Assembly (NCBI RefSeq): GCF_000007665.1
Contig: NC_006087.1
Span: 2,046,001-2,110,000 of the forward strand
Length of the DNA stretch: 64,000 bases
DNA from: Leifsonia xyli subsp. xyli str. CTCB07
GTDB lineage: Bacteria; Actinomycetota; Actinomycetes; Actinomycetales; Microbacteriaceae
Direction of reading: 5' to 3'
Under the pieces are notes generated by a model that ran no database searches, was not told where the DNA came from, and worked only from the letters and a program-made list of their open reading frames with translations. Positions 1-64,000 of the stretch are shown in pieces; within the stretch, counting starts at the first letter, position 1, and each line of letters opens with the position of its first letter. The position numbers and the translations under genes are program-made.

Positions 1-1296
1 GTAGCCCTCGGCTCCGACGAGCGCGATCTCCATTGTGGCACTGGCCGGGATCTTGCCGTCGAGCGCGTCCACGGCGGCGTCGATCGCGTCCTTCGCCATC
101 ACGCGGTAGGTCGTCCACTTACCACCCGCGATCACGACGAGCCCCGGCACGGAGTGCGCCACGAGGTGCTCGCGGGAGAGTTTCGAGGTCTCCTCCGACT
201 CCCCGGCGAGCAGCGGACGCAGCCCGGCGAACACGCCCTCGACATCTTCGCGGGTCAGCGGCACGTTGAGCACCTGATTCACGTGCGCGAGCAGGTAGTC
301 GATGTCGGCCGCGGTCGCCGCCGGGTGGGCCTTGTCGAGGTTCCAGTCGGTGTCGGTGGTGCCGATGAGCCAGTGCCGGCCCCACGGGATCACGAACAGC
401 ACGCTCTTCTCGGTGCGCAGCAGCAGACCTATCTTCGATTGGAAGCGGTCGCGCGGAACGACGAGGTGGACGCCCTTCGAGGCGCGCACCTTGAACTGGC
501 CGCGCTCCCCCACCATCGCCTGGGTATCGTCCGTCCAGACGCCGGTCGCGTTCACGACCTGCTTGGCGCGGATCTCGAACCGTTCGTCCGTCTCCAGATC
601 GCGCGCCCACACGCCGACGACGCGCTCGCCGACCTTGACGAAGCCCTCGACTCGGAGGCGGGTGGCGACCTGGGCGCCGTAGTGCGCCGCGGTGCGGGCG
701 AGGGTGGCCACGTAGCGGGCGTCGTCCACCTGCGCGTCGTAGTAGGTGATGCCGCCCACCAGGGCGTTCGGCGCAAGGCTCGGGATGGCCTTCAGCACCT
801 GGCGCCGGCTGAGGTGGCGGTGGTGCGGGACTCCCGGCGGGCGGAGACCGGTGTAGGAGAAGATGTCGTACAGCATCATCCCGGCGCCGATGTAGAGGCG
901 CTCCCACACCCGCTTGTGCAGCGGGTACAGGAACCGCACCGGCTTCACGAGGTGCGGCGCGATCCGCTGCAGCAGCAGACCACGCTCGATGAGCGCCTCG
1001 CGCACGAGACCGAAGTCCAGCTGTTCCAGGTACCGGATGCCGCCGTGGACGAGCTTGGACGACCGGCTGGAGGTGCCCGAAGCGAAGTCACGCGCCTCCA
1101 CCAGCCCCACACTCAGACCGCGGGTGACGGCGTCCACCGCGCTGCCGGCACCGACGATGCCGCCGCCGACCACCAGGATGTCGAGTTCGGATTCCTTCAG
1201 CGCCGCGATCGCGGCAGCCCGTTCGGCCGGGCCGAGTCGTGATGGAGCGGATGCCGCCGAGGACTGCGCTGAGTTGGACAGGGCTGTTGTCGCCAT
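1..1296 (-). CDS. glpD: glycerol-3-phosphate dehydrogenase, 3' part outside window
   Basis: FAD-dependent oxidation of glycerol 3-phosphate to dihydroxyacetone phosphate at the membrane. The frame is open from an ATG at 1296 to the left edge (432 codons), so the C-terminus is missing. A dinucleotide-binding motif (VVGGGIVGAG) lies near residues 40-50, followed by the family stretch ending in SGTSSRSSKLVHGGIRYLE. Later segments FLYPLHKRVWERLYIGAGMM, ATGVWTDDTQ and IPWGRHWLIGTTDTDWN are also typical of GlpD. The N-terminus is an Ala/Ser-rich extension of about 35 residues. The next gene upstream ends 35 bases away on the same strand, so the two could be co-transcribed. Identification is secure; only the end is unseen. 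Confidence 0.93.
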   Translation of the reverse strand, partial: MATTALSNSAQSSAASAPSRLGPAERAAAIAALKESELDILVVGGGIVGAGSAVDAVTRGLSVGLVEARDFASGTSSRSSKLVHGGIRYLEQLDFGLVREALIERGLLLQRIAPHLVKPVRFLYPLHKRVWERLYIGAGMMLYDIFSYTGLRPPGVPHHRHLSRRQVLKAIPSLAPNALVGGITYYDAQVDDARYVATLARTAAHYGAQVATRLRVEGFVKVGERVVGVWARDLETDERFEIRAKQVVNATGVWTDDTQAMVGERGQFKVRASKGVHLVVPRDRFQSKIGLLLRTEKSVLFVIPWGRHWLIGTTDTDWNLDKAHPAATAADIDYLLAHVNQVLNVPLTREDVEGVFAGLRPLLAGESEETSKLSREHLVAHSVPGLVVIAGGKWTTYRVMAKDAIDAAVDALDGKIPASATMEIALVGAEGY

Positions 1297-1331
1297 CGTG
1301 CTCTCCCTCCCCGGCCGCCAGGGGCCGGAAC

Positions 1332-2456
1332 CTAGTGCGATTGGTACGGCGCGACGACCACTTCGACGCGCTGGAACTCCTTCAGATCCGAGTATCCCGT
1401 CGTCGCCATGCTGCGGCGCAATGCTCCCACGATATTCGCAGTCCCCTCGGCCACCGGTGAGGGACCGTAGAGGATCTCCTCGAGCGGGGCGACCTGCCCG
1501 ACCTGGACGCGGGTGCCGCGCGGCAGATCCGGGTGGTGCGCCTCGGCGCCCCAGTGCCAGCCGCCGCCGGGCGCATCGGTGGCACGGGCGAGCGTCGAGC
1601 CGAGCATCACGGCGTCGGCCCCGCAGGCGATCGCCTTGACGATGTCACCCGAGCTGCCGAGGCCGCCGTCTGCGATGACATGCACATAGCGGCCGCCCGA
1701 CTCGTCCATGTAGTCGCGGCGGGCGCCGGCGACATCGGCGACGGCGGTGGCCATCGGCGCGTGGATGCCAAGGGTCGAGCGGGTCGTGGAGGCCGCGCCG
1801 CCGCCGACGCCGACGAGCACGCCGGCCGCTCCGGTGCGCATCAGGTGCAGCGCCGCCGTGTAGGTGGCCGCGCCGCCGACGATGACCGGCACATCCAGTT
1901 CGTAGATGAACTTCTTGAGGTTCAGCGGCTCGGCATTCTTCGAGACGTGCTCGGCCGAGACGGTGGTGCCGCGGATCACGAACAGGTCGACACCAGCCTC
2001 GACGACCGTCTGATACAGCTCCTGCGTGCGCTGCGGCGAGAGAGCGCCCGCGACAGTGACGCCGCCCGCGCGGATCTCCGCCAGGCGCTTCGTCACAAGC
2101 TCGGGCTGGATGGGCGCGGAGTAGATCTCCTGCATCCGGCGGGTGGCCTCCCCCACGGGCAGCTCGCGGATCTCGGCGAGCAGCGTCTCCGGGTCCTCGT
2201 AGCGGGTCCAGAGGCCCTCGAGATCCAGCACGCCCAGACCGCCGAGCCGGCCCATCGCGACCGCCGTCGCCGGGGAGACCACCGAGTCCATCGGGGCGGC
2301 GAGGAACGGCACGGAGAACTGGTAGGCGTCGATCGTCCAGGAGACCGAGACATCCTCCGGGTCGCGGGTGCGACGGCTCGGCACCACGGCGACGTCGTCG
2401 AAGGCGTAAACGCGGCGTGCGCGCTTGGCGCGCCCGATATCGATCTCCATACTCAC
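1332..2456 (-). CDS. guaB3: GuaB3-family IMP dehydrogenase-related protein
   Basis: TIM-barrel protein of the IMP dehydrogenase/GMP reductase superfamily, 374 residues, without the CBS pair seen in true IMPDH. The barrel motifs [39 protein letters not shown] and VIADGGLGSSGDIVKAIACG are clear. At the place of the IMPDH catalytic loop (GSICTTR in GuaB) this protein reads GAASTTR, so the active-site cysteine is absent. It is therefore probably not a classical IMPDH; its reaction cannot be told from sequence. The GTG start overlaps the TGA of the upstream hydrolase gene (GTGA); an ATG two codons on (2450) is an alternative. It lies between glpD and guaB on the same strand. Confidence 0.88.
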   Translation of the reverse strand: MSMEIDIGRAKRARRVYAFDDVAVVPSRRTRDPEDVSVSWTIDAYQFSVPFLAAPMDSVVSPATAVAMGRLGGLGVLDLEGLWTRYEDPETLLAEIRELPVGEATRRMQEIYSAPIQPELVTKRLAEIRAGGVTVAGALSPQRTQELYQTVVEAGVDLFVIRGTTVSAEHVSKNAEPLNLKKFIYELDVPVIVGGAATYTAALHLMRTGAAGVLVGVGGGAASTTRSTLGIHAPMATAVADVAGARRDYMDESGGRYVHVIADGGLGSSGDIVKAIACGADAVMLGSTLARATDAPGGGWHWGAEAHHPDLPRGTRVQVGQVAPLEEILYGPSPVAEGTANIVGALRRSMATTGYSDLKEFQRVEVVVAPYQSH

Positions 2457-3277
2457 ACGTTCAGTCTAGACACCCGAGGTGCGGAACTCGCGGCGGCGGG
2501 CGAGGCCGTCGTTCCCGGCGAGAGGGGATCGCGAGGCGGCGAGAGGATCGTCCCCAGCGCCGCCGTGAGTGCGTCGCGTGCCTCCGCGTCGCCGATCGTC
2601 GCGGCGCAGTCACCGGGCTGGGCACCGTAGTCGCCGAACTGCGCGTGGTCCATCCCGGGGATCTCCACGAAGGCCGCGTCCGGCGGGAGCAGATGCGCGG
2701 CGGCAGCGATCTTCCCCGGCGTGCTGAGGCAGTCATTCGCGCCGCCGAGGGAGAGGACGCGCAGGGAGGTCGCCGAGACATCGTTCGCGCAGTAGCTGCC
2801 GAAGAGGACGAGTCCCTCCACCCCGGGCGTGTCCGCGAGCTGGCAGACGCGCACCCCGCCGAGCGAGTGCCCGCCGACATACCAGCGGCTCACCCCCGGA
2901 GCCGCCGACGTGAAAGCGGAGAGGGGGCGCTGGTCGAAGAGGGCGAGGTTCAGCGCCGGTTTGGCGATGACCACCGTGACGCCCGCCTCCGCTACGACGC
3001 CGGAAAGCTTGAAGAGGTACGCATACGGATCGACACGGGCGCCGGGGATGAACACGAGTCCGGTTCCCGATGGCGCACCGGCCGGGCTGAGGACGACCGA
3101 GCCGCCGGCGTCCCGGACGCTCACCGCCGGGTCGCGCCACACCTCCAGCGCCGCCTGGCGCGTGCCTATCATCGGGATGAACACCCAGGCGAGGAAGCCG
3201 ACGACGATGAGCGCGACGACGGTCGCCAGGGCGATGAGGACGTGTGTCAGGCACTTCAGGGGATACGATGTCCGCAT
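2453..3277 (-). CDS. membrane-anchored alpha/beta hydrolase
   Basis: Protein of 274 residues with one N-terminal membrane helix (about residues 12-36) and an extracytoplasmic alpha/beta hydrolase domain. The nucleophile elbow GGHSLGG puts the serine near residue 138 and a plausible catalytic histidine is in GMDHAQFGDY near residue 211. FIPGARVDPYAYLF is the usual strand before the oxyanion loop of the small abhydrolase-5 type domain. Substrate is unknown. The C-terminal 30 residues are low-complexity Pro/Ser/Ala. It sits between the two IMPDH-family genes and its stop overlaps the start of the GuaB3 gene, so the pair is translationally coupled, though no functional link to purine synthesis is evident. 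Confidence 0.85.
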   Translation of the reverse strand: MRTSYPLKCLTHVLIALATVVALIVVGFLAWVFIPMIGTRQAALEVWRDPAVSVRDAGGSVVLSPAGAPSGTGLVFIPGARVDPYAYLFKLSGVVAEAGVTVVIAKPALNLALFDQRPLSAFTSAAPGVSRWYVGGHSLGGVRVCQLADTPGVEGLVLFGSYCANDVSATSLRVLSLGGANDCLSTPGKIAAAAHLLPPDAAFVEIPGMDHAQFGDYGAQPGDCAATIGDAEARDALTAALGTILSPPRDPLSPGTTASPAAASSAPRVSRLNV

Positions 3278-3339
3278 CCCACCAGCGTAGAGGCCGCCGC
3301 TCCCGGGACGGGAACGGCGACCTCTGGACGCACGCGGTG

Positions 3340-5557
<2,218 letters not shown>

Positions 5558-5592
5558 CGAAGGCCCGGATACGCGGAGCATCCGGGCCTTCG
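5558..5592 (-). terminator. stem-loop after groES
   Basis: Perfect 13-base-pair stem (CGAAGGCCCGGAT with its complement) and a 9-base loop, starting 17 bases beyond the groES stop on the minus strand. There is no long T run, as is common for GC-rich actinobacterial terminators. Placement argues for transcription termination of groES. Confidence 0.75.
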
Positions 5593-5608
5593 CGACGAGA
5601 GACGAACG

Positions 5609-5905
5609 TCAGCGCACGACGACCGCGAGAACGTCGCGAGCCGAGAGGACGAGGTAGTCCTGGCCACCGAACTTGACCTCGGTTCCGCCGTACTTGGAGT
5701 ATATCACCTTGTCGCCGACAGCGACATCGAGCGGAACGCGGTTGCCGTTGTCGTCGATGCGGCCGGGGCCCACAGCCTCGACCACGCCTTCCTGTGGCTT
5801 CTCCTTGGCGGTGTCGGGGATGACCAGACCGGAGGCAGTGGTCTGCTCAGCCTCGACCTGCTTGATGACGATGCGATCTTCGAGCGGCTTGATGGAGACC
5901 GACAC
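5609..5905 (-). CDS. groES: 10 kDa co-chaperonin GroES
   Basis: GroES caps the GroEL folding chamber. The 98-residue product has the family length and motifs: [20 protein letters not shown] at the start, the mobile loop [18 protein letters not shown], the dome/roof segment [20 protein letters not shown] and the end [14 protein letters not shown]. The GTG at 5905 is chosen because it begins the conserved VSIKPLEDR; upstream codons are not GroES-like. No groEL follows: a terminator comes next and then guaB. Expression is probably heat-inducible through HrcA, given the CIRCE element upstream. Confidence 0.96.
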
Positions 5906-5937
5906 GGTTGACCTCTTTCTTGTACATAAGGCTTGGG

Positions 5938-5964
5938 TTAGCAACCTCATGATGAGAGTGCTAA
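5938..5964 (-). promoter_or_regulatory. CIRCE element (HrcA operator) of groES
   Basis: One arm is the exact consensus GAGTGCTAA; after a 9-base spacer the other arm reads TTAGCAACC instead of TTAGCACTC, so six of nine bases are kept. It lies 33 bases before the groES start codon and just downstream of the promoter -10 region, the usual position for HrcA repression. Confidence 0.85.
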
Positions 5965-5969
5965 CGACG

Positions 5970-5999
5970 AGTCTAGAGGGTGGGTTAGCAGTCACGCAA
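5970..5999 (-). promoter_or_regulatory. predicted groES promoter
   Basis: Read on the minus strand: -35 TTGCGT, an 18-base spacer, and -10 TAGACT. The start point would fall at or in the CIRCE element, consistent with operator control. Inferred from hexamer similarity only. Confidence 0.5.
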
Positions 6000-6028
6000 C
6001 GTAAGTGCCAAACGGTAGCGTAAGGGCT

Positions 6029-7216
6029 ATGGACCGGTCCGAACTCGTCGAGCTGCTGAGCGCCGAAGGGCTGCGGCTGCTTGATGCCCTCCCACCCGCC
6101 CGGTCCGAGGAGAACGTGCTACGGACGGTCACCGCCCTCCGCAGAGCCGGCCACTCCCCCGGGCTCGTCGCGGCCGTGCTGACGCAGGGGAAGCTGCGCC
6201 GGAAGGCCGCGGCCAAATTCGGCGAGTTCGCAGACAGGATGCTGTTCACCGAAGCCGGGCTGGAGCAGGCGACCCGTCTGCCGGTCGCGGCTCAGCACGC
6301 CGGACGGTTCCGCGCGGCGGGCCTCGACACGGTGGCAGACCTCGGCTGCGGGATTGGCGGCGACGCTCTCGCGATCGCGGGCTTGGAGATCGAGGTCACG
6401 GCGGTCGAGGCCGACGAGGTGACCGCCGCCATCGCCGCTTTCAACTTAGCTCCCTTCCCGTCCGCAACCGTTCAGCACGGCCGCGCCGAAGACGCCGACC
6501 TGCGCGGCGCCGGCGCGGTCTACCTCGACCCCGCCCGGCGGACGGCCGGGCACACGCAGACCGAACGACTGACAGACCCCGGCGACTACACGCCGTCGCT
6601 GGGGTTCGCGTACGAACTGGCGACCGTGCGCCCGGTCGGGCTGAAACTCGGACCGGGGTTCGATCGCGACCGCATCCCCTCGGCGGCAGAGGCGCAGTGG
6701 GTGTCCGCCGACGGCCAGGCGGTCGAGCTGGGACTGTGGTTCGGCGCGCTGGCCCGCCCCGGCATCCGGCGAGCGGCGCTCGTGCTGCGCGGCGGTAAGA
6801 CACACGAACTGACCGCGGCGGCCGATAGCGAGGACGCCGAGACGGGCGACCTGAGCGAGTACCTCTACGAACCGGACGGCGCGGTCATCCGAGCCCGACT
6901 CATCGGGGACGTGGCGCGGAACCTGGGCGGCCGGATGCTCGCCGAGGGCATCGCCTACATCACCGGCGACGCGCGGCACGAGACCCCGTTCGCCGCCGGG
7001 TTCCGCATCCGGGAGCAGCTGCCCTACGCGGAACGCGACCTCAAACGCGCGCTCCGGAAGCGGGAGATCGGGACCCTCGAAATCAAGAAGCGCGGCGTGG
7101 ACGTGGACCCCGCCGCGCTCCGGAAGCGGCTCGGACTCGCGGGCGAACGCTCGGCGACCCTGGTCCTCACCAGGATCGCCGGGCGACACACAGCGCTGCT
7201 GGCCGAGCGGCTCTGA
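6029..7216 (+). CDS. class I SAM-dependent methyltransferase, THUMP-like type
   Basis: Protein of 395 residues. The SAM-binding motif I reads [16 protein letters not shown] at about residues 103-118, and the acidic loop [10 protein letters not shown] follows as expected. A YLDPARRT segment near residue 170 takes the place of the catalytic-loop motif. The first 90 residues are helical, and the C-terminal part ([20 protein letters not shown], then a KRGVDVDP stretch) matches the C-terminal THUMP-like region of an actinobacterial RNA methyltransferase-like family. Target is not known; an RNA base is likely from the family. It is transcribed away from groES and converges on the small membrane-protein gene, with stops only 18 bases apart. 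Confidence 0.82.
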
Positions 7217-7234
7217 ACACCCGCTGGCCGGGGC

Positions 7235-7693
7235 TCAGTACGTGCTGTAGCTGGCCGATATGCTCGCGAAGAAGAGGGCGAGGGTGATCCAGAAGATGAT
7301 CGCGATAAACACCGAAACGAAGCCCAGGATGATGCCCGTCAGCCAGAAGCCGCGAGCCTGGGGCTCCTTGCTGCGGCCGAGGAAACCGAGCACGATCCCG
7401 GCGACCCCGAACAGGGCTCCGACGCCCCAGGCGAACGTGAGCACGATGCCGCCGATGCCGCCGACGAGCGACAGGATGCTGAGGATCGGCGATTTGGCGG
7501 CGGGCGCGCCGTAGGGCTGCGCGTAGCCGGGGGCGGGCTGGCCGTACGGCTGCTGCGGGTAGCCCGGAGCCGGCGGCGAGACCGGCGCGCCGGCCGGGGG
7601 GACCGGCGGGGCCGGCGGAGCCGCGGCGGGCGGGACGGCCCCCTCGGTCACGCCGGGCTCGGTCGGTCCGGCGGGTGCGTTCGGGTCGGTCAT
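7235..7693 (-). CDS. small membrane protein with Pro/Gly/Tyr-rich N-terminus (DUF4190-like)
   Basis: 152 residues. The first 65 residues are a disordered cytosolic tail rich in Pro, Ala, Gly, Gln and Tyr (repeats such as GYPQQPYGQPAPGYAQPYG). Two hydrophobic segments follow, about residues 70-105 and 115-148, joined by GRSKEPQARGFW, which fits the DUF4190 family. Function unknown. ATG start with a purine-rich stretch before it (AAGGAGATGG). It stands alone, convergent with the methyltransferase gene. Confidence 0.82.
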   Translation of the reverse strand: MTDPNAPAGPTEPGVTEGAVPPAAAPPAPPVPPAGAPVSPPAPGYPQQPYGQPAPGYAQPYGAPAAKSPILSILSLVGGIGGIVLTFAWGVGALFGVAGIVLGFLGRSKEPQARGFWLTGIILGFVSVFIAIIFWITLALFFASISASYSTY

Positions 7694-7822
7694 GGTTGCC
7701 CATCTCCTTGCGTCTAACGTCTAGCTGAGAAAATGCTGTACACATCAATGCTCGCAGTGCAGCACCGGTGTGTCAACGGACCGCCCGGCGCGTCTGGGTC
7801 AACGCGCATCTGGGCCAGCGTC

Positions 7823-8905
7823 TCAAACCACGTGGACATCGGTGACCGGCAGCGTCGAGTCGGCCCCGAAACCAAGCCCGCTCGGCTCATGCCCGGCCAT
7901 GATGAGCTGCGCGCCGAGGGCGGCGATCATCGCGCCGTTGTCGGTGCAGAGCGAGAGCGCGGGGATGCGCAGCTCCACCCCCGCTGCCGCGGCCCGCTCC
8001 GCCGCGAGCTGCCGCACACGCGCGTTGGCCACGACGCCGCCGCCGAGCAGCAGGCGGGGGACGCCATGGTCGAGGCACGCGGCGATGGCCTTCGTGAGCA
8101 GCACATCCGCCACCGCCTCGCGGAAAGACGCGGCGACGTCGGCGACAGGGACCTCCTCTCCGGCGTCCTGCCGCTTCTCGACCCAGCGCGCGACGGCGGT
8201 CTTCACCCCCGAGAAGGAGAAGTCGTAGCGGTGCCGTTCGAGGTCCTGCGGCTTCGTGAGCCCGCGTGGAAACCGGATGGCGCGGGGATCGCCCGCGGCG
8301 GCGACGCGGTCGATCTGCGGTCCACCCGGGTAGGGCAGACCCAGGAGGCGGGCGACCTTGTCGAACGCCTCCCCCGCCGCGTCGTCGATCGTCTCGCCCA
8401 GCAGCTCGACATCGGAGACGAGGTCGCGCACGAGCAGCAGCGAGGTGTGCCCGCCGGAGACCAGCAACGCGACAGTCGGCAGCTCCACGGGATGCCCGGG
8501 CCCGCCGTCCGCGTCCAGCAGATCGGCGCCGACATGGCCGACGAGGTGGTTCACGGCGTACAGCGGTTTGCCGAGGGAGAGCGCGAGCGCCTTCGCAGCG
8601 CCGACGCCGACCATGAGCGCCCCGGAGAGACCCGGTCCGCTCGTCACGGCCACGGCGTCCACGGCGGCCAGGTCGATGCCAGCGTCGGCCACAGCGGTCC
8701 GGAGCGCCGGGGTCAGCGCTTCGAGGTGGGCGCGGGCCGCGACCTCGGGCACGACCCCGCCGTAGCGCGCGTGCTCCTCCATCGAGGAGGCGATCACATT
8801 GGCGAGCATCGTGGTGCCGCGGACGATGCCGATGCCGGTCTCGTCGCAGGACGTCTCGATGCCGAGGACGAGAGGGCCCTCCTCCGTCGATGCTGTGCGG
8901 TTCAT
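7823..8905 (-). CDS. tsaD: tRNA N6-threonylcarbamoyladenosine synthase subunit TsaD
   Basis: Transfers the threonylcarbamoyl group to A37 of ANN-decoding tRNAs, working with TsaB and TsaE. 360 residues, ASKHA fold. [16 protein letters not shown] is at the N-terminus, the [20 protein letters not shown] segment is near residue 45-64, and the metal-binding HxxxH (NHLVGHVGA) is at about residues 120-124. [19 protein letters not shown] and [11 protein letters not shown] are also typical. The start ATG at 8905 overlaps the rimI stop (ATGA); longer in-frame extensions are not conserved in type. Last gene of the glmS-to-tsaD unit. Confidence 0.96.
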
Positions 8906-9384
8906 GCCGGGGTGGTCTCCGTGCTCGGGACGGTCAGCCGCATCACGATGGCGTCCACCCCGTCCGGCTGGTAGTACTGCGGACACACGCCCATCTCCTC
9001 GAAGCCGAGCTGACGATAGAGGGATCGCGCGCCGGGATTGTCGGCCCGGACCTTGAGGAACACCTCGCGTGCGCCGCGCTTCCGCGCCTCGCCGACCAGG
9101 GCCAGCAGGAGCGTGCGGCCGAGGCCGCGCCGGCGGGCGTGGGGCGCCACCGCGACAGTCTGGATGTCGCCCTCGCCCGAGCCGCGCGGCGCGAGCAGCC
9201 CAGCGTAGGCGTCGATGCGGGCGGGCTCACCGGGCGGGAAGGCGACGAGGTAGTGCCTGTGCTCGCCGGTCACCTCCGCGAGCATGGTGTACTCGGACCA
9301 CGCATCGGAGACGAAGATGCCGCGCTCCACCTCCATGATCGCCGGCACATCCTCCGCACCGGCGCGACGCAGCTGCCAGGTCAC
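8902..9384 (-). CDS. rimI: ribosomal-protein-alanine N-acetyltransferase RimI
   Basis: GNAT-fold acetyltransferase of 160 residues. It starts with [19 protein letters not shown], has the acetyl-CoA pyrophosphate loop in [20 protein letters not shown] and ends with the family motif [20 protein letters not shown]. RimI acetylates the N-terminus of ribosomal protein S18 in E. coli; in actinobacteria it regularly lies with the tsaB/tsaD pair, as here. GTG start overlapping the tsaB stop by four bases and ATGA overlap with tsaD show tight translational coupling. Confidence 0.92.
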
Positions 9385-10001
9385 GCGGTCACCCGCTTCA
9401 GGACCGCGGACGGGGTGACATCGGGCGAGCGGAGATAGAGGGGCTCATCGGCGTCGAAGGGGAGACCGGCGGCGAAGCGCAGCTCCGCCAGCGTGCCGAG
9501 ACGGCCGGCCGAGACGGCCTCGGCGTCGAACCGCGAGACCCCGGGATGAGGGAGCGCGTCGGGTTTGTCGAGCCCCGGGCCGTCGAAGCGCACCGGGAGC
9601 CCGGACGCCTCCACGCCGGAATACGCCGTCCAGTAGCGCTCGCGGCGGCGCGCGTCGGTGACCACGAGCAGCGGTCCCTCGTGACCGGCGCCGTACCGCT
9701 CGAAGGCCACCGCGTCGTGGCTGACGACGGGGAGGAGCGGCCGGCCGAGGCCGAAGGCGAACGCTTGAGCCGCGGCGATGCCGACCCGGAGGCCGGTGAA
9801 CGGCCCGGGCCCCATGCCGGCGACGACGCCGGAGAGCGCGGCCGGAGCGACGCCCGCGGCGTCCAGCGCAGCCGAGACGAGAACGCCGATGACCTCGGCG
9901 TGCCGCCTGGTGTCGGTCTCCATGACGTCGGCGAGCACGCCGCCGTCCCGATCGACCACCGCGACGCTCGTGCCGGCGGAGGTGTCGATGGCGAGGAGCA
10001 T
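9381..10001 (-). CDS. tsaB: tRNA threonylcarbamoyladenosine biosynthesis protein TsaB
   Basis: Partner and scaffold of TsaD in t6A synthesis; 206 residues. N-terminal ASKHA phosphate loop LLAIDTSAGTSVAVVDRDGG, then the HAEVIGVLVSAALDAAGV and GPGPFTGLRVGIAAAQAFAF segments that mark TsaB. It lacks the metal-binding histidine pair found in TsaD, as expected. ATG start, 9 bases after the tsaE stop; the stop overlaps the rimI start. Confidence 0.94.
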   Translation of the reverse strand: MLLAIDTSAGTSVAVVDRDGGVLADVMETDTRRHAEVIGVLVSAALDAAGVAPAALSGVVAGMGPGPFTGLRVGIAAAQAFAFGLGRPLLPVVSHDAVAFERYGAGHEGPLLVVTDARRRERYWTAYSGVEASGLPVRFDGPGLDKPDALPHPGVSRFDAEAVSAGRLGTLAELRFAAGLPFDADEPLYLRSPDVTPSAVLKRVTA

Positions 10002-10010
10002 AGGACCAGC

Positions 10011-10514
10011 CTAGGCGGGATCGGACCAGCGCGGACCGAATCCGGTCAGGGTGACGGTGCGCGGTTCGTCGGCGTCCAGCGCGGGGTCGCCGCCGCCCGG
10101 CGCGGCCGCGCGCGCGCCGGTGGGCCGCTCGATGACGACCTCCAGCCACGACTCGGCCACACCGTCCAGCATCCCGCTCCCCCACTCGACCACCACGATC
10201 GAGTGGACGAAGTCGAGGTCGAGATCGTCCAGTTCCAGGGCGCTGCCGAGCCGGTAGGCGTCGACATGCACGAGCGGCGCGCCGCCGACGAGGCTCGGGT
10301 GGGTTCGGGCGAGCACGAAAGTGGGGCTCGTCACCGGCCCGCGCACGCCCAGGCCCTCACCGAGGCCGCGGGTGAGGGTCGTCTTGCCGGCGCCGAGCGG
10401 CCCGGTGAGCACGACGAGGTCGCCCGCACGCAGCGTCCCGGCGAGTTCACGACCGAGCTCGTGCATGGCCGCGCTGGTAGGGACGACGCGAGGGCCCCGC
10501 ACACGACCGCTCAC
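10011..10514 (-). CDS. tsaE: tRNA threonylcarbamoyladenosine biosynthesis ATPase TsaE
   Basis: Small P-loop ATPase that resets the TsaB-TsaD complex during t6A synthesis. 167 residues. Walker A TGPLGAGKTTLTRGLGEGLG at about residues 38-57, then TSPTFVLARTH, HVDAYRLGSALELDDLD and VVVEWGSGM, all in family order. GTG start overlapping the alr stop by four bases (GTGA). The C-terminal 35 residues are an Ala/Arg-rich extension before a TLTGFGPRW end. Confidence 0.94.
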   Translation of the reverse strand: MSGRVRGPRVVPTSAAMHELGRELAGTLRAGDLVVLTGPLGAGKTTLTRGLGEGLGVRGPVTSPTFVLARTHPSLVGGAPLVHVDAYRLGSALELDDLDLDFVHSIVVVEWGSGMLDGVAESWLEVVIERPTGARAAAPGGGDPALDADEPRTVTLTGFGPRWSDPA

Positions 10515-11629
10515 GCCGGGCCGCCGCGGAAGGTGCGGCGGAGCCGTCCGCCCAGGCGCGTGACGATCTCGTAGTTGATCGTTTCGGCGGCCGCCGCCCA
10601 GTCGTCCGCACCGGGGACGCCGCGGGCCGGATCGCCGAACAGAACGACCTCATCGCCGACGGCCACCGGCGCGTCGCCGACATCCACGACGAACTGGTCC
10701 ATCGCGATGCGCCCGGAGACGCGGAAACGCTCGCCGCCGATCGACACCGGGCCGAGGTTGGACGCGTGACGCGGAAGGCCGTCGCCGTAGCCGACGGGCA
10801 CAAGCGCGAGCGTCGTCTCGCGTTCGGTGCGGTACGTGTAGTCGTAGGAAACGCCCTTCCCGGCGGGAACGCGGCGGACGGCGGCGACGCGCGCCCGCAG
10901 CGTCAGCGCGGGGCGCAGCCCGAGCTCGGTGGCGGAGGCGGCGCCGAAAGGGCTGAGGCCGTAGATCGCGAGCCCGAGCCGGACCAGGGTGAACCGCGCC
11001 TCCGGCAGGCTGATCGCAGCCGCGCTCGCAGCGATGTGCCGCAGCTCCGGCGCGAGTCCAGCGGCCTCGGCGCGGGCGAGCCCGCGCTCGTAGGCTGCGA
11101 TGGCGGCGCGGTCCTCCGCAGGCGAAGCGTTGGAGAGGTGGCTGAAGACGCCGCGGACCACGATCCGCCCGCTCCTCTCGAGTTCGTGCGCGCGGGCGAA
11201 CACAGCCTCCCACTGCTCCTCGGGGAGGCCGTTGCGGCTGAGCCCCGTCTCCAGCTTGAGCTGGACGAAGGCCGGGCTGCCGCCACCGGCCGCTGCCGCG
11301 GCCTCCAGGTGGGCGAGGGAGGAGACCCCAATATCCACTCCGGCCGCGATGGCCGCGACGAAGTCCTCGTCCGGGTCGTGGAGCCACGCGAGCAGGGGCG
11401 CTTCGATCCCGGCGGCCCGCAGCTGCGACGCCTCGGAGAGATCGGCCACGCCGAGCCAGTCCGCGCCCCCGGCGAGCGCGGCGCAAGCGGACTCGACGGC
11501 CCCGTGGCCGTAGGCGTCCGCCTTCACGACCGCCATCAGGTGCGGGGTCCCGGCCCGTTCGCGCAGGCGCACGACATTCGCGCTCACCGCGTCGAGGTCG
11601 ACGACGAGCTCGCGGAAGGGAGCGCTCAC
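10511..11629 (-). CDS. alr: alanine racemase
   Basis: PLP enzyme making D-alanine for peptidoglycan; 372 residues. The PLP lysine is K36 in [16 protein letters not shown], and the second catalytic residue, a tyrosine, is in [13 protein letters not shown] near residue 262 (the common VSYG reads VSYD). [20 protein letters not shown] and [14 protein letters not shown] are typical landmarks. GTG start overlapping the acpS stop. Its place between acpS/glmS and the tsa genes groups wall-precursor supply with tRNA modification. Confidence 0.96.
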
Positions 11630-11982
11630 GAGTCCCGCTCCAGCACCACGAACGCTGTTGCGATCCCGGCATCGTGCGACATCGACACATGGATGTGCGC
11701 GATGCCTCGCTCAAGAGCCTGGCGCTCGACCACATTGCGCAGCACGAAAGCGGGGTTCCTCTCCTCATCGGACACGATCTCCAGGTCGTGCCAGCGCACG
11801 CCCTCGGAGCCGCCCAGCGCTTTGATGAGCGCCTCTTTGGCCGCGAATCGCGCAGCCAGAGAGTGAACGGGCAGCCCGCGCTCGGCCTCGGTGAAGAGGC
11901 GGTCCCGGAGCGCCGGTGTGCGGGCCAGCGAACGCCCGAAGCGTGCGAGGTCCACGACGTCGACGCCGATGCCGGCGATCAC
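11626..11982 (-). CDS. acpS: holo-[acyl-carrier-protein] synthase
   Basis: Transfers 4'-phosphopantetheine from CoA to acyl carrier protein; 118 residues, the usual length. The magnesium-binding aspartate is in [16 protein letters not shown] and the paired glutamate in [15 protein letters not shown]. The C-terminus ([18 protein letters not shown]) is the typical end. GTG at 11982 is chosen because it begins the conserved IAGIGVDVV; it leaves 5 bases to the glmS stop. The stop overlaps the alr start. Confidence 0.94.
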
Positions 11983-11987
11983 GGCGG

Positions 11988-13838
11988 CTACTCGACCGTG
12001 ACCGATTTGGCCAGGTTGCGCGGCTGGTCGACGTCGAGACCTTTGGCGACGGCGAGCTCCATGGCGAAGATCTGCAGCGGGATGACGCTCAGCAGCGGCT
12101 CGAACAGCGGGGCGGCGAGCGGAATGCGGATGACCTCGTCGGCGAAGGGCAGCACGGCGGCGTCCCCCGCCTCGGCGATCGCGATGACGCGGGCGCCGCG
12201 GGCACGGATCTCCTGGATGTTCGAGACGACTTTCTTGTGCAGCTCGTCCGACCAGCGCGGCGAGGGCACGACGACGAACACCGGCTGACCGGGCTCGATC
12301 AGCGCGATCGGGCCGTGCTTCAGCTCGCCTGCCGCAAAGCCCTCGGCATGGATGTACGCGAGCTCTTTGAGCTTGAGCGCCCCCTCCAGCGCGATCGGGT
12401 AGCCGACGTGGCGGCCGAGGAAGAGCACCGAGCGGGTGTCGGACATCCAGTGCGCGAGCTGGGCGATCGTGTCCTTCGACTCCAGCACGGCCCTGATCTT
12501 CTCCGGCACGGCGAAGAGCTCTGCCACCGCGTCGCGCTGCTGCGCGGCGCTCAGCGTGCCGCGTACGCGCGCAAGCGAGAGGCCGAACAGATACAGCGCG
12601 GCGATCTGCCCGACGAAAGCTTTGGTCGAGGCGACGGCGACCTCCGGACCGGCATGCGTGTAGAGCGCCGCGTCCGACTCGCGCGGGATGGTCGCGCCCT
12701 GGGTGTTGCAGACCGAGATCGCCTTGGCCCCGGCCTCGCGAGCGTACTTGACGGCCATCAGTGTGTCCATCGTCTCGCCCGACTGGCTGATCGAGACGAT
12801 CAGCGTTCCGCCGGAGATGACCGGTTCGCGGTAGCGGAACTCGTGGCTGAGCTCGACGGTGACCGGGACGCGCGCCCATTTCTCGATGGCGTAGCTGCCC
12901 ACCAGTCCCGCGTAGGCGGCGGTGCCGCAGGCCACGATAGTGATCTGGTCGATGCCGAGGAAGAACTCATCGCCCAGAGCGTCCAGTTCCGGGATGTGAA
13001 CGGCGCCATCGGCCGCACGGCCGCGCAGGGTGTTGGCGACGGCATCCGGCTCCTCGGCGATCTCCTTGGCCATGAACGACGGCCAGCCGCCCTTCTCCGC
13101 CGCGGTCGCGTCCCACGCCACGTCGAACGGCTCGACCTCGACCGGAGCGCCGGCGAAGTCGGTGACCGTCACCTGCTCCGGCGTGATGGTCACGATCTGG
13201 TCCTGGCCGATCGCGAGCGCCCGCTGCGTGTGCTCCACGAACGCGGCCACATCGGAGCCGAGAAAGTTCTCCCCCTCGCCGAGACCGATGACCAGTGGCG
13301 AGTTGCGGCGAGCGCCCACGACGACGTGCGGCTGGTCCTGGTGCAGCGCGAGCAGGGTGAAGGCGCCCTCCAGCCGCGAAACGACGCGCTGGAACGCCTC
13401 GCTGAGGCTGCCGGCGGCACGGTACTCGCGGCCGAGCAGCACGGCCGCGACCTCCGTGTCGGTCTCCGACTCGAAGGTGAATTCCTCGGCGAGCAGTTCG
13501 TCCCTGAGCGTCGCGAAGTTCTCGATGATGCCATTGTGGATGACGGCCAGACGGCCGTCATCGCCGAGGTGCGGATGCGCGTTGCAGTCCGTGGGCCCGC
13601 CGTGCGTCGCCCAGCGGGTGTGGCCGATACCGGTTCCACCGTCGGGGATGGGGTGCTGCTGAAGCTCATCGGTGAGCACGTCCAGCTTGCCGGCTCTCTT
13701 CGCCGTGGCGAGGCTGCCGTCAGGTGCGATCACGGCGATGCCGGCGGAGTCGTAACCGCGGTACTCCAGCCGCTTCAGCCCACCGAGCAGCACCTCGAGG
13801 CTCTTGTCCGTGCCGACGTATCCCACGATTCCACACAT
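11988..13838 (-). CDS. glmS: glutamine-fructose-6-phosphate aminotransferase (isomerizing)
   Basis: Makes glucosamine 6-phosphate, the entry step to UDP-GlcNAc and peptidoglycan; 616 residues. The start is fixed by the N-terminal nucleophile cysteine (MCGIVGYVG). The glutaminase domain shows GHTRWATHG and [16 protein letters not shown]. Two SIS sugar-isomerase domains follow, with [12 protein letters not shown] and SEHFR-like loops, and the end [13 protein letters not shown] is diagnostic. glmM, the next enzyme of the path, is encoded 2 kb away. First gene of the minus-strand unit that runs to tsaD; coaA is divergent, 43 bases apart. Confidence 0.97.
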
Positions 13839-13881
13839 GGGCCCGATTCTAACCAGGGGCAGACCGTAGACTTGCTTTTTG

Positions 13882-14850
13882 ATGGCTGAGAACGGCGCCG
13901 CTCGCGGCGGAACGAGTGCCGGCGGCGACTCGAGCACCCCTTTCGTGGAGCTGGGCCGCGCGGATTGGGCAGAACTCGCCCAGAGCGCCCGGCTCCCCCT
14001 CCAGGAAGCTGAGATCGTGCAGTTGCGCGGTCTCGGCGATCCCCTGGACATGCGCGAGGTGGGAGAGGTCTACCTCCCGCTCAGCCGGCTGCTCAACCTC
14101 TATGTGGGCGGCACCCGTCAGCTCCACCGGGTCACCAGCGACTTCCTCGGCGAGCGAGCGCAGGCGACCCCGTTCGTGATCGGCGTCGCCGGCTCCGTCG
14201 CGGTCGGCAAGTCGACGATCGCCCGTCTGCTGCGCGAGCTGCTGTCGCGCTGGGACGACACTCCGCGCGTCGAGCTGGTCACCACCGACGGCTTCCTCCT
14301 GCCGAACGCCGAGCTGGAACGCCGTGGCCTGATGCGGCGCAAGGGATTCCCGGAGTCCTACGACCGCCGCGCCCTGCTACGGTTCGTCACCGCCGTCAAG
14401 AGCGGAGCGCGGGAGGTCCGCGCACCGTTCTACTCGCATCTGAGCTACGACATCGTGCCCGGCGCCGAGATCGTCGTCCGGCAGCCCGATGTCCTCATCG
14501 TCGAGGGGCTCACCGTGCTGCAGCCCGCGGGCGGCGGCACCCGGCTCGCGGTGAGCGATCTGTTCGACTTCAGCGTCTACGTGGACGCGCGGACCCGGGA
14601 CATCGCCCACTGGTACCAGGAGCGGTTTCTCACCTTGCAGCGCGGCGCGTTCGCCAACCCGAAGTCCTACTTCCATCGTTACGCCTCGCTCACCGAGGAG
14701 GAGGCGCGGGCACGGGCGGCAGCCATCTGGGCGGACATCAACGAACCGAACCTCACACAGAACATCCGGCCGACGCGTTCGCGGGCGAAGCTCGTGTTGC
14801 GGAAGGACGCCGATCACACCGTCTCCTCCGTTCTGCTGCGAAAGATTTAG
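13882..14850 (+). CDS. coaA: type I pantothenate kinase
   Basis: ATP-dependent phosphorylation of pantothenate, first step of CoA synthesis. 322 residues. P-loop [18 protein letters not shown] at about residues 104-121, then [38 protein letters not shown], and the C-terminal [20 protein letters not shown], all typical of the bacterial CoaA type. ATG at 13882 is preferred to the TTG one codon earlier. Divergent from glmS. CoA made here is also the pantetheine donor for AcpS encoded nearby, but no shared regulation is visible. Confidence 0.96.
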
Positions 14851-14927
14851 GCATAAAAGCCTCAGGCCGAAAGGCATGATTAACTAAAACTCTGGCATAT
14901 TTGGCATGTATCGCGTATTCATGAGGC

Positions 14928-15278
14928 ATGGGTACTCCTCGCTCGCATGCCGCCGAGCTCTTCGGGCAGCGCATCCGTCAAGCCCGCCTCGCCATCGGCA
15001 TGAGCCAGGAGGACATCGCGAACCTCGCCGCGATGCACGTGACCAACTATGGGCGGGTCGAGCGCGGCGAGGCGAACTCAGAACTGCACACGATCGTCCG
15101 TCTCGCGACCGCCCTCGATGTCGACCCCGCGGGACTCGTGCAGGGCCTCTATGGAGACGGGATGCTACCCGACCGCGAGCACGCCTACTCCGTGACCGAT
15201 TTCCTCGAAGCGCGGGAGGCCGCCGAGCGAGACGATCAAGGCGACGCCCAGGAAGAGCCTGAAGACCCCAGCTCCTGA
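14928..15278 (+). CDS. small XRE-family DNA-binding protein, copy 1
   Basis: 116 residues. An XRE/Cro helix-turn-helix spans about residues 10-68 (FGQRIRQARLAIGMSQEDIA, then VTNYGRVERGEANSELHTIV). After it comes a short acidic tail with AYSVTDFLEAREAAERDD. Target unknown. It follows coaA by 77 bases on the same strand and is followed after 52 bases by a paralogue with the same plan. The upstream gap contains a direct TGGCATATTTGGCATG repeat that could be an operator, but this is only a guess. Confidence 0.85.
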   Translation: MGTPRSHAAELFGQRIRQARLAIGMSQEDIANLAAMHVTNYGRVERGEANSELHTIVRLATALDVDPAGLVQGLYGDGMLPDREHAYSVTDFLEAREAAERDDQGDAQEEPEDPSS

Positions 15279-15330
15279 AGCCCCGGGTCGTTGCGCTCTG
15301 GCCCGGCAAGTCTGTGCCCAGAAAGCTAGA

Positions 15331-15657
15331 ATGATGACTGCTCCACGCTCCGAGGCCGCTCGTCTTCTCGGCTCACGACTGCGTGTACACCGCGTGGCGC
15401 TCGGAATCTCCCAGCAAGACGCCGCAGCGCTCTGCGAGGTCGATCTGGCGAACTACGGCCGTCTGGAGCGTGGCGACGCCAACCCCACACTCGAAACAAT
15501 CGTGCATGTCTGCGCCACCCTGCAGATCGACCCGGCCGAGCTCCTCGCCGGTCTCGCCCCGGTCAAACGGGAGCCGAAACGCCGCAAATACACGGTCGGG
15601 GAATTCCTCCGCGAGAAGGAGAGGGCGCGCGGGACGCAACGCTCCAGCGCAGACTAG
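15331..15657 (+). CDS. small XRE-family DNA-binding protein, copy 2
   Basis: 108 residues, paralogous to the gene just upstream: XRE helix-turn-helix at about residues 12-70 (LGSRLRVHRVALGISQQDAA, then DLANYGRLERGDANPTLETI), then a basic linker KREPKRRKYTVGEFLREKER. The shared frame NYGR(V/L)ERG(E/D)AN and the shared V(T/G)(D/E)FL tail motif show a tandem duplication with later divergence. Could bind as hetero- or homodimers; function not known. Two adjacent ATG codons; the first is used. Confidence 0.84.
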   Translation: MMTAPRSEAARLLGSRLRVHRVALGISQQDAAALCEVDLANYGRLERGDANPTLETIVHVCATLQIDPAELLAGLAPVKREPKRRKYTVGEFLREKERARGTQRSSAD

Positions 15658-16019
15658 CCGGAGGAGGGCAAAAGGCACTGTCAGCGGAGCATTCGCGTGC
15701 GTCCCAGACTTCTCTATCCGGCCCCGCCCGTGCGACTCAGCCCACGGGCAAGTCGAGGTGCCGGAAGAAGAACCGAGTGGCCTCCGAAGGCGTCGAAGAG
15801 ACCGAGAGGCGGGCACGTCCGAGGATGCGCTCGTCGCTCTGGTCGACGCTGACGGCGCCACCGGGCTGTCCCGGCCAGAATCAAAGGGACCGGTTCAGAG
15901 AGCGATGCCGATGGGGGCCGTCCGCAGAATGCCGGGGATCTGATCGAGGACGAACCGGCGCTCATCGAGTCCGTCGAGTCGTCGCCGGGAGGCGACGCGC
16001 ATGGCGATTCTGGAAAGAA
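15658..16019. other. gap with a possible decayed minus-strand gene
   Basis: No intact gene. On the minus strand two short frames have protein-like ends: DERRFVLDQIPGILRTAPIG near 15910-15970 and DERILGRARLSVSSTPSEAT running to RHLDLPVG and a stop near 15740. They are in different frames and separated by a stop. They may be pieces of one broken gene upstream of the XRE pair and convergent with it, but I cannot name the family. Confidence 0.35.
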
Positions 16020-17381
16020 CTAGCCCGCGAGCCGCTCGCGCACCACATCCGCGAGTTCGTTCGCCATCCGCACGGCGGTTTCCTGATCGGCCGCCTCCAC
16101 CATAACCCGCACCAGCGGCTCCGTTCCCGACGGGCGCAGCAGCACCCGGCCGCTGTCGCCGAGCGCCGCCTCCACGGCTTCGACGGCCGACCGCAGCAAC
16201 TCGTCGCTGTGGACCGAGTGGTGATCGACCCCCCGCACATTGACCATCACCTGCGGGTACACCGTCATCGCCTGTGCGAGCTCGGCGAGGGTCTTGCGCT
16301 GGCGTGCCATCTCGCTGAGCAGGTGCAGGCCGGTGAGGATGCCGTCACCCGTGGTGGCGAAATCGCTCATGATGACGTGGCCAGACTGCTCGCCGCCGAG
16401 CGAGTAGCCGTGCCCGTTCATCTCCTCCAGGACGTAGCGGTCTCCGACAGCGGTCTCGACCACCCGGACACCGGCCTCGCGCATGGCGAGTTTGAGCCCG
16501 AGGTTGCTCATCACCGTCGCGACGAGCGTGTCGTCTCTGAGCTTGCCGCGCTCCTTCATGCCGAGAGCGAGGATAGCCATGATCTGATCGCCATCGACGG
16601 TGCGGCCACTGGCGTCGATCGCCAGGCAGCGATCGGCGTCGCCGTCGTGCGCGATACCGACATCGGCGCCGGCCGCCAGCACGGCCTCCGCCAGCCTGTC
16701 GAGGTGCGTCGAGCCGACGCCGTCGTTGATGTTCATACCGTCCGGCGCGTCGCCGATGACGGTCACCCGGGCGCCGGCATCAGTGAACACCTCCGGCGAG
16801 ATTCCCGCGGCGGCTCCGTGCGCGCAGTCGAGGACGACGTGGATGCCGTCCAGGCGGTGCGGCAGACTCGCCAGGAGGTGCAAGACATAGCGGTCTTCGG
16901 CATCCGCGAAACACTGGATGCGCCCGACCTCGGCGCCGGTCGGCGTGAGCTTCTCCAGGTGAAGGTGCTCCTCGATCCTGTCCTCCACGACATCGGGGAG
17001 CTTGGTGCCGCCGCGGGCGAAGATCTTGATGCCGTTGTCGGGAGCGGGGTTGTGCGAAGCCGAGACCATCACACCGAAGTCGGCGTCGAAATCCGCGATG
17101 AGGAACGCCGCGGCGGGGGTCGGAATGACACCGGCGTCATAGACGTCGATGCCCGAGCTGGCCAGTCCGGCCGCGACGGCGGCCGACAGGAACTCGCCGG
17201 AGACACGCGGGTCGCGGGCGACGATGGCCAGCGGGCGCTTGCCCACAGCGCGGCGTGCCTCGGCGCTGCGGCCTCGCGTCAGGACAGCGGCGGCTGCCTG
17301 GGCGAGGCCGAGCGCGAGGTCGGCAGTGAGCGTACCGTTCGCGAGTCCGCGGACTCCGTCGGTTCCGAAAAGACGGGGCAT
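16020..17381 (-). CDS. glmM: phosphoglucosamine mutase
   Basis: Interconverts glucosamine 6-phosphate and 1-phosphate for UDP-GlcNAc synthesis; 453 residues. N-terminus [17 protein letters not shown]; the phosphoserine lies in [17 protein letters not shown] near residue 109; the magnesium loop is [15 protein letters not shown]; the sugar loop GGEQSGHVI and the phosphate-binding C-terminus [15 protein letters not shown] complete the family set. Third gene of the unit rplM-rpsI-glmM, 27 bases after rpsI, a common actinobacterial order. Confidence 0.97.
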
Positions 17382-17408
17382 AAACCGAAGCCTAAACGCT
17401 GTGAAGCG

Positions 17409-17915
17409 TCAACGCTTGGAGAACTGCGATGCCTTGCGGGCCTTCTTGAGACCGGCTTTCTTACGCTCGGTGACGCGGGCGTCGCGGGTGAGGAAGCCAG
17501 CTTTCTTCAGGGTCGGCCGGTTGTTCTCGCGGTCGATCTCGTTGAGGGCCCGGGCGATGGCGAGGCGGAGCGCCCCGGCCTGGCCCGAGGGGCCGCCGCC
17601 GGTAATGCGCGCGATCACATCGTACGAACCAACGAGGTCGAGGACCTTGAAGGGGTCGGTGATCAGCTGCTGGTGCAGCTTGTTCGGAAAGTAGTCCGCG
17701 AACGCACGGCCGTTGACCGTGACGGCGCCAGCGCCGGGGACCAGGCGCACGCGCGCGATGGCCTCCTTGCGGCGGCCGACGGCCGCGCCGGGAACGGAGA
17801 GGACGGGACGGGGAGCGGCCGGGGCGGCGCTCTCCGGGGTCTCGGTCGAGTAGGACTCGACGTTCTCAACACTGTCGGCCTGGGCCGAGTCGATGCTGTC
17901 TGCGATCTTCGCCAC
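17409..17915 (-). CDS. rpsI: 30S ribosomal protein S9
   Basis: Small-subunit protein whose C-terminal tail reaches the P-site tRNA. 168 residues; the conserved core begins near residue 42 ([17 protein letters not shown]) and ends in the basic [17 protein letters not shown] tail. The N-terminal 40 residues are an acidic Ala/Pro/Ser extension found in many actinobacterial S9 proteins. Pairs with rplM 50 bases upstream. Confidence 0.96.
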
Positions 17916-17965
17916 GATGATGATAATCCTTTTTTCTTAGTCAGTCGTGAAGGTCGTGGGATCGC

Positions 17966-18412
17966 CTACTGGGCGACCTGGCCGAGGGCGTAGGCCTTGG
18001 GCTGCTGGGCGGCGTGCGGGTGCTCGCTTCCGGTGTAGACTTTCAGCTTGCGGAACTGGGCCCGGCCGATGGAGTTCTTCGGCAGCATCCCGCGCACAGC
18101 CTTCTCGACGGCGCGAACCGGATTCTTCTCGAGGAGCTCGGCGTAGGTGACGGCCTTGAGCCCACCCGGGTAGCCGGAGTGGCGGTAGGCCTTCTTCTGC
18201 GCGACCTTCTGGCCGGTGAAGGCAACCTTGTCCGCGTTGACGATGATGACGAAGTCGCCCGTGTCCATGTGGGGGGCGAAGGTCGCCTTGTGCTTGCCGC
18301 GCAGGAGGGCGGCGGTGTGGCTGGCGAGACGGCCGAGCACGACATTGGTCGCGTCGATGACGACCCAGTCGCGCTGGATCTCGTCTGCCTTCGGGGAGTA
18401 AGTGCGCGTCAC
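17966..18412 (-). CDS. rplM: 50S ribosomal protein L13
   Basis: Large-subunit assembly protein, 148 residues. Family motifs [53 protein letters not shown] and the end [21 protein letters not shown] segment are all present. The GTG at 18412 begins the actinobacterial [15 protein letters not shown]; earlier in-frame codons lie in the leader. First gene of rplM-rpsI-glmM. Confidence 0.96.
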
Positions 18413-18470
18413 AGTAGTGGCTGCTTTCTTGTGTCGAACGGAGAAGTTCGTGAATCCCACTCCGATGGGG

Positions 18471-18497
18471 GGTTCCTCTCCCGAGGGGAGGAGAACC
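18471..18497 (-). other. hairpin in the rplM leader
   Basis: Inverted repeat GGTTCTCCTCCC / GAGGAACC around a short loop, one bulge, lying 59 bases before the rplM start on the transcribed strand. There is no T run. Could be an autoregulatory leader structure or an RNA-processing site; sequence alone does not decide. Confidence 0.4.
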
Positions 18498-18594
18498 GAA
18501 GCCGGTGGAGGGCTCACGTTCGCGGCGCCCGTCACAGTGAGACGTAGACGCCAAAAGTTAATTGTATGCGACACGCCCGGGACGGTCAAACCGG

Positions 18595-18780
18595 AGGGAG
18601 ACGGAGTCGTTCCTTCTCGCCGCGCGCGGGCTCGGCGACGCCGACATCGCCAGCACGGCGTTCAGCTCCGAGGCGACGGCGAAGAGTCGCCTGCGCAGTA
18701 TCCTGGCCACGCTCGGGCTGAGCACGCGCGCGCAGGTCGTGGCGTTCGCCCACGAGCACGGCCTGGTGCGCCGAGGCTTC
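18595..18780 (+). pseudogene. LuxR-type helix-turn-helix remnant
   Basis: About 62 codons on the plus strand encode the C-terminal half of a LuxR/FixJ DNA-binding domain: [40 protein letters not shown], then AQVVAFAHEHGLVRRGF. This is the usual helix-turn-helix with its recognition helix and final helix. The whole receiver or sensor part is absent and no start codon is credible, since the fragment abuts the rplM leader. It runs into the truA 3' end. A deletion relic of a two-component response regulator. Confidence 0.7.
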
Positions 18781-18793
18781 CCCGCGTGTGCCC

Positions 18794-19660
18794 TCAAAGC
18801 GTGCGCAGCCCGCGGGTCTGCTCGGCTCGTCTGCCGAGCTCGGCATCCACGGGGTAGCCGACCTCCCGCAGCGTCAGGCCGCGCGCAGGCATCACCTTGA
18901 AGGCGCTCGTGCGCTGCCGTTCGTCCCGCAGGGTCACGAGATCCCCGGGCCGGAGCTTGCCCTCGCCGACCTCGACGCACGCGCCGACCAGCGCGCGGAC
19001 CATGCTGTGACAGAACGCGTCGGCGGCCACCTCGCCGAGCAGAACCCCCTCCGCGTCGCGGCGCCAGGAGAAGGCCTGAAGCGTGCGGATGGTCGTCGCG
19101 CCCTCGCGCGCTTTGCAGTAGCTCGCGAAGTCGTGGAGACCCAGCATCCCGTGGGCCCCCCGATCCATCGCGTCGACGTCGAGCGTGTTCGGCACCCAGG
19201 CGGTGCGGTGCCGCTGAAGAGGGTCACGCAGAGCGATCCGGTCGGCCACGCGGTACTCGTAACGGCGCCAGAGGGCGGAGAAGCGCGCGTCGAAGCCGGC
19301 CGGCGCCTCGGTCGCACGGGAGACGAGGACATCCGGGACCGGGCCGAGCACGCCATTCACGCGCCGCTTCAGCGCATCGTGCGCGAGCTGCGGCTCCCGT
19401 TTGCCGTGCGGCCTGCGCAGGAGCGCGACCTGCTCGGGCGAGAGGTCCACGTGCGCGACCTGGCCGGTGGCGTGGACTCCGGCGTCTGTGCGCCCGGCGA
19501 CGGTCAGCGACGGCGGTTCGCCCGAGCAACGGAAGATCGTCGCCAGAGCCTCCTCCAGCGTCCCCTGCACGGTCCGCAGATCCGGCTGCCGGGCCCAGCC
19601 CGCGAAGTCGGTGCCCTGGTAGGCGATGTCGAGCCGGAATCGCGTCGCCTGGTCGGTCAT
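18794..19660 (-). CDS. truA: tRNA pseudouridine(38-40) synthase TruA
   Basis: Makes pseudouridine in the anticodon stem-loop. 288 residues; the catalytic aspartate is D59 in VAGRTDAGVHATGQVAHVDL. The N-terminus DIAYQGTDFAGWARQPDLRT and the C-terminal SFCHSMVRA-type segment (FCHSMVRALVGACVEVGEGK) are typical. ATG start. In many actinobacteria truA follows rplQ; here an acyltransferase gene on the other strand and a GNAT relic separate it from rplQ. Confidence 0.95.
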   Translation of the reverse strand: MTDQATRFRLDIAYQGTDFAGWARQPDLRTVQGTLEEALATIFRCSGEPPSLTVAGRTDAGVHATGQVAHVDLSPEQVALLRRPHGKREPQLAHDALKRRVNGVLGPVPDVLVSRATEAPAGFDARFSALWRRYEYRVADRIALRDPLQRHRTAWVPNTLDVDAMDRGAHGMLGLHDFASYCKAREGATTIRTLQAFSWRRDAEGVLLGEVAADAFCHSMVRALVGACVEVGEGKLRPGDLVTLRDERQRTSAFKVMPARGLTLREVGYPVDAELGRRAEQTRGLRTL

Positions 19661-19745
19661 CCCTCGATTCTAGGGAATCGGGATGCCACCGCCCACGAGC
19701 GCTTGCTATCGTGGGCGCTTCCACACCCATCGACCCCCCACCCTG

Positions 19746-21689
19746 ATGCCTGATATGACCTTCCAGCCGACCGTCGACGCCCACCCCGGACGAGCATCGA
19801 TGCCCTCGCCCGCCCCGGCCCGCTATGCCGGGCTCGACGGCCTGCGTGCGATCGCGGTGACCACGGTGCTGATCTACCATCTGTTCCCCGGTGTGCTCCC
19901 GGGCGGGTTCCTCGGGGTCGACATCTTCTTCGTGATCAGCGGCTTCCTCATCACGAGCCTCCTGGTCCGCGAGCGGTCGGCCACCGGGCGGATCGACCTG
20001 AAGCGGTTCTGGACGCGCCGGGCGCGCCGCCTCGTCCCGGCGATGGTCCTCCTCGTCCTGGTCTGCTCCACCGCAGCGCTCGCGCTCGGCGGCGACGTGC
20101 TGGTCGGCCTCCCCCGCCAAATCCTGGGAGCCACCACCTTCAGCACCAACTGGCTCTCGATCGCCGCGGACTCCAGCTATTTCGCGCAGGGGGCGCCCGA
20201 GCTCTTCCGCAACCTCTGGTCGCTCGCCGTGGAGGAGCAATTCTATCTGGTCTGGCCCCTGATCCTGCTCGCGCTCGTGCTCATCCGCAGCTGGGGCGTC
20301 CGCTTCGCCCTCATCCTCGCCATCGCCGCAGCTTCCGCAATCGAGATGGTCGTGCTCTACAGTCCCGGCGCAGACCCGACGCGCGTGTACTTCGGCTCCG
20401 ACACCCACAGCTTCGGCCTGGCCCTGGGCGCGGCCCTCGCGCTGCTGGCAGCCCCCGGCCGCCCGGTCGACCTGGACGCCGGCGAGAGCACCCTCCAGGT
20501 CTTCGTCCGGCGCTGGCTCCCGCCCCTCGGCGTGCTGTCGGTCCTCGGGCTGCTCGCCGCCGCGGCGGTCCTCCGCGACGACGCGCCGATCACCTACCGC
20601 GGCGGCCTCGCACTCGTGAGCCTCCTCAGCGCGCTGGCGATCTGGGCGGCCATCGCACCGGGATCCGGGCTCGGCCGCATCCTGGACTCGCGGCCCCTGA
20701 AGGCGATCGGCGAACGGTCCTACGGTCTCTATCTGTGGCACTGGCCGGTATTCGTGCTGGTGTGCGCTCTCCTCCCGGACAAGCACGACCCGGTCATGGC
20801 CGTCGTCGCCGGTGCTGGCACGCTCGCGTGCTCGGTGGCCGCCGCTCTGCTCTCCCACCGCTACCTCGAACAGCCCATCCGCCGGCACGGGATGCGCAGA
20901 ACGCTGCGCATCGTCCGGCTCCGGATGCGGCGATCCTCCCCCGGTCGCTGGGCGGCGTGGGCGGGCACGAGCACGGCGGGCCTCCTCGCCGTCGCCACCG
21001 TGGTCGCGATGCTCGTCGCGCCGACCGCGACGGGAGCCGAGCGGTACATCCAGCAGGGCGCGGCCGCCCTGCGCACCTCTCCTCCCCCGACCACCACCTC
21101 GCCGGGCGGCGGGGCCCCGCACCTCCGCGTGCCACCAGACCCGCATCCCGTCGCCACCGGCGCCGACATCTCGGCCTTCGGAGACTCGGTGATGCTCGCC
21201 TCCGCGCCCGCCCTCCAAGAGGCGCTCCCCGGCATCCTCGTCGACGCCGTTGTCTCCCGGCAGATGAGCACGGCGCCGGCCCTCATCGCCGCTGCGGACG
21301 CGGCAGGCGCCCTCCGGAAGGTCGTCGTCATCGGGCTCGGCACCAACGGCTCCATCTCCGACGAGACCCTCGAGCACACGCTGGCGGAGCTGGGACCGAA
21401 GCGGCAGCTCGTCCTCGTCACCGTGCAGGCCCCGCGCACGTGGACCGACGACGTCAACGCCGCCCTCCACGACTTCGCGGCACGGCATCCGGACCGGGTC
21501 ACTCTCGCGGACTGGAAGACCGCCATCAGCGGACGGCTCGACCTCCTCGCCGATGACCAGATCCACCCCGGGATGAGTGGCGGGCGCATCTACGCGGAGG
21601 CCCTGCACAACGCGCTGCTCACGCTCGCCGAGCACTCGACCGTGCGAGTGGCCAACGCGTGGGACCGGGCCGGCCCGCGCCCGCAGTAG
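19746..21689 (+). CDS. OafA/YrhL-type membrane acyltransferase with C-terminal SGNH domain
   Basis: 647 residues from the ATG chosen (another ATG three codons later). Residues 28-400 form the acyltransferase-3 membrane domain: GLDGLRAIAVTTVLIYHLFP with the usual histidine, GFLGVDIFFVISGFLITSLL, RRARRLVPAM, SLAVEEQFYLVWPLILL, SYGLYLWHWPVFVLV. After another helix (GLLAVATVVAMLVA) and a Pro/Thr linker comes an extracytoplasmic SGNH hydrolase-like domain with FGDSVM, GLGTNG and a D-x-x-H pair (DQIHPG). It likely O-acylates a wall polysaccharide. Single gene, divergent from truA. Weak ribosome site, so the start is uncertain. Confidence 0.87.
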   Translation: MPDMTFQPTVDAHPGRASMPSPAPARYAGLDGLRAIAVTTVLIYHLFPGVLPGGFLGVDIFFVISGFLITSLLVRERSATGRIDLKRFWTRRARRLVPAMVLLVLVCSTAALALGGDVLVGLPRQILGATTFSTNWLSIAADSSYFAQGAPELFRNLWSLAVEEQFYLVWPLILLALVLIRSWGVRFALILAIAAASAIEMVVLYSPGADPTRVYFGSDTHSFGLALGAALALLAAPGRPVDLDAGESTLQVFVRRWLPPLGVLSVLGLLAAAAVLRDDAPITYRGGLALVSLLSALAIWAAIAPGSGLGRILDSRPLKAIGERSYGLYLWHWPVFVLVCALLPDKHDPVMAVVAGAGTLACSVAAALLSHRYLEQPIRRHGMRRTLRIVRLRMRRSSPGRWAAWAGTSTAGLLAVATVVAMLVAPTATGAERYIQQGAAALRTSPPPTTTSPGGGAPHLRVPPDPHPVATGADISAFGDSVMLASAPALQEALPGILVDAVVSRQMSTAPALIAAADAAGALRKVVVIGLGTNGSISDETLEHTLAELGPKRQLVLVTVQAPRTWTDDVNAALHDFAARHPDRVTLADWKTAISGRLDLLADDQIHPGMSGGRIYAEALHNALLTLAEHSTVRVANAWDRAGPRPQ

Positions 21690-21702
21690 ACGATCGCCGC
21701 GG

Positions 21703-22033
21703 TCAGTGCTCGATCGCGAACGCGGTCTCGCGACCCGTCTCCCGGAACCCCCTCCCGGAACACAGCCCGAGCGCACCGGTCGGGTTCCCGGCGTCCACAT
21801 CCAGTGTCACGCACTGCCAGCCCTTCTCGCGGCACGCCGTGACCACCGCGCCAAGCAGCGCCGGGGCAATGCGCTTGACGTCGAGCGACGCATCCACGTC
21901 GCCCCGGGTCAGCAGCCTCCACTCCACGCTGAGGGGATGCTTCGGGACGTGGCTCGGCGGTGACCCGGTCGCGCAACGGCGTCAGTTCGTGGTGGTCCGG
22001 CACCCCGGCAGCCTCTTCAGGACGAGCGCTTAA
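21703..22033 (-). pseudogene. GNAT acetyltransferase remnant
   Basis: The last 74 codons are an open GNAT C-terminal domain: LLGAVVTACREKGWQCVTLD, then VDAGNPTGALGLCSGRGFRE and TGRETAFAIEH. Upstream, frames break within 100 bases, and a short LPGCRTTTN piece in another frame may be part of the missing N-terminus. The acetyl-CoA loop itself is poorly preserved. It sits between the acyltransferase gene (convergent) and the rplQ terminator. Confidence 0.6.
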
Positions 22034-22049
22034 CCGAGCGCTTAACGGG

Positions 22050-22086
22050 GAACGTCCCGCACCCCAGAGGGATGCGGGGGACGTTC
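22050..22086 (-). terminator. terminator after rplQ
   Basis: GAACGTCCCGCA pairs with TGCGGGGGACGTTC with a small bulge, loop of about eight bases. It lies just beyond the original rplQ stop on the minus strand and closes the long ribosomal protein unit. A direct repeat of GAGCGCTTAACC (22024-22046) lies just past it. Confidence 0.65.
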
Positions 22087-22167
22087 GAACCGGAAGAAGA
22101 TCAGGCCTTCTCGGCCTCCGCCTCGGCGGTGGTCTCCTCGGTCGCCTCGGCGTCGCCGGTGGCGTCC

Positions 22168-22647
22168 TCAATCGGCCTCGGCCTCGGCAGTCTCCTCCGA
22201 AGCGGGCTCGTCGGGGGTCTCCTCGACCGGCGCCTTGGACTTCGGGGCGGCCTTGGCGGTCGACTTGGCCGGCTTCGCCTTCGGGGTCACCGGCTCGAGT
22301 ACGAGCTCGATCTGCGCCATCGGGGCGTTGTCGCCCTTACGGAAACCCAGCTTGGTGATGCGAGTGTAGCCGCCCTCACGCTCGGCGAGCAGCGGCGCGA
22401 TCTCGGTGAAGAGCTCGTGGACCACGGTCTTGTCGCCGATGACGGCGAGAACGCGACGGCGGGCGTGCAGGTCGCCGCGCTTCGCGAACGTGATGAGACG
22501 CTCGGCGTAGGGACGCAGCCGCTTGGCCTTGGTCTCAGTGGTCTTGATGCTCTTGTGCGCGAACAGCGCGGCGGCCAGGTTGGCGAGCATGAGACGCTCG
22601 TGCGCGGGTCCACCCCCGAGGCGGGGGCCCTTGGTGGGCTGAGGCAT
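22168..22647 (-). CDS. rplQ: 50S ribosomal protein L17, C-terminal tail cut by frameshift
   Basis: Large-subunit protein. The core of about 120 residues is whole ([60 protein letters not shown]). It carries the acidic Lys/Ala/Glu tail common in Actinobacteria. The tail stops at EAEAD; one base out of frame the next 22 codons continue as [20 protein letters not shown] followed by KA and a stop at 22101. One extra T would explain this. The lost part is low-complexity, so function should survive. Last gene of the rpsM-rpsK-rpoA-rplQ group. Confidence 0.93.
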
Positions 22648-22699
22648 GATCGGTTATCTCCAGTGTTGAAAGTCGTGGGCTCGTCGAGACGACGAGACC

Positions 22700-23698
22700 T
22701 CAGATGGTGGTGGACTCGTCCTCGTCGTACCCGCTGTAGAAGTGGGCGCCGTCGAAGCCGGGGACGGAGTCTTTGAGCGAGAGCCCCATCTCCGTCAGTT
22801 TGTCCTTGACCTCATCCACCGACTTCTGGCCGAAGTTGCGGATGTTCATGAGCTGCGTCTCCGAGAGCGAGACGAGTTCGCTGACGGTGTTGATGCCCTC
22901 GCGCTTGAGGCAGTTGTACGACCGGACCGACAGGTCAAGGTCCTCGATCGGCATCGACAGCTCGGAGCTGAGGACCTGGTCGACCGGCGCCGGGCCGATC
23001 TCGATGCCCTCGGCCGCGCTGTTGAGCTCGCGGGCCAATCCGAACAGCTCGACCAGCGTGCGGCCAGCGGACGCGATGGCGTCGCGCGGGCTGATCGCCG
23101 GTTTGGTCTCGACGTCGACCACGAGGCGGTCGAAGTCGGTGCGCTCGCCCGCACGGGTGGCCTCGACGCGGTAGGTGACCTTCAGAACCGGCGAGTAGAT
23201 CGAGTCGATCGGGATCTGGCCCGCCTCGCTGTACTCGTTGCGGTTCTGCTGGGCCGAGACGTAGCCGCGGCCGCGCTCGATGGTCAGCTCGACCTCGAAC
23301 TTCGCCTTGTCGTTGAGGGTCGCAATGACCAGCTCGGGGTTGTGGATCTCCACACCCGCCGGAGCGGAGATGTCCGCCGCGGTGACCTGGCCCGCGCCGG
23401 TCTTGCGCAGGTAAGCCGTGATCGGCTCGTCGTGCTCGCTGGAGACGACGAGACCCTTGATGTTCAGGATGATCTCGGTCACGTCCTCCTTGACACCCGG
23501 AACGGTGCTGAACTCGTGCAGCACACCGTCGATGCGGATGCTGGTCACAGCCGCGCCGGGAATGGAGGAGAGGAGAGTGCGGCGCAGGGAGTTGCCGAGC
23601 GTGTAACCGAAGCCCGGCTCGAGCGGCTCGATGACGAACCGCGACCGGAACTCCGAGATGTTCTCTTCGGTGAGCGTAGGACGCTGTGCAATGAGCAC
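22700..23698 (-). CDS. rpoA: DNA-directed RNA polymerase subunit alpha
   Basis: 332 residues. N-terminal dimerisation domain with [20 protein letters not shown] and [21 protein letters not shown]-terminal domain begins near residue 245 ([20 protein letters not shown]) and holds the helix-hairpin-helix [17 protein letters not shown] that contacts UP elements and regulators. The GTG at 23698 begins [12 protein letters not shown], the normal actinobacterial N-terminus; longer readings run into a hairpin in the leader. Followed by rplQ after 52 bases. Confidence 0.97.
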
Positions 23699-23748
23699 TT
23701 TTGTTTTCCTTTCGGCTAAGTGTCCGCTATATGACACTCGCATCGGGC

Positions 23749-23787
23749 GCGAGGGGGTGACGCGGCGAAGCCGTGTCACCCCCTCGC
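23749..23787 (-). other. strong stem-loop between rpsK and rpoA
   Basis: GCGAGGGGGTGACGCGGC pairs with GCCGTGTCACCCCCTCGC: 18 pairs with one G-T type mismatch and a GAA loop. It lies 24 bases after the rpsK stop and 51 before the rpoA start. No T run follows. Candidate attenuator or processing site setting rpoA level relative to S11. Confidence 0.6.
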
Positions 23788-23810
23788 TTGCTCGAAAATT
23801 TACACAGGAT

Positions 23811-24209
23811 TTAGACGCGGCGACGCTTCGGCGGGCGACAGCCGTTGTGCGCCTGCGGAGTGACGTCGTTGATCGAGCCCACCTCGAGGCCGGCGGCCTG
23901 GAGGGAGCGGATCGCCGTCTCACGACCCGAGCCCGGGCCCTTCACGAAGACGTCGACCTTTTTCATGCCGTGCTCCTGCGCCTGGCGGGCGGCCGACTCG
24001 GCCGCCAGCTGCGCGGCGTACGGAGTCGACTTGCGAGAGCCCTTGAACCCGACGCCGCCGGAGGAGGCCCAGCTGAGGACCGCACCAGTGGTGTCGGTGA
24101 TCGAGACGATCGTGTTGTTGAACGTGCTCTTGATGTGGGCCTGGCCCACAGCGATGTTCTTCTTTTCTTTCTTGCGCGGCTTGCGAGCGGCCGACTTGGG
24201 TGCTGCCAT
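23811..24209 (-). CDS. rpsK: 30S ribosomal protein S11
   Basis: Platform protein of the small subunit; 132 residues. Motifs [40 protein letters not shown] and the end [19 protein letters not shown] are diagnostic. The N-terminal 16 residues are a Lys/Ala tail. ATG start with a GGAGATAAG ribosome site. Third gene of rpmJ-rpsM-rpsK, 29 bases after rpsM. Confidence 0.97.
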
Positions 24210-24238
24210 TTTCTTATCTCCTTGAGTCCGTAGTCGGC

Positions 24239-24613
24239 CTAACGAGCCTTCTTCTTACCGGCGACGGTCCGCTTCGGGCCCTTTCTGGTGCGCGCGTTCG
24301 TCTTGGTTCGCTGGCCGCGGACCGGAAGGCCCTTGCGGTGGCGAATTCCTTCGTAGCTGCCGATCTCGACCTTGCGGCGGATGTCGGCGGCGACCTCGCG
24401 GCGGAGGTCGCCCTCAACCTTGAAGTTTCCTTCGATGTAGTCGCGGAGCGAGACGAGCTGCTCGTCCGTGAGGTCCTTGACGCGGATCTCGCCCGAGATC
24501 TCGGTCTCGCGAAGGGTCTGCAGCGCACGGGTGCGCCCGACGCCATAGATGTAGGTGAGTGCGACCTCCACGCGCTTCTCGCGCGGGATGTCGACGCCTG
24601 CTAGACGTGCCAT
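24239..24613 (-). CDS. rpsM: 30S ribosomal protein S13
   Basis: Small-subunit head protein at the inter-subunit bridge; 124 residues. [20 protein letters not shown] at the N-terminus, [20 protein letters not shown] in the middle and the basic end [19 protein letters not shown]. Lies 149 bases after rpmJ, with a large foldable spacer in between, and directly before rpsK. Confidence 0.97.
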
Positions 24614-24649
24614 GTTTGGCTTCTCCTGTTGATGAGCGGAGGTCTTCAG

Positions 24650-24720
24650 CGATCCCGGTGCCCCGGCCTCCTCCGGGGGTGTCCCCCGCCTCCTGAGTCA
24701 GGACGCGGGTTCTGGGATCG
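24650..24720 (-). other. foldable spacer between rpmJ and rpsM
   Basis: The ends CGATCCC and GGGATCG pair, enclosing an inner CCCCGG/CCGGGG hairpin and a second GC-rich arm. It occupies most of the rpmJ-rpsM gap. Could be an S4-type translational control leader for the alpha operon or a processing site; no such target can be proved from sequence. Confidence 0.4.
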
Positions 24721-24762
24721 CCTCGTTATTCAGTTGAGTCTTGCGCGGTGAGCTCGGCGGGA

Positions 24763-24876
24763 TCAGCCCTGGCGCTGTTTGTGGCGCGGGTTCTCGCAGA
24801 TGACCATGACCCGGCCGTTTCGGCGGATGACCTTGCATTTGTCGCAGATCTTCTTGACGGAGGGGTTGACCTTCAT
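24763..24876 (-). CDS. rpmJ: 50S ribosomal protein L36 (zinc-binding form)
   Basis: 37 residues: [20 protein letters not shown] then [17 protein letters not shown]. Zinc ligands C11, C14, C27 and H32 are all present (C+ form). It lies 80 bases after infA. A second, ligand-free L36 is encoded at 61265-61387 in the zinc island, so this genome has the zinc-dependent and zinc-independent pair. Confidence 0.96.
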
Positions 24877-24956
24877 GAGTGTTTCCAACCTTTGTTCGCT
24901 GTTTTCGTGCCTCACCCGGGGACACCCGTGGCGAGGCCGTTACTTACAGCAGACCT

Positions 24957-25178
24957 TTACTTGTAGCGGTAGACGATCCGGCCGCGGGTCAGATCGTAGG
25001 GGCTCAGCTCCACAATCACGCGGTCCTCGGGGAGGATGCGGATGTAGTGCTGACGCATCTTGCCGGAGATGTGGGCAAGAACCTTGTGACCGTTGGTGAG
25101 CTCCACGCGGAACATCGCGTTGGGGAGCGCCTCGATCACAGATCCTTCGATCTCGATGACACCGTCTTTTTTGGCCAT
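24957..25178 (-). CDS. infA: translation initiation factor IF-1
   Basis: 73-residue OB-fold protein that binds the ribosomal A site during initiation. [40 protein letters not shown] and the end [14 protein letters not shown] match the family without gaps. Lies 138 bases after map, a gap that contains a promoter-like pair, then leads to rpmJ. Confidence 0.97.
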
Positions 25179-25267
25179 AGCCTCACTGTCGCTAAAAATA
25201 GGGGTTGCTGGTCGTGCGTTGACCGGTGACGAGCATGCTGGAAGCGAGCCCAAGACACCAAGGGCCA

Positions 25268-25297
25268 ATCTTATGGGATATCCGCATGTTTCTCCAA
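25268..25297 (-). promoter_or_regulatory. predicted infA promoter
   Basis: On the minus strand: TTGGAG, an 18-base spacer, then TAAGAT, in the only sizeable gap between map and infA and in locally AT-rich DNA. It would give infA-rpmJ-rpsM its own start. Hexamer evidence only. Confidence 0.4.
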
Positions 25298-25316
25298 TTC
25301 CCGCTATACTTTCGGT

Positions 25317-26147
25317 TCACGGAATCGGTCTCGGGGTGAGGCCGAACGGTGCGAGCCCGGCCGCCCCGCCGTCCTCCGCCGTCAGCACCCAGATGCCGTC
25401 CGCATGCACGGCGACACTGTGCTCCCAGTGCGCGGCAGCGGCCCCGTCCTCGGTCGCGACGGTCCAGCCATCGTCCTTCACATAGGTGTCCTGGTCTCCC
25501 AGCACGACCATCGGCTCGATCGCAACGACGAGTCCCGGCTTCACCTCCGGGCCTTTGGCCCGCACCCGGTAGTTGAAGACCGGCGGCTCCTCATGCATCC
25601 GGCGGCCGATCCCGTGCCCGATGTAGTCGGTCAGGATGCCGTACTCTCCCCGCGAGAGAATATAGTCCTCGATCGCCTCGCCGACCTCGTTGAGGTGCCT
25701 CGCCCGGGCGAGACGCGCGATCCCGTGCCAGAGCGACTGCTCCGTCACCTCGGAGAGCGTCTGCCGCTCGGCCACGAGGTCGGGACGCGCGGGGTCGGGC
25801 AGCACAAACGTACGCGCCGCATCCCCGTTCCAGCCATCGAGGATGGCGCCAGAGTCCACCGAGAGGATATCGCCGGGCTGCAGGATGCGGAATCCGGGGA
25901 GGCCATGCACGACCTCATCGTTCACCGACGCGCAGATCGTGTGGTGGTAACCCGCCTCCAGCTTGAAGTTCGGCTTGCCGCCCGCCGCCTCGACGGCGCG
26001 CTCAGCGATGCCGTCCAGCTCGAGCGTCGTGGTCCCGGCAGCGACGGCCCGCGCGACGGCGTCGAGAGAGGCCGCCGTGGCACGCCCCGGCGCCACCATC
26101 GCGCGCAGCTGCCCAGGCGTCTTGTAGAGAGAACGCTTGAAGACCAT
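25317..26147 (-). CDS. map: methionine aminopeptidase, type I
   Basis: Removes the N-terminal methionine of new proteins; 276 residues. Metal ligands: DSGAILDGWNGDAARTF (two aspartates), GHGIGRRMHEEP (histidine), and the glutamates in VAIEPMVVLGD and TVATEDGAAAAHWEHS. CASVNDEVVHGLPG is the family substrate loop. Starts 7 bases after adk, so secY-adk-map form one unit. Confidence 0.96.
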   Translation of the reverse strand: MVFKRSLYKTPGQLRAMVAPGRATAASLDAVARAVAAGTTTLELDGIAERAVEAAGGKPNFKLEAGYHHTICASVNDEVVHGLPGFRILQPGDILSVDSGAILDGWNGDAARTFVLPDPARPDLVAERQTLSEVTEQSLWHGIARLARARHLNEVGEAIEDYILSRGEYGILTDYIGHGIGRRMHEEPPVFNYRVRAKGPEVKPGLVVAIEPMVVLGDQDTYVKDDGWTVATEDGAAAAHWEHSVAVHADGIWVLTAEDGGAAGLAPFGLTPRPIP

Positions 26148-26154
26148 CGAGCGG

Positions 26155-26763
26155 CTAGGCGACAGACTCGCCGGTGCCCGTGAGGGGCAGGATGCCGCGC
26201 TCGGCGAGCGCCGTGCAAATGCGTCCGGCCACCTCGTCGACGGGGCCGAGTCCGTCCACCTCCACGAGCAGTCCGCGCTCGCGATAGACCTCGATCAGGG
26301 GGGAGGTCTCACGCACGTAGACCTCCTGGCGGTACCGGATGGCCTCTTCGGAGTCATCGGCGCGGCCCTGTTCCCGTGCCCGCTTGGTCAGCCTGGCGAC
26401 GATCTCTTCACGGTCGGCGACGAGCTGGATCACAGCGTCCAGCTTCTCGCCGTCCGAACCCAGCAGCTCGTCCAGGTACTTCACCTGCTCGAGCGTGCGC
26501 GGATAGCCGTCCAGCAGAAAGCCGCCCTTGGCGTCGTCTTCGGCCAGCCGGCCGGTGACGAGTTCGTTGGTCAGGCTGTCCGGAACGTAGTCCCCCGCGT
26601 CCACGATGGCCTTGACCTGCTGGCCGAGTTCGGTCTTGTTCTTGATGTTGGCCCGGAAGATGTCGCCCGTGGAGATGTCGGGAATTCCGTATCCGCTGGT
26701 GATGCGGGAGGCCTGAGTGCCTTTCCCGGCTCCCGGAGGTCCGACGATGAGCATGCGGGTCAA
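26155..26763 (-). CDS. adk: adenylate kinase
   Basis: Balances ATP, ADP and AMP. 202 residues. P-loop [10 protein letters not shown] near residues 8-17, AMP-binding [20 protein letters not shown], and the short LID typical of Actinobacteria (no zinc finger). [17 protein letters not shown] is the usual core helix. The TTG at 26763 overlaps the secY stop by four bases and has an AAGGG ribosome site; the ATG three codons on (26754) is the alternative. Confidence 0.95.
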
Positions 26764-28082
26764 CGCAGCAACCCTTCGTAGTGCCGTTGCTGGAGCTGGG
26801 AGTCGATCTGCTTGACCGTCTCAAGGCCGACACCGACGATGATGAGGATGGATGTGCCGCCGAACATGAAGTTCTGGCTGGCTCCGAGCAGGGCGAAGGC
26901 GACGAGAGGGATCAGCGCGATCACCCCCAGGTAGACGGAGCCGGGCAGCGTCACACGGGTCAGCACGTAGTCGAGGTATTCGGCGGTGGGGCGTCCGGCG
27001 CGGATGCCGGGGATGAAGCCGCCGTACTTCTTCATGTTGTCGGCCACCTCCTCCGGGTTGAACGTGATGGCCACGTAGAAGTAGGTGAAGCCGACGATCA
27101 GCAGGAAGTAGAGCAGCATGTACAGCGGGTGGTCGCCCTTGGTCAGGTAGTTCGTGATCCAGGTGACCCAGGCAGCCGGCGCCTTGCCCGCGGCCGGCTG
27201 GTTGAACTGCGCGATCAGCGCCGGCAGGTACAGCAGCGACGAAGCGAAGATGACCGGCACGACACCGGCCATGTTGACCTTGATCGGGATGTAGGTGTTG
27301 TTCCCGCCATAGGTCCGCCGCCCGACCATGCGCTTGGCGTACTGCACGGGGATGCGGCGCTGCGACTGCTCGACGAACACGACCGCCGCGACGATCAGCA
27401 GCCCGATCGCGATCACCACCAGCATGATCTCGATGCTCTGCGACTGCCCGATGGTCCACAGCGAGCTCGGGAACTGCGCCGCGATCGAGGTGAAGATGAG
27501 CAGCGACATGCCATTGCCGATGCCGCGCTCGGTGACCAGCTCGCCCATCCACATGATGAGGCCGGTGCCCGCGGTCATGGTGATGACCATGAGCATGATC
27601 GCATACCAGGAGTCGTCCGTGATCAGCTGGGTACACTGCGAAACGGCCGTCGTGCCGAAGAGCGCACCGGAGCGGGCGACGGTGATCAGCGTTGTCGACT
27701 GGAGGACGCCGAGCGCGATCGTGAGATAGCGCGTGTACTGCGTGAGCTTAGCCTGCCCGGCCTGACCCTCCTTGTAGAGGGTCTCGAAACGCGGGATGAC
27801 CACGCGCAGCAGCTGCACGATGATCGACGCGGTGATGTACGGCATGATGCCGAGCGCGAAGATCGAAAGCTTGAGGAGCGCCCCGCCCGAGAACAGGTTG
27901 ACGAGCGAGTAGAGGCCCGAGGTGTCCTGGTTGGCGTTGAGGCAGGTCTGCACGTTGGCGAAGTCCACGAACGGCGCGGGGATGAAGGACCCCAGCCGGA
28001 ACAGGGCAATGATACCCAACGTGAAGAAGATCTTCCGGCGGAGATCCGGAGTGCGGAAAATCCGCGCGACGGCGCTAAACAA
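26760..28082 (-). CDS. secY: preprotein translocase subunit SecY
   Basis: Channel of the Sec translocase in the inner membrane; 440 residues, about ten membrane helices. Landmarks: [20 protein letters not shown] (first helix), [60 protein letters not shown] and the cytoplasmic end [20 protein letters not shown]. Lies 80 bases after rplO with a stem-loop between, as in many spc operons. Confidence 0.97.
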
Positions 28083-28110
28083 AAGTGCGTCCTGCTTTCC
28101 TGTCGGAAGT

Positions 28111-28147
28111 CAGTCGGGTGACCGGTGGAGTTCCGGCCACCCGACTG
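28111..28147 (-). other. stem-loop between rplO and secY
   Basis: CAGTCGGGTG pairs perfectly with CACCCGACTG and an inner CCGG/CCGG extends it. It lies 15 bases past the rplO stop and 29 before the secY start. No T run. Likely a partial terminator or RNA-stability element lowering secY against ribosomal genes. Confidence 0.55.
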
Positions 28148-28162
28148 TGCTGCTGAGGGAGG

Positions 28163-28795
28163 CTACCGGTTCACAGAGCCGCCAGCGGCGACGATCTTCT
28201 GCTCAGCGGAGCCGGAGACCTTATCGACCGCAACGTTCAGCTTAACCGCAATGTCCCCGTTACCGAGAACCTTGACCTTCTCGTTCTTGCGAACGGCGCC
28301 CTTGGCGACGAGGGCGGCGACGGTGACGTCACCGCCCGCCGGGTAGAGCTCGGCGAGCTTCTCCAGGTTGACCACCTGGTACTCGACGCGGAACGGGTTC
28401 TTGAACCCACGCAGCTTCGGCGTCCGCATGTGGAACGGAAGCTGACCGCCCTGGAAGCCGGGGCGCACCTGATAACGGGCCTTGGTTCCCTTGGTGCCAC
28501 GACCGGCCGTTTTGCCCTTGGAGCCCTCACCGCGTCCGACGCGGGTCTTCTCCTTCTTGGCACCGGCGGCGGGTCGCAGGTGGTGGACCTTCAGGACCTG
28601 CTCGCGCGGGGCGGCGACGTCCTTCTTAGCCGAGGCCTTCGCCGGCTTGGCGGCGACAGTCTCGCCTTTGGCGGCGGGAGCGGCCTTGTCCGCAGCAGCG
28701 GCCTTCGCCGGAGCCTTCTTGGCCAGAGCCGTGGCCGTCGCCTTCTCGGCAACCGGCTTCGCGGCGGCCTCGTTCGTCGACTTGTCGTCAGCCAT
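28163..28795 (-). CDS. rplO: 50S ribosomal protein L15
   Basis: 210 residues, longer than the usual 145-150 because of an N-terminal Ala/Lys-rich extension of about 65 residues. The core starts with [20 protein letters not shown] and continues with [20 protein letters not shown] and [20 protein letters not shown], all L15-specific. The ATG overlaps the rpmD stop (TAATG). If the extension is translated it is a lineage feature; a downstream start is less likely because of this overlap. Confidence 0.94.
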
Positions 28796-28977
28796 TAGTC
28801 AATCTCCTCGACTTTCACCAGATGGGCGACGGTCCTGACGTATCCGCGGTTCTGTGCGGTGTCCTCGCGGACAGTCACGTCGCCGATGCGCTTCAGTCCC
28901 AGGCTGCGCAGCGTGTCGCGCTGGTACTGCTTCTCGCTCACTTTCGACTTGATCTGCGTGATCTTCAGACGGGCCAT
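28795..28977 (-). CDS. rpmD: 50S ribosomal protein L30
   Basis: 60 residues: [40 protein letters not shown], then [18 protein letters not shown]. Full family length. Start overlaps the rpsE stop (TGATG) and its own stop overlaps the rplO start. Confidence 0.96.
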
Positions 28978-29705
28978 CAGGCACCCACCTTCTCTGCGCC
29001 CGCCTTCTTGGCAGCGGCAGCGGCCTCGGCCGCGCGGGCCTCGATCTGCAGCAGCTTCTCCGGCGCGACACGGTCGTAGTCCAGACCACGGCGGGCGGCG
29101 ACGGCACGCGGCTCCTCGAGCTGCTGAAGCGCCTCCACCGTGGCGTGGACGATGTTGATCGTATTCGACGAGCCGAGCGACTTGCTCAGCACGTCGTGGA
29201 TGCCGGCGCACTCCAGGACGGCACGCACCGGACCACCCGCGATGACACCGGTACCGGCCGCGGCCGGACGGAGGAGGACAACGCCAGCGGCGGCCTCGCC
29301 CTGCACCGGGTGCGGGATGGTGTTGGCGACGCGCGGGACACGGAAGAAGTTCTTCTTCGCCTCCTCGACGCCCTTCGAGATCGCCAGCGGCACCTCGCGG
29401 GCCTTGCCGTAGCCGACGCCCACCAGGCCGTTGCCGTCGCCGACGACCACGAGAGCGGTGAAGCTGAAGCGACGACCGCCCTTCACGACCTTCGAGACGC
29501 GGTTGATGGTGACGACGCGCTCCAGGAACTGGCTCTTGTCGGCGTCCCGGTTGCCGCGATCGCGGTTGGGGTTGCGCTCCCGGCCACCGCGGCGCGGCTC
29601 ACGCTGCTCGCGGTTGTTGTCGGTCGACGCAGCGGTCTCGACCGGCTGCGCGGTCTCCGTTACCTCAGCGGCCACGGTCTGCTCCTTGTCGTTCGTCTCG
29701 CTCAC
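28977..29705 (-). CDS. rpsE: 30S ribosomal protein S5
   Basis: 242 residues with an N-terminal Glu/Asn/Arg-rich extension of some 55 residues and an Ala/Lys tail. The S5 core runs from [20 protein letters not shown] through [20 protein letters not shown] to [20 protein letters not shown] and [21 protein letters not shown]5 lines the mRNA entry site. GTG start overlapping the rplR stop (GTGA). Confidence 0.96.
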
Positions 29706-30076
29706 AGGTTCAGCCCGCCTTCGCGAGCGCCCTCGGCGACGGCGGCCACACGGCCGGCGTACTGACTGCCGCCGCGGTCGAAGACCACGGCCTCGACACC
29801 GGCGCTCTTCGCGCGCTCGGCGACGAGCTCACCGACCTTGCGGGCCTTGGCGGTCTTGTCGCCGTCGAAGCCGCGGAGGTCCGCCTCCATCGTCGACGCG
29901 GAGGCCAGGGTGCGGCCCTGGGCGTCGTCCACGACCTGCACGAAGACGTGACGGGCCGAACGGGTGACCACCAGGCGCGGACGCAGCTCGGTGCCGACGA
30001 TCTTCTTGCGCAGGCGGGTGTGACGACGGCCACGCGCGGCCGCCTTGCTCTTTCCTCTGGTACCCAGCAGAGCCAT
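29702..30076 (-). CDS. rplR: 50S ribosomal protein L18
   Basis: 5S rRNA-binding protein, 124 residues. [40 protein letters not shown] and [20 protein letters not shown] are the family motifs. Starts 2 bases after rplF and its stop overlaps the rpsE start. Confidence 0.96.
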
Positions 30077-30078
30077 GA

Positions 30079-30615
30079 TTACTTACCAGCCTTTCCGGCC
30101 TTGCGGCGGACGACCTCGCCGGCGTAGCGCACGCCCTTGCCCTTGTACGGCTCGGGCTTACGGATCTTGCGGATATTCGCGGCGACCTCGCCCACGGCCT
30201 GCTTGTCGATGCCGGCCACGGTGAGCTTGTTGTTGCCCTCGACCGTGAAGGTGATGCCGGCCGGCGGCTCGACGGTAACCGGGTGCGAGAAGCCGAGCGC
30301 GAACTCGACACCCGCACCCTTCTGGGCCACCCGGTAACCGGTGCCGACGATCTCCAGGCCCTTCGAGTAGCCCTGGGTGACGCCCACGATGTTGTTGTTG
30401 AGGAGGGTGCGGGTGAGGCCGTGCAGCGAACGCGACTCGCGCTCGTCGTCCGGACGGGTGACCAGGACCTGGCCCTCCTCCAGCTTCACCTCGATCGGGC
30501 TCGCGACAGTGAGGCTGAGCTCGCCCTTCGGACCCTTGACGGTGACGGCCTGGCCGTCGATCTTCACATCGACCCCGGCGGGGACGTCGATGGGCAGTCT
30601 TCCAATACGCGACAT
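30079..30615 (-). CDS. rplF: 50S ribosomal protein L6
   Basis: 178 residues. [20 protein letters not shown] at the start, [20 protein letters not shown] in the middle and the C-terminal block [20 protein letters not shown]. It binds 23S rRNA near the factor-binding site. Six bases after rpsH. Confidence 0.97.
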
Positions 30616-30621
30616 GGCGGG

Positions 30622-31020
30622 TTACCACACGTAGGCGAGGACTTCCCCACCCACGCCCTTCTTCTCAGCCTGGCGGTCCGTGAGGAGCCCCGAGGAGGTG
30701 GACAGGATGGCGACGCCGAGCCCGCCAAGCACTTTGGGGAGCTCCGTGGACTTCGCGTAGACGCGGAGGCCGGGCTTGGAGACGCGCTTGATACCGGCGA
30801 TGGAACGCTCGCGGTTCGGACCGAACTTAAGGCTCAGCGTCAGGGTCTGGCCGACACGGGCGTCGGCGACCTCCCACCCGGAGATGTAGCCCTCGGTGGT
30901 GAGGATCTCGGCGATGTGTACTTTGAGCTTCGAATGCGGCATCGAAACAGTGTCGTGGTGCGCAGAGTTCGCGTTGCGCAGTCTGGTCAGCATGTCTGCG
31001 ACCGGATCTGTCATTGTCAT
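30622..31020 (-). CDS. rpsH: 30S ribosomal protein S8
   Basis: 132 residues; 16S central-domain binder and, in model bacteria, repressor of the spc operon. [40 protein letters not shown] and the C-terminal [20 protein letters not shown] are diagnostic. It follows rplE after 116 bases that hold a perfect palindrome and no rpsN. Confidence 0.97.
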
Positions 31021-31084
31021 TGCGGTTTTCCTTTGTTCACCAGGTTTCGTTCAGCCGTTACACGACTGACGACCTGTGGTGGAA

Positions 31085-31111
31085 GTGGGCCGGCCGGACC
31101 GGCCGGCCCAC
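31085..31111. repeat. perfect 27-bp palindrome in the rplE-rpsH gap
   Basis: GTGGGCCGGCCGG, a single central A, then its exact reverse complement CCGGCCGGCCCAC. With one centre base it makes a cruciform or very tight hairpin, symmetrical for both strands. No T run follows on either side. It stands in the place where the S14 gene (rpsN) is often found in the spc operon. Confidence 0.8.
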
Positions 31112-31136
31112 AAGTAGACAAGACTGCTAGGTTTCC

Positions 31137-31724
31137 CTAGCTCGCCGCCTCCACCGAACGGAAGGGGAAGCCGAGCTGCTTGAGCAGCGCACGGCCCTCC
31201 TCGTCGTTCTTGGCGGTGGTCACGACCGTGATGTCCATACCGCGGACGCGGTCGATCCTGTCCTGGTTGATCTCGTGGAACATCGACTGTTCCGTGAGAC
31301 CGAACGTGTAGTTGCCGTTCCCGTCGAACTGCTTGTCGCTCAGGCCGCGGAAGTCCCGGATGCGGGGCAGGGCGAGCGAGAGCAGCCGGTCGAGGAACTC
31401 CCACATCCGGTCGCCACGCAGCGTGACGTGCGCGCCGATCGGCTGGCCCTCCCGCAGCTTGAACTGCGCGATGGACTTGCGGGCCTTGGTGACCTGCGGC
31501 TTCTGGCCGGTGATCAGGGTGAGGTCGTTGATCGCACCGTCGATGACCTTGCCGTCGCGAGCCGCCTCACCCATGCCCATGTTGACGACGATCTTCACGA
31601 GGCCGGGCACCTGATGCACGTTCGTGAAGCCGAAGTCCTTGGACAGGTTCGCGGCGATCTCGGTCTTGTACTTCTGCTTCAGGCGAGGCTGGATTTTTCC
31701 AGCGCTCGTTGCAGTGTCCGTCAT
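31137..31724 (-). CDS. rplE: 50S ribosomal protein L5
   Basis: 195 residues; binds 5S rRNA and bridges to the 30S head. Landmarks [60 protein letters not shown] and [18 protein letters not shown] overlaps the rplX stop (TAATG). Confidence 0.97.
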
Positions 31725-32083
31725 TACAGGTCCTTACCAGACTTCTTGGCGTAACGAACGCGGACCGTCTTGGCGACGCCGTCCTTCGTCACTGTCTCCG
31801 TGCGGAAGCCGACCCGGGTCGGTTTCTTGGTCTCGGGGTCCACGAGCGCCACGTTCGAGACGTGGATCGACGCCTCGTGGGTCTCGATGCCACCGGTCTT
31901 CGTGCCACGCTGCGTCTGACCGACGCGAACGTGCTTGGTCACGAAGTTGACGCCCTCGACGATCACGCGGTTCTTCTCCACGAGGACCTCGATGACGCGC
32001 CCCTGCTTGCCGCGGTCACCGCCGCGGGCCTGCGAGCGGCCCGTGATGACCTGGACCAGGTCGCCCTTCTTGATGTTGGCCAT
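31724..32083 (-). CDS. rplX: 50S ribosomal protein L24
   Basis: 119 residues. KOW motif in [20 protein letters not shown] and [20 protein letters not shown], followed by [20 protein letters not shown]. Early assembly protein at the 5' end of 23S rRNA. Three bases after rplN. Confidence 0.96.
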
Positions 32084-32086
32084 GTG

Positions 32087-32455
32087 TTACAGCACCTCCG
32101 GGGCCAGCGAGATGATCTTCATGAACTTCTTGTCGCGAAGCTCACGGCCGACCGGGCCGAAGATACGGGTTCCGCGGGGGTCACCGTCGTTCTTCAGGAT
32201 CACGGCGGCGTTCTCGTCGAACTTGATGTAAGAGCCGTCCGTGCGCCGGGTGTTCTTCCGCGTGCGCACGATGACGGCCTTGACGACATCGCCCTTCTTG
32301 ACGTTTCCGCCGGGGATGGCGTCTTTGACCGTGGCGACGATGACGTCGCCCAGGCCCGCGTAGCGACGACCGGAGCCACCGAGAACGCGGATGGTCAGGA
32401 GTTCCTTCGCGCCCGTGTTGTCGGCAACCTTGAGTCGGGATTCCTGCTGAATCAC
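32087..32455 (-). CDS. rplN: 50S ribosomal protein L14
   Basis: 122 residues. [20 protein letters not shown] at the start, [20 protein letters not shown] in the middle and [20 protein letters not shown] at the end. GTG start overlapping the rpsQ stop by four bases (GTGA). Confidence 0.97.
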
Positions 32456-32757
32456 TTGGCCTTCTCCAGAATCTCAACCAGGCGCCAGCGCTTGCTGGCG
32501 CTCAGGGGGCGGGTCTCGTTGATGAGAACGAGGTCGCCGATGCCGGCGACGTTGCTCTCATCGTGCGCCTTCACCTTGGAGGTGCGGCGGAGGACCTTGC
32601 CGTACAGCGGGTGCTTCACGCGGTCCTCGACCTCGACGACGATGGTCTTGTCCATCTTGTCGCTGACGACGTAGCCGCGACGGGCCTTCCGGTAGCCACG
32701 GACGAGGGCCTCGTCGGCCGCCGGCTCCGCAGCCGTGGCTTTGGTGGTCTCAGCCAT
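32452..32757 (-). CDS. rpsQ: 30S ribosomal protein S17
   Basis: 101 residues. After 20 residues of Ala/Glu-rich N-terminus the OB-fold core reads [40 protein letters not shown] and [20 protein letters not shown]. The ATG overlaps the rpmC stop (TAATG). Confidence 0.96.
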
Positions 32758-33101
32758 TACTTGGCCTCCTCAGTCTCGGTCTCGGCGACCTCGGCGGCCG
32801 CGGGGGCCTCCGTCTCCGCCTTGGACTTCGCTGCCTTCTTGGCAGGCTTCTTGGCGGGCTCAGCCTCGACCGGAGCCGGGGTGGCCCGGATCCCGAGCTC
32901 GCGCTCACGGATCACGGTGTAGATGCGAGAGATGTCGCGCTTCACGGCGCGCAGGCGGCCGTGGCTCTCGAGCTGGCCGGTGGCCGACTGGAAGCGCAGG
33001 TTGAACAGCTCCTCCTTGGCCTTCTTCAGCTCGTCGATCAGACGCTCGTCCTCGAAAGTGTCGAGCTCGCTCGGAGCGAGCTCCTTGGTGCCGATCGCCA
33101 T
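32757..33101 (-). CDS. rpmC: 50S ribosomal protein L29
   Basis: 114 residues, against about 65-75 in most bacteria. The L29 core ([60 protein letters not shown]) is followed by a 40-residue Ala/Lys/Glu-rich tail, an actinobacterial habit also seen here in L17, S3 and L22. ATG overlaps the rplP stop (TAATG). Confidence 0.95.
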
Positions 33102-33520
33102 TACGCGTCGCCCTCCTCGCGCTTGATGATGCGTGCCTTGAGGGGCAGCTTGTGGATTGCACGGCTCATCGCCTCGCGAGCGAGGTCCTCGGAGACTCCC
33201 GAGACCTCGAAGAGGACGCGACCCGGCTTGACGTTGGCGACCCACCACTCCGGGGAGCCCTTACCGGAACCCATGCGGGTCTCGGCCGGCTTCTTCGTGA
33301 GCGGACGGTCGGGGTAGATGTTGATCCACACCTTGCCGCCACGCTTGATGTGACGCGTCATGGCGATACGAGCGGACTCGATCTGACGGTTGGTGACATA
33401 AGCGGGGGTCAAGGCCTGGATGCCGAACTCGCCGAACGAGACCTTCGTTCCACCGGTCGCCTGGCCGCTCCGGCCGGGGTGGTGCTGCTTGCGGTGCTTG
33501 ACTCTGCGTGGGATCAACAT
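33101..33520 (-). CDS. rplP: 50S ribosomal protein L16
   Basis: 139 residues; near the peptidyl transferase centre and A-site t[43 protein letters not shown] and [20 protein letters not shown] are diagnostic. Two bases after the rpsC stop. Confidence 0.97.
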
Positions 33521-33522
33521 GG

Positions 33523-34293
33523 CTATGCCTCAACTCCTGCTGCGGCCGGCACGGTCGAGGCTTCGGGCGCGTTGCTCCCCCGGCCACCGCGGCGCGGACG
33601 GTCGTTGCGCTCGCGCGACGGCTTGACGTTCGCCTGCACGCGAGCAAGTTCTTTGTTCGTGATGTCGCCCTTGTACATCCACACCTTGACGCCGAGGCGA
33701 CCGAAGGTGGTCTTGGCCTCGTAGAAGCCGTAGTCGATGTTGGCGCGGAGCGTGTGCAGCGGCACACGGCCCTCGCGGTAGAACTCGGAGCGGCTCATCT
33801 CCGCGCCGCCGAGACGGCCGGACACCTGGATGCGGACACCCTTGGAGCCGGCGCGCTGAGCGCCCTGCAGGCCCTTGCGCATCGCGCGGCGGAACGCCAC
33901 ACGCGCGGCGAGCTGCTCGGCGATGCCCTGCGCGACGAGCTGGGCGTCGGCCTCGGGGTTCTTGACCTCGAGGATGTTCAGCTGGATCTGCTTGCCCGAG
34001 AGCTTCTCGAGGTCGGCGCGGATGCGCTCGGCCTCGGCGCCACGACGACCGATCACGATGCCCGGACGGGCGGTGTGGATGTCGACGCGGACGCGGTCGC
34101 GGGTGCGCTCGATCTCGATGCGGGACACGCCCGCGCGGTCGAGCGATGTCTTCAGCAGGGTGCGTATCTTGACGTCCTCAGCGAGGTAGTCGCTGTACCG
34201 CTGTCCCTTCTTCGTGCTGTCGGAGAACCACCGCGACACGTGGTCGGTGGTGATGCCCAGACGGAAGCCGTACGGGTTGACTTTCTGACCCAT
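33523..34293 (-). CDS. rpsC: 30S ribosomal protein S3
   Basis: 256 residues. [20 protein letters not shown] at the start, the KH domain [20 protein letters not shown], and the C-terminal S3 domain [52 protein letters not shown] basic/Pro-Ala tail ends it. ATG overlaps the rplV stop (TAATG). Confidence 0.97.
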
Positions 34294-34703
34294 TAGTTGC
34301 TCGCCTTCTTTGCGGTGCTGGCCTTCTTAGCTGGCTGCGCGGCCTCGGCCTCGTCCGGCGTCGCGAGGACGACGGTGATGTGGCTGGTGCGCTTGTTGAT
34401 GCGGAAGGCACGGCCCTGAGCGCGCGGCTGGAACCGCTTCAGGGTGGTCCCCTCGTCCACGAAAGCGCGGCTCACATAGAGGTCCTGCTCATCCAGATAG
34501 GTGTTGCTCTGGTCGGCCTTGACGCGCGCATTGGCGATGGCCGACGCGACCAGCTTGTACACCGGCTCGCTCGCGCCCTGCGGGGCGAACTTCAGGATGG
34601 CCAGGGCCTCCTGAGCCTGCTTGCCGCGGATCATGTTGACGACGCGACGGGCCTTCATGGGGGTGACGCGGATGTGTCGCACGCGTGCGATCGACTCCAC
34701 CAT
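34293..34703 (-). CDS. rplV: 50S ribosomal protein L22
   Basis: 136 residues; lines the exit tunnel. [40 protein letters not shown] and [20 protein letters not shown] are the family marks; the last 20 residues are an Ala/Lys tail. Lies 25 bases after rpsS. Confidence 0.96.
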
Positions 34704-34728
34704 TTCTCTCCTCCTTTCGTCACCGCTC

Positions 34729-35010
34729 TTAGCGGCGACGACCCCTCTTGTCGTCCTTCACGTGACCGCGGAAGGTACGCGTCGGCGCGAACTCGCCGAG
34801 CTTGTGACCGACCATGGTCTCGGTGACGAACACCGGGATGTGCTTGCGACCGTCGTGTACCGCGATCGTGTGGCCGAGCATGGCCGGGACGATCATCGAG
34901 CGGCGCGACCAGGTCTTGATCACGTTCTTGCTATTAGCCTCGTTCGCGGCGACCACCTTGCGGAACAGGTGCTCGTCGACGAAGGGGCCCTTCTTAAGAC
35001 TGCGTGGCAT
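34729..35010 (-). CDS. rpsS: 30S ribosomal protein S19
   Basis: 93 residues, standard length. [40 protein letters not shown] and [20 protein letters not shown] are diagnostic. Head protein next to S13. Follows rplB by 24 bases. Confidence 0.97.
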
Positions 35011-35034
35011 CTTCTTCGGTTCCTATTCCCTGGC

Positions 35035-35874
35035 CTACTTGCGCTTCTTGCCGGCGTTGCGACGGCGGACGATGAGCTTGTCGCTTTCCTTGTTGGGGTG
35101 GCGCGTGCGGCCTTCTTTCTGGCCCCACGGGCTGACCGGGTGGCGACCACCGGAGGTCTTGCCCTCACCACCACCGTGCGGGTGGTCGATCGGGTTCATC
35201 GCGACACCGCGGACGGTCGGGCGGACGCCCTTCCAGCGCATGCGTCCGGCCTTGCCCCAGTTGATGTTCGACTGCTCGGCGTTGCCGACCTCGCCGATCG
35301 TGGCACGGCAGCGCGCATCGACGTTGCGGACCTCGCCCGAGGGGAGGCGCAGCTGGGCGTAGGGGCCGTCCTTCGCGACGAGACGCACCGAGGAGCCCGC
35401 GGAGCGGGCCAGCTTGGCGCCACCGCCCGGCTTCAGCTCGATCGCGTGGACGACGGTGCCGGTCGGGATGTTGCACAGCGGCAGGTTGTTGCCCGGCTTG
35501 ATGTCCGCGCCAGCGCCCGACTCGACGATGTTGCCCTGTTTGAGACCGGCGGGCGCCAGGATGTAGCGCTTGGTGCCGTCCAGGAAGTGCAGCAACGCGA
35601 TGCGAGCCGTGCGGTTGGGGTCGTACTCGATGTGCGCGACCTTGGCGTTGACGCCGTCCTTGTCATTGCGACGGAAGTCGATGACGCGGTACTGGCGCTT
35701 GTGGCCACCACCGATGTGACGGGTCGTGATGCGGCCCTGGTTGTTGCGGCCACCGGACTTCGACAGCGGCCGGAGAAGGGACTTCTCCGGGTTCGACCGG
35801 GTGATCTCGGCGAAGTCGGCGACGGAGGAGCCGCGACGCCCGGGGGTCGTGGGCTTGTAATTGCGAATAGCCAT
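35035..35874 (-). CDS. rplB: 50S ribosomal protein L2
   Basis: 279 residues. [20 protein letters not shown] at the start, [20 protein letters not shown], and the C-terminal [20 protein letters not shown] with the conserved histidine that lies near the peptidyl transferase centre. Lies 24 bases after rplW. Confidence 0.97.
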
Positions 35875-35898
35875 GTCTGTTTTCCTCTAATCCTTCGC

Positions 35899-36198
35899 TC
35901 AGCCGACGGCCGTGAAGATGTCGATGGAACCGGACTTCAGCGTGACGATGGCACGCTTGGTGTCCTTGCGCTTACCGAGGCCGAACTTGGTGCGGCGGGT
36001 CTTGCCCTGACGGTTCAGGGTGTTCACCGACGCGACCTCGACCCTGAAGATCGACTCGATGGCGAGCTTGATCTCGGTCTTGTTGGAACGCGGGTCGACA
36101 AGGAAGGTGTACTTGCCCTCGTCGATCAGGCCGTAGCTCTTCTCGGAGACGACCGGAGCGATGATGACGTCGCGCGGGTCCTTGTTGACGGCGGCCAT
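35899..36198 (-). CDS. rplW: 50S ribosomal protein L23
   Basis: 99 residues; docking site for trigger factor and SRP at the tunnel exit. [40 protein letters not shown] and [20 protein letters not shown] match the family. The ATG overlaps the rplD stop (TGATG). Confidence 0.97.
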
Positions 36199-36863
36199 CA
36201 GGCGTTCACCTCTTCCTTCTTGGTCGCAGCGCTCGTGGACTTGGCTGCGATGAAGCCCTCGAGCGCGGCCTGGGTGAAGACGATGTCGTCGCTCACCAGC
36301 ACGTCGTAGGCGTTCAGCTGGTCGTAGGTCAGCGCATGCACGGACGCGATGTTGCGCACGCTCTTGAAAGCGAGTTCGTCGTCGCGCTCCAGCACGACGA
36401 GGACGTGCTTCGAGGTGGCGACGCCGCTCAGCAGCTCCACGACGGCCTTGGTCGAGGGGGCTTCACCGGCGGTGAAGGCCTGGACGGCGTGGATGCGGCT
36501 GCCGCGAGCGCGGTCCGAGAGAGCGCCGAGCAGAGCGGCGGCGATCATCTTCTTGGGGGTGCGCTGCGAGTAGTCGCGCGGGGTCGGTCCGTGGACGATG
36601 CCACCACCGGTCATCTGCGGGGCGCGGATCGAGCCCTGACGAGCGCGGCCGGTGCCTTTCTGCTTGAACGGCTTGCGACCGGCACCGGAGACCTCACCAC
36701 GGTTCTTCGTCTTGTGGGTGCCCTGACGCGCGGCGGCGAGCTGAGCGGTGACCACCTGGTGGATCAGCGGGATGTTGGTCTGAACGTCGAACAGGGAGTC
36801 GGGGAGCTCGATGGAGCCGGCCTTCTTGCCCTTGAGGTCGACGACGTCAATCGAGGTAGCCAT
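36198..36863 (-). CDS. rplD: 50S ribosomal protein L4
   Basis: 221 residues; reaches the tunnel constriction and in model bacteria represses the S10 operon. [20 protein letters not shown], the tunnel loop [20 protein letters not shown], and [20 protein letters not shown] are diagnostic. Four bases after rplC. Confidence 0.97.
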
Positions 36864-36867
36864 GGAT

Positions 36868-37527
36868 TTAGGCCCCCTTCACTGCGTTGCGGACGAAAAC
36901 GATGCGGCCGCGAGCGCCGGGAACGGCGCCTTTGACCAGCAGCAGGCCCTTCTCGGCGTCGATCGCCTGAACCTTCAGATTCAGGACGGTGACGCGCTCG
37001 CCACCCATGCGACCGGCCATGCGCATGCCCTTGAAGACACGGCTCGGGGTCGAGGAGGCGCCGATGGAGCCCGGCTTGCGGTGGTTGCGGTGCGCACCGT
37101 GCGAAGCGGAGACGCCCTGGAAGTTGTGGCGCTTCATGACACCGGCGAAGCCCTTGCTCTTCGAGGTGCCGACGACATCGACCAGCTGGCCGGCCTCGAA
37201 GGTGCCGTCGACGGTGAGCTCCTGGCCGGCCGAGTACTCGGCGGCGTCGGCGGTACGGACCTCGGTCAGGTGACGGCGCGGCGTGACGCCCGCCTTGTCG
37301 AAGTGACCGGCGGAGGGCTTGTTGACCTTGCGCCGGTCGATCTGGCCGTAGGCGATCTGGACGGCGTTGTAGCCGTCTGCCTCGGGGGTGCGGACTTGGG
37401 TCACGACGTTCGGCGTGATCTCGATGACGGTCACGGGGATGAGAGTGTCGTTCTCGTCCCAGACCTGGGTCATGCCGAGCTTCTTGCCGAGGAGGCCACG
37501 GGAGGTCTTGGTATCGATGGTGGACAT
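36868..37527 (-). CDS. rplC: 50S ribosomal protein L3
   Basis: 219 residues. [20 protein letters not shown] at the start, then [20 protein letters not shown] and [20 protein letters not shown], the loop that nears the peptidyl transferase centre. The end [12 protein letters not shown] is usual. Lies 14 bases after rpsJ. Confidence 0.97.
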
Positions 37528-37541
37528 AGCGGCACTCCCCC

Positions 37542-37850
37542 TTAGAGCTTGATCTCGATGTTGACGTCGGCCGGCAGGTCGAGACGCATGAGCGAGTCGA
37601 CGGCCTTCGGCGTCGGGTCGACGATGTCGATCAGCCGCTTGTGCGTGCGCATCTCGAAGTGCTCACGGCTGTCCTTGTACTTGTGGGGCGAACGGATGAC
37701 GCACACCACGTTCTTCTCGGTGGGAAGCGGCACCGGCCCGACGACGGTCGCGCCGGCACGAGTCACCGTGTCGACGATCTTGCGCGCCGAGGTGTCGAGA
37801 CCAGCGTGGTCGTACGATTTAAGCCGAATGCGGATCTTCTGTCCCGCCAT
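37542..37850 (-). CDS. rpsJ: 30S ribosomal protein S10
   Basis: 102 residues, standard length. [40 protein letters not shown] segment (read here with [10 protein letters not shown]) and [11 protein letters not shown]. First gene of the super-operon that continues to rpmD, rplO and secY. S10 is also NusE, the antitermination partner of NusB. Confidence 0.97.
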
Positions 37851-38219
37851 GTTGCGACTCTCTCTCTTGTTATGGCGTCGTACGAAGAGCTCTCCCCGAA
37901 GGGAAGTGCTCTCGCATTGGACGCGATGCGACGAACGCAGGGGAACGCCACTGTTTATCTGTCAACTCCCCGGCCATGGCTCCGGGATTTCTCCCGGCCG
38001 GAAGACAGGGATGAACAGTGTTTTCCGAGGTGGCCGAAGTGAGCGTGTCCTGCTGCCTGCGGCCTAACCGTCCATCCACGGGTCCGGAGACTCTCGCGCT
38101 GGGCTATGCACAACCTGGCAGTGATCCGTTCGGAGCGCGCACAGTCACGCTCGTTCCGAAATGTTGAACCCGTCAAGTTTGCCAGATTCCGGCCAGTGCT
38201 GCAACCCGGGCGTGTCGCG
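37851..38219 (-). promoter_or_regulatory. leader and promoter region of the S10 operon
   Basis: No gene is seen in these 370 bases. Near the rpsJ start the transcribed strand can fold a hairpin with arms AGAGCACTTCCC and GGGGAGAGCTCT around a CTTC loop (37886-37912), two mismatches. Further up, a TTGACG at about 38171-38176 could be a -35 but no good -10 follows at the right distance. In model bacteria such leaders are bound by L4; whether this one is, cannot be told. Confidence 0.4.
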
Positions 38220-39306
38220 CTACAGCGATCCGGCGAGTTCCGTCAGTTTCGCGCCGAAGCGAGCGTATTCGGAGGCGACGTACGCCTCGAGCGCCCCGGC
38301 TGCGTCGCGCGGCGTCCGGGCCGGGCTCACCGATCGAGCGCAGAGCTGCGGCGAGGGCGCTGACCAGTTCTGCGGGGGAGGAACCGTCGACCTGGACGAG
38401 ACTCTCCCCCACCGCCCCGGCCACTTCCTCCAGCGCCGGCGAGCTGCGCGTGACAACCGTCTTCCCAGCGGCCAGACCCTGCCAGACCTTGTTGGCAATG
38501 ACGCTCCGCGCCTTCGGCGAGTCCCCGAAGATGCCGAGCACCACATCCGCGGCGGCCAGGTGATCGGCCAGCTCGATCGCGGGGACCGGCTCGAGGAATC
38601 GGCATTGCCCGGCGATCCCGAGCTCAGCGGCCCGCGCGCGGATGCTCGCCCGCAGCGTACCGTCGCCGATGAACGTGGCCTCTAACGGCACGGCCGCTCC
38701 GAGCGTGGCGAGCGCCTCCACGATGACCGGCGGCCCGTGCAGCGGGATGTAGTTGCCGTAGTAGAGGACCCGGAGGGGCTCGTCCGCGGCGCGCCGGCGA
38801 TCGGCCGCTGTCCCGGTCGCCGGGCGCGCCCACCCGGGAGCGCCCACCGGGAGCGAGAGGACATCGGTTCCGGGATGCGCAGCAGCCAGCTGTTGCGCCC
38901 GGACCCTGGTGTCGATCAGGACGAGGTCGGCCAGCGCGCAGGCCATCGTGTCCACCAGCGCGTACCATCGCGCCCGCAGCGAGCCCGGTCGTGCCTTCTT
39001 CCAGTCTTCGACCATCGTCTCGTACTGCCCGACGAACCCGTCTGCCACGAGCACACCCCGGTTGAGGCGCGCGACCGCCCACACGACGGCGACGTACGGG
39101 AGCGAGAACTCCGACAGAATGTAGACTCGCCGCCCATGCACCGTGAACAGGAGCGCTCGGAGATCGTGCAGCATCCGCCGCCAGCGGGGCCCTTCCCGAC
39201 GTCGCGTGATCGTGATCTCAGCGTCCAGCTGTTCCTCAAGGAAAGCGCGAATCCGTGCGTTGCGTGGATACTCGGTGTCCCAGACACGGCAGTAGGCGAT
39301 CTTCAC
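38220..39306 (-). pseudogene. GT4-type glycosyltransferase, frameshifted near the end
   Basis: About 360 codons. It starts with a GTG (KIAYCRVWDTEYPRNARIRA) overlapping the previous gene's stop. The GT-B C-terminal domain is clear: LRVLYYGNYIPLHGPPVIVE, VPLEATFIGDGTLRASIRAR and ADVVLGIFGDSPKARSVIAN followed by KVWQGLAAGKTVVTRSSPAL. After GEPGPDAA the frame shifts at about 38310; the original end GALEAYVASEYARFGAKLTE plus LAGSL is in another frame. The lost part is only the last 30 residues in type, but the present frame runs on with an unrelated tail beyond 38173, so activity is doubtful. Third of three decayed glycosyltransferases, probably for a wall or capsular polysaccharide. Confidence 0.8.
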
Positions 39307-40225
39307 GCGACCGGCCTCCCCATCCGGACCCGGTTGCTGAGCGCGCGGAACGTTGTGACGCAGAAGTAGGCCCAAGCGCCGTACCCGGGCCGTCCGCCGC
39401 TGAGAGCCGCGCCGAGGCACGCGAGCAGGCCGCTCCCGCTCGCCGCCCGTCCCGCGCGGTCGGCGGGCAGCGTCAGAAATGAAGTCACCGCGAACACGCC
39501 GGCTGGTCGCTGTGAGATGCCGTTTGCCCCACTCGAGGCTCGCACGCCAGTTGGGGTCCGTCGTCAGGGAGTCGGCGTGACTGACGGGGCGGCACACGAG
39601 CGGTTCTGGAACGCACAGCATCCGGGTTCCCCGTTCGCGCTCCAGCCGGATCAGCCACTCCCAGTCTTGGTGGAGCCGCACAGCGGTGTCCCACGGCTCG
39701 GACAGCGCCAGCTCCCGGGGGAACAGCTATGGTGGAAGAAGCGAATTGCGGCGAGACAGAACGGAGCCGGGGTCTTTCCAGCAGATACTCGGTGATGCTC
39801 GGCACATCTCGGACTGGCTCGGTGGGGACCACACGCTCACCGCCGGTGCTCAGGTCTTTTTCGAGAATCGCACAGCTCATCACCCAGTTGCCACCAGAGA
39901 CTCCGGCCGATTCGAGCGCGTCCAGCTGCGCTCGGAGCTTCGTCGCTTCCCAGGTGTCGTCGTCGTCCAGCAACGCGACAGTCTCGTGCCGCGCCGAGCG
40001 GATGCCGGCCATACGTGCGCCGTTCCCGCGCAGTCCCGGTTCGGAGCGCACGACACGCACACGGGCGTCCTGGAACACCGGGTCGGGGCCCTGCCCGTTC
40101 ATAGCGACGATCACCTCCACGTCCACGTCGCGCTGAACGAGAGCGGAAGCGACCGCGTCGTCAAGGGCGCCGCGAGTGTTCATCGTCGGGATGACAACGC
40201 TCACAGCGGAGATTCGCGGGTTCAT
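39303..40225 (-). pseudogene. GT2-type glycosyltransferase, two frameshifts
   Basis: N-terminal GT-A domain is in one frame: RISAVSVVIPTMNTRGALDD, VDVEVIVAMNGQGPDP and HETVALLDDDDTWEATKLRA with the DxD-type motif. After RSVSPQFAS near 39730 the reading passes to a second frame (LHQDWEWLIRLERERGTRML, CRPVSHADSLTTDPNWRASL), and after GKRHLTATS near 39500 to a third that ends GYGAWAYFCVTTFRALSNRV. Joined, the frames make one protein of about 305 residues. ATG overlaps the upstream stop (ATGA), so the three genes were an operon. Confidence 0.8.
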
Positions 40226-41255
40226 CGCCACACCTTTCTGATCGAATCGTGTGCCCAGAGCGCGCAGCGCAGGAGGACGGGGTAGAGCGGTCCGGACAGG
40301 CGGATGACCCAGACGTGGAGGGCAGCGACCGGCCTGGGCGCCGACCTGAGTCAGCCGGATCGTCCGCAGCTCCTGACGGGCGAGCCGCATCCCCTCGTTC
40401 ACCTCTGCTCGCGAGCCACGGCGCCGGACCGGAACGAAGGCCACCGCCAGCGCGTAGAACCAGAGCCGGAAGACGTCGATGCGCTGCGGCTCGACTCCCG
40501 CTCGCTCCGCCGCGGCGACAGCCGCATCGCGTGCTACGGCATAGCACGCGAAGTTCTGCGTGCGTTCCCGGCTCAGCGAGCCCCCCCCCCCGCTCGACGT
40601 CGGTGTAGACAGACTCCGGCCAGAAGACGATGCGTTCGCTCCGCTCCAGCGCATCGACGACACCGATGAAGTCTTCCTGCGGATAGTCGCGTCCGAACGT
40701 CTCCGCGTGCAGCACAGAGCGACGGAACAGCTTGCTCCAGAGGAAGCCCTGGACGTCGCCGTCGAGAACGCTTCGCAGCGCGCGCTCGCGGCCGGTTGTC
40801 CGCTGCTCGCCGATTCCGTCGATCCAGCGCTCGCTGGCGCCTGCGGCGCGGAAGCGAGCACGGGCGAACACGAGATCCGGCTTTCCGGAGATGGCCTCGG
40901 CGAAGCTGTCGAGCGCGTTCGGCTCCGGATCGTCGTCGTCCACGAACCAGACGTACTCGCGGTCGATCAGGCCGATCGCCGCGTTGCGAGCGGCAGCCGG
41001 CCCCCGATTCTCCTCAAGGGCGAGAACGCGGACCTCCCGGCGCCCCACCGCCCACTCTCGAAGCCTGCTCTCGGTGGCGTCGGTCGATGCATCGTCCACA
41101 AGGACGATCTGCGCGCCACGGTCGAACTCGGCGAGGCGGGCGAGGGAACGGCCGACCGCCGGACCGGCGTTATAGAAGCAGGCCACGACGGCGACGGGAT
41201 TCGGGCAGATGTCTCGGAAATGAGATATGGGACATGATACAACATGTACACACAA
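40222..41255 (-). pseudogene. GT2-type glycosyltransferase, frameshift at a G11 tract
   Basis: The first 225 codons are open: VAVVACFYNAGPAVGRSLAR, AQIVLVDDASTDATESRLRE, NRGPAAARNAAIGLIDREYV and WFVDDDDPEPNALDSF with the DxD motif, then GFLWSKLFRRSVLHAETFGR and YPQEDFIGVVDALERSERIV. At a run of eleven G the frame is lost; the next frame gives RTQNFACYAVARDAAVAAAE and RIDVFRLWFYALAVAFVPVR. A second shift near 40340 restores VAALHVWVIRLSGPLYPVLL to the stop overlapping the next gene. The TTG start is uncertain. First gene of the three-gene cluster. Confidence 0.8.
40581..40591. repeat. homopolymer of 11 C (11 G in the coding strand)
   Basis: Eleven identical bases inside a glycosyltransferase gene, exactly at the point where the frame is lost. 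Ten or thirteen bases would restore the downstream frame. Such tracts slip during replication. Confidence 0.9.
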
Positions 41256-41595
41256 AGATTACCTGTGTGAAGGGTTCCACTCGCCGCAGACCCCGGCGGC
41301 GACAGCTCTGAGCGGCCGGCAGAAGACGAAAGCTGCGAAGAACACCCGCCGGCACGCAGAAGCGGGACCGGCTGTGTCACCGGCCCCGCTCGAGCGACGC
41401 CTCGCGCCGTCGCTCAGATCGTGTCAAGACCGCTCACGCTCCCGAACTCTTCGCCCGGGATCCGGTCAGCGGTGTGGTCTGGTTTGCGAGGTGCTGGCTT
41501 AGCATAGGCGCTCCCTTCGGCGACGGACCCGTTCGGTTGAATCGGTAAGACCATTCTGTGCCCGGGGAGCGCTGAGGCAAAGGCCCAGGCGCGGA
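41256..41595. other. gap with a terminator-like hairpin
   Basis: No gene is supported. An 11-pair stem with one mismatch (AGCGGGACCGG at 41361-41371, CCGGCCCCGCT at 41380-41390) could end transcription of the wall-anchored protein gene that reads leftward into this gap. The part next to the glycosyltransferase start is AT-rich (about 41215-41270) and may hold that gene's promoter. Confidence 0.5.
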
Positions 41596-43155
41596 TCAGG
41601 AACGGGCCCGGCGACGCAGCGCTGCCACGCTGACGGCGGCCACACCGGCGAACAACACAAGCGCCCCGAGGGAAGCGGTCGTCCCGAGATCGGCTCCGGT
41701 GTCCGCCAGGCGGCGAGTTCCGGCCCCATCGCCGATGCGGACGGGCGCGGGCGGGAAGACGGGGATGCTGCGCGACTGCACGTTCGGAACCGGGCGGGCG
41801 GCGACCTCGAGGGTCACGGTCGCGGGGCCGCTGGTGACGCCGTTCCGCGACGAGGTGTATTGGAAAGTGTCGACGCCGGCGAAATCGGCGGCCGAGCGGT
41901 AGGTCCGCAACGCTCCGTCGCCGCTCAGCGTTCCATGCGCCGGAGCGGTGGTGACCGCGTAACTGACGGGCACAGCCCCTTCGCTGAGCGCCTGCGGGTT
42001 CGCAGCCGCCGTCGCCGGGGCACCCACCCCATCCAGGGGCAGGAGTTCGATCACAGTGTCCGCGCCCGCGACCACCGTGTAGTGCCGCTCGCGCAGGACA
42101 GGGGCACTCGTCTCCGACTCGTCCACGGTGATCGCGACGGTGTACGGCTCGGAGACGACGATCCCGTCGCTGACCGTGTAGGTGAAGCTGTCGGTTCCGA
42201 TGAATCCCGCTCGCGGCGTGTAGACGACGCTGCCGCCCTCCAGGGTGAGCGTTCCGCCCGCCGGTGCCTTCACAATCTTGTGGCCGAGCTGGTCACCGTC
42301 CGGGTCCCAGCCGGGCAGGACGATCTGCACGCTGTTGCCGGCGGTCAGAGAAAACGAGAGGTCCCCCGCGGTGGGAGCCTGATTCGAGAAGAAGCCGCCG
42401 GCTCCGACCAGGACGACGGAGTCGAAGCCGCCATCGGCGCCATCCGCGATGGCGAGTTTCACATGGTTCGTCCGGCCGGCCTCCACCTCCGCGGTGCAGG
42501 TCAGAACCTTCGTGAAGCCGTTGACGGCAGTGTCCCGCGCTCCGGTTGTGTTGTCCACGAAGTGCTCAGCATTGACACCGGCGTTCACCGTTTTGATCGA
42601 GACAGCCTGACTGCCGACGGTGGCGCAGTTCGTCCCGTTCACGAAAAAGCCGAAAACGTCGTTGACCGTGTACCGGGGATCGACGAACTTCGGGTACTCC
42701 ATCGACCCGAAGACATAGTCGATCGAAATCGACGGCGACCGCCGCACGAAGTCGAACTCGAGCACGGCCGCGTCAAAGAGGCAAGTGCGACCGCCCAGGA
42801 GGGCCGAGAGATCGTGGTCGCCGGGTTGGTCGAGGTCCGTGCTGGCCTTCGATGCGCCGTGCGGGCCGAGAACGCCATCCTTGACCCTGCCGGTGCTGAG
42901 GGCGACGCCGCCCTCCAACCCGAGCGCCGCACCCATCCCGCTGAAGAGGCCGACGGCGGCGCTGTGGCCAGTGAAGGTCGCATTGGAGACGGTGACACCC
43001 GGCCCAACCAGTGAGGCGACCAGTTCCTCCACCGAGGTGCTGGACAGGTCGGCGACAGACTGACCGGTGGAGGCCGAGGCCGACTGCGGGACGAACGCGG
43101 CAGCAGCGAGCACCGCGCCTCCCAGCACCGTTGACAGACTCCGACGACCGCGCAC
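41596..43155 (-). CDS. wall-anchored choice-of-anchor L domain protein
   Basis: 519 residues from the GTG chosen, which has a GGGAG ribosome site seven bases before it; a TTG at 43206 would add 17 residues. A Sec signal (RRSLSTVLGGAVLAAAAFVP to ASA) is followed by a choice-of-anchor L domain at about residues 35-240 (GLEGGVALSTGRVKDGVLGP, LEFDFVRRSPSISIDYVFGS, FVNGTNCATVG). Then come two Ig-like/cadherin-like repeats (AGFIGTDSFTYTVSDGI; AADFAGVDTFQYTSSRNGV). The end is LADTG, a hydrophobic segment and RRRARS: a sortase signal of the LAxTG kind. Surface role, perhaps adhesion; ligand unknown. Intact, unlike most surface genes in this window. Confidence 0.87.
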   Translation of the reverse strand: MRGRRSLSTVLGGAVLAAAAFVPQSASASTGQSVADLSSTSVEELVASLVGPGVTVSNATFTGHSAAVGLFSGMGAALGLEGGVALSTGRVKDGVLGPHGASKASTDLDQPGDHDLSALLGGRTCLFDAAVLEFDFVRRSPSISIDYVFGSMEYPKFVDPRYTVNDVFGFFVNGTNCATVGSQAVSIKTVNAGVNAEHFVDNTTGARDTAVNGFTKVLTCTAEVEAGRTNHVKLAIADGADGGFDSVVLVGAGGFFSNQAPTAGDLSFSLTAGNSVQIVLPGWDPDGDQLGHKIVKAPAGGTLTLEGGSVVYTPRAGFIGTDSFTYTVSDGIVVSEPYTVAITVDESETSAPVLRERHYTVVAGADTVIELLPLDGVGAPATAAANPQALSEGAVPVSYAVTTAPAHGTLSGDGALRTYRSAADFAGVDTFQYTSSRNGVTSGPATVTLEVAARPVPNVQSRSIPVFPPAPVRIGDGAGTRRLADTGADLGTTASLGALVLFAGVAAVSVAALRRRARS

Positions 43156-43237
43156 GACCACACTCCCTGACTCAGGCGAACTCTCGAAACCTATCCAGGC
43201 AGACAAGTACCCCCAATGGGGGTGATCCGGAGTACGA

Positions 43238-43277
43238 CGGAGAAGGGCCGGACCCTTTCGGGTCCGGCCCTTCTCCG
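43238..43277 (-). terminator. terminator after tuf
   Basis: Perfect 18-pair stem (CGGAGAAGGGCCGGACCC with its complement) and a TTTC-type loop, 16 bases beyond the tuf stop. It also faces the start of the wall-anchored protein gene, whose promoter must lie left of it. Confidence 0.85.
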
Positions 43278-43293
43278 AGCGGCCTGAGACGAC

Positions 43294-44487
43294 TCAGTTG
43301 ATGATCTTCGTCACCTTACCGGCGCCCACGGTGCGGCCACCCTCACGGATGGCGAAACCGAGGCCCTCCTCCATGGCGATCGGCTGGATGAGCTCGACCG
43401 TCATGTCGGTGGTGTCGCCGGGCATGACCATCTCGGTGCCCTCGGTCAGCGAGATGACGCCGGTGACGTCGGTGGTGCGGAAGTAGAACTGCGGACGGTA
43501 GTTCGTGTAGATGGGGTTGTTACGGCCGCCCTCGTCCTTCGAGAGGATGTAGGCGGTGCCCTCGAAGCTGGTGTGCGGCGTGACCGAACCCGGCTTCACG
43601 ACGACCTGACCGCGCTCGACGTCCTCGCGCTTGGTGCCGCGGAGGAGCAGACCACAGTTCTCGCCGGCCCAAGCCTCGTCGAGCTGCTTGTGGAACATCT
43701 CGATACCGGTGACCGTGGTCTTCTGCGTCGGGCGGATGCCGACGATCTCGACCTCGGAGTTGACGGCCAGGGTGCCGCGCTCAGCACGGCCCGTGACGAC
43801 GGTTCCACGACCGGTGATCGTGAACACGTCCTCGACAGGCATCAGGAACGGCTTGTCCTTGTCGCGCACCGGGTCCGGGATGTTGTTGTCCACGGCCTCC
43901 ATGAGGTCGAGAACGCTCTGAACCCATTTCTCGTCGCCCTCAAGAGCCTTGAGGCCCGAGACGCGGACGACCGGAGCGTCGTCGCCGAGGTAGTCCTGGC
44001 TGGAGAGCAGCTCACGGACCTCAAGCTCGACGAGCTCCAGGATCTCCTCGTCGTCCACCATGTCGGACTTGTTGAGGGCGACCAGCAGGTACGGAACTCC
44101 GACCTGCTTGGCGAGCAGGACGTGCTCGCGGGTCTGGGCCATCGGGCCGTCGGTGGCGGCGACCACGAGGATGGCGCCGTCCATCTGAGCGGCACCGGTG
44201 ATCATGTTCTTGATGTAGTCGGCGTGGCCCGGGGCGTCAACGTGCGCGTAGTGACGCTTCGGCGTCTCGTACTCGACGTGCGAGATGTTGATCGTGATAC
44301 CACGCTGACGCTCTTCCGGAGCCGAGTCGATCGACGCGAAGTCGCGCTGAACGTTGGTCGCCGACGGGTACTTGTCCGCAAGCACCTTGGAGATCGCCGC
44401 GGTGAGCGTCGTCTTGCCGTGGTCGACGTGACCGAGGGTTCCGATGTTTACGTGCGGCTTAGTCCGCTGGAACTTGGCCTTAGCCAC
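43294..44487 (-). CDS. tuf: elongation factor Tu
   Basis: GTPase delivering aminoacyl-tRNA to the ribosome; 397 residues. G1 [20 protein letters not shown], the effector region [21 protein letters not shown]3 [13 protein letters not shown]4 [10 protein letters not shown] (usually NKCDM), and the domain 2-3 segments [20 protein letters not shown] and [22 protein letters not shown] start. Last gene of rpsL-rpsG-fusA-tuf; followed by a strong terminator. Confidence 0.98.
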
Positions 44488-44619
44488 TGTGGGTCCTCCT
44501 CAGGACTCTCGAGTAGACACCCCAATCGACGGATTTCGACCGGCGGATCTACGGATTGGTTTCTTATGTTACGGGATGTTGCCCGAGTATCAGAACGACG
44601 CGTTGGCAAGCGACCGGAG

Positions 44620-46734
44620 TCACTCGCCCTTGCTCTTCTGGACGATCTCGTCGGCGACGGCCTTCGGGACCTCTGCGTAGCTGTCGAACTGCATCGAGTA
44701 CACCGCACGGCCGGAGGTCTTGGACCTCAGATCGCCGATATAGCCGAACATCTCGGACAGCGGGACGTTCACCTTGACGACCTTCACACCGCTGGCGTCC
44801 TCCATCGACTGGATCTGCCCACGACGCGAGTTCAGGTCGCCGATGACGTCGCCCATGTACTCCTCCGGGGTGCGCACCTCGACCGCCATGAGCGGCTCGA
44901 GCAGCACCGGGTTCGCCTTCCGGGCAGCCTCTTTGTAGGCCATCGAGCCGGCGATCTTGAACGCCATCTCCGAGGAGTCGACGTCGTGCGAAGCGCCGTC
45001 GACGAGCGTCGCCTTGACGCCCACCGTCGGGAAGCCGGCGAGGACGCCGACCTGCATCGCGTCCTGGATGCCCGCGTCGACCGAGGGGATGTACTCGCGC
45101 GGAACGCGGCCACCGGTCACGGCGTTGACGAACTCGTACGAGGTCTCCGGAGTGACCTCGAGCGGTTCCAGGGTGATCTGCACCTTTGCGAACTGACCGG
45201 AACCACCGGTCTGCTTCTTGTGGGTGTAGTCGTGCTTCTCCACCGTGCGGCGGAGGGTCTCGCGGTAGGCGACCTGCGGCTTGCCCACGTTCGCCTCGAC
45301 GTTGAACTCGCGCTTCATGCGGTCCACGAGGATGTCGAGGTGCAGCTCGCCCATACCCTTGATGACCGTCTGACCGGTCTCCTGGTTCTGCTCGGTGCGG
45401 AACGTCGGGTCCTCTTCGGCGAGCTTCTGGATCGCGGTGCCCAGCTTCTCCTGGTCGGCCTTGGTCTTCGGCTCGATGGCGACCTCGATCACCGGCTCCG
45501 GGAAGGTCATCGACTCGAGGACGACCTCGTTGGCCGGGTCGCTCAGGGTGTCGCCGGTGGTGGTGTCCTTGAGGCCGATCACCGCGTAGATGTTGCCGGC
45601 GGTGACGAAGTCGACCGGGTTCTCCTTGTTGGCGTGCATCTGGAAGATCTTGCCGATGCGCTCCTTGCGGCCTTTGGTCGAGTTGATGACCTGGGCACCC
45701 GAGTCGACACGGCCCGAGTAGATGCGGACATACGTGAGGCGACCGAAGAACGGATGAACGGCGACCTTGAAGGCCAGAGCCGAGAACGGCTCGGTGGCGT
45801 CGGCGTGACGGAGGATGACCTTCTCCTCGTCGCGCGGGTCGTGCGCCTCGATGGCCGGGACGTCCAGCGGCGACGGCAGGTAGTCGATGACCGCGTCGAG
45901 CATCGGCTGCACACCGCGGTTCTTGAACGCGGAGCCGCAGAGCACCGGGTAGATCTCGTTGTTGACGGTCATCGTGCGGATGGCGCCCTTGATCTCCGCG
46001 ACGGTGAGCTCCTCGCCGCCGAAGAACTTCTCGAGCAGCGCGTCGTCGCTCTCAGCGACGGTCTCGACCAGCTTGGCGCGGTACTCCTCGGCCTTGGCCT
46101 GAAGGTCGGCGGGGATCTCCTGGACCTCGTACTTGGCGCCCATGGTCACATCACCCTTGGCGTCGCCCGGCCAGACCAACGCGCGCATCTCGATCAGGTC
46201 GACGACACCGATGAACTCGGACTCGGAACCGATCGGGAGCTGCATCACAAGCGGCTTGGCGCCGAGGCGGGAGATGATGGTGTCGACCGTGAAGTAGAAG
46301 TCGGCACCCAGCTTGTCCATCTTGTTGACGAAGCAGATGCGGGGGACGACGTACTTGTCGGCCTGACGCCAGACGGTCTCCGACTGGGGCTCGACTCCTT
46401 CCTTGGCGTCGAAGACGGCGACGGCGCCGTCGAGCACGCGCAGCGAGCGCTCCACCTCGACGGTGAAGTCCACGTGGCCCGGGGTGTCGATGATGTTGAT
46501 CTGGTTCTTGTTCCAGAAACAGGTGACGGCCGCGGACGTAATGGTGATGCCGCGCTCCTTCTCCTGTTCCATCCAGTCGGTCGTCGAGGCACCGTCGTGG
46601 GTCTCGCCCAGTTTGTGGTTGACGCCCGTGTAGAACAGAATGCGCTCGGTCGTGGTGGTCTTGCCGGCGTCGATGTGGGCCATGATGCCGATGTTGCGGA
46701 CCTTATGCAGGTCGGTGAGCACGTCCTGTGCCAC
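44620..46734 (-). CDS. fusA: elongation factor G
   Basis: Ribosomal translocase, 704 residues. [20 protein letters not shown] (G1), the [13 protein letters not shown] switch, [20 protein letters not shown] (G3), [10 protein letters not shown] (G4), then domains II-V with [20 protein letters not shown] and GAILDSRRG-type [23 protein letters not shown] start; the ribosome site lies in a gap that also holds a large stem-loop. Confidence 0.98.
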
Positions 46735-46767
46735 AGGGTTCCTCCGAAATGTAGAAAGTGGAAGGGG

Positions 46768-46811
46768 CGCCGTCCGGGCGGCTCCCCGAAGGGTGCTACG
46801 CCCGGACGGCG
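46768..46811 (-). other. stem-loop between rpsG and fusA
   Basis: CGCCGTCCGGGCG pairs perfectly with CGCCCGGACGGCG around an 18-base loop. It begins 7 bases past the rpsG stop and ends 34 before the fusA start. In E. coli the rpsL-rpsG gap binds S7; here the structure lies after rpsG, so its use is open. Confidence 0.6.
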
Positions 46812-46818
46812 AAGAGTG

Positions 46819-47289
46819 TTACCAGCGGTAGTGCGCGAAGGCCTTGTTCGACTCGGCCATCTTGTGCGTGTCCTCACGGCGCTTCACAGCCGCGCCGAGG
46901 CCGTTCGAGGCGTCCAGGATCTCGTTGGCGAGGCGCTCGGTCATCGTCTTCTCGCGACGGCCCTTGGCGTAGCTGGTGAGCCAACGCAGCGCGAGGGTGT
47001 TCGCACGGTGCGGCTTGACCTCAACCGGCACCTGGTAGGTCGAGCCGCCGACGCGGCGGCTGCGGACCTCGAGGGTCGGGCGAATGTTGTCCAGCGCCTT
47101 CTTGAGGGTGGCGACGGCGTCGTTGCCCGACTTGGAGGAGACGCCTTCGAGCGCGTCGTAGACGATGCGCTCAGCGAGGCCCTTCTTGCCGTCGAGGAGG
47201 ATCTTGTTGACGAGCTGGCTGACGACCGGGGAGCCGTAGACCGGATCGGCGACGACGGGGCGCTTCGGAGCGGGACCCTTGCGAGGCAT
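46819..47289 (-). CDS. rpsG: 30S ribosomal protein S7
   Basis: 156 residues; organises the 30S head. [60 protein letters not shown] and [20 protein letters not shown] are diagnostic. The ATG overlaps the rpsL stop (TAATG). Confidence 0.97.
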
Positions 47290-47663
47290 TACTTCTTCTC
47301 CATCTTCGCGCCGTAGCGGCTGCGAGCCTGCTTGCGGTTCTTGACGGCCTGGGTGTCCAGCGCGCCACGAACGATCTTGTAGCGAACGCCTGGGAGGTCC
47401 TTCACACGGCCGCCGCGGACGAGCACCATCGAGTGCTCCTGCAGGTTGTGACCCTCACCGGGGATGTAGGCGGTGACCTCGGTCCCGTTCGAGAGCTTGA
47501 CACGCGCGACCTTGCGGAGCGCCGAGTTCGGCTTCTTGGGGGTGGTGGTGTAGACGCGGGTACACACGCCGCGCTGCTGCGGGTTGGCCTTCAGGGCGGG
47601 AGCCTTGGTCTTGGTGACCTTCGGCGTCCGGCCCTTGCGGACCAGCTGCTGAATAGTTGGCAC
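47289..47663 (-). CDS. rpsL: 30S ribosomal protein S12
   Basis: 124 residues; decoding-centre protein. [40 protein letters not shown] and [20 protein letters not shown]. Lysines 43 and 88, whose changes give streptomycin resistance in other bacteria, are the wild-type residues. GTG start (47663) begins the conserved N-terminus. First gene of the str operon, about 240 bases downstream of a good promoter. Confidence 0.97.
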
Positions 47664-47901
47664 TGAACTTCTCCTTTTAGGACTGCACGGTGACAGTTGT
47701 TGCTTTCCCACGGCCCAGCCGCGCCTCGCGGCGCCTCTGGTCGTGGGGTGATCGGCGAGCTGCCGATATGCCGTGGGGGCGGGTTCCCGTGCGGTCTCCT
47801 CAGCCCATCGGATGAGTACGTGCCGGCCCGCTCCTCCCAGTCCCGGACCGAGCCGGTCAGTGACCATAGGACAAGCGCGCGACAGAGCGCACACCCGATA
47901 A

Positions 47902-47930
47902 ATACTATCGTCCACGCGAAAGCTGGTCAA
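47902..47930 (-). promoter_or_regulatory. predicted promoter of rpsL-rpsG-fusA-tuf
   Basis: On the minus strand TTGACC, a 17-base spacer, and TAGTAT: near-consensus and in a local AT-rich spot. It implies a leader of about 230 bases before rpsL. That leader (47664-47900) holds no gene but has a long-range CCCACG/CGTGGG pairing near the rpsL end. Confidence 0.7.
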
Positions 47931-48022
47931 ATGATCGCGGGCATGCTACCGGCGCTTCCCCCTGAGGTTGCGAAGAGAGCGTGGTGTCCCGCCGGCTCTC
48001 CCGGTCCGCTCCGCCCCTGCCC

Positions 48023-48517
48023 TCATTCCTCGTCGCCGTCCTCCCACGGCCAGCGCGGGCGGCCGCGCTGGCGGAAGCGGCCGACCAGCACGAGCTGATA
48101 GAGCAGAGCGACGACAAAGCCGAGAAGACCGGTGACAATCGTGTAAACGCTGCCGAGTTGAGCCACAGCGAACAGGACGTAGTGGAACGACTGGCCCGGA
48201 TCGCCCGCGATGCCGGCCACTCCCCCGGCAGCGGCGAACACGAGGGAACAGGCCGTGGCCACGCCGAACGCGAAGCCCGGATCGACACGTTGACGCTTCC
48301 CCGGCGCCCTCCGCCCGAACAGGATGAGGAGGATCAGCAGCAGCGCGACCGCCGCGCCGGTCATCGCCGGGCCGATCAGCGGGCCGGCGCGCGAATCCGC
48401 GATCACCTCGGTGTTGGCCGCCAGGGAGGTCAGGCCGAATCCCGCCACCAGCAGCGCAAGATAGAGCCCGGCCGCGAAGCACGCCACGACGGTCGCGTAG
48501 GCGCGCTCGTCACGCAC
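48023..48517 (-). CDS. four-helix membrane protein of unknown function
   Basis: 164 residues, four hydrophobic segments at about residues 7-30, 45-66, 78-100 and 112-140, then a basic-acidic tail RFRQRGRPRWPWEDGDEE. No known motif. GTG start with GGAGG four bases ahead, 13 bases after the stop of the upstream membrane protein gene, so the two are probably one unit. I do not recognise the family. Confidence 0.72.
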   Translation of the reverse strand: MRDERAYATVVACFAAGLYLALLVAGFGLTSLAANTEVIADSRAGPLIGPAMTGAAVALLLILLILFGRRAPGKRQRVDPGFAFGVATACSLVFAAAGGVAGIAGDPGQSFHYVLFAVAQLGSVYTIVTGLLGFVVALLYQLVLVGRFRQRGRPRWPWEDGDEE

Positions 48518-48530
48518 GGAGCCTCCGGGC

Positions 48531-49523
48531 TCAGTAGCTCTGCTGCGCGTACGCGGCGACGGCCTGGTTCTGAGCGTCCACCAGCTGCTGCTCGTAGTCG
48601 GCCCGCGCCTCGGCGTTGCGGGCTTTGAGCCGGCGACTGCGGGCGGCGAGCCAGGCGCCCGTCCAGACCGAGACCTCGCGCGCGAGCACACCGGAGAGGA
48701 CGGCGAACGGGTTCACCCAGGCGCTGCGCAGCAGGACCTGGAACTCGTCGGGCGTGCGCTGCCAGTAGTGGGCGTCGATCAGACCGGCGCCGATGTAGAC
48801 GAAGTAGACGAAGGCCGCGACGACGAGCCCACCCAGGATGTAGCCCCACCAGCGGGCGCGGTTGACGATCTGGATGAGGACGGCCATCCCGACGAAGAAC
48901 GCCACAATCGGCGCCCACCCGGAGAGCTGGCCCGTGAAGTACTGCCGCAAGGCGGGGAGGAACTCGTCGCCCGGGGCGATGAGCGAGCCCACGAGGACCA
49001 CCGTGACGGCCCACAGGACAGCGAAGGCGACCGTCCCGGCGAGAGCGAGCAGGAGGCCGAACCCGCGGTTGCTCTTCTTCTTCGGCGCCTCCGGGCGCTG
49101 GAGGAAGACCGGCGCGACCGGCTGCGGGGGGTATGCCACGGTGGCCGGATAACCGCCGTCCCGATGGGCCGCCTCGGCCGCGGCAGTGACCGCAGCGGTC
49201 GATTCGGCGGGCGATGCGGTGTCGACAGCGGCGCTGCCGGCAGCGGCGGCCTCGGGCGTGTTGCGAGCCACAGCGGCCGCGACATCCTCGTCGCTGGGGA
49301 CGACCGGCTCGGGCTCGACCGCAGCGGGGGCGGCGGGCGGAGCCGCGGCGATGGGCTCGGCGGGTGGGGCGCCCGCGGCCGACCGGTTGAGGTGCCCGCG
49401 GGCGGAGACCGGCCCCGCTGGCGGGTCGGCGACCTCCGGGTCGATGCCGTGTGCCTCGGCTGCCACCGGCTCGGCCGGCTCCGTCGCCCGCTCCGGCTTG
49501 TCTTCCGGCGGGGTGTCGCTCAT
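48531..49523 (-). CDS. membrane protein with long Ala/Pro/Glu-rich cytosolic part
   Basis: 330 residues. Residues 1-130 are low-complexity (Ala, Pro, Glu, Val). Then a basic patch KKKSNRGFGL and three to four hydrophobic segments at about residues 150-175, 195-215, 225-250 and 275-295. The last 40 residues (RRLKARNAEARADYEQQLVD) are helical and coiled-coil-like. The ATG is chosen because it begins an ordinary acidic N-terminus; the open frame reaches further but into intergenic-type sequence. Function unknown; partner of the small membrane protein downstream. Confidence 0.72.
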   Translation of the reverse strand: MSDTPPEDKPERATEPAEPVAAEAHGIDPEVADPPAGPVSARGHLNRSAAGAPPAEPIAAAPPAAPAAVEPEPVVPSDEDVAAAVARNTPEAAAAGSAAVDTASPAESTAAVTAAAEAAHRDGGYPATVAYPPQPVAPVFLQRPEAPKKKSNRGFGLLLALAGTVAFAVLWAVTVVLVGSLIAPGDEFLPALRQYFTGQLSGWAPIVAFFVGMAVLIQIVNRARWWGYILGGLVVAAFVYFVYIGAGLIDAHYWQRTPDEFQVLLRSAWVNPFAVLSGVLAREVSVWTGAWLAARSRRLKARNAEARADYEQQLVDAQNQAVAAYAQQSY

Positions 49524-49773
49524 GATCCCACTCCTCGATCGGCCCGGTCGGGCAGCTGTCAGTGCTGCCCACTGTAGCAACGGGAAAAGGGATGTCCAGG
49601 GAGGGAGAGCGAGCGCCGTCACTTCTGGGCGGCGGCCTCGCGCCCCTTTCCCCGGCGGCAGCGAAAGTGCGGCCTCACCGGTCTCCGCCGGCGGCTGGGC
49701 AGCAGCCAGAGCAGCGAGTCGCGCCGGACGGGTCCCGTCGACGGTGAAGCTGGCGAGGGGCGTCGTCAGCCCC
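49524..49773. other. gap without a supported gene
   Basis: 250 bases between the transporter permease stop and the Ala/Pro-rich membrane protein start. Frames are open by high GC but carry no known motif. It probably holds the promoter of the two membrane protein genes. Confidence 0.4.
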
Positions 49774-50700
49774 TCAGCCTTCCTCAGCACTGCGGCCCGG
49801 GCGGCGTGCGGGGACCCGGGCGAGGGCGGCGAGCGTTCGCTGGACGCCGCGAACGGCCTTGCCCAGCAGCCTCTGACGAAGTGAGAAGAACCAGGCGACA
49901 AGGAAGGCGGCGGTGAGGACCAGGACGATGGTTCCCCCGGTGGGGATGTCCCACGACCAGGACAGGTACAGGCCGATGAACGTTCCGAGCCCGCCGATGA
50001 CAGGCGAGAGGGACATCATCACGCCGAGACGATCGGTGAGCATCCGCGCCGTCGCCGCCGGGGTGACCAGCAAGGCGAGGACGAGGATGTTGCCGATAGT
50101 CTGCACGCTGATGACAACCGCGAGGGTGACCAGCACGTAGAGCACCAGGTCGAGCAAGAAAACGGGAACACCGAGTGCGCGTGCGGACTCGCGATCCAGG
50201 CTGATGGTGACGAACTCTTTGTGCAGCAGGAACATCGCCCCCAGCACGGCGACGCCCGTGATGCTGGCAACGTACAGGTCCCGGTCGGGGATGCCGGTGA
50301 TCGAGCCGAACAGGAACTGCTCGAGAGACCCAGCGTATCCGGGAGTCTGGGAGATGACCACAACGCCGAGGGCGAAAGCGACGACGAAGAACACGCCGAT
50401 GATCGAGGATTCGTTGAGGCGGCGGTTGTGGGAGAAGACGGCGACCAGCACCGCCGTGGCGACGCCAGCGAACACCCCGCCGAGGACGAGGTCGCCGGAG
50501 AGGACGAACGCGATCGCCAGGCCCGGGAAGACAGCGTGAGAGACGGCGCCTCCGATGAAGGCCATACCGCGAAGCACGACATGGGCGCCGACGATGCCGC
50601 AGACGGTGGACGAGATGACCGCGACCGCGAGAGCCTTCGGGAGGAAGGCGAGACCGGGGTGGAACAGGTCGGTGAAGAAGTCGATCGGATTCATGTTCAC
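49774..50700 (-). CDS. ABC transporter permease, ZnuB-like, of the anchored-repeat system
   Basis: 308 residues with eight or nine membrane helices, ABC-3 metal permease family (zinc/manganese/iron). FLPKALAVAVISSTVCGIVG, HVVLRGMAFIGGAVSHAVFP, GVFFVVAFALGVVVISQTPG and the coupling segment NILVLALLVTPAATARMLTD, plus FIGLYLSWSWDIPTGGTIVL, are typical. The GTG overlaps the ATPase stop (GTGA). This is the only gene of the transporter that looks intact. Metal specificity is inferred from its partners, not shown by this protein. Confidence 0.88.
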   Translation of the reverse strand: MNMNPIDFFTDLFHPGLAFLPKALAVAVISSTVCGIVGAHVVLRGMAFIGGAVSHAVFPGLAIAFVLSGDLVLGGVFAGVATAVLVAVFSHNRRLNESSIIGVFFVVAFALGVVVISQTPGYAGSLEQFLFGSITGIPDRDLYVASITGVAVLGAMFLLHKEFVTISLDRESARALGVPVFLLDLVLYVLVTLAVVISVQTIGNILVLALLVTPAATARMLTDRLGVMMSLSPVIGGLGTFIGLYLSWSWDIPTGGTIVLVLTAAFLVAWFFSLRQRLLGKAVRGVQRTLAALARVPARRPGRSAEEG

Positions 50701-51460
50701 GCGACGTTCAGGATGCGCAGCAGCGGACTGCCGGGGTCGACGCCGAAGGCGGCCATCCAGGCCTCCGGGCGCGCGGTCAGCTCGGCCGGGCTGCCGGTGG
50801 CGATGACGGTGCGATTCAGGAGAGCGAGACGGTCGCAGCTGTAGAGGGCGGAGGCGAGGTCGTGGGTGGTCATCAGCACGGCCCGGTTCTCACGGGCCAG
50901 CTGGGTGAACAGGTCGCCGAGGATCTCCTGGGTGGGCATATCGAGGCCGGTGAACGGCTCGTCGAACAGTAGGAGGGAAGGGCGCAGGGCGAGGGCGCGG
51001 GCCACGAGGACACGTTGGCGCTGCCCTCCGGAGAGCTGCCCGACGGGGCGGTTGGCGAGGCCGGTCATGCGAACCCGGTCGAGGGCGTCGGCGACCGCCT
51101 CCCACTCGTTCGCTCCGGGGCGGCGGAACAGGCCCAGCCGGCCGGTGAGGCCGGTCATGACAGTGCCCGCGACCGAGAGCGGATACTCCCAGGAGAACTC
51201 GTGCGCTGGGGCACATAGCCGATCTCGGCACTACCCGGTCTGGCCGGGCGGCCCCCGACCAGGGCGCGGCCGGCGACGGGGCGCAGCAGCCCGAGGAGGG
51301 TGCGCAGCAAAGTGGTCTTGCCCGCGCCATTGGGGCCGATGAGGCCGATGATCTCGCCGCGGTGCGCAGTGAGATTCGCGTCCTCGAGCACGCGACGCCC
51401 GCCGAGTTCGACGGAAACGTGCTCGACGGAAAGGGCGAGGGTTTCCTGTGCTGCGGTCAT
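50697..51460 (-). pseudogene. ABC transporter ATPase of the anchored-repeat system, one frameshift
   Basis: Walker [21 protein letters not shown] is in the first frame, up to EIGYVPQR. One base is then missing near 51214: the next frame carries on as [20 protein letters not shown], the expected Q-loop follow-on. That frame holds the signature LSGGQRQRVLVARALAL, Walker B LLLFDEPFTGLD and switch histidine MTTHDLASA, to a stop overlapping the permease GTG. All nucleotide-binding motifs exist, but in two frames. ATG overlaps the stop of the repeat protein gene upstream (ATGA). Related to ZnuC-type ATPases. Confidence 0.87.
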
Positions 51461-52463
51461 GCGCCGCTGCCCTCGTCCGGCGCCAGCGGCGAAGAAGGGC
51501 GGTCGGCGAAGAAACGCTTCTTCGCCTGGCCGCCGCACACGATCGCGGTCACGAATCCGACGAGCAGGGCCACCGCGACGACCGCGATCGCGACGATCAG
51601 GATCGGCACGAGCGGTCCCTGTCCGCCCGCGACGGAGGGACGGGCGCTCCTTCCCGGGGCCGCACCCCTCCAGGTCGCCTTCGCAGCATCGCCCGCGAGG
51701 GTGCCGGAGCCGACAGCGAAGCGCAACAGCTGGGTGTCGGAGACCGCCGATCCGTCGATGAGGGTCGCGGAGGCGGTCATCCGGATCAGGTAGACACCCG
51801 GCTTGGTGAACACCCAGTTGGCGTGAGTGTGCGTTTTGGTGTCGACGAAGATGTCCTGAGGACCGCTCTTCCGGGAGTCCCACAGCACCTGCGGGGCGCC
51901 GAAGTCACCGGACTGCAGGTAGACGGTGAGGATGCCGGGGCCTTGCACACCGTCCACAGAGAAGGTCGCGCCGCGGTCGATCTTCTGCATCACGGTCGGG
52001 TCCTGAGTGTTCCAGCCGGTCCAGACCACATCGGGGTTCTGGGTCTGCGGCACGACCCAGACAGCGGCACCGGGGGCCGCGCCGACGAAGGAGTAGGCGC
52101 GGCCGCCGGGGACGGTCAGCTTCGCCGCGTCCACGACCTGCAGCACCGTCTCGGCCGGGTAAAGCCACACGCTCTGCGCGTCCTTGTTCGCGCGGGCCGC
52201 GTCGTCGTGGATGAGGAACTTCCAGGTGGATCCGTCGAACCGGGGGCCCATATCGACGTGCCCGGTGGTGATGACGTGGTCGCCGTGGACGATGGGCTGG
52301 TTCACGCCGATCGTCTGGTTGAGCACCGGATCTCCCGGTGACGGGGTCTGGTCGGCCCAGCTGCCACGGGGGCGAGCAGGGCGGCGATAGACAGGAGAGT
52401 GGCGGCGGCACAGGCGGGAAGCCGGCGCGGGGGGCGGGTGGAGTGCATGGGGAGGTCTCTCAT
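51457..52463 (-). pseudogene. choice-of-anchor M repeat protein with membrane anchor, one frameshift
   Basis: A Sec signal (RRLPACAAATLLSIAALLAP, then VAA) is in one frame; from the cleavage site on, near 52370, the reading is one base off (WADQTPSPGDPVLNQTIGVN). About 290 codons then stay open. They hold one repeat module: GHVDMGPRF at the front, VWVVPQTQNPDVVWTGWNTQ in the middle and [20 protein letters not shown] with [16 protein letters not shown] at the end. A helix ([20 protein letters not shown]) and a basic tail AKKRFF anchor it. ATG at 52448 is an alternative start. Upstream is the lipoprotein gene, 38 bases away. Confidence 0.82.
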
Positions 52464-52501
52464 CGTTCGGTGTCGAAGGTGGGGCGGTCGCGGACCGGAA
52501 G

Positions 52502-54112
52502 TCAAGGACCGAGACATCTCAGGAGCGTGGCGGCATTGAAGCGCATCATGTCGAGGTAGGTCGGAGCGCCGCCGTCGAGGGTGTCGCCGTAGATCGGGCA
52601 CACCGGGATGCGCTGCTCGGCGGCCACCTGGGTCAGCTCCGAGGAGCGGGCTCTCAGGTTCGGCTCAAGGAATACGGCCCGCACACGCAGGTTCCGGATC
52701 GTCTCGGTGAGCCGGCGCCGATCGGCGAGCGATGGCTCGGTGGCGGGGTTGGGGGTGACGAATCCGGCGACGGGGACACCGTAGGCCTTGGCGAGGTAGG
52801 CGAATCCGTCGTGGGTCGTGACCAGGTACCGGTTCGCTTTCGGTATACGGGCGATCGTGTCTCGCACATACCTGTCGGTCTGATCGAGTTCGGTCAGATA
52901 CCGTTCCGCGTTCGCCCGGTAGCCGGCGGCCCCGCCGGGGTCTTTGGCGATGAGGGTGTCGCGGATGAGCTTGGCGTAGGCCTCGACGTTGCGGACGTTC
53001 TGCCAGAGGTGCGGGTCGATCTCGCCGTGGACGTGCTTTCCGAGCACTGCCTGCGCGAGCTGGTAGACCTGTCCACCGGGTTGGCCGAGGAAGCGGTACT
53101 GCGGGTCACCGGGGATCTCCACAATGCTCTTGCTGGGGACGTCGATGACGACCCGGGAGGCATCGTATCGCTTCTGGGTGCGCTCGCCTCCGGTCGGTTC
53201 GTAGAGCACGTCCAGGCCGCCGCCGTCCAGATCGACGGTGAGATCCGCGTGCCCCTAGTCGAGGACCACCGGGTCGGCGACGCGCGCGTCGTCGGGGTTG
53301 ACACCGACAGCGAAGGTGTAAGTCGCTTCGCCGAGATCGACCGGCCTGGAGGTGTCGTCCGTTCGCAGCCGGCCGCGCAGGGTGAGGTGGTAGACACCGG
53401 GTTTGGTGAAGGCCCACGACAGACGCGTGTGCGCATCGGCCGGCAGTGTGGCGGTGTCGTCCTTGTACCCGTCTGCGGCGTCGAAGCCGTTCGAGGAGTC
53501 GAAGTACACATCGGTGTCGCCGAAAGTTCCGGTCAGATACGCGTAGACATTCCCCGGCCCGTCCGCGTGGGTGGCCTCCAGCAGCACATCAGACGCGCGC
53601 GTGGCCCCATACCGCCGGCCAGCGCCCTCAGCGCGCATTCCCAGCCAGACGGTGTCCAGACGCACGTTCTCCACGAGCGGGATGAGCTCGGCAGAGTATT
53701 TGACGGACTCCTCGGCCAGAGACACATTCGCTGCCCGAGGGCTGAGGTTGGCGTCGAGGGCTTTGACGATGGTGTGCTCTTCCAGCAGGGCGTAGTTGGA
53801 GAACGCGACATCGGCGTAGACGACATTGCGGACGTCCCTCAGGGTCGGCTCGTACGTGTGCGGATCGGCCCCGTCGGGGACGATCGATGTGACATCCACC
53901 CGATCGCCGCCGACGTTCTTCACCAGATCGGCCAGAAGCCCGGTCGTCGTCACCACCTGGAGCCGGTGCGTTCCGGGTTCGAGCAGTGGCTCGGCGGCGC
54001 ACCCGGACAACAGTAGTCCGGCGAGTCCGGCGCCGATCAGGAGGCGGGAGCGGCAGCGGCGCTGAAGGGGATCGCGCAGCGAGGCTGCGCGCCCCCCGGT
54101 CAGCGGCGTCAT
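52502..54112 (-). pseudogene. ZnuA-like lipoprotein with an inserted repeat module, in-frame amber stop
   Basis: 537 codons. Lipobox LLLSGC near residue 38, then the solute-binding N-lobe VVTTTGLLADLVKNVGGDRV with DGADPHTYEPTLRDVR. At about residues 115-265 a repeat module is inserted (ENVRLDTVWLGMRAEG, TRLSWAFTKPGVYHLTLRGR). After it the C-lobe continues: HVHGEIDPHLWQNVRNVEAY, YLVTTHDGFAYLAKAYGVPV, IYGDTLDGG. All four ZnuA-type ligands (H, H, H, D) can be matched. A TAG at 53255-53257, reading D-stop-G-H-A-D, interrupts the frame without shifting it. Extracytoplasmic metal-binding subunit of the transporter. A GTG at 54166 is another possible start. Confidence 0.87.
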
Positions 54113-54159
54113 AAGCCGGCCGGCGCCCGGCCGGCGACGCTCTCCCCCCTGCGCCTGCG

Positions 54160-57100
54160 TCACCACAGCGCCCCCACGCCGACGCCGGCGAGCAGGAGCA
54201 GCGCTCCGAGGATGCTCAGCAGCAGCGGAATCGGATCGCCCTGGGTCAGCGCCGCGATCGGGTCGAGAAGGCCCGCGTGGCGGGTCCCCCGGGCAGCGCC
54301 CTCGCCTGGGCTCGCGCAGCGTCGGCCTGCGCCTGCTCGGCGGCCTGTTTCGCGTCGTGCAGGCTCTGATTCCCGGTCGCCAGCGTGTTCGAGAGGGCAC
54401 CGCACCCGGCGCCCTTGGACAGGGCCGTGTCCGGGTTCGCATCGCCGACCGCGACGGTCAGCACCTCGCTGTCAGAGGAACGCTGCCCCTGGGCGAGCGT
54501 GGCGGTCTGGGTGAAGTGCAGGTGGTAGACGCCTTGAGCGCTGAACGCCCAGTTCGCATGCACATGCACGCCGAGCGGGAGAGTGTGGCTGCCCGCGCCT
54601 TCGAACACCATCTCCTGCAAGTTTCCGAACGAACCGACCGTGTAGACCTTCACGCTGCCGGGGCCATCGATCCGGGTCAGCGACCAGGTCACGGGGCTGG
54701 AGGCGTTGCCGGCGTTGAGCAGCTCCGTGGACCAGCCCAGCCAGATGAGGTCATAGTTCTGCGTCTGCGGCACCTGCCACACCGTCGCGCCGGATGGTCC
54801 GATCTGCGGGAACCCGGCGGGGAGGCTGACCCGCGACGCTGGTTTCAGCCACAGCACGGTGCTGTCCGGTTCCCGGTACAGGCGGGCACCGGTGGAGTCG
54901 TCGCCGATCAGGGATTCGAGTTTCCCGCCGATGATCTGCGTGTTCCAGTCCAGATGCCCGGCCGAGATCACCGACACACCCGTGCTTGCGCACTGCGCGA
55001 CAGCCGGTTTCGCCCGTGCCGCTCTGACCTCCGCTGGTGACAGCGTCGAGGGCGGCGAGACAGCCCTTGCCGCCGGGAACGGCGGTCACCGGGTCCACAT
55101 CGCCGACGACGACCGTCACGATCTCCGAATCACTCGACTCCCTCCCACCAGTCAACGTAGCGGACTGGGTGAAGTGCAGCCGGTAGACACCCGCCTGGGA
55201 GAAGGCCCAGTTCGCGTGTGCGTGTACGCCGGTGCGGATGCTGTACGAGCCGGCGCCGTCGAACACCATCGATTGAATGCCGCCGAACTGACCGTCCAGG
55301 AACACCTTCACCGTCCCCGGCCCGTCCACGTCGGTGAGCTTCCACGTCACGGGCGACAGGACCTTGGCGCCGCTCAGGGTCTCGGTGGACCAGCCCAGCC
55401 AGATCAGCTCTGGGTTCTGCGTCTGCGGCACCATGAAAACACTCGATCCTGCGGGCCCGATCTGCCCGTATCCGGCGGGGAGCGTGACCGTACTCGAGGG
55501 TTTGAGCCACAGGACGGTCTTCGACGGCTCCCGGAAAACCTCCGTGCCCGATGAGTTGTAGCCGATGTACGACTCGATCTTCCCGTTCACCACCTGGGTC
55601 GAATAGTCCAGGTGCCCGGAGGAGACGATCGTCGTGTCACCGGCCGAACAGCCGCCCGATCCGTCCAGCACGGGCGGGTCTCCGGGGGCGCCCCCGTCCC
55701 CGGAACCGCTGTCGGGCGCTTTCACCACGGCGAGGGAATCCCAGCCGATCAGCGACCCGTCCCGGGCCTTCACGACGACTTTGTGTACCCCCAGAGGGGC
55801 ATCGGCGGGAAGACGGACCTGCGCGGCGACCGCATCGTTGATCTGGGCCCAGCCCAGCCAGACCGGCTGACTGTGCAGCCACGCCGACACCCACTGACCT
55901 GTGCGGGCCTTGCCGATCTGGACGGTCGCCTGCTGCCCCGGGGAGAAACCCGATTCATCCCCGAGGACCTGCACACCGCCGGCACTCGCATCGGTCAGCT
56001 GTGACTCGGGCACCGGCGCGATGTCCTGCGTGCCGGGCTTGCCCGCACCGGTGAAGCAGCGGGCAGGGTCGATTTTCTTCACCTCGACCTTGCCCACCGC
56101 GACGGCCAGCGTGAAGGTGTCCGAGGCTGTGGTTCCGTCCGCGAGAGCGGTGGAACGGGTGAAGGCAAGGCAGTAAGCGCCTTCCGCGGAGAAGTCCCAG
56201 GCGCCGTGGACATGCGCGTTCTTGGCGATCTCGAACGAGTCGGCCGCGGTGATCCCGTCGCGGGTGTTGAACAGCACATCGACGCTGCCCAGAGTCCGGC
56301 CGCCCTTGTAGAGGGCAAACTCACCAGGCCCTTGTATCTTGTCGAGCGTCCATCTCACCCCGCTCTGGGTGGCGTCGACGGGAATGGACTCCGTGGACCA
56401 ACCGGGCCACAGCAGGCCGAGCTCCGTCTGCTGCGTCTCGGTCACCTGCCAGAGGTGGCTGCCGGCACGGCCGAGGAAAGCGTACTGGGCGTTCTCCGGG
56501 ATAGCGGTCTCGGACGCCGGAAGCAGTTGCAGGACGGTTCGGGCGGGATCGCGCCAGACCGTTTCCCCCGCGGTGGCAGCGGAGGTGGTGTCCTTCACCT
56601 TCGTGCCGAACACGCCGCCGTTCAGAGTGGAGGCGATGTCGATGTGGCCGCTGTTGAGGATCGTCGCGCCCGAGTCGGTCGTGGACTGGTTCGGCACCCG
56701 CCACGCGTCATCGCCCGCTGCCTTGCCCGGTCGGCTTCTGGCCGCGGGAGCAGGAGGTGATGCCCGTATCGTCGGCGACCCCGGCGGCGAAGGTGAGAAC
56801 CTTCCGCACCGAGACGGGTGTGCGGCTGCCGGCCTTGGTGGCGGTCCACGTCACCGGCACACAGTAGACGCCGGGCTGGCTGAAGGACCACTGGGACACC
56901 TGATTGTCGGTTCGAGCGGGCAGCATGGTGGTCAGCTTCCCGCTCGCGGGGCTGAGCACATCCGGTGTGCCCGCCAGGCCGGAGGTCAGCGACACACTGC
57001 CGGGGTCGCTGCCTCTCCTATCGAGAGGGTCAGCGGACCGTCGAGAGCGTCAGGGGCGATCCGGTCGGTGTTCAGCCCGGTGTTCATGTCCTGCCCCGTG

Positions 57101-59674
57101 CGGTAGCCGCCCATAGTGGACACGTTGGCGGTTTAGACGACATCCTCCGCGGCGACGTATTCGACCGGCGCCGTCGCGGACGCTTACACCCGGGTGACCG
57201 TGTCGATGCCGCCCCCCGGTCAGATAAGTGGTGAGGTCGGCGCCACCAGCGCGGGCCACCCTCGCCGTGGCCGTCGGTGTCACCGCGAGCGGCTGAAGGC
57301 TCGCCTGGGGCGGGGTGGCGTCGCGATCGCAGGGGACGACGTAGCCTGCGGCGGCTGGGTCGCCGATCCACACCGTGACCATGCCGCTGTCCGACGCCCA
57401 AGAGCCGGAGGTGAGCTGCGTCTTCGCGGTGACGTTCAGGCAATAGCGCCCCGGGGCCGTGAACGCCCAGTTCATATGCTGGTGCGCCCCGATCTGCGAC
57501 GTGCGCGTCATCGGCAGCCGGGAGGAGTCGAACCACACCCCGGAGGGTCGCGACTTGACGAATCCGTCGTCGCTCGCGGTGTTGTCGAAGATCACAACGC
57601 GCGCGTCGGCGGTCGGGGTGAGGACACCGTTCAGAGTGAAGTCGATGTTCGCGCTCGGCGCGATGTCGGAGACCTTCCAGCCCTCTGTGCTCAGCCCCGG
57701 CCACAGATGGGCGCCCTCCGCCCCCCTTGTTCGAAGTACCAGTACTTCGTTCCAGCGGGTCCGATCAGACGGGGGTCCAGCGCCTGGTTAGGCTCTCCAA
57801 CGGCCGCCGGTCCGTAGGCGCCGGTGAGGACAACGTCCTTCGTGTCGTAGAACGCTGCCGGTTTGACGCCGAACGTGATGCCGTCACCCGCATGATTGAG
57901 CACCGCGCGCATGTCAAGGTGACCCGCCCCGAGCACCGTCGGATTGCCGGCCGGGACGCCCCCGAGTCGTGGCCGTCATCGCCGCCTCCGGACAGCGGGA
58001 CCTGCGCGCAGGGCGTGACCATCGCCGGATCGGTTTTGTCGCCGACAACAAGAGTGTAGGTGGCTTGCGCGGACCGTGTCGCCGATGGCTTGTAGCTTTT
58101 GATCACGGTCTTCACGCTCACGCAGTACTGGCCTGGCTGAGTGAAGGACCAGCCCATATTCCACGCACTGGCGCGGGTGGTGACGTTGTTCTCCATCACG
58201 GTCTGCGGCGCACCGCCCGCGGTCAGCGCCGACGAGTCCCAGGTGGACGCGACCGGCTGAGTCCAGGCGCCGGAGCCCGGCGGGTCCTCGACATAGTCGC
58301 CGGTCACCGAGGACGCCGAGAACCGTCCGCCGTCCGGCCCGGTGACCGAGGTGAGGGTGAAACTCGGGGTTGTGTCATTGGAGATCACCGCTTTCTCGGA
58401 AACGGCGGAGGTGTCCCCGCCGGTCACGCCGAAGAGCAGCCGCCCGGCTTTTCCTTGCGCATAAGCGCCCGGGTCCTCGGTCGCCTGCGGCGTCGACCAG
58501 GAACCCGTCGCGGGGTCGCGCTCTCGATCCGTGAGGTGGATGATCGTGTCCTCTGCCGCGGACCACGGCGCCGGTGCGTCCCCATACGACCATCCGGTTA
58601 CGTTTCGCACCCCCATGCGGAAGGAGCCGAATCCGGTCGCGGCCGCGATGACATCCACGTACTGCGGACCGAGTCTCAGATCCCCGGCGGAGAGGACCGT
58701 GCGGTCTCCATGCACAGTCACCGTGACAGGGTCAGACGAAGCGGTGGTGTACGCCCCGAGGTCGCTCGGAACGAACTGCGCGGTGTAGCTGTGGGAACCA
58801 GCCGTCAGAGCGGCGACGGTGTGGCTGGCCACCCCTGTGGACGAGTCGACCGGAATCCGGCCGAGCAGCTTCTCGGCCTCGGTGAACTCCACGAAGCCAG
58901 CGGCGCCGACGGGCGTGACGCTCGCGGTGAGAGTGAGGGAATCGCCGGCCTTCGCCGAGGGGGACGAGGAGGCGAGCACGACGGCAGCGTCCCGCTTCGC
59001 CGCGGGTACGCTGCCGGGCGCTGAGGATTTCGCCGTGTCCAGGGCCTGCGTCCGAGGGCTCGTGGGTGACCCCGGGGCCGAGGCGGACGGCGCGGGCGTC
59101 GAAGGGGCCGCTGTCGAGGGGACCGGCGTCGAAGGGACCGGCGTCGAGACGGCCTGTGCGGGGGCCGGTGTGAGAGCAGAGACCTCGAATCGGTAGGTGA
59201 CCGGCTTGGCCGTCGCGCTCTCGCTCTGCGTCCCGTCAGCGTTTGAGAAGCGGGCTTCGGCCGCCACGCTGACCGCGTACTCGCCGGGCTCGGTGAAAGC
59301 CCACACAAGCGTGGAAGGCGTCCTGGTGTTCACGGCGACGCTGCGGTTTTGCCCGTGGGCGGTTCCCCAGACGACACCACCGGGAAGAGTCGCCGACACG
59401 GTCCCCTTACCGGGTACGTCAACGGCCTCGAGGGTGAGGGTCTCCTGTTCCAGGGTCGCTGCCGGTGGCGAGACCGTGCTGGCGACGGTCGTCGCTGCGG
59501 TGGCGGCGCCGTCGGCGTCGCCACCAGAAGAGGCAGCGTCGCCCCGGCTGCGGGAACCATCGACGGGGGCGTCGCGAGAGCGGGGGTCATGGTCATTCCG
59601 GACAAAGCGATGACGAGCGGGACGGCGATGGCAAGTCCACGACGGAGACGGGGCGCGGGGTGAGTCACGGGCAA
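54160..59674 (-). pseudogene. giant multi-module anchored-repeat surface protein, heavily broken
   Basis: About 1,840 codons spread over several frames. Signal RGLAIAVPLVIALSGMTMTP at the start; the frame then shifts near 59560. Next: a first repeat (LVWAFTEPGEYAVSVAAEAR), a Pro/Ser/Ala linker of TPVPS repeats, an Ig-like domain and a His-poor module. Further modules begin GHLDM (57.9 kb), GHIDI (56.7), GHLDY (55.6) and GHLDW (54.9), each ending in a WxF-xPGxY motif. The end is PLLLSILGALLLLAGVGVGA, an anchor helix. Frame breaks are near 59560, 57965, 57720, 57020, 56720, 54960 and 54250, with in-frame stops near 57185 and 57133. Surface partner of the metal transporter encoded next. Confidence 0.8.
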
Positions 59675-59749
59675 GCTCTCTGGATACTGGTGAGAACGGA
59701 CAAAGGGTGCGGGGCGGGCGTCCGAGCGCCCGCCCCGCGAAGGAGACCG

Positions 59750-60572
59750 CTACGGGGTTGCGACGAAGCTGTAGTAGACCGGGTCGGACGCCGCGATCGA
59801 GGAGGGCCCCGCCACCGAGGCCACAACCTTGAATACGTACGTGCCGGGGGTGCTGAAGTCCCACTCCGGGTGCCGGTAGAACGCCTCATCGATTCCCGTG
59901 GTCAGTGCGAAATCGAACACATAGGGGTTCGAGACAGCGCCCGTGCCGGAGGCGGTCACACCCGGGATGCCGGACCAGTCGATCGACGCCGTCGAGCCGG
60001 CCGGCTGGCTGACCAGGGTGATCGTGGTGCGGATCTTCGCCGACGGCGACACCGTGGCCAGTCCGCCGCTCGGGCTGTAGAACACGCTGCGGGCCGCATT
60101 CTGCGCGGTCATGCCGTGCTGCTTCAGGTACCGCGGACGGGTCGCTGGGGACGTTACCGAGGCCGGCGAACCCGGACCACACCACGCTCCGCGCGTTCGC
60201 GGTGAGTTGGTCCTTCGAGATCTGCCAGATCGGAGTGCCGGAGCCGGGCGTGTACTTCTTCACGGTGAAGTCGTACGCCGGCGTGCCGAGCGAAGAGGTG
60301 GCGTCGACTTCCGAGCCGAGATAGTAGCCATCCTCCGGAGCGACCGTGGAGTCTTCCCGGTTGGTGCCGAGGATCAGCTTGTTGGAGTTCGGCGAGAGCG
60401 ACACATGGACGCTGTCCACATGCTGCTGATCGAACGTCCCGGCTGTGCCGGCGTTCGCGATCCCCGCCCCGAGCCCGAGACTCAGCGCGAGGACCCCGAC
60501 GCTCGCGGTCAGGGAGCCGAGGACCGTGTACCTGCGCGGGACGGCGGTGCGCTCAATGGTGTTCGTGTTCAT
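59750..60572 (-). pseudogene. small anchored-repeat exported protein, one frameshift
   Basis: Signal peptide TVLGSLTASVGVLALSLGLG to ANA, then FDQQHVDSVHVSLSPNSNKL and YDFTVKKYTPGSGTPIWQIS in the first frame up to VPSDPSA. After a one-base shift near 60128 the second frame continues YLKQHGMTAQNAARSVFYSP to FYRHPEWDFSTPGTYVFKVV and the stop. Joined length about 273 residues: one repeat module and no anchor. ATG with a GAAAGAAG ribosome site. It lies 75 bases before the giant surface gene, the first gene after the Zur-type box region. Confidence 0.8.
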
Positions 60573-61103
60573 GATTGTGCTTCTTTCCTGTTTTTGTGCC
60601 TGTGCGTTGCGATGACCACTGGGTGTGCGGAGCCGGCCTGCGCCCAGCCCCGGAGACATGGTCGGCAGACGATGCCGACGGCGCTTTCCCCCGTGCGCCC
60701 TGTCCCGCGAGCACAGGGGTCACCCCGCCGTGCGCGGCGGCGGCGATGCCCGGCTCAGCGGGACAGGAGGGGCATTCGGTCGGAGTAGACGAAGTGGGTG
60801 CGGCACCACCCGGTGCGCTGGTGCCGAAGCGGGACCCAGGTCGGCGAGGGCTCGGTGGCCACACGGATCTCATAGCGTTCGTCGGCGAGGCTCTCGGAGC
60901 CGCAGCCGCATCGAGGACGGCGTCCGAAGGCGAGATGACCGAGACCGTGGAGGTGAGGCTGCCGCTCGCTCAAGGAGGGGACGGGAGTCTGCTCGGCAGA
61001 AGAGGCCGCGGCGGTTGCCCAGCCGTACTCCCTCACCTGTCCACATCCTGGTTTCCTCCTTACTCTGCGATTCGAGGCACCGTGTTTCATTGCCCGATTT
61101 TAA
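60573..61103 (-). other. region between the Zur box and the surface genes, gene uncertain
   Basis: A 111-codon frame (ATG at 61090, stop at 60755) begins right after the Zur-type box, and a second ATG at 61038 has a strong AAGGAGG ribosome site but closes after about 58 codons. Neither protein resembles a known family; the first contains GCGCGSESLADERYEIRVAT and ends FVYSDRMPLLSR. Given the decay all around, this is likely a broken small gene of the zinc regulon plus leader. I cannot say which. Confidence 0.35.
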
Positions 61104-61118
61104 TGATAATAATTATCA
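61104..61118. promoter_or_regulatory. Zur-type operator, perfect palindrome
   Basis: TGATAATAATTATCA: the arms TGATAAT and ATTATCA are exact inverted copies around one base. This is the actinobacterial Zur box form (TGATAATNATTATCA). It lies at the head of the leftward run of surface and transporter genes and stands out as AT-rich in GC-rich DNA. Confidence 0.85.
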
Positions 61119-61264
61119 TCATTTGTCAGCGCATGTTATCCACATCTCAGGAGAATGTGTCAATCCCCCGATGTTGCGCCCCATCGAGCGACCGATTGAG
61201 CGCCTGCGCGAACGACGAAGACAGCGGGCGGGGTGGCCGAGCGACCCCGCCCGCTGTCGCACGC

Positions 61265-61387
61265 TCAGCCCTGAAGCCCCTCGAACCGGGGGTTGAGCTT
61301 ATTGATGACATAGACCCTGCCCCGACGACGCACAACCTGCGCGCCAGGCTGGTTCTTCAGCGATTTGATCGACGCCCTGACTTTCAT
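61265..61387 (-). CDS. rpmJ2: 50S ribosomal protein L36, zinc-independent paralogue
   Basis: 40 residues: [20 protein letters not shown] then [20 protein letters not shown]. It is L36 by length and by the [11 protein letters not shown] core, but all four zinc ligands of the other copy are gone (C-minus form). Such copies replace zinc-bound L36 when zinc is short, freeing the metal, and are usually repressed by Zur. ATG with GGAGGTG ribosome site; a Zur-type box lies 16 bases upstream. Small and intact. Confidence 0.93.
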
Positions 61388-61403
61388 CTTCACCTCCGTT
61401 TAC

Positions 61404-61418
61404 TGAGAAAGATTATCA
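61404..61418. promoter_or_regulatory. Zur-type operator between rpmJ2 and cobW
   Basis: On the minus strand TGATAATCTTTCTCA: the first arm is exact, the second keeps five of seven bases. It sits in the 76-base divergent gap, 16 bases from rpmJ2 and 45 from cobW, and could control both. Confidence 0.75.
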
Positions 61419-61463
61419 TTAACGGAATCGGGGCAGGTGTCCCGGCTCGGTAGGAGGATCCCA

Positions 61464-62460
61464 GTGCAGCGAGTAGACATCGTCGCGGTGGTCGGGGTGT
61501 ACGCGCCGGAGCGGCTCCGGTACGCCAAACGACTGGCGGCGATCACCGGGCGCGAGTTCGTCCCCGCGACCCAGCTGGCGATCTCGGCGGACCCGGTGGA
61601 CGAAGCCGCGACGATCTCCCCGGGGATCAAGACGCCCGCCGGCGCCGTTTTCGAGTTCCCACACAGCGCGCCGGTCATCAAGCTCATCGGGGCGCTCACC
61701 GACCCGGACACAGAGACGCAGCTGACCGGAATCGTGTGCGTGGCCGATGCGGCACACCTGCTGGAGGACCTGCAATAGAGCGGGTCGGCTCTGCCATTCG
61801 GCACCCCCTCGCCTGGCAGCATCCCTCGTTCGCACAGCGCATCCCGCACGCGATACTAACCGTCACGCAACTGGAGTACGCCTCGACAATCGTGGTGGTG
61901 AACTCGGCGGCCCTCTCGAGGGCGGAACTGTCGACCGTGATCGCGCTCATCAGCCACCTCAGCCCGCAGGCGCGCCTGCGGGTGCATCAGGACGCTATCG
62001 AGCCATGGGTCCCGGGCGAGCCGTTCACCGCAGGACAGGAACGGCCCGGCTGGATCGGGCTGCTCAACGACGACTACGAGCCACACCTGACCGACCCGCG
62101 CGTCACCGCCTTCCGGTACGAGAACGTGCGGCCACTGCATCCGGTGCGGCTCCGCCGCCTGCTGAACCGACTCGAGACAGACGCCTTCGGCACCGTCATC
62201 CGCTCCGCCGGGTTCTGCCGCTTCGCCTCCCGGCCCCACGTCGTAGCGCACTGGGACCAGGTGGGCCGGACGATCAGCTTCGACCCGCTCAGCCACGACG
62301 ACACCCTGGAGGACGACCAAGAGTTCCTCGCCCTCGGTCAGGAACTCGCGATCATCGGCCTCGACACCGGCGGCCTGACCGCTGCGCTCGACGACACCGC
62401 GCTCACCGATGGCGAACTCACTGCGGGCCCCACCCTCTGGACAAAACGGCGGATTCCAGT
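61464..62460 (+). pseudogene. CobW-like (COG0523-type) protein, frameshifted and cut by an IS
   Basis: GTG start with a TAGGAGGA ribosome site. The first frame gives IVAVVGVYAPERLRYAKRLA to VCVADAAHLLEDLQ and a stop at 61778; one base off, it continues VGSAIRHPLAWQHPSFAQRI, the CobW-type linker and the C-terminal domain FRYENVRPLHPVRLRRLLNR, FGTVIRSAGFCRFASRPHVV. The 3' end is replaced by the IS30 element after TKRR. No Walker A (GxxGxGKT) is seen at the N-terminus, nor a CxCC zinc motif. Such proteins are thought to hand metals to targets under zinc shortage. Divergent from rpmJ2 with a shared Zur-type box. Confidence 0.82.
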
Positions 62461-62473
62461 GGTTGTTGCAACA
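62461..62473. repeat. IS30 terminal inverted repeat, left
   Basis: GGTTGTTGCAACA, exact complement of the copy at the other end. It contains the self-complementary core TTGCAA. Confidence 0.85.
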
Positions 62474-62479
62474 CGACGA

Positions 62480-63933
62480 TTAGCTGGCGAGTAGTTTAGC
62501 GAGGCGTTCGGCTGGGGTTTCCCAGCCGAGCGTTTTGCGTGGGCGGGTGTTGAGCTCGTGGGCGACGTTCGTCAGGTCGGTTGCGGTGAATCGGGCGAGG
62601 TCTGTTCCCTTTCCCTTGGGGAAGTATTGGCGAAGGAGTCCGTTGGTGTTCTCGTTGCTGCCGCGTTGCCAGGGACTCGCGGGGTCGCAGAAGTAGACCG
62701 GGATGTCGGTGGCTATCGTGAACGACTTGTGAGCTGCCATTTCCGAGCCCTGGTCCCAGGTGATCGAGCGACGGAGTTCGCGTGGGAGTGTCTTGACGGC
62801 GCTGATCAGTCCGTCCCGGACGGATTCTGCGGTGCGATCGATGGGGAGATGGATCAGCATCACGAACCGGGTGGAGCGTTCCACGAGGGTGCCGATGGCG
62901 CTGTTGCGGTGTCCGCCGATGATGAGGTCGCCTTCCCAATGTCCGGGAACGGCGCGGTCCTCGATTTCGGCGGGACGGTCGGAGATCATTACCATCGGAT
63001 CCGCGAAACGATGTCTGCGAGCGGCGCCAGAACGATGCGGTTTCCGCTTGGCCCGGCCGGTCCGCAGCACCATCGTGAGCTCGCGGCGGAGTTGTCCACG
63101 GCCCTGCACGTAGAAGGCTTGATAGATCGTCTCGTGCGCCACGCGCATCTCCGCATCGCCGGGGAACTCGCGGATCAGCGACCGGCTGATCTGCTCCGGC
63201 GACCAACGTAGCGTCAGCTTCCGTTGAACGTAACTGCGCAGCTGCGGATTGCGGACCAGCCTCGTGGCTTTCGGTCGCGGTCGGCGGCTGGCCGCTTTCC
63301 GATGCGCCACGTATGGATGGTAGCCGCCCTCTCCAGGAAGCTGATTCCGGCGAATCTCTCGACTGATCGTCGACACCGAGCGACCAAGCTTGGCCGCGAC
63401 CCGACACAACGAAAGGCCGGCCCTGGTCAGGTCCCGGATCAGCTCACGCTCCTGCAGGGAGAGGAATCGTGGGTGGAGTGCGGCTTCGAGCGAACGCATC
63501 GACGCCCGCTGAACAGGATCAACAACGACAGGCACCCTGTCTTTGTAATCGACCACGCGACCATCTGGATAAATGCGTCGCCCGTTCGACTGTCCCAGAG
63601 GTATCCCGTGTTCGGGCTGATTCCGACTCGTCCCACCGCTTCGCGGCGCGAGAGCCCGCTGCTCCGCAGCTCCAGGTACTCGTCCTTGCATGGGTGCGCG
63701 CTCATGCCGCCGCCGGTGTAGCCGTGACTAGCCAGGCCCGCCTTGCGAACCCATTGCGCGCACGTCGCGGGGTTGAACCCTAGCTCCCTCGCCGCGATCG
63801 TCGTACTCCTGGACTCCTTGAAAATGACGAAGAAGGCTTCACGCTCCGCCTGGGTGTACTTCCTCTTCCCCGCACTGCGCCTTAAACGGGACACGGTCCT
63901 TGCAACTCCTAGAAACTCCAGATGTTGCAACAA
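62480..63933 (-). pseudogene. IS30-family transposase, read in two frames
   Basis: The N-terminal part (RKYTQAEREAFFVIFKESRS, ARELGFNPATCAQWVRKAGL, SGLSRREAVGRVGISPNTGY) is a helix-turn-helix in one frame. Past LWD the coding continues one base off at about 63600 as SNGRRIYPDGRVVDYKDRVP and stays open for the catalytic part to the stop at 62480. The second helix-turn-helix is RAGLSLCRVAAKLGRSVSTI. DDE residues lie in VPGHWEGDLIIG, TWDQGSEMAAH and WQRGSNENTNGLLRQYFPKG. A frameshift mutation or a programmed shift could explain the split; an internal start giving only the catalytic frame would be 403 residues. Confidence 0.8.
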
Positions 63934-63935
63934 CC
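63923..63935. repeat. IS30 terminal inverted repeat, right
   Basis: TGTTGCAACAACC, matching the left end in inverse direction over 13 of 13 bases. Confidence 0.85.
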
Positions 63936-64000
63936 GCTAGAACCCAAGAAACTCACCGACCCCTTCCCTCTCTAACCATCGCTTGGCTGTTCTTCCTCGT
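63936..64000. other. sequence beyond the IS, at the window edge
   Basis: 65 bases with no recognisable coding. It may be the displaced end of the cobW-like gene or its flank, but no frame matches a CobW C-terminus. Confidence 0.3.

Follow-up and report, generated by a model that had tools for sequence, protein, structure and literature searches.

The repeat modules encoded in a broken gene island of Leifsonia xyli subsp. xyli str. CTCB07 are likely to be beta-sandwich zinc-binding sites in a wall-anchored system for zinc uptake under Zur control (TIGR03770-03773) whose relatives include ZnuE, ZnuF, ZnuG and CmrA of C. diphtheriae, and the insert in the island's binding lipoprotein is a circularly permuted copy of the wall module, an arrangement that looks new. 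The zinc idea itself, put forward in the initial annotation of this DNA, is substantially in print (PMC12445094) and hence right but not new; its remark that no metal role had been shown for these histidines was overtaken by that 2025 paper. What we add is the permuted acceptor module, the family-wide pattern of the histidines, the class of His-less modules and the Zur-like boxes on stand-alone module genes. Throughout, the window is the whole 64,000-nucleotide stretch analysed (contig NC_006087.1, positions 2,046,001 to 2,110,000).

The island lies on the minus strand of a 2.58 Mb single-contig genome, and by profile match its modules are assigned to NCBIfam choice_anch_M/TIGR03769 (NF038134) within an anchored-repeat ABC zinc island of the TIGR03770-03773 type (Table 1). 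NF038134 scored 261, 194.3, 129.8, 61.7 and 57.1 bits in window ORFs (cut-off 55), with other pieces below the cut-off, and the TIGR03773 surface protein scored 677.5 bits (cut-off 190.3). TIGR03771 was the best family for both ATPase pieces (222 and 72.7 bits), each of which falls under the cut-off of 268.8 because the gene is split. The TIGR03772 binding protein, to which Pfam adds ZnuA, is also in two pieces, one of 329.4 bits over profile positions 1-223 and one of 383.2 bits over 237-486 (cut-off 350.45).

Table 1. Features of the zinc island and its candidate control sites, in window coordinates
Feature	Position	Strand	Basis or remark
TIGR03770 anchored-repeat ABC permease	49774..50700	-	476.9 bits, cut-off 296.8; only island gene seen intact
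TIGR03771 ABC ATPase, split over two frames	50697..51460	-	profile 73-222 and 1-58 in separate ORFs
Four-residue module of ZnuE-like protein (ORF 51457-52326), GHVD ... W ... HTHANW	51709..52278	-	NF038134, 194.3 bits
C-terminal lobe of TIGR03772 substrate-binding protein (ZnuA/AztC type)	52505..53047	-	NCBIfam and Pfam
N-half (GHAD) of permuted module in lipoprotein	53048..53254	-	profile 1-73
In-frame TAG between halves of permuted module	53255..53257	-	1 TAG
C-half of permuted module in lipoprotein, HTR where relatives read HTH	53303..53686	-	profile 77-184
Four-residue wall module, GHLD ... HVHANW	54441..54971	-	NCBIfam and iterated profile
Four-residue wall module, GHLD ... HAHANW	55099..55632	-	NCBIfam and iterated profile
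Four-residue wall module, GHID ... HVHGAW	56092..56667	-	NCBIfam and iterated profile
His-less module in pieces, DQ at the HxH place	56780..57087	-	iterated profile
Four-residue wall module over two frames, GHLD ... HQHMNW	57359..57939	-	NCBIfam and iterated profile
His-less module, GDLR, no HxH (58.6 kb in the initial annotation)	58038..58703	-	iterated profile
His-less module, C-part only	59181..59471	-	NCBIfam and iterated profile
Partial module split between two frames; keeps HxD and W, with YxH in place of HxH (second His kept)	59762..60437	-	NCBIfam and iterated profile
Zur-like box TGATAATAATTATCA upstream of island	61104..61118		one mismatch to TGAWAAYSRTTWTCA; sequence match
Second Zur-like box, upstream of type B L36 gene	61404..61418		two mismatches to TGAWAAYSRTTWTCA; sequence match

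Most island genes are broken in this genome; the wall gene or genes are spread over several frames, and the ZnuE-like ORF has its likely signal peptide in a different frame (ORF 52302-52601) from its module. ORF-length statistics did not set the island apart, coverage being 0.69 against 0.69, 0.93 and 0.75 for the rest of the window. Only one of 24 congeners (G022) has a module, and its copy is broken too, at other places, which favours decay over sequencing error; we regard the window copy as probably decaying and non-working. The sister copy (L039 11518-14330) splits its binding protein between two ORFs that overlap, and the second of these continues into a module. Adjoining the broken island is a transposase ORF with HTH_38 and rve domains (62480-63691, minus strand), which we take to be of the IS30 type. 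Plus-strand open pieces of 113 and 250 aa at 61437-62499 gave no Pfam match at 0.001, and are either a disrupted gene or not a gene at all.

Read with an iterated profile on the minus strand, five window modules have the form GHxD...HxHxxW, with the H-x-D, the W of WxGW and the H-x-H all kept and with HxD and HxH bracketing approximately 150 residues. The paired motifs described in the initial annotation, a GHxD opening and a His-rich closing patch, are thus real in these five modules, and its module without histidines at 58.6 kb was found as described; its inventory of modules was right as to the motifs and short by two more His-less modules and one partial module. None of the four residues varies across 21 full modules, picked for their strong profile matches in the window genome and four relatives, which share just 20-50% identity with the window's best module. 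This invariance, together with the three-His pattern described below, rules out chance motifs. The modules closest to those of the window (76-78% identity) come from records that are labelled as Bifidobacterium sp. (MAG) and as Actinacidiphila (L062 and L063), a likeness that hints at transfer or mislabelled contigs.

For the family at large we used 80 loci, the best of 573 confirmed stretches, found by a pattern on the HxH end, together with six regions of relatives. The iterated profile read 622 domains in this set, 396 of them full (an earlier reading gave 588 and 354), and setting aside the 180 full modules that match the retrieval pattern left 216. Three His were present in 170 of these modules, two in none, one in 8 and none in 38. 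The modules form 92 clusters at 50% identity, which divide 62/0/7/23 for three, two, one and no His where independence of the columns would give about 58 mixed clusters, a split that alignment errors in degenerate modules can exaggerate. Among domains with only the C-part, 78/104 read HH. In a further sample, made up of 20 regions chosen by profile rather than by His and of two additional ones, 40 full modules were three-His and 3 were His-less; away from loci with a binding protein three His were present in 35 of 38, the other 3 all coming from a single contig piece (L171).

The expected co-variation of the two His sites was thus seen insofar as the three His are kept or lost together, while secure independent events in the tree are few. 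Joint His losses gave 7 changes on the tree, with only 2 independent pairs on well supported branches, and we rejected the stronger claim of repeated independent co-loss because a sign test on two pairs cannot reach 0.05. The W of WxGW was rejected as an obligate partner of the site: it is kept in 0/46 His-poor modules, but is absent from 12/40 profile-sampled three-His modules, and on this reading of the sequences it appears to be a frequent companion of the site only.

The module family was present in 53 of the 297 genomes sampled from the order of the window genome, and a plasmid collection gave no module match. In a class of 66 genomes around one distant member (G263) the only match was that genome itself. 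One relative has a 2,500-residue wall protein ORF (L090 2-7501, plus strand) containing eight full modules, five of them three-His. A locus from a distant class (L142) keeps GHVD/HTHQIW beside WxL-type and sortase genes, with no zinc transporter found within 16 kb, which shows that the motif also occurs away from transporter loci; at 6221-8359 (plus strand) its module stands behind a repetitive N-terminal part that is propeller-like by eye and gave no family match, and the WxL-type and sortase genes follow.

The two kinds of module are ordered within proteins. In 31 ORFs that have both kinds the last, anchor-near module is three-His in 29 (shuffle mean 18.2) and the first is His-poor in 25, and every His-poor module precedes every three-His module in 22 (shuffle mean 9.6), although the test takes no account of relatedness between ORFs, some ten of the 31 being two-module proteins from Micromonosporaceae-type records, and its p-values are therefore too small. 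The window order (His-less at 59.3 and 58.4 kb, four-residue at 57.6, His-less at 56.9, and four-residue at 56.4, 55.4 and 54.7 kb) agrees with His-less modules being mostly N-terminal, away from the C-terminal anchor. As to the suggestion that some modules are structural spacers, a His-less class exists, but its position far from the anchor is unlike that of a stalk, since anchor-near spacers would give the opposite order.

The initial annotation had called the island Zur-boxed, and two candidate boxes, at 61104-61118 and 61404-61418, bear this out at the level of sequence match. The actinobacterial Zur-type pattern TGAWAAYSRTTWTCA has eight window matches at three or fewer mismatches, against 1.07 expected, and two stricter palindromes gave 3 against 0.05 and 4 against 0.19 expected matches, all but one of which fall at the two boxes. 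Behind its own box lies a gene for ribosomal protein L36 of type B, the zinc-free kind (61265-61387, minus strand), described as a usual Zur target (PMC2823685). Among relatives, a Zur-like box with at most two mismatches was found at 49 of 80 loci, against 2, 4 and 1 in three Markov controls. Where no binding protein was present in the fetched stretch, 14 of 20 loci, several of which are close relatives of one another, had a Zur-like box no more than 150 bases from the 5' end of a module ORF, compared with 0.51 for random placement.

An AlphaFold2 model of the module at 51703-52290 (pLDDT 94.1, pTM 0.90, 76 sequences) places H11 and D13 in a predicted strand at 10-19, W90 in one at 89-94, and H154 and H156 in one at 154-156. 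We also performed mean-field coupling on 373 three-His modules (16,110 pairs), in which the His columns are invariant; where both columns of a pair do not vary the scores lie on a flat floor, which we did not count as signal. Columns 9 (the x of HxD) and 80 (the residue before W) ranked 8 with a score of 1.70, and columns 84 (the far end of the WxGW strand) and 145 (the x of HxH) ranked 10 with 1.63, compared with maxima of 1.24-1.68 in six column-shuffled sets. Pair 9-80 was in the top 100 in 10/16 half-samples and pair 84-145 in 16/16, and all four columns fall in strands of the confident module model. When all sequences are used the His columns couple strongly, reflecting the two module classes. 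These couplings give moderate independent support to an arrangement in which HxD and HxH would adjoin the same WxGW strand and form one site across it. By sequence, no relative of the module turned up among solved structures (best E 0.087), and Foldseek found no fold match for it at E 0.001 or better.

The lipoprotein insert had been described in the initial annotation as a spacer lacking most of the histidines. Instead it consists of module halves in reverse order, with GHAD and the first His of HxH kept in the window and all four residues kept in relatives. The curated profile, run on the binding proteins of the window genome and of five others (G026, G030, G037, G251 and G283), matched from approximately 42-81 to 168-184 first and from 1-2 to 73-75 second. 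We scored an ORF as permuted when a C-half preceded an N-half, the two together made one module and the ORF had no other halves. Among the 87 ORFs carrying the C-terminal lobe of the binding protein 75 were scored as C-half then N-half, typically with 10-16 residues between, and HxH and HxD (HH and HD) were kept in 75/75. The 12 not scored include L124, which has the same order with a missed start cut, L097 (C-half only), the broken congener copy L039, L114 and L115 (each with just part of the N-half), five second binding proteins that lack an insert, and L087 and L089, which start at a contig end and in which no module was found; the locus set contains near duplicates (L101/L102, L111/L112 and L114/L115). 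H195, H197, H255 and D257 are invariant in 30 of the permuted binding proteins. The idea of the insert as a spacer is ruled out by this retention of the four residues.

In a model of the lipoprotein of one relative (L074; mean pLDDT 75.3, pTM 0.55), of which we used the insert only, residues 122-320 contain 16 predicted strands and a single helix, arranged as a permuted module would have them when compared by hand. The binding-protein lobes match solved substrate-binding proteins to about residue 80 and resume at about 326-333; for AztC (structure 6xpn) it starts again at chain position 132, and since the AztC D-loop is given as residues 117-133 (PMC7463823) the insert lies within the interval containing that loop. 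The permuted insert thus appears, by alignment, to sit where the zinc-transfer loop of AztC and ZnuA is found. The His-rich loop of ZnuA, at 124-143, is described as enigmatic in function and dispensable for high-affinity binding (PMC8900738). Our literature search of open-access papers found no permutation of the module in print. In C. diphtheriae ZnuA both motifs are reported in reverse order with 45 residues between them (PMC12445094); a permuted module accounts for this order, for which the accessible part of that paper gives no permutation as the reason.

The experimental case for zinc comes from C. diphtheriae, in which ZnuE, ZnuF, ZnuG, CmrA and CmrA2 have, like the window modules, HxD and HxH bracketing about 150 residues, in one to three copies, with the two motifs lying near each other in models from the AlphaFold Database (Peng et al. 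2025, PMC12445094). These modules gave zinc-dependent thermal shifts, higher zinc ratios destabilised the proteins, His changes abolished ZnuE and ZnuG function in growth tests, and deletion of znuA had a modest effect only (PMC12445094). Peng et al. could not show that the HxD/HxH His bind the zinc. By analogy with these relatives, the four-residue site of the wall modules very probably binds zinc. The initial annotation's claim that the surface modules bind zinc accordingly draws support from the published relatives, the Zur-like boxes and the joint behaviour of the three His, and is weakened by the His-to-Ala (3xA) proteins, which still shifted with zinc (PMC12445094). The module sites and their natural His-less versions offer controls for the question of whether HxD/HxH ligates zinc.

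It could be that the wall modules form a sink or store that buffers or reserves surface zinc with no hand-over to the transporter, a reading that we consider rather unlikely. It would fit the C. diphtheriae findings that znuF and znuG are not required for growth in low zinc, that their removal restored growth of a znuAECB mutant and that their over-expression limits growth, but ZnuE, which has the same module, is needed in low zinc along with its His (PMC12445094), a binding protein stands beside the modules in 82 of the 86 loci examined, and the binding protein itself carries the module. There is a smaller chance, which we put as low, that HxD/HxH is a structural site, or one for another metal or ligand, that holds the fold together: fold-invariant residues can be structural, and the ZnuE His-to-Ala forms were less stable while still shifting with zinc (PMC12445094). 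Against it, His-poor clusters keep the fold residues G164 (30/30), Y166 (27/30) and F160 (27/30), so that the fold does not need the site, and the Zur-like boxes tie the family to zinc. It is very improbable that the arrays are adhesins or wall scaffolds of binding or spacing modules, in an island zinc-named by neighbourhood alone, despite the sortase-type anchors, Ig-like domains (Pfam Big_3_5 in the window), the relative with WxL-type and sortase genes and weak fold matches (E > 0.001) that include surface adhesins, since Zur-like boxes lie directly at the start of stand-alone module genes and zinc regulation of such genes is published (PMC12445094).

For the zinc uptake reading, we propose that each module would hold one zinc through the His and Asp of its N-terminal H-x-D and the two His of the H-x-H approximately 140 residues later, which would flank the WxGW strand on either side. 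Wall-anchored arrays would catch zinc outside the membrane, and the membrane-near ZnuE-like module and the lipoprotein's permuted module would bring it to the transporter's own site. What we infer in this explanation is that the residues ligate zinc directly, that each module holds one zinc and that zinc is handed from module to module; the passing of zinc from modules to lipoprotein, as the initial annotation had it, is plausible. A more specific version, which we offer tentatively as somewhat short of an even chance, is a homotypic relay in which the binding protein has swapped the flexible His-rich loop or D-loop of ZnuA and AztC for a folded, permuted wall module, so that zinc would move from membrane-near wall modules to ZnuE to lipoprotein module to transport site, with the outward, His-less modules otherwise employed. 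If this is true, the same domain, in two topologies, provides both the donor and the acceptor site. The permuted module also makes the anchored-repeat naming a mechanism question, namely whether a folded zinc module replaces the disordered His loop of ZnuA.

The C. diphtheriae system resembles that of the window further in its zinc/Zur regulation and adjoining ABC zinc transporter genes (PMC12445094), and differs in that the window genes are broken. NCBIfam TIGR03769/NF038134 and TIGR03770-03773 are strong profile matches whose family names state no metal; in the window the ATPase, binding protein and wall genes are in pieces. Streptococcal polyhistidine triad (Pht) proteins bind zinc at the surface and are believed to supply a zinc binding protein (PMC12445094), with the motif HxxHxH, whereas here HxD and HxH are far apart in sequence. 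ZepA of Anabaena, a Zur-controlled secreted zinc-uptake protein, has the motif H-X2-9-H-F/Y-H and a PEP-CTERM unlike the window modules, and is likened to them by its description only (PMC10957091). AztC, AztB and AztA of the AztABCD system are closely related to the lipoprotein, permease and ATPase, and the AztC D-loop is reported to be essential for transfer from the chaperone AztD (PMC7463823). AztD is a beta-propeller, whereas the window module is predicted to be a 196-residue, mostly strand domain and not a propeller-sized repeat; in the window island a folded module takes up the interval of the loop, and copies of it are the presumed donors. By analogy, the module may work like AztD, although it is not a member of that family.
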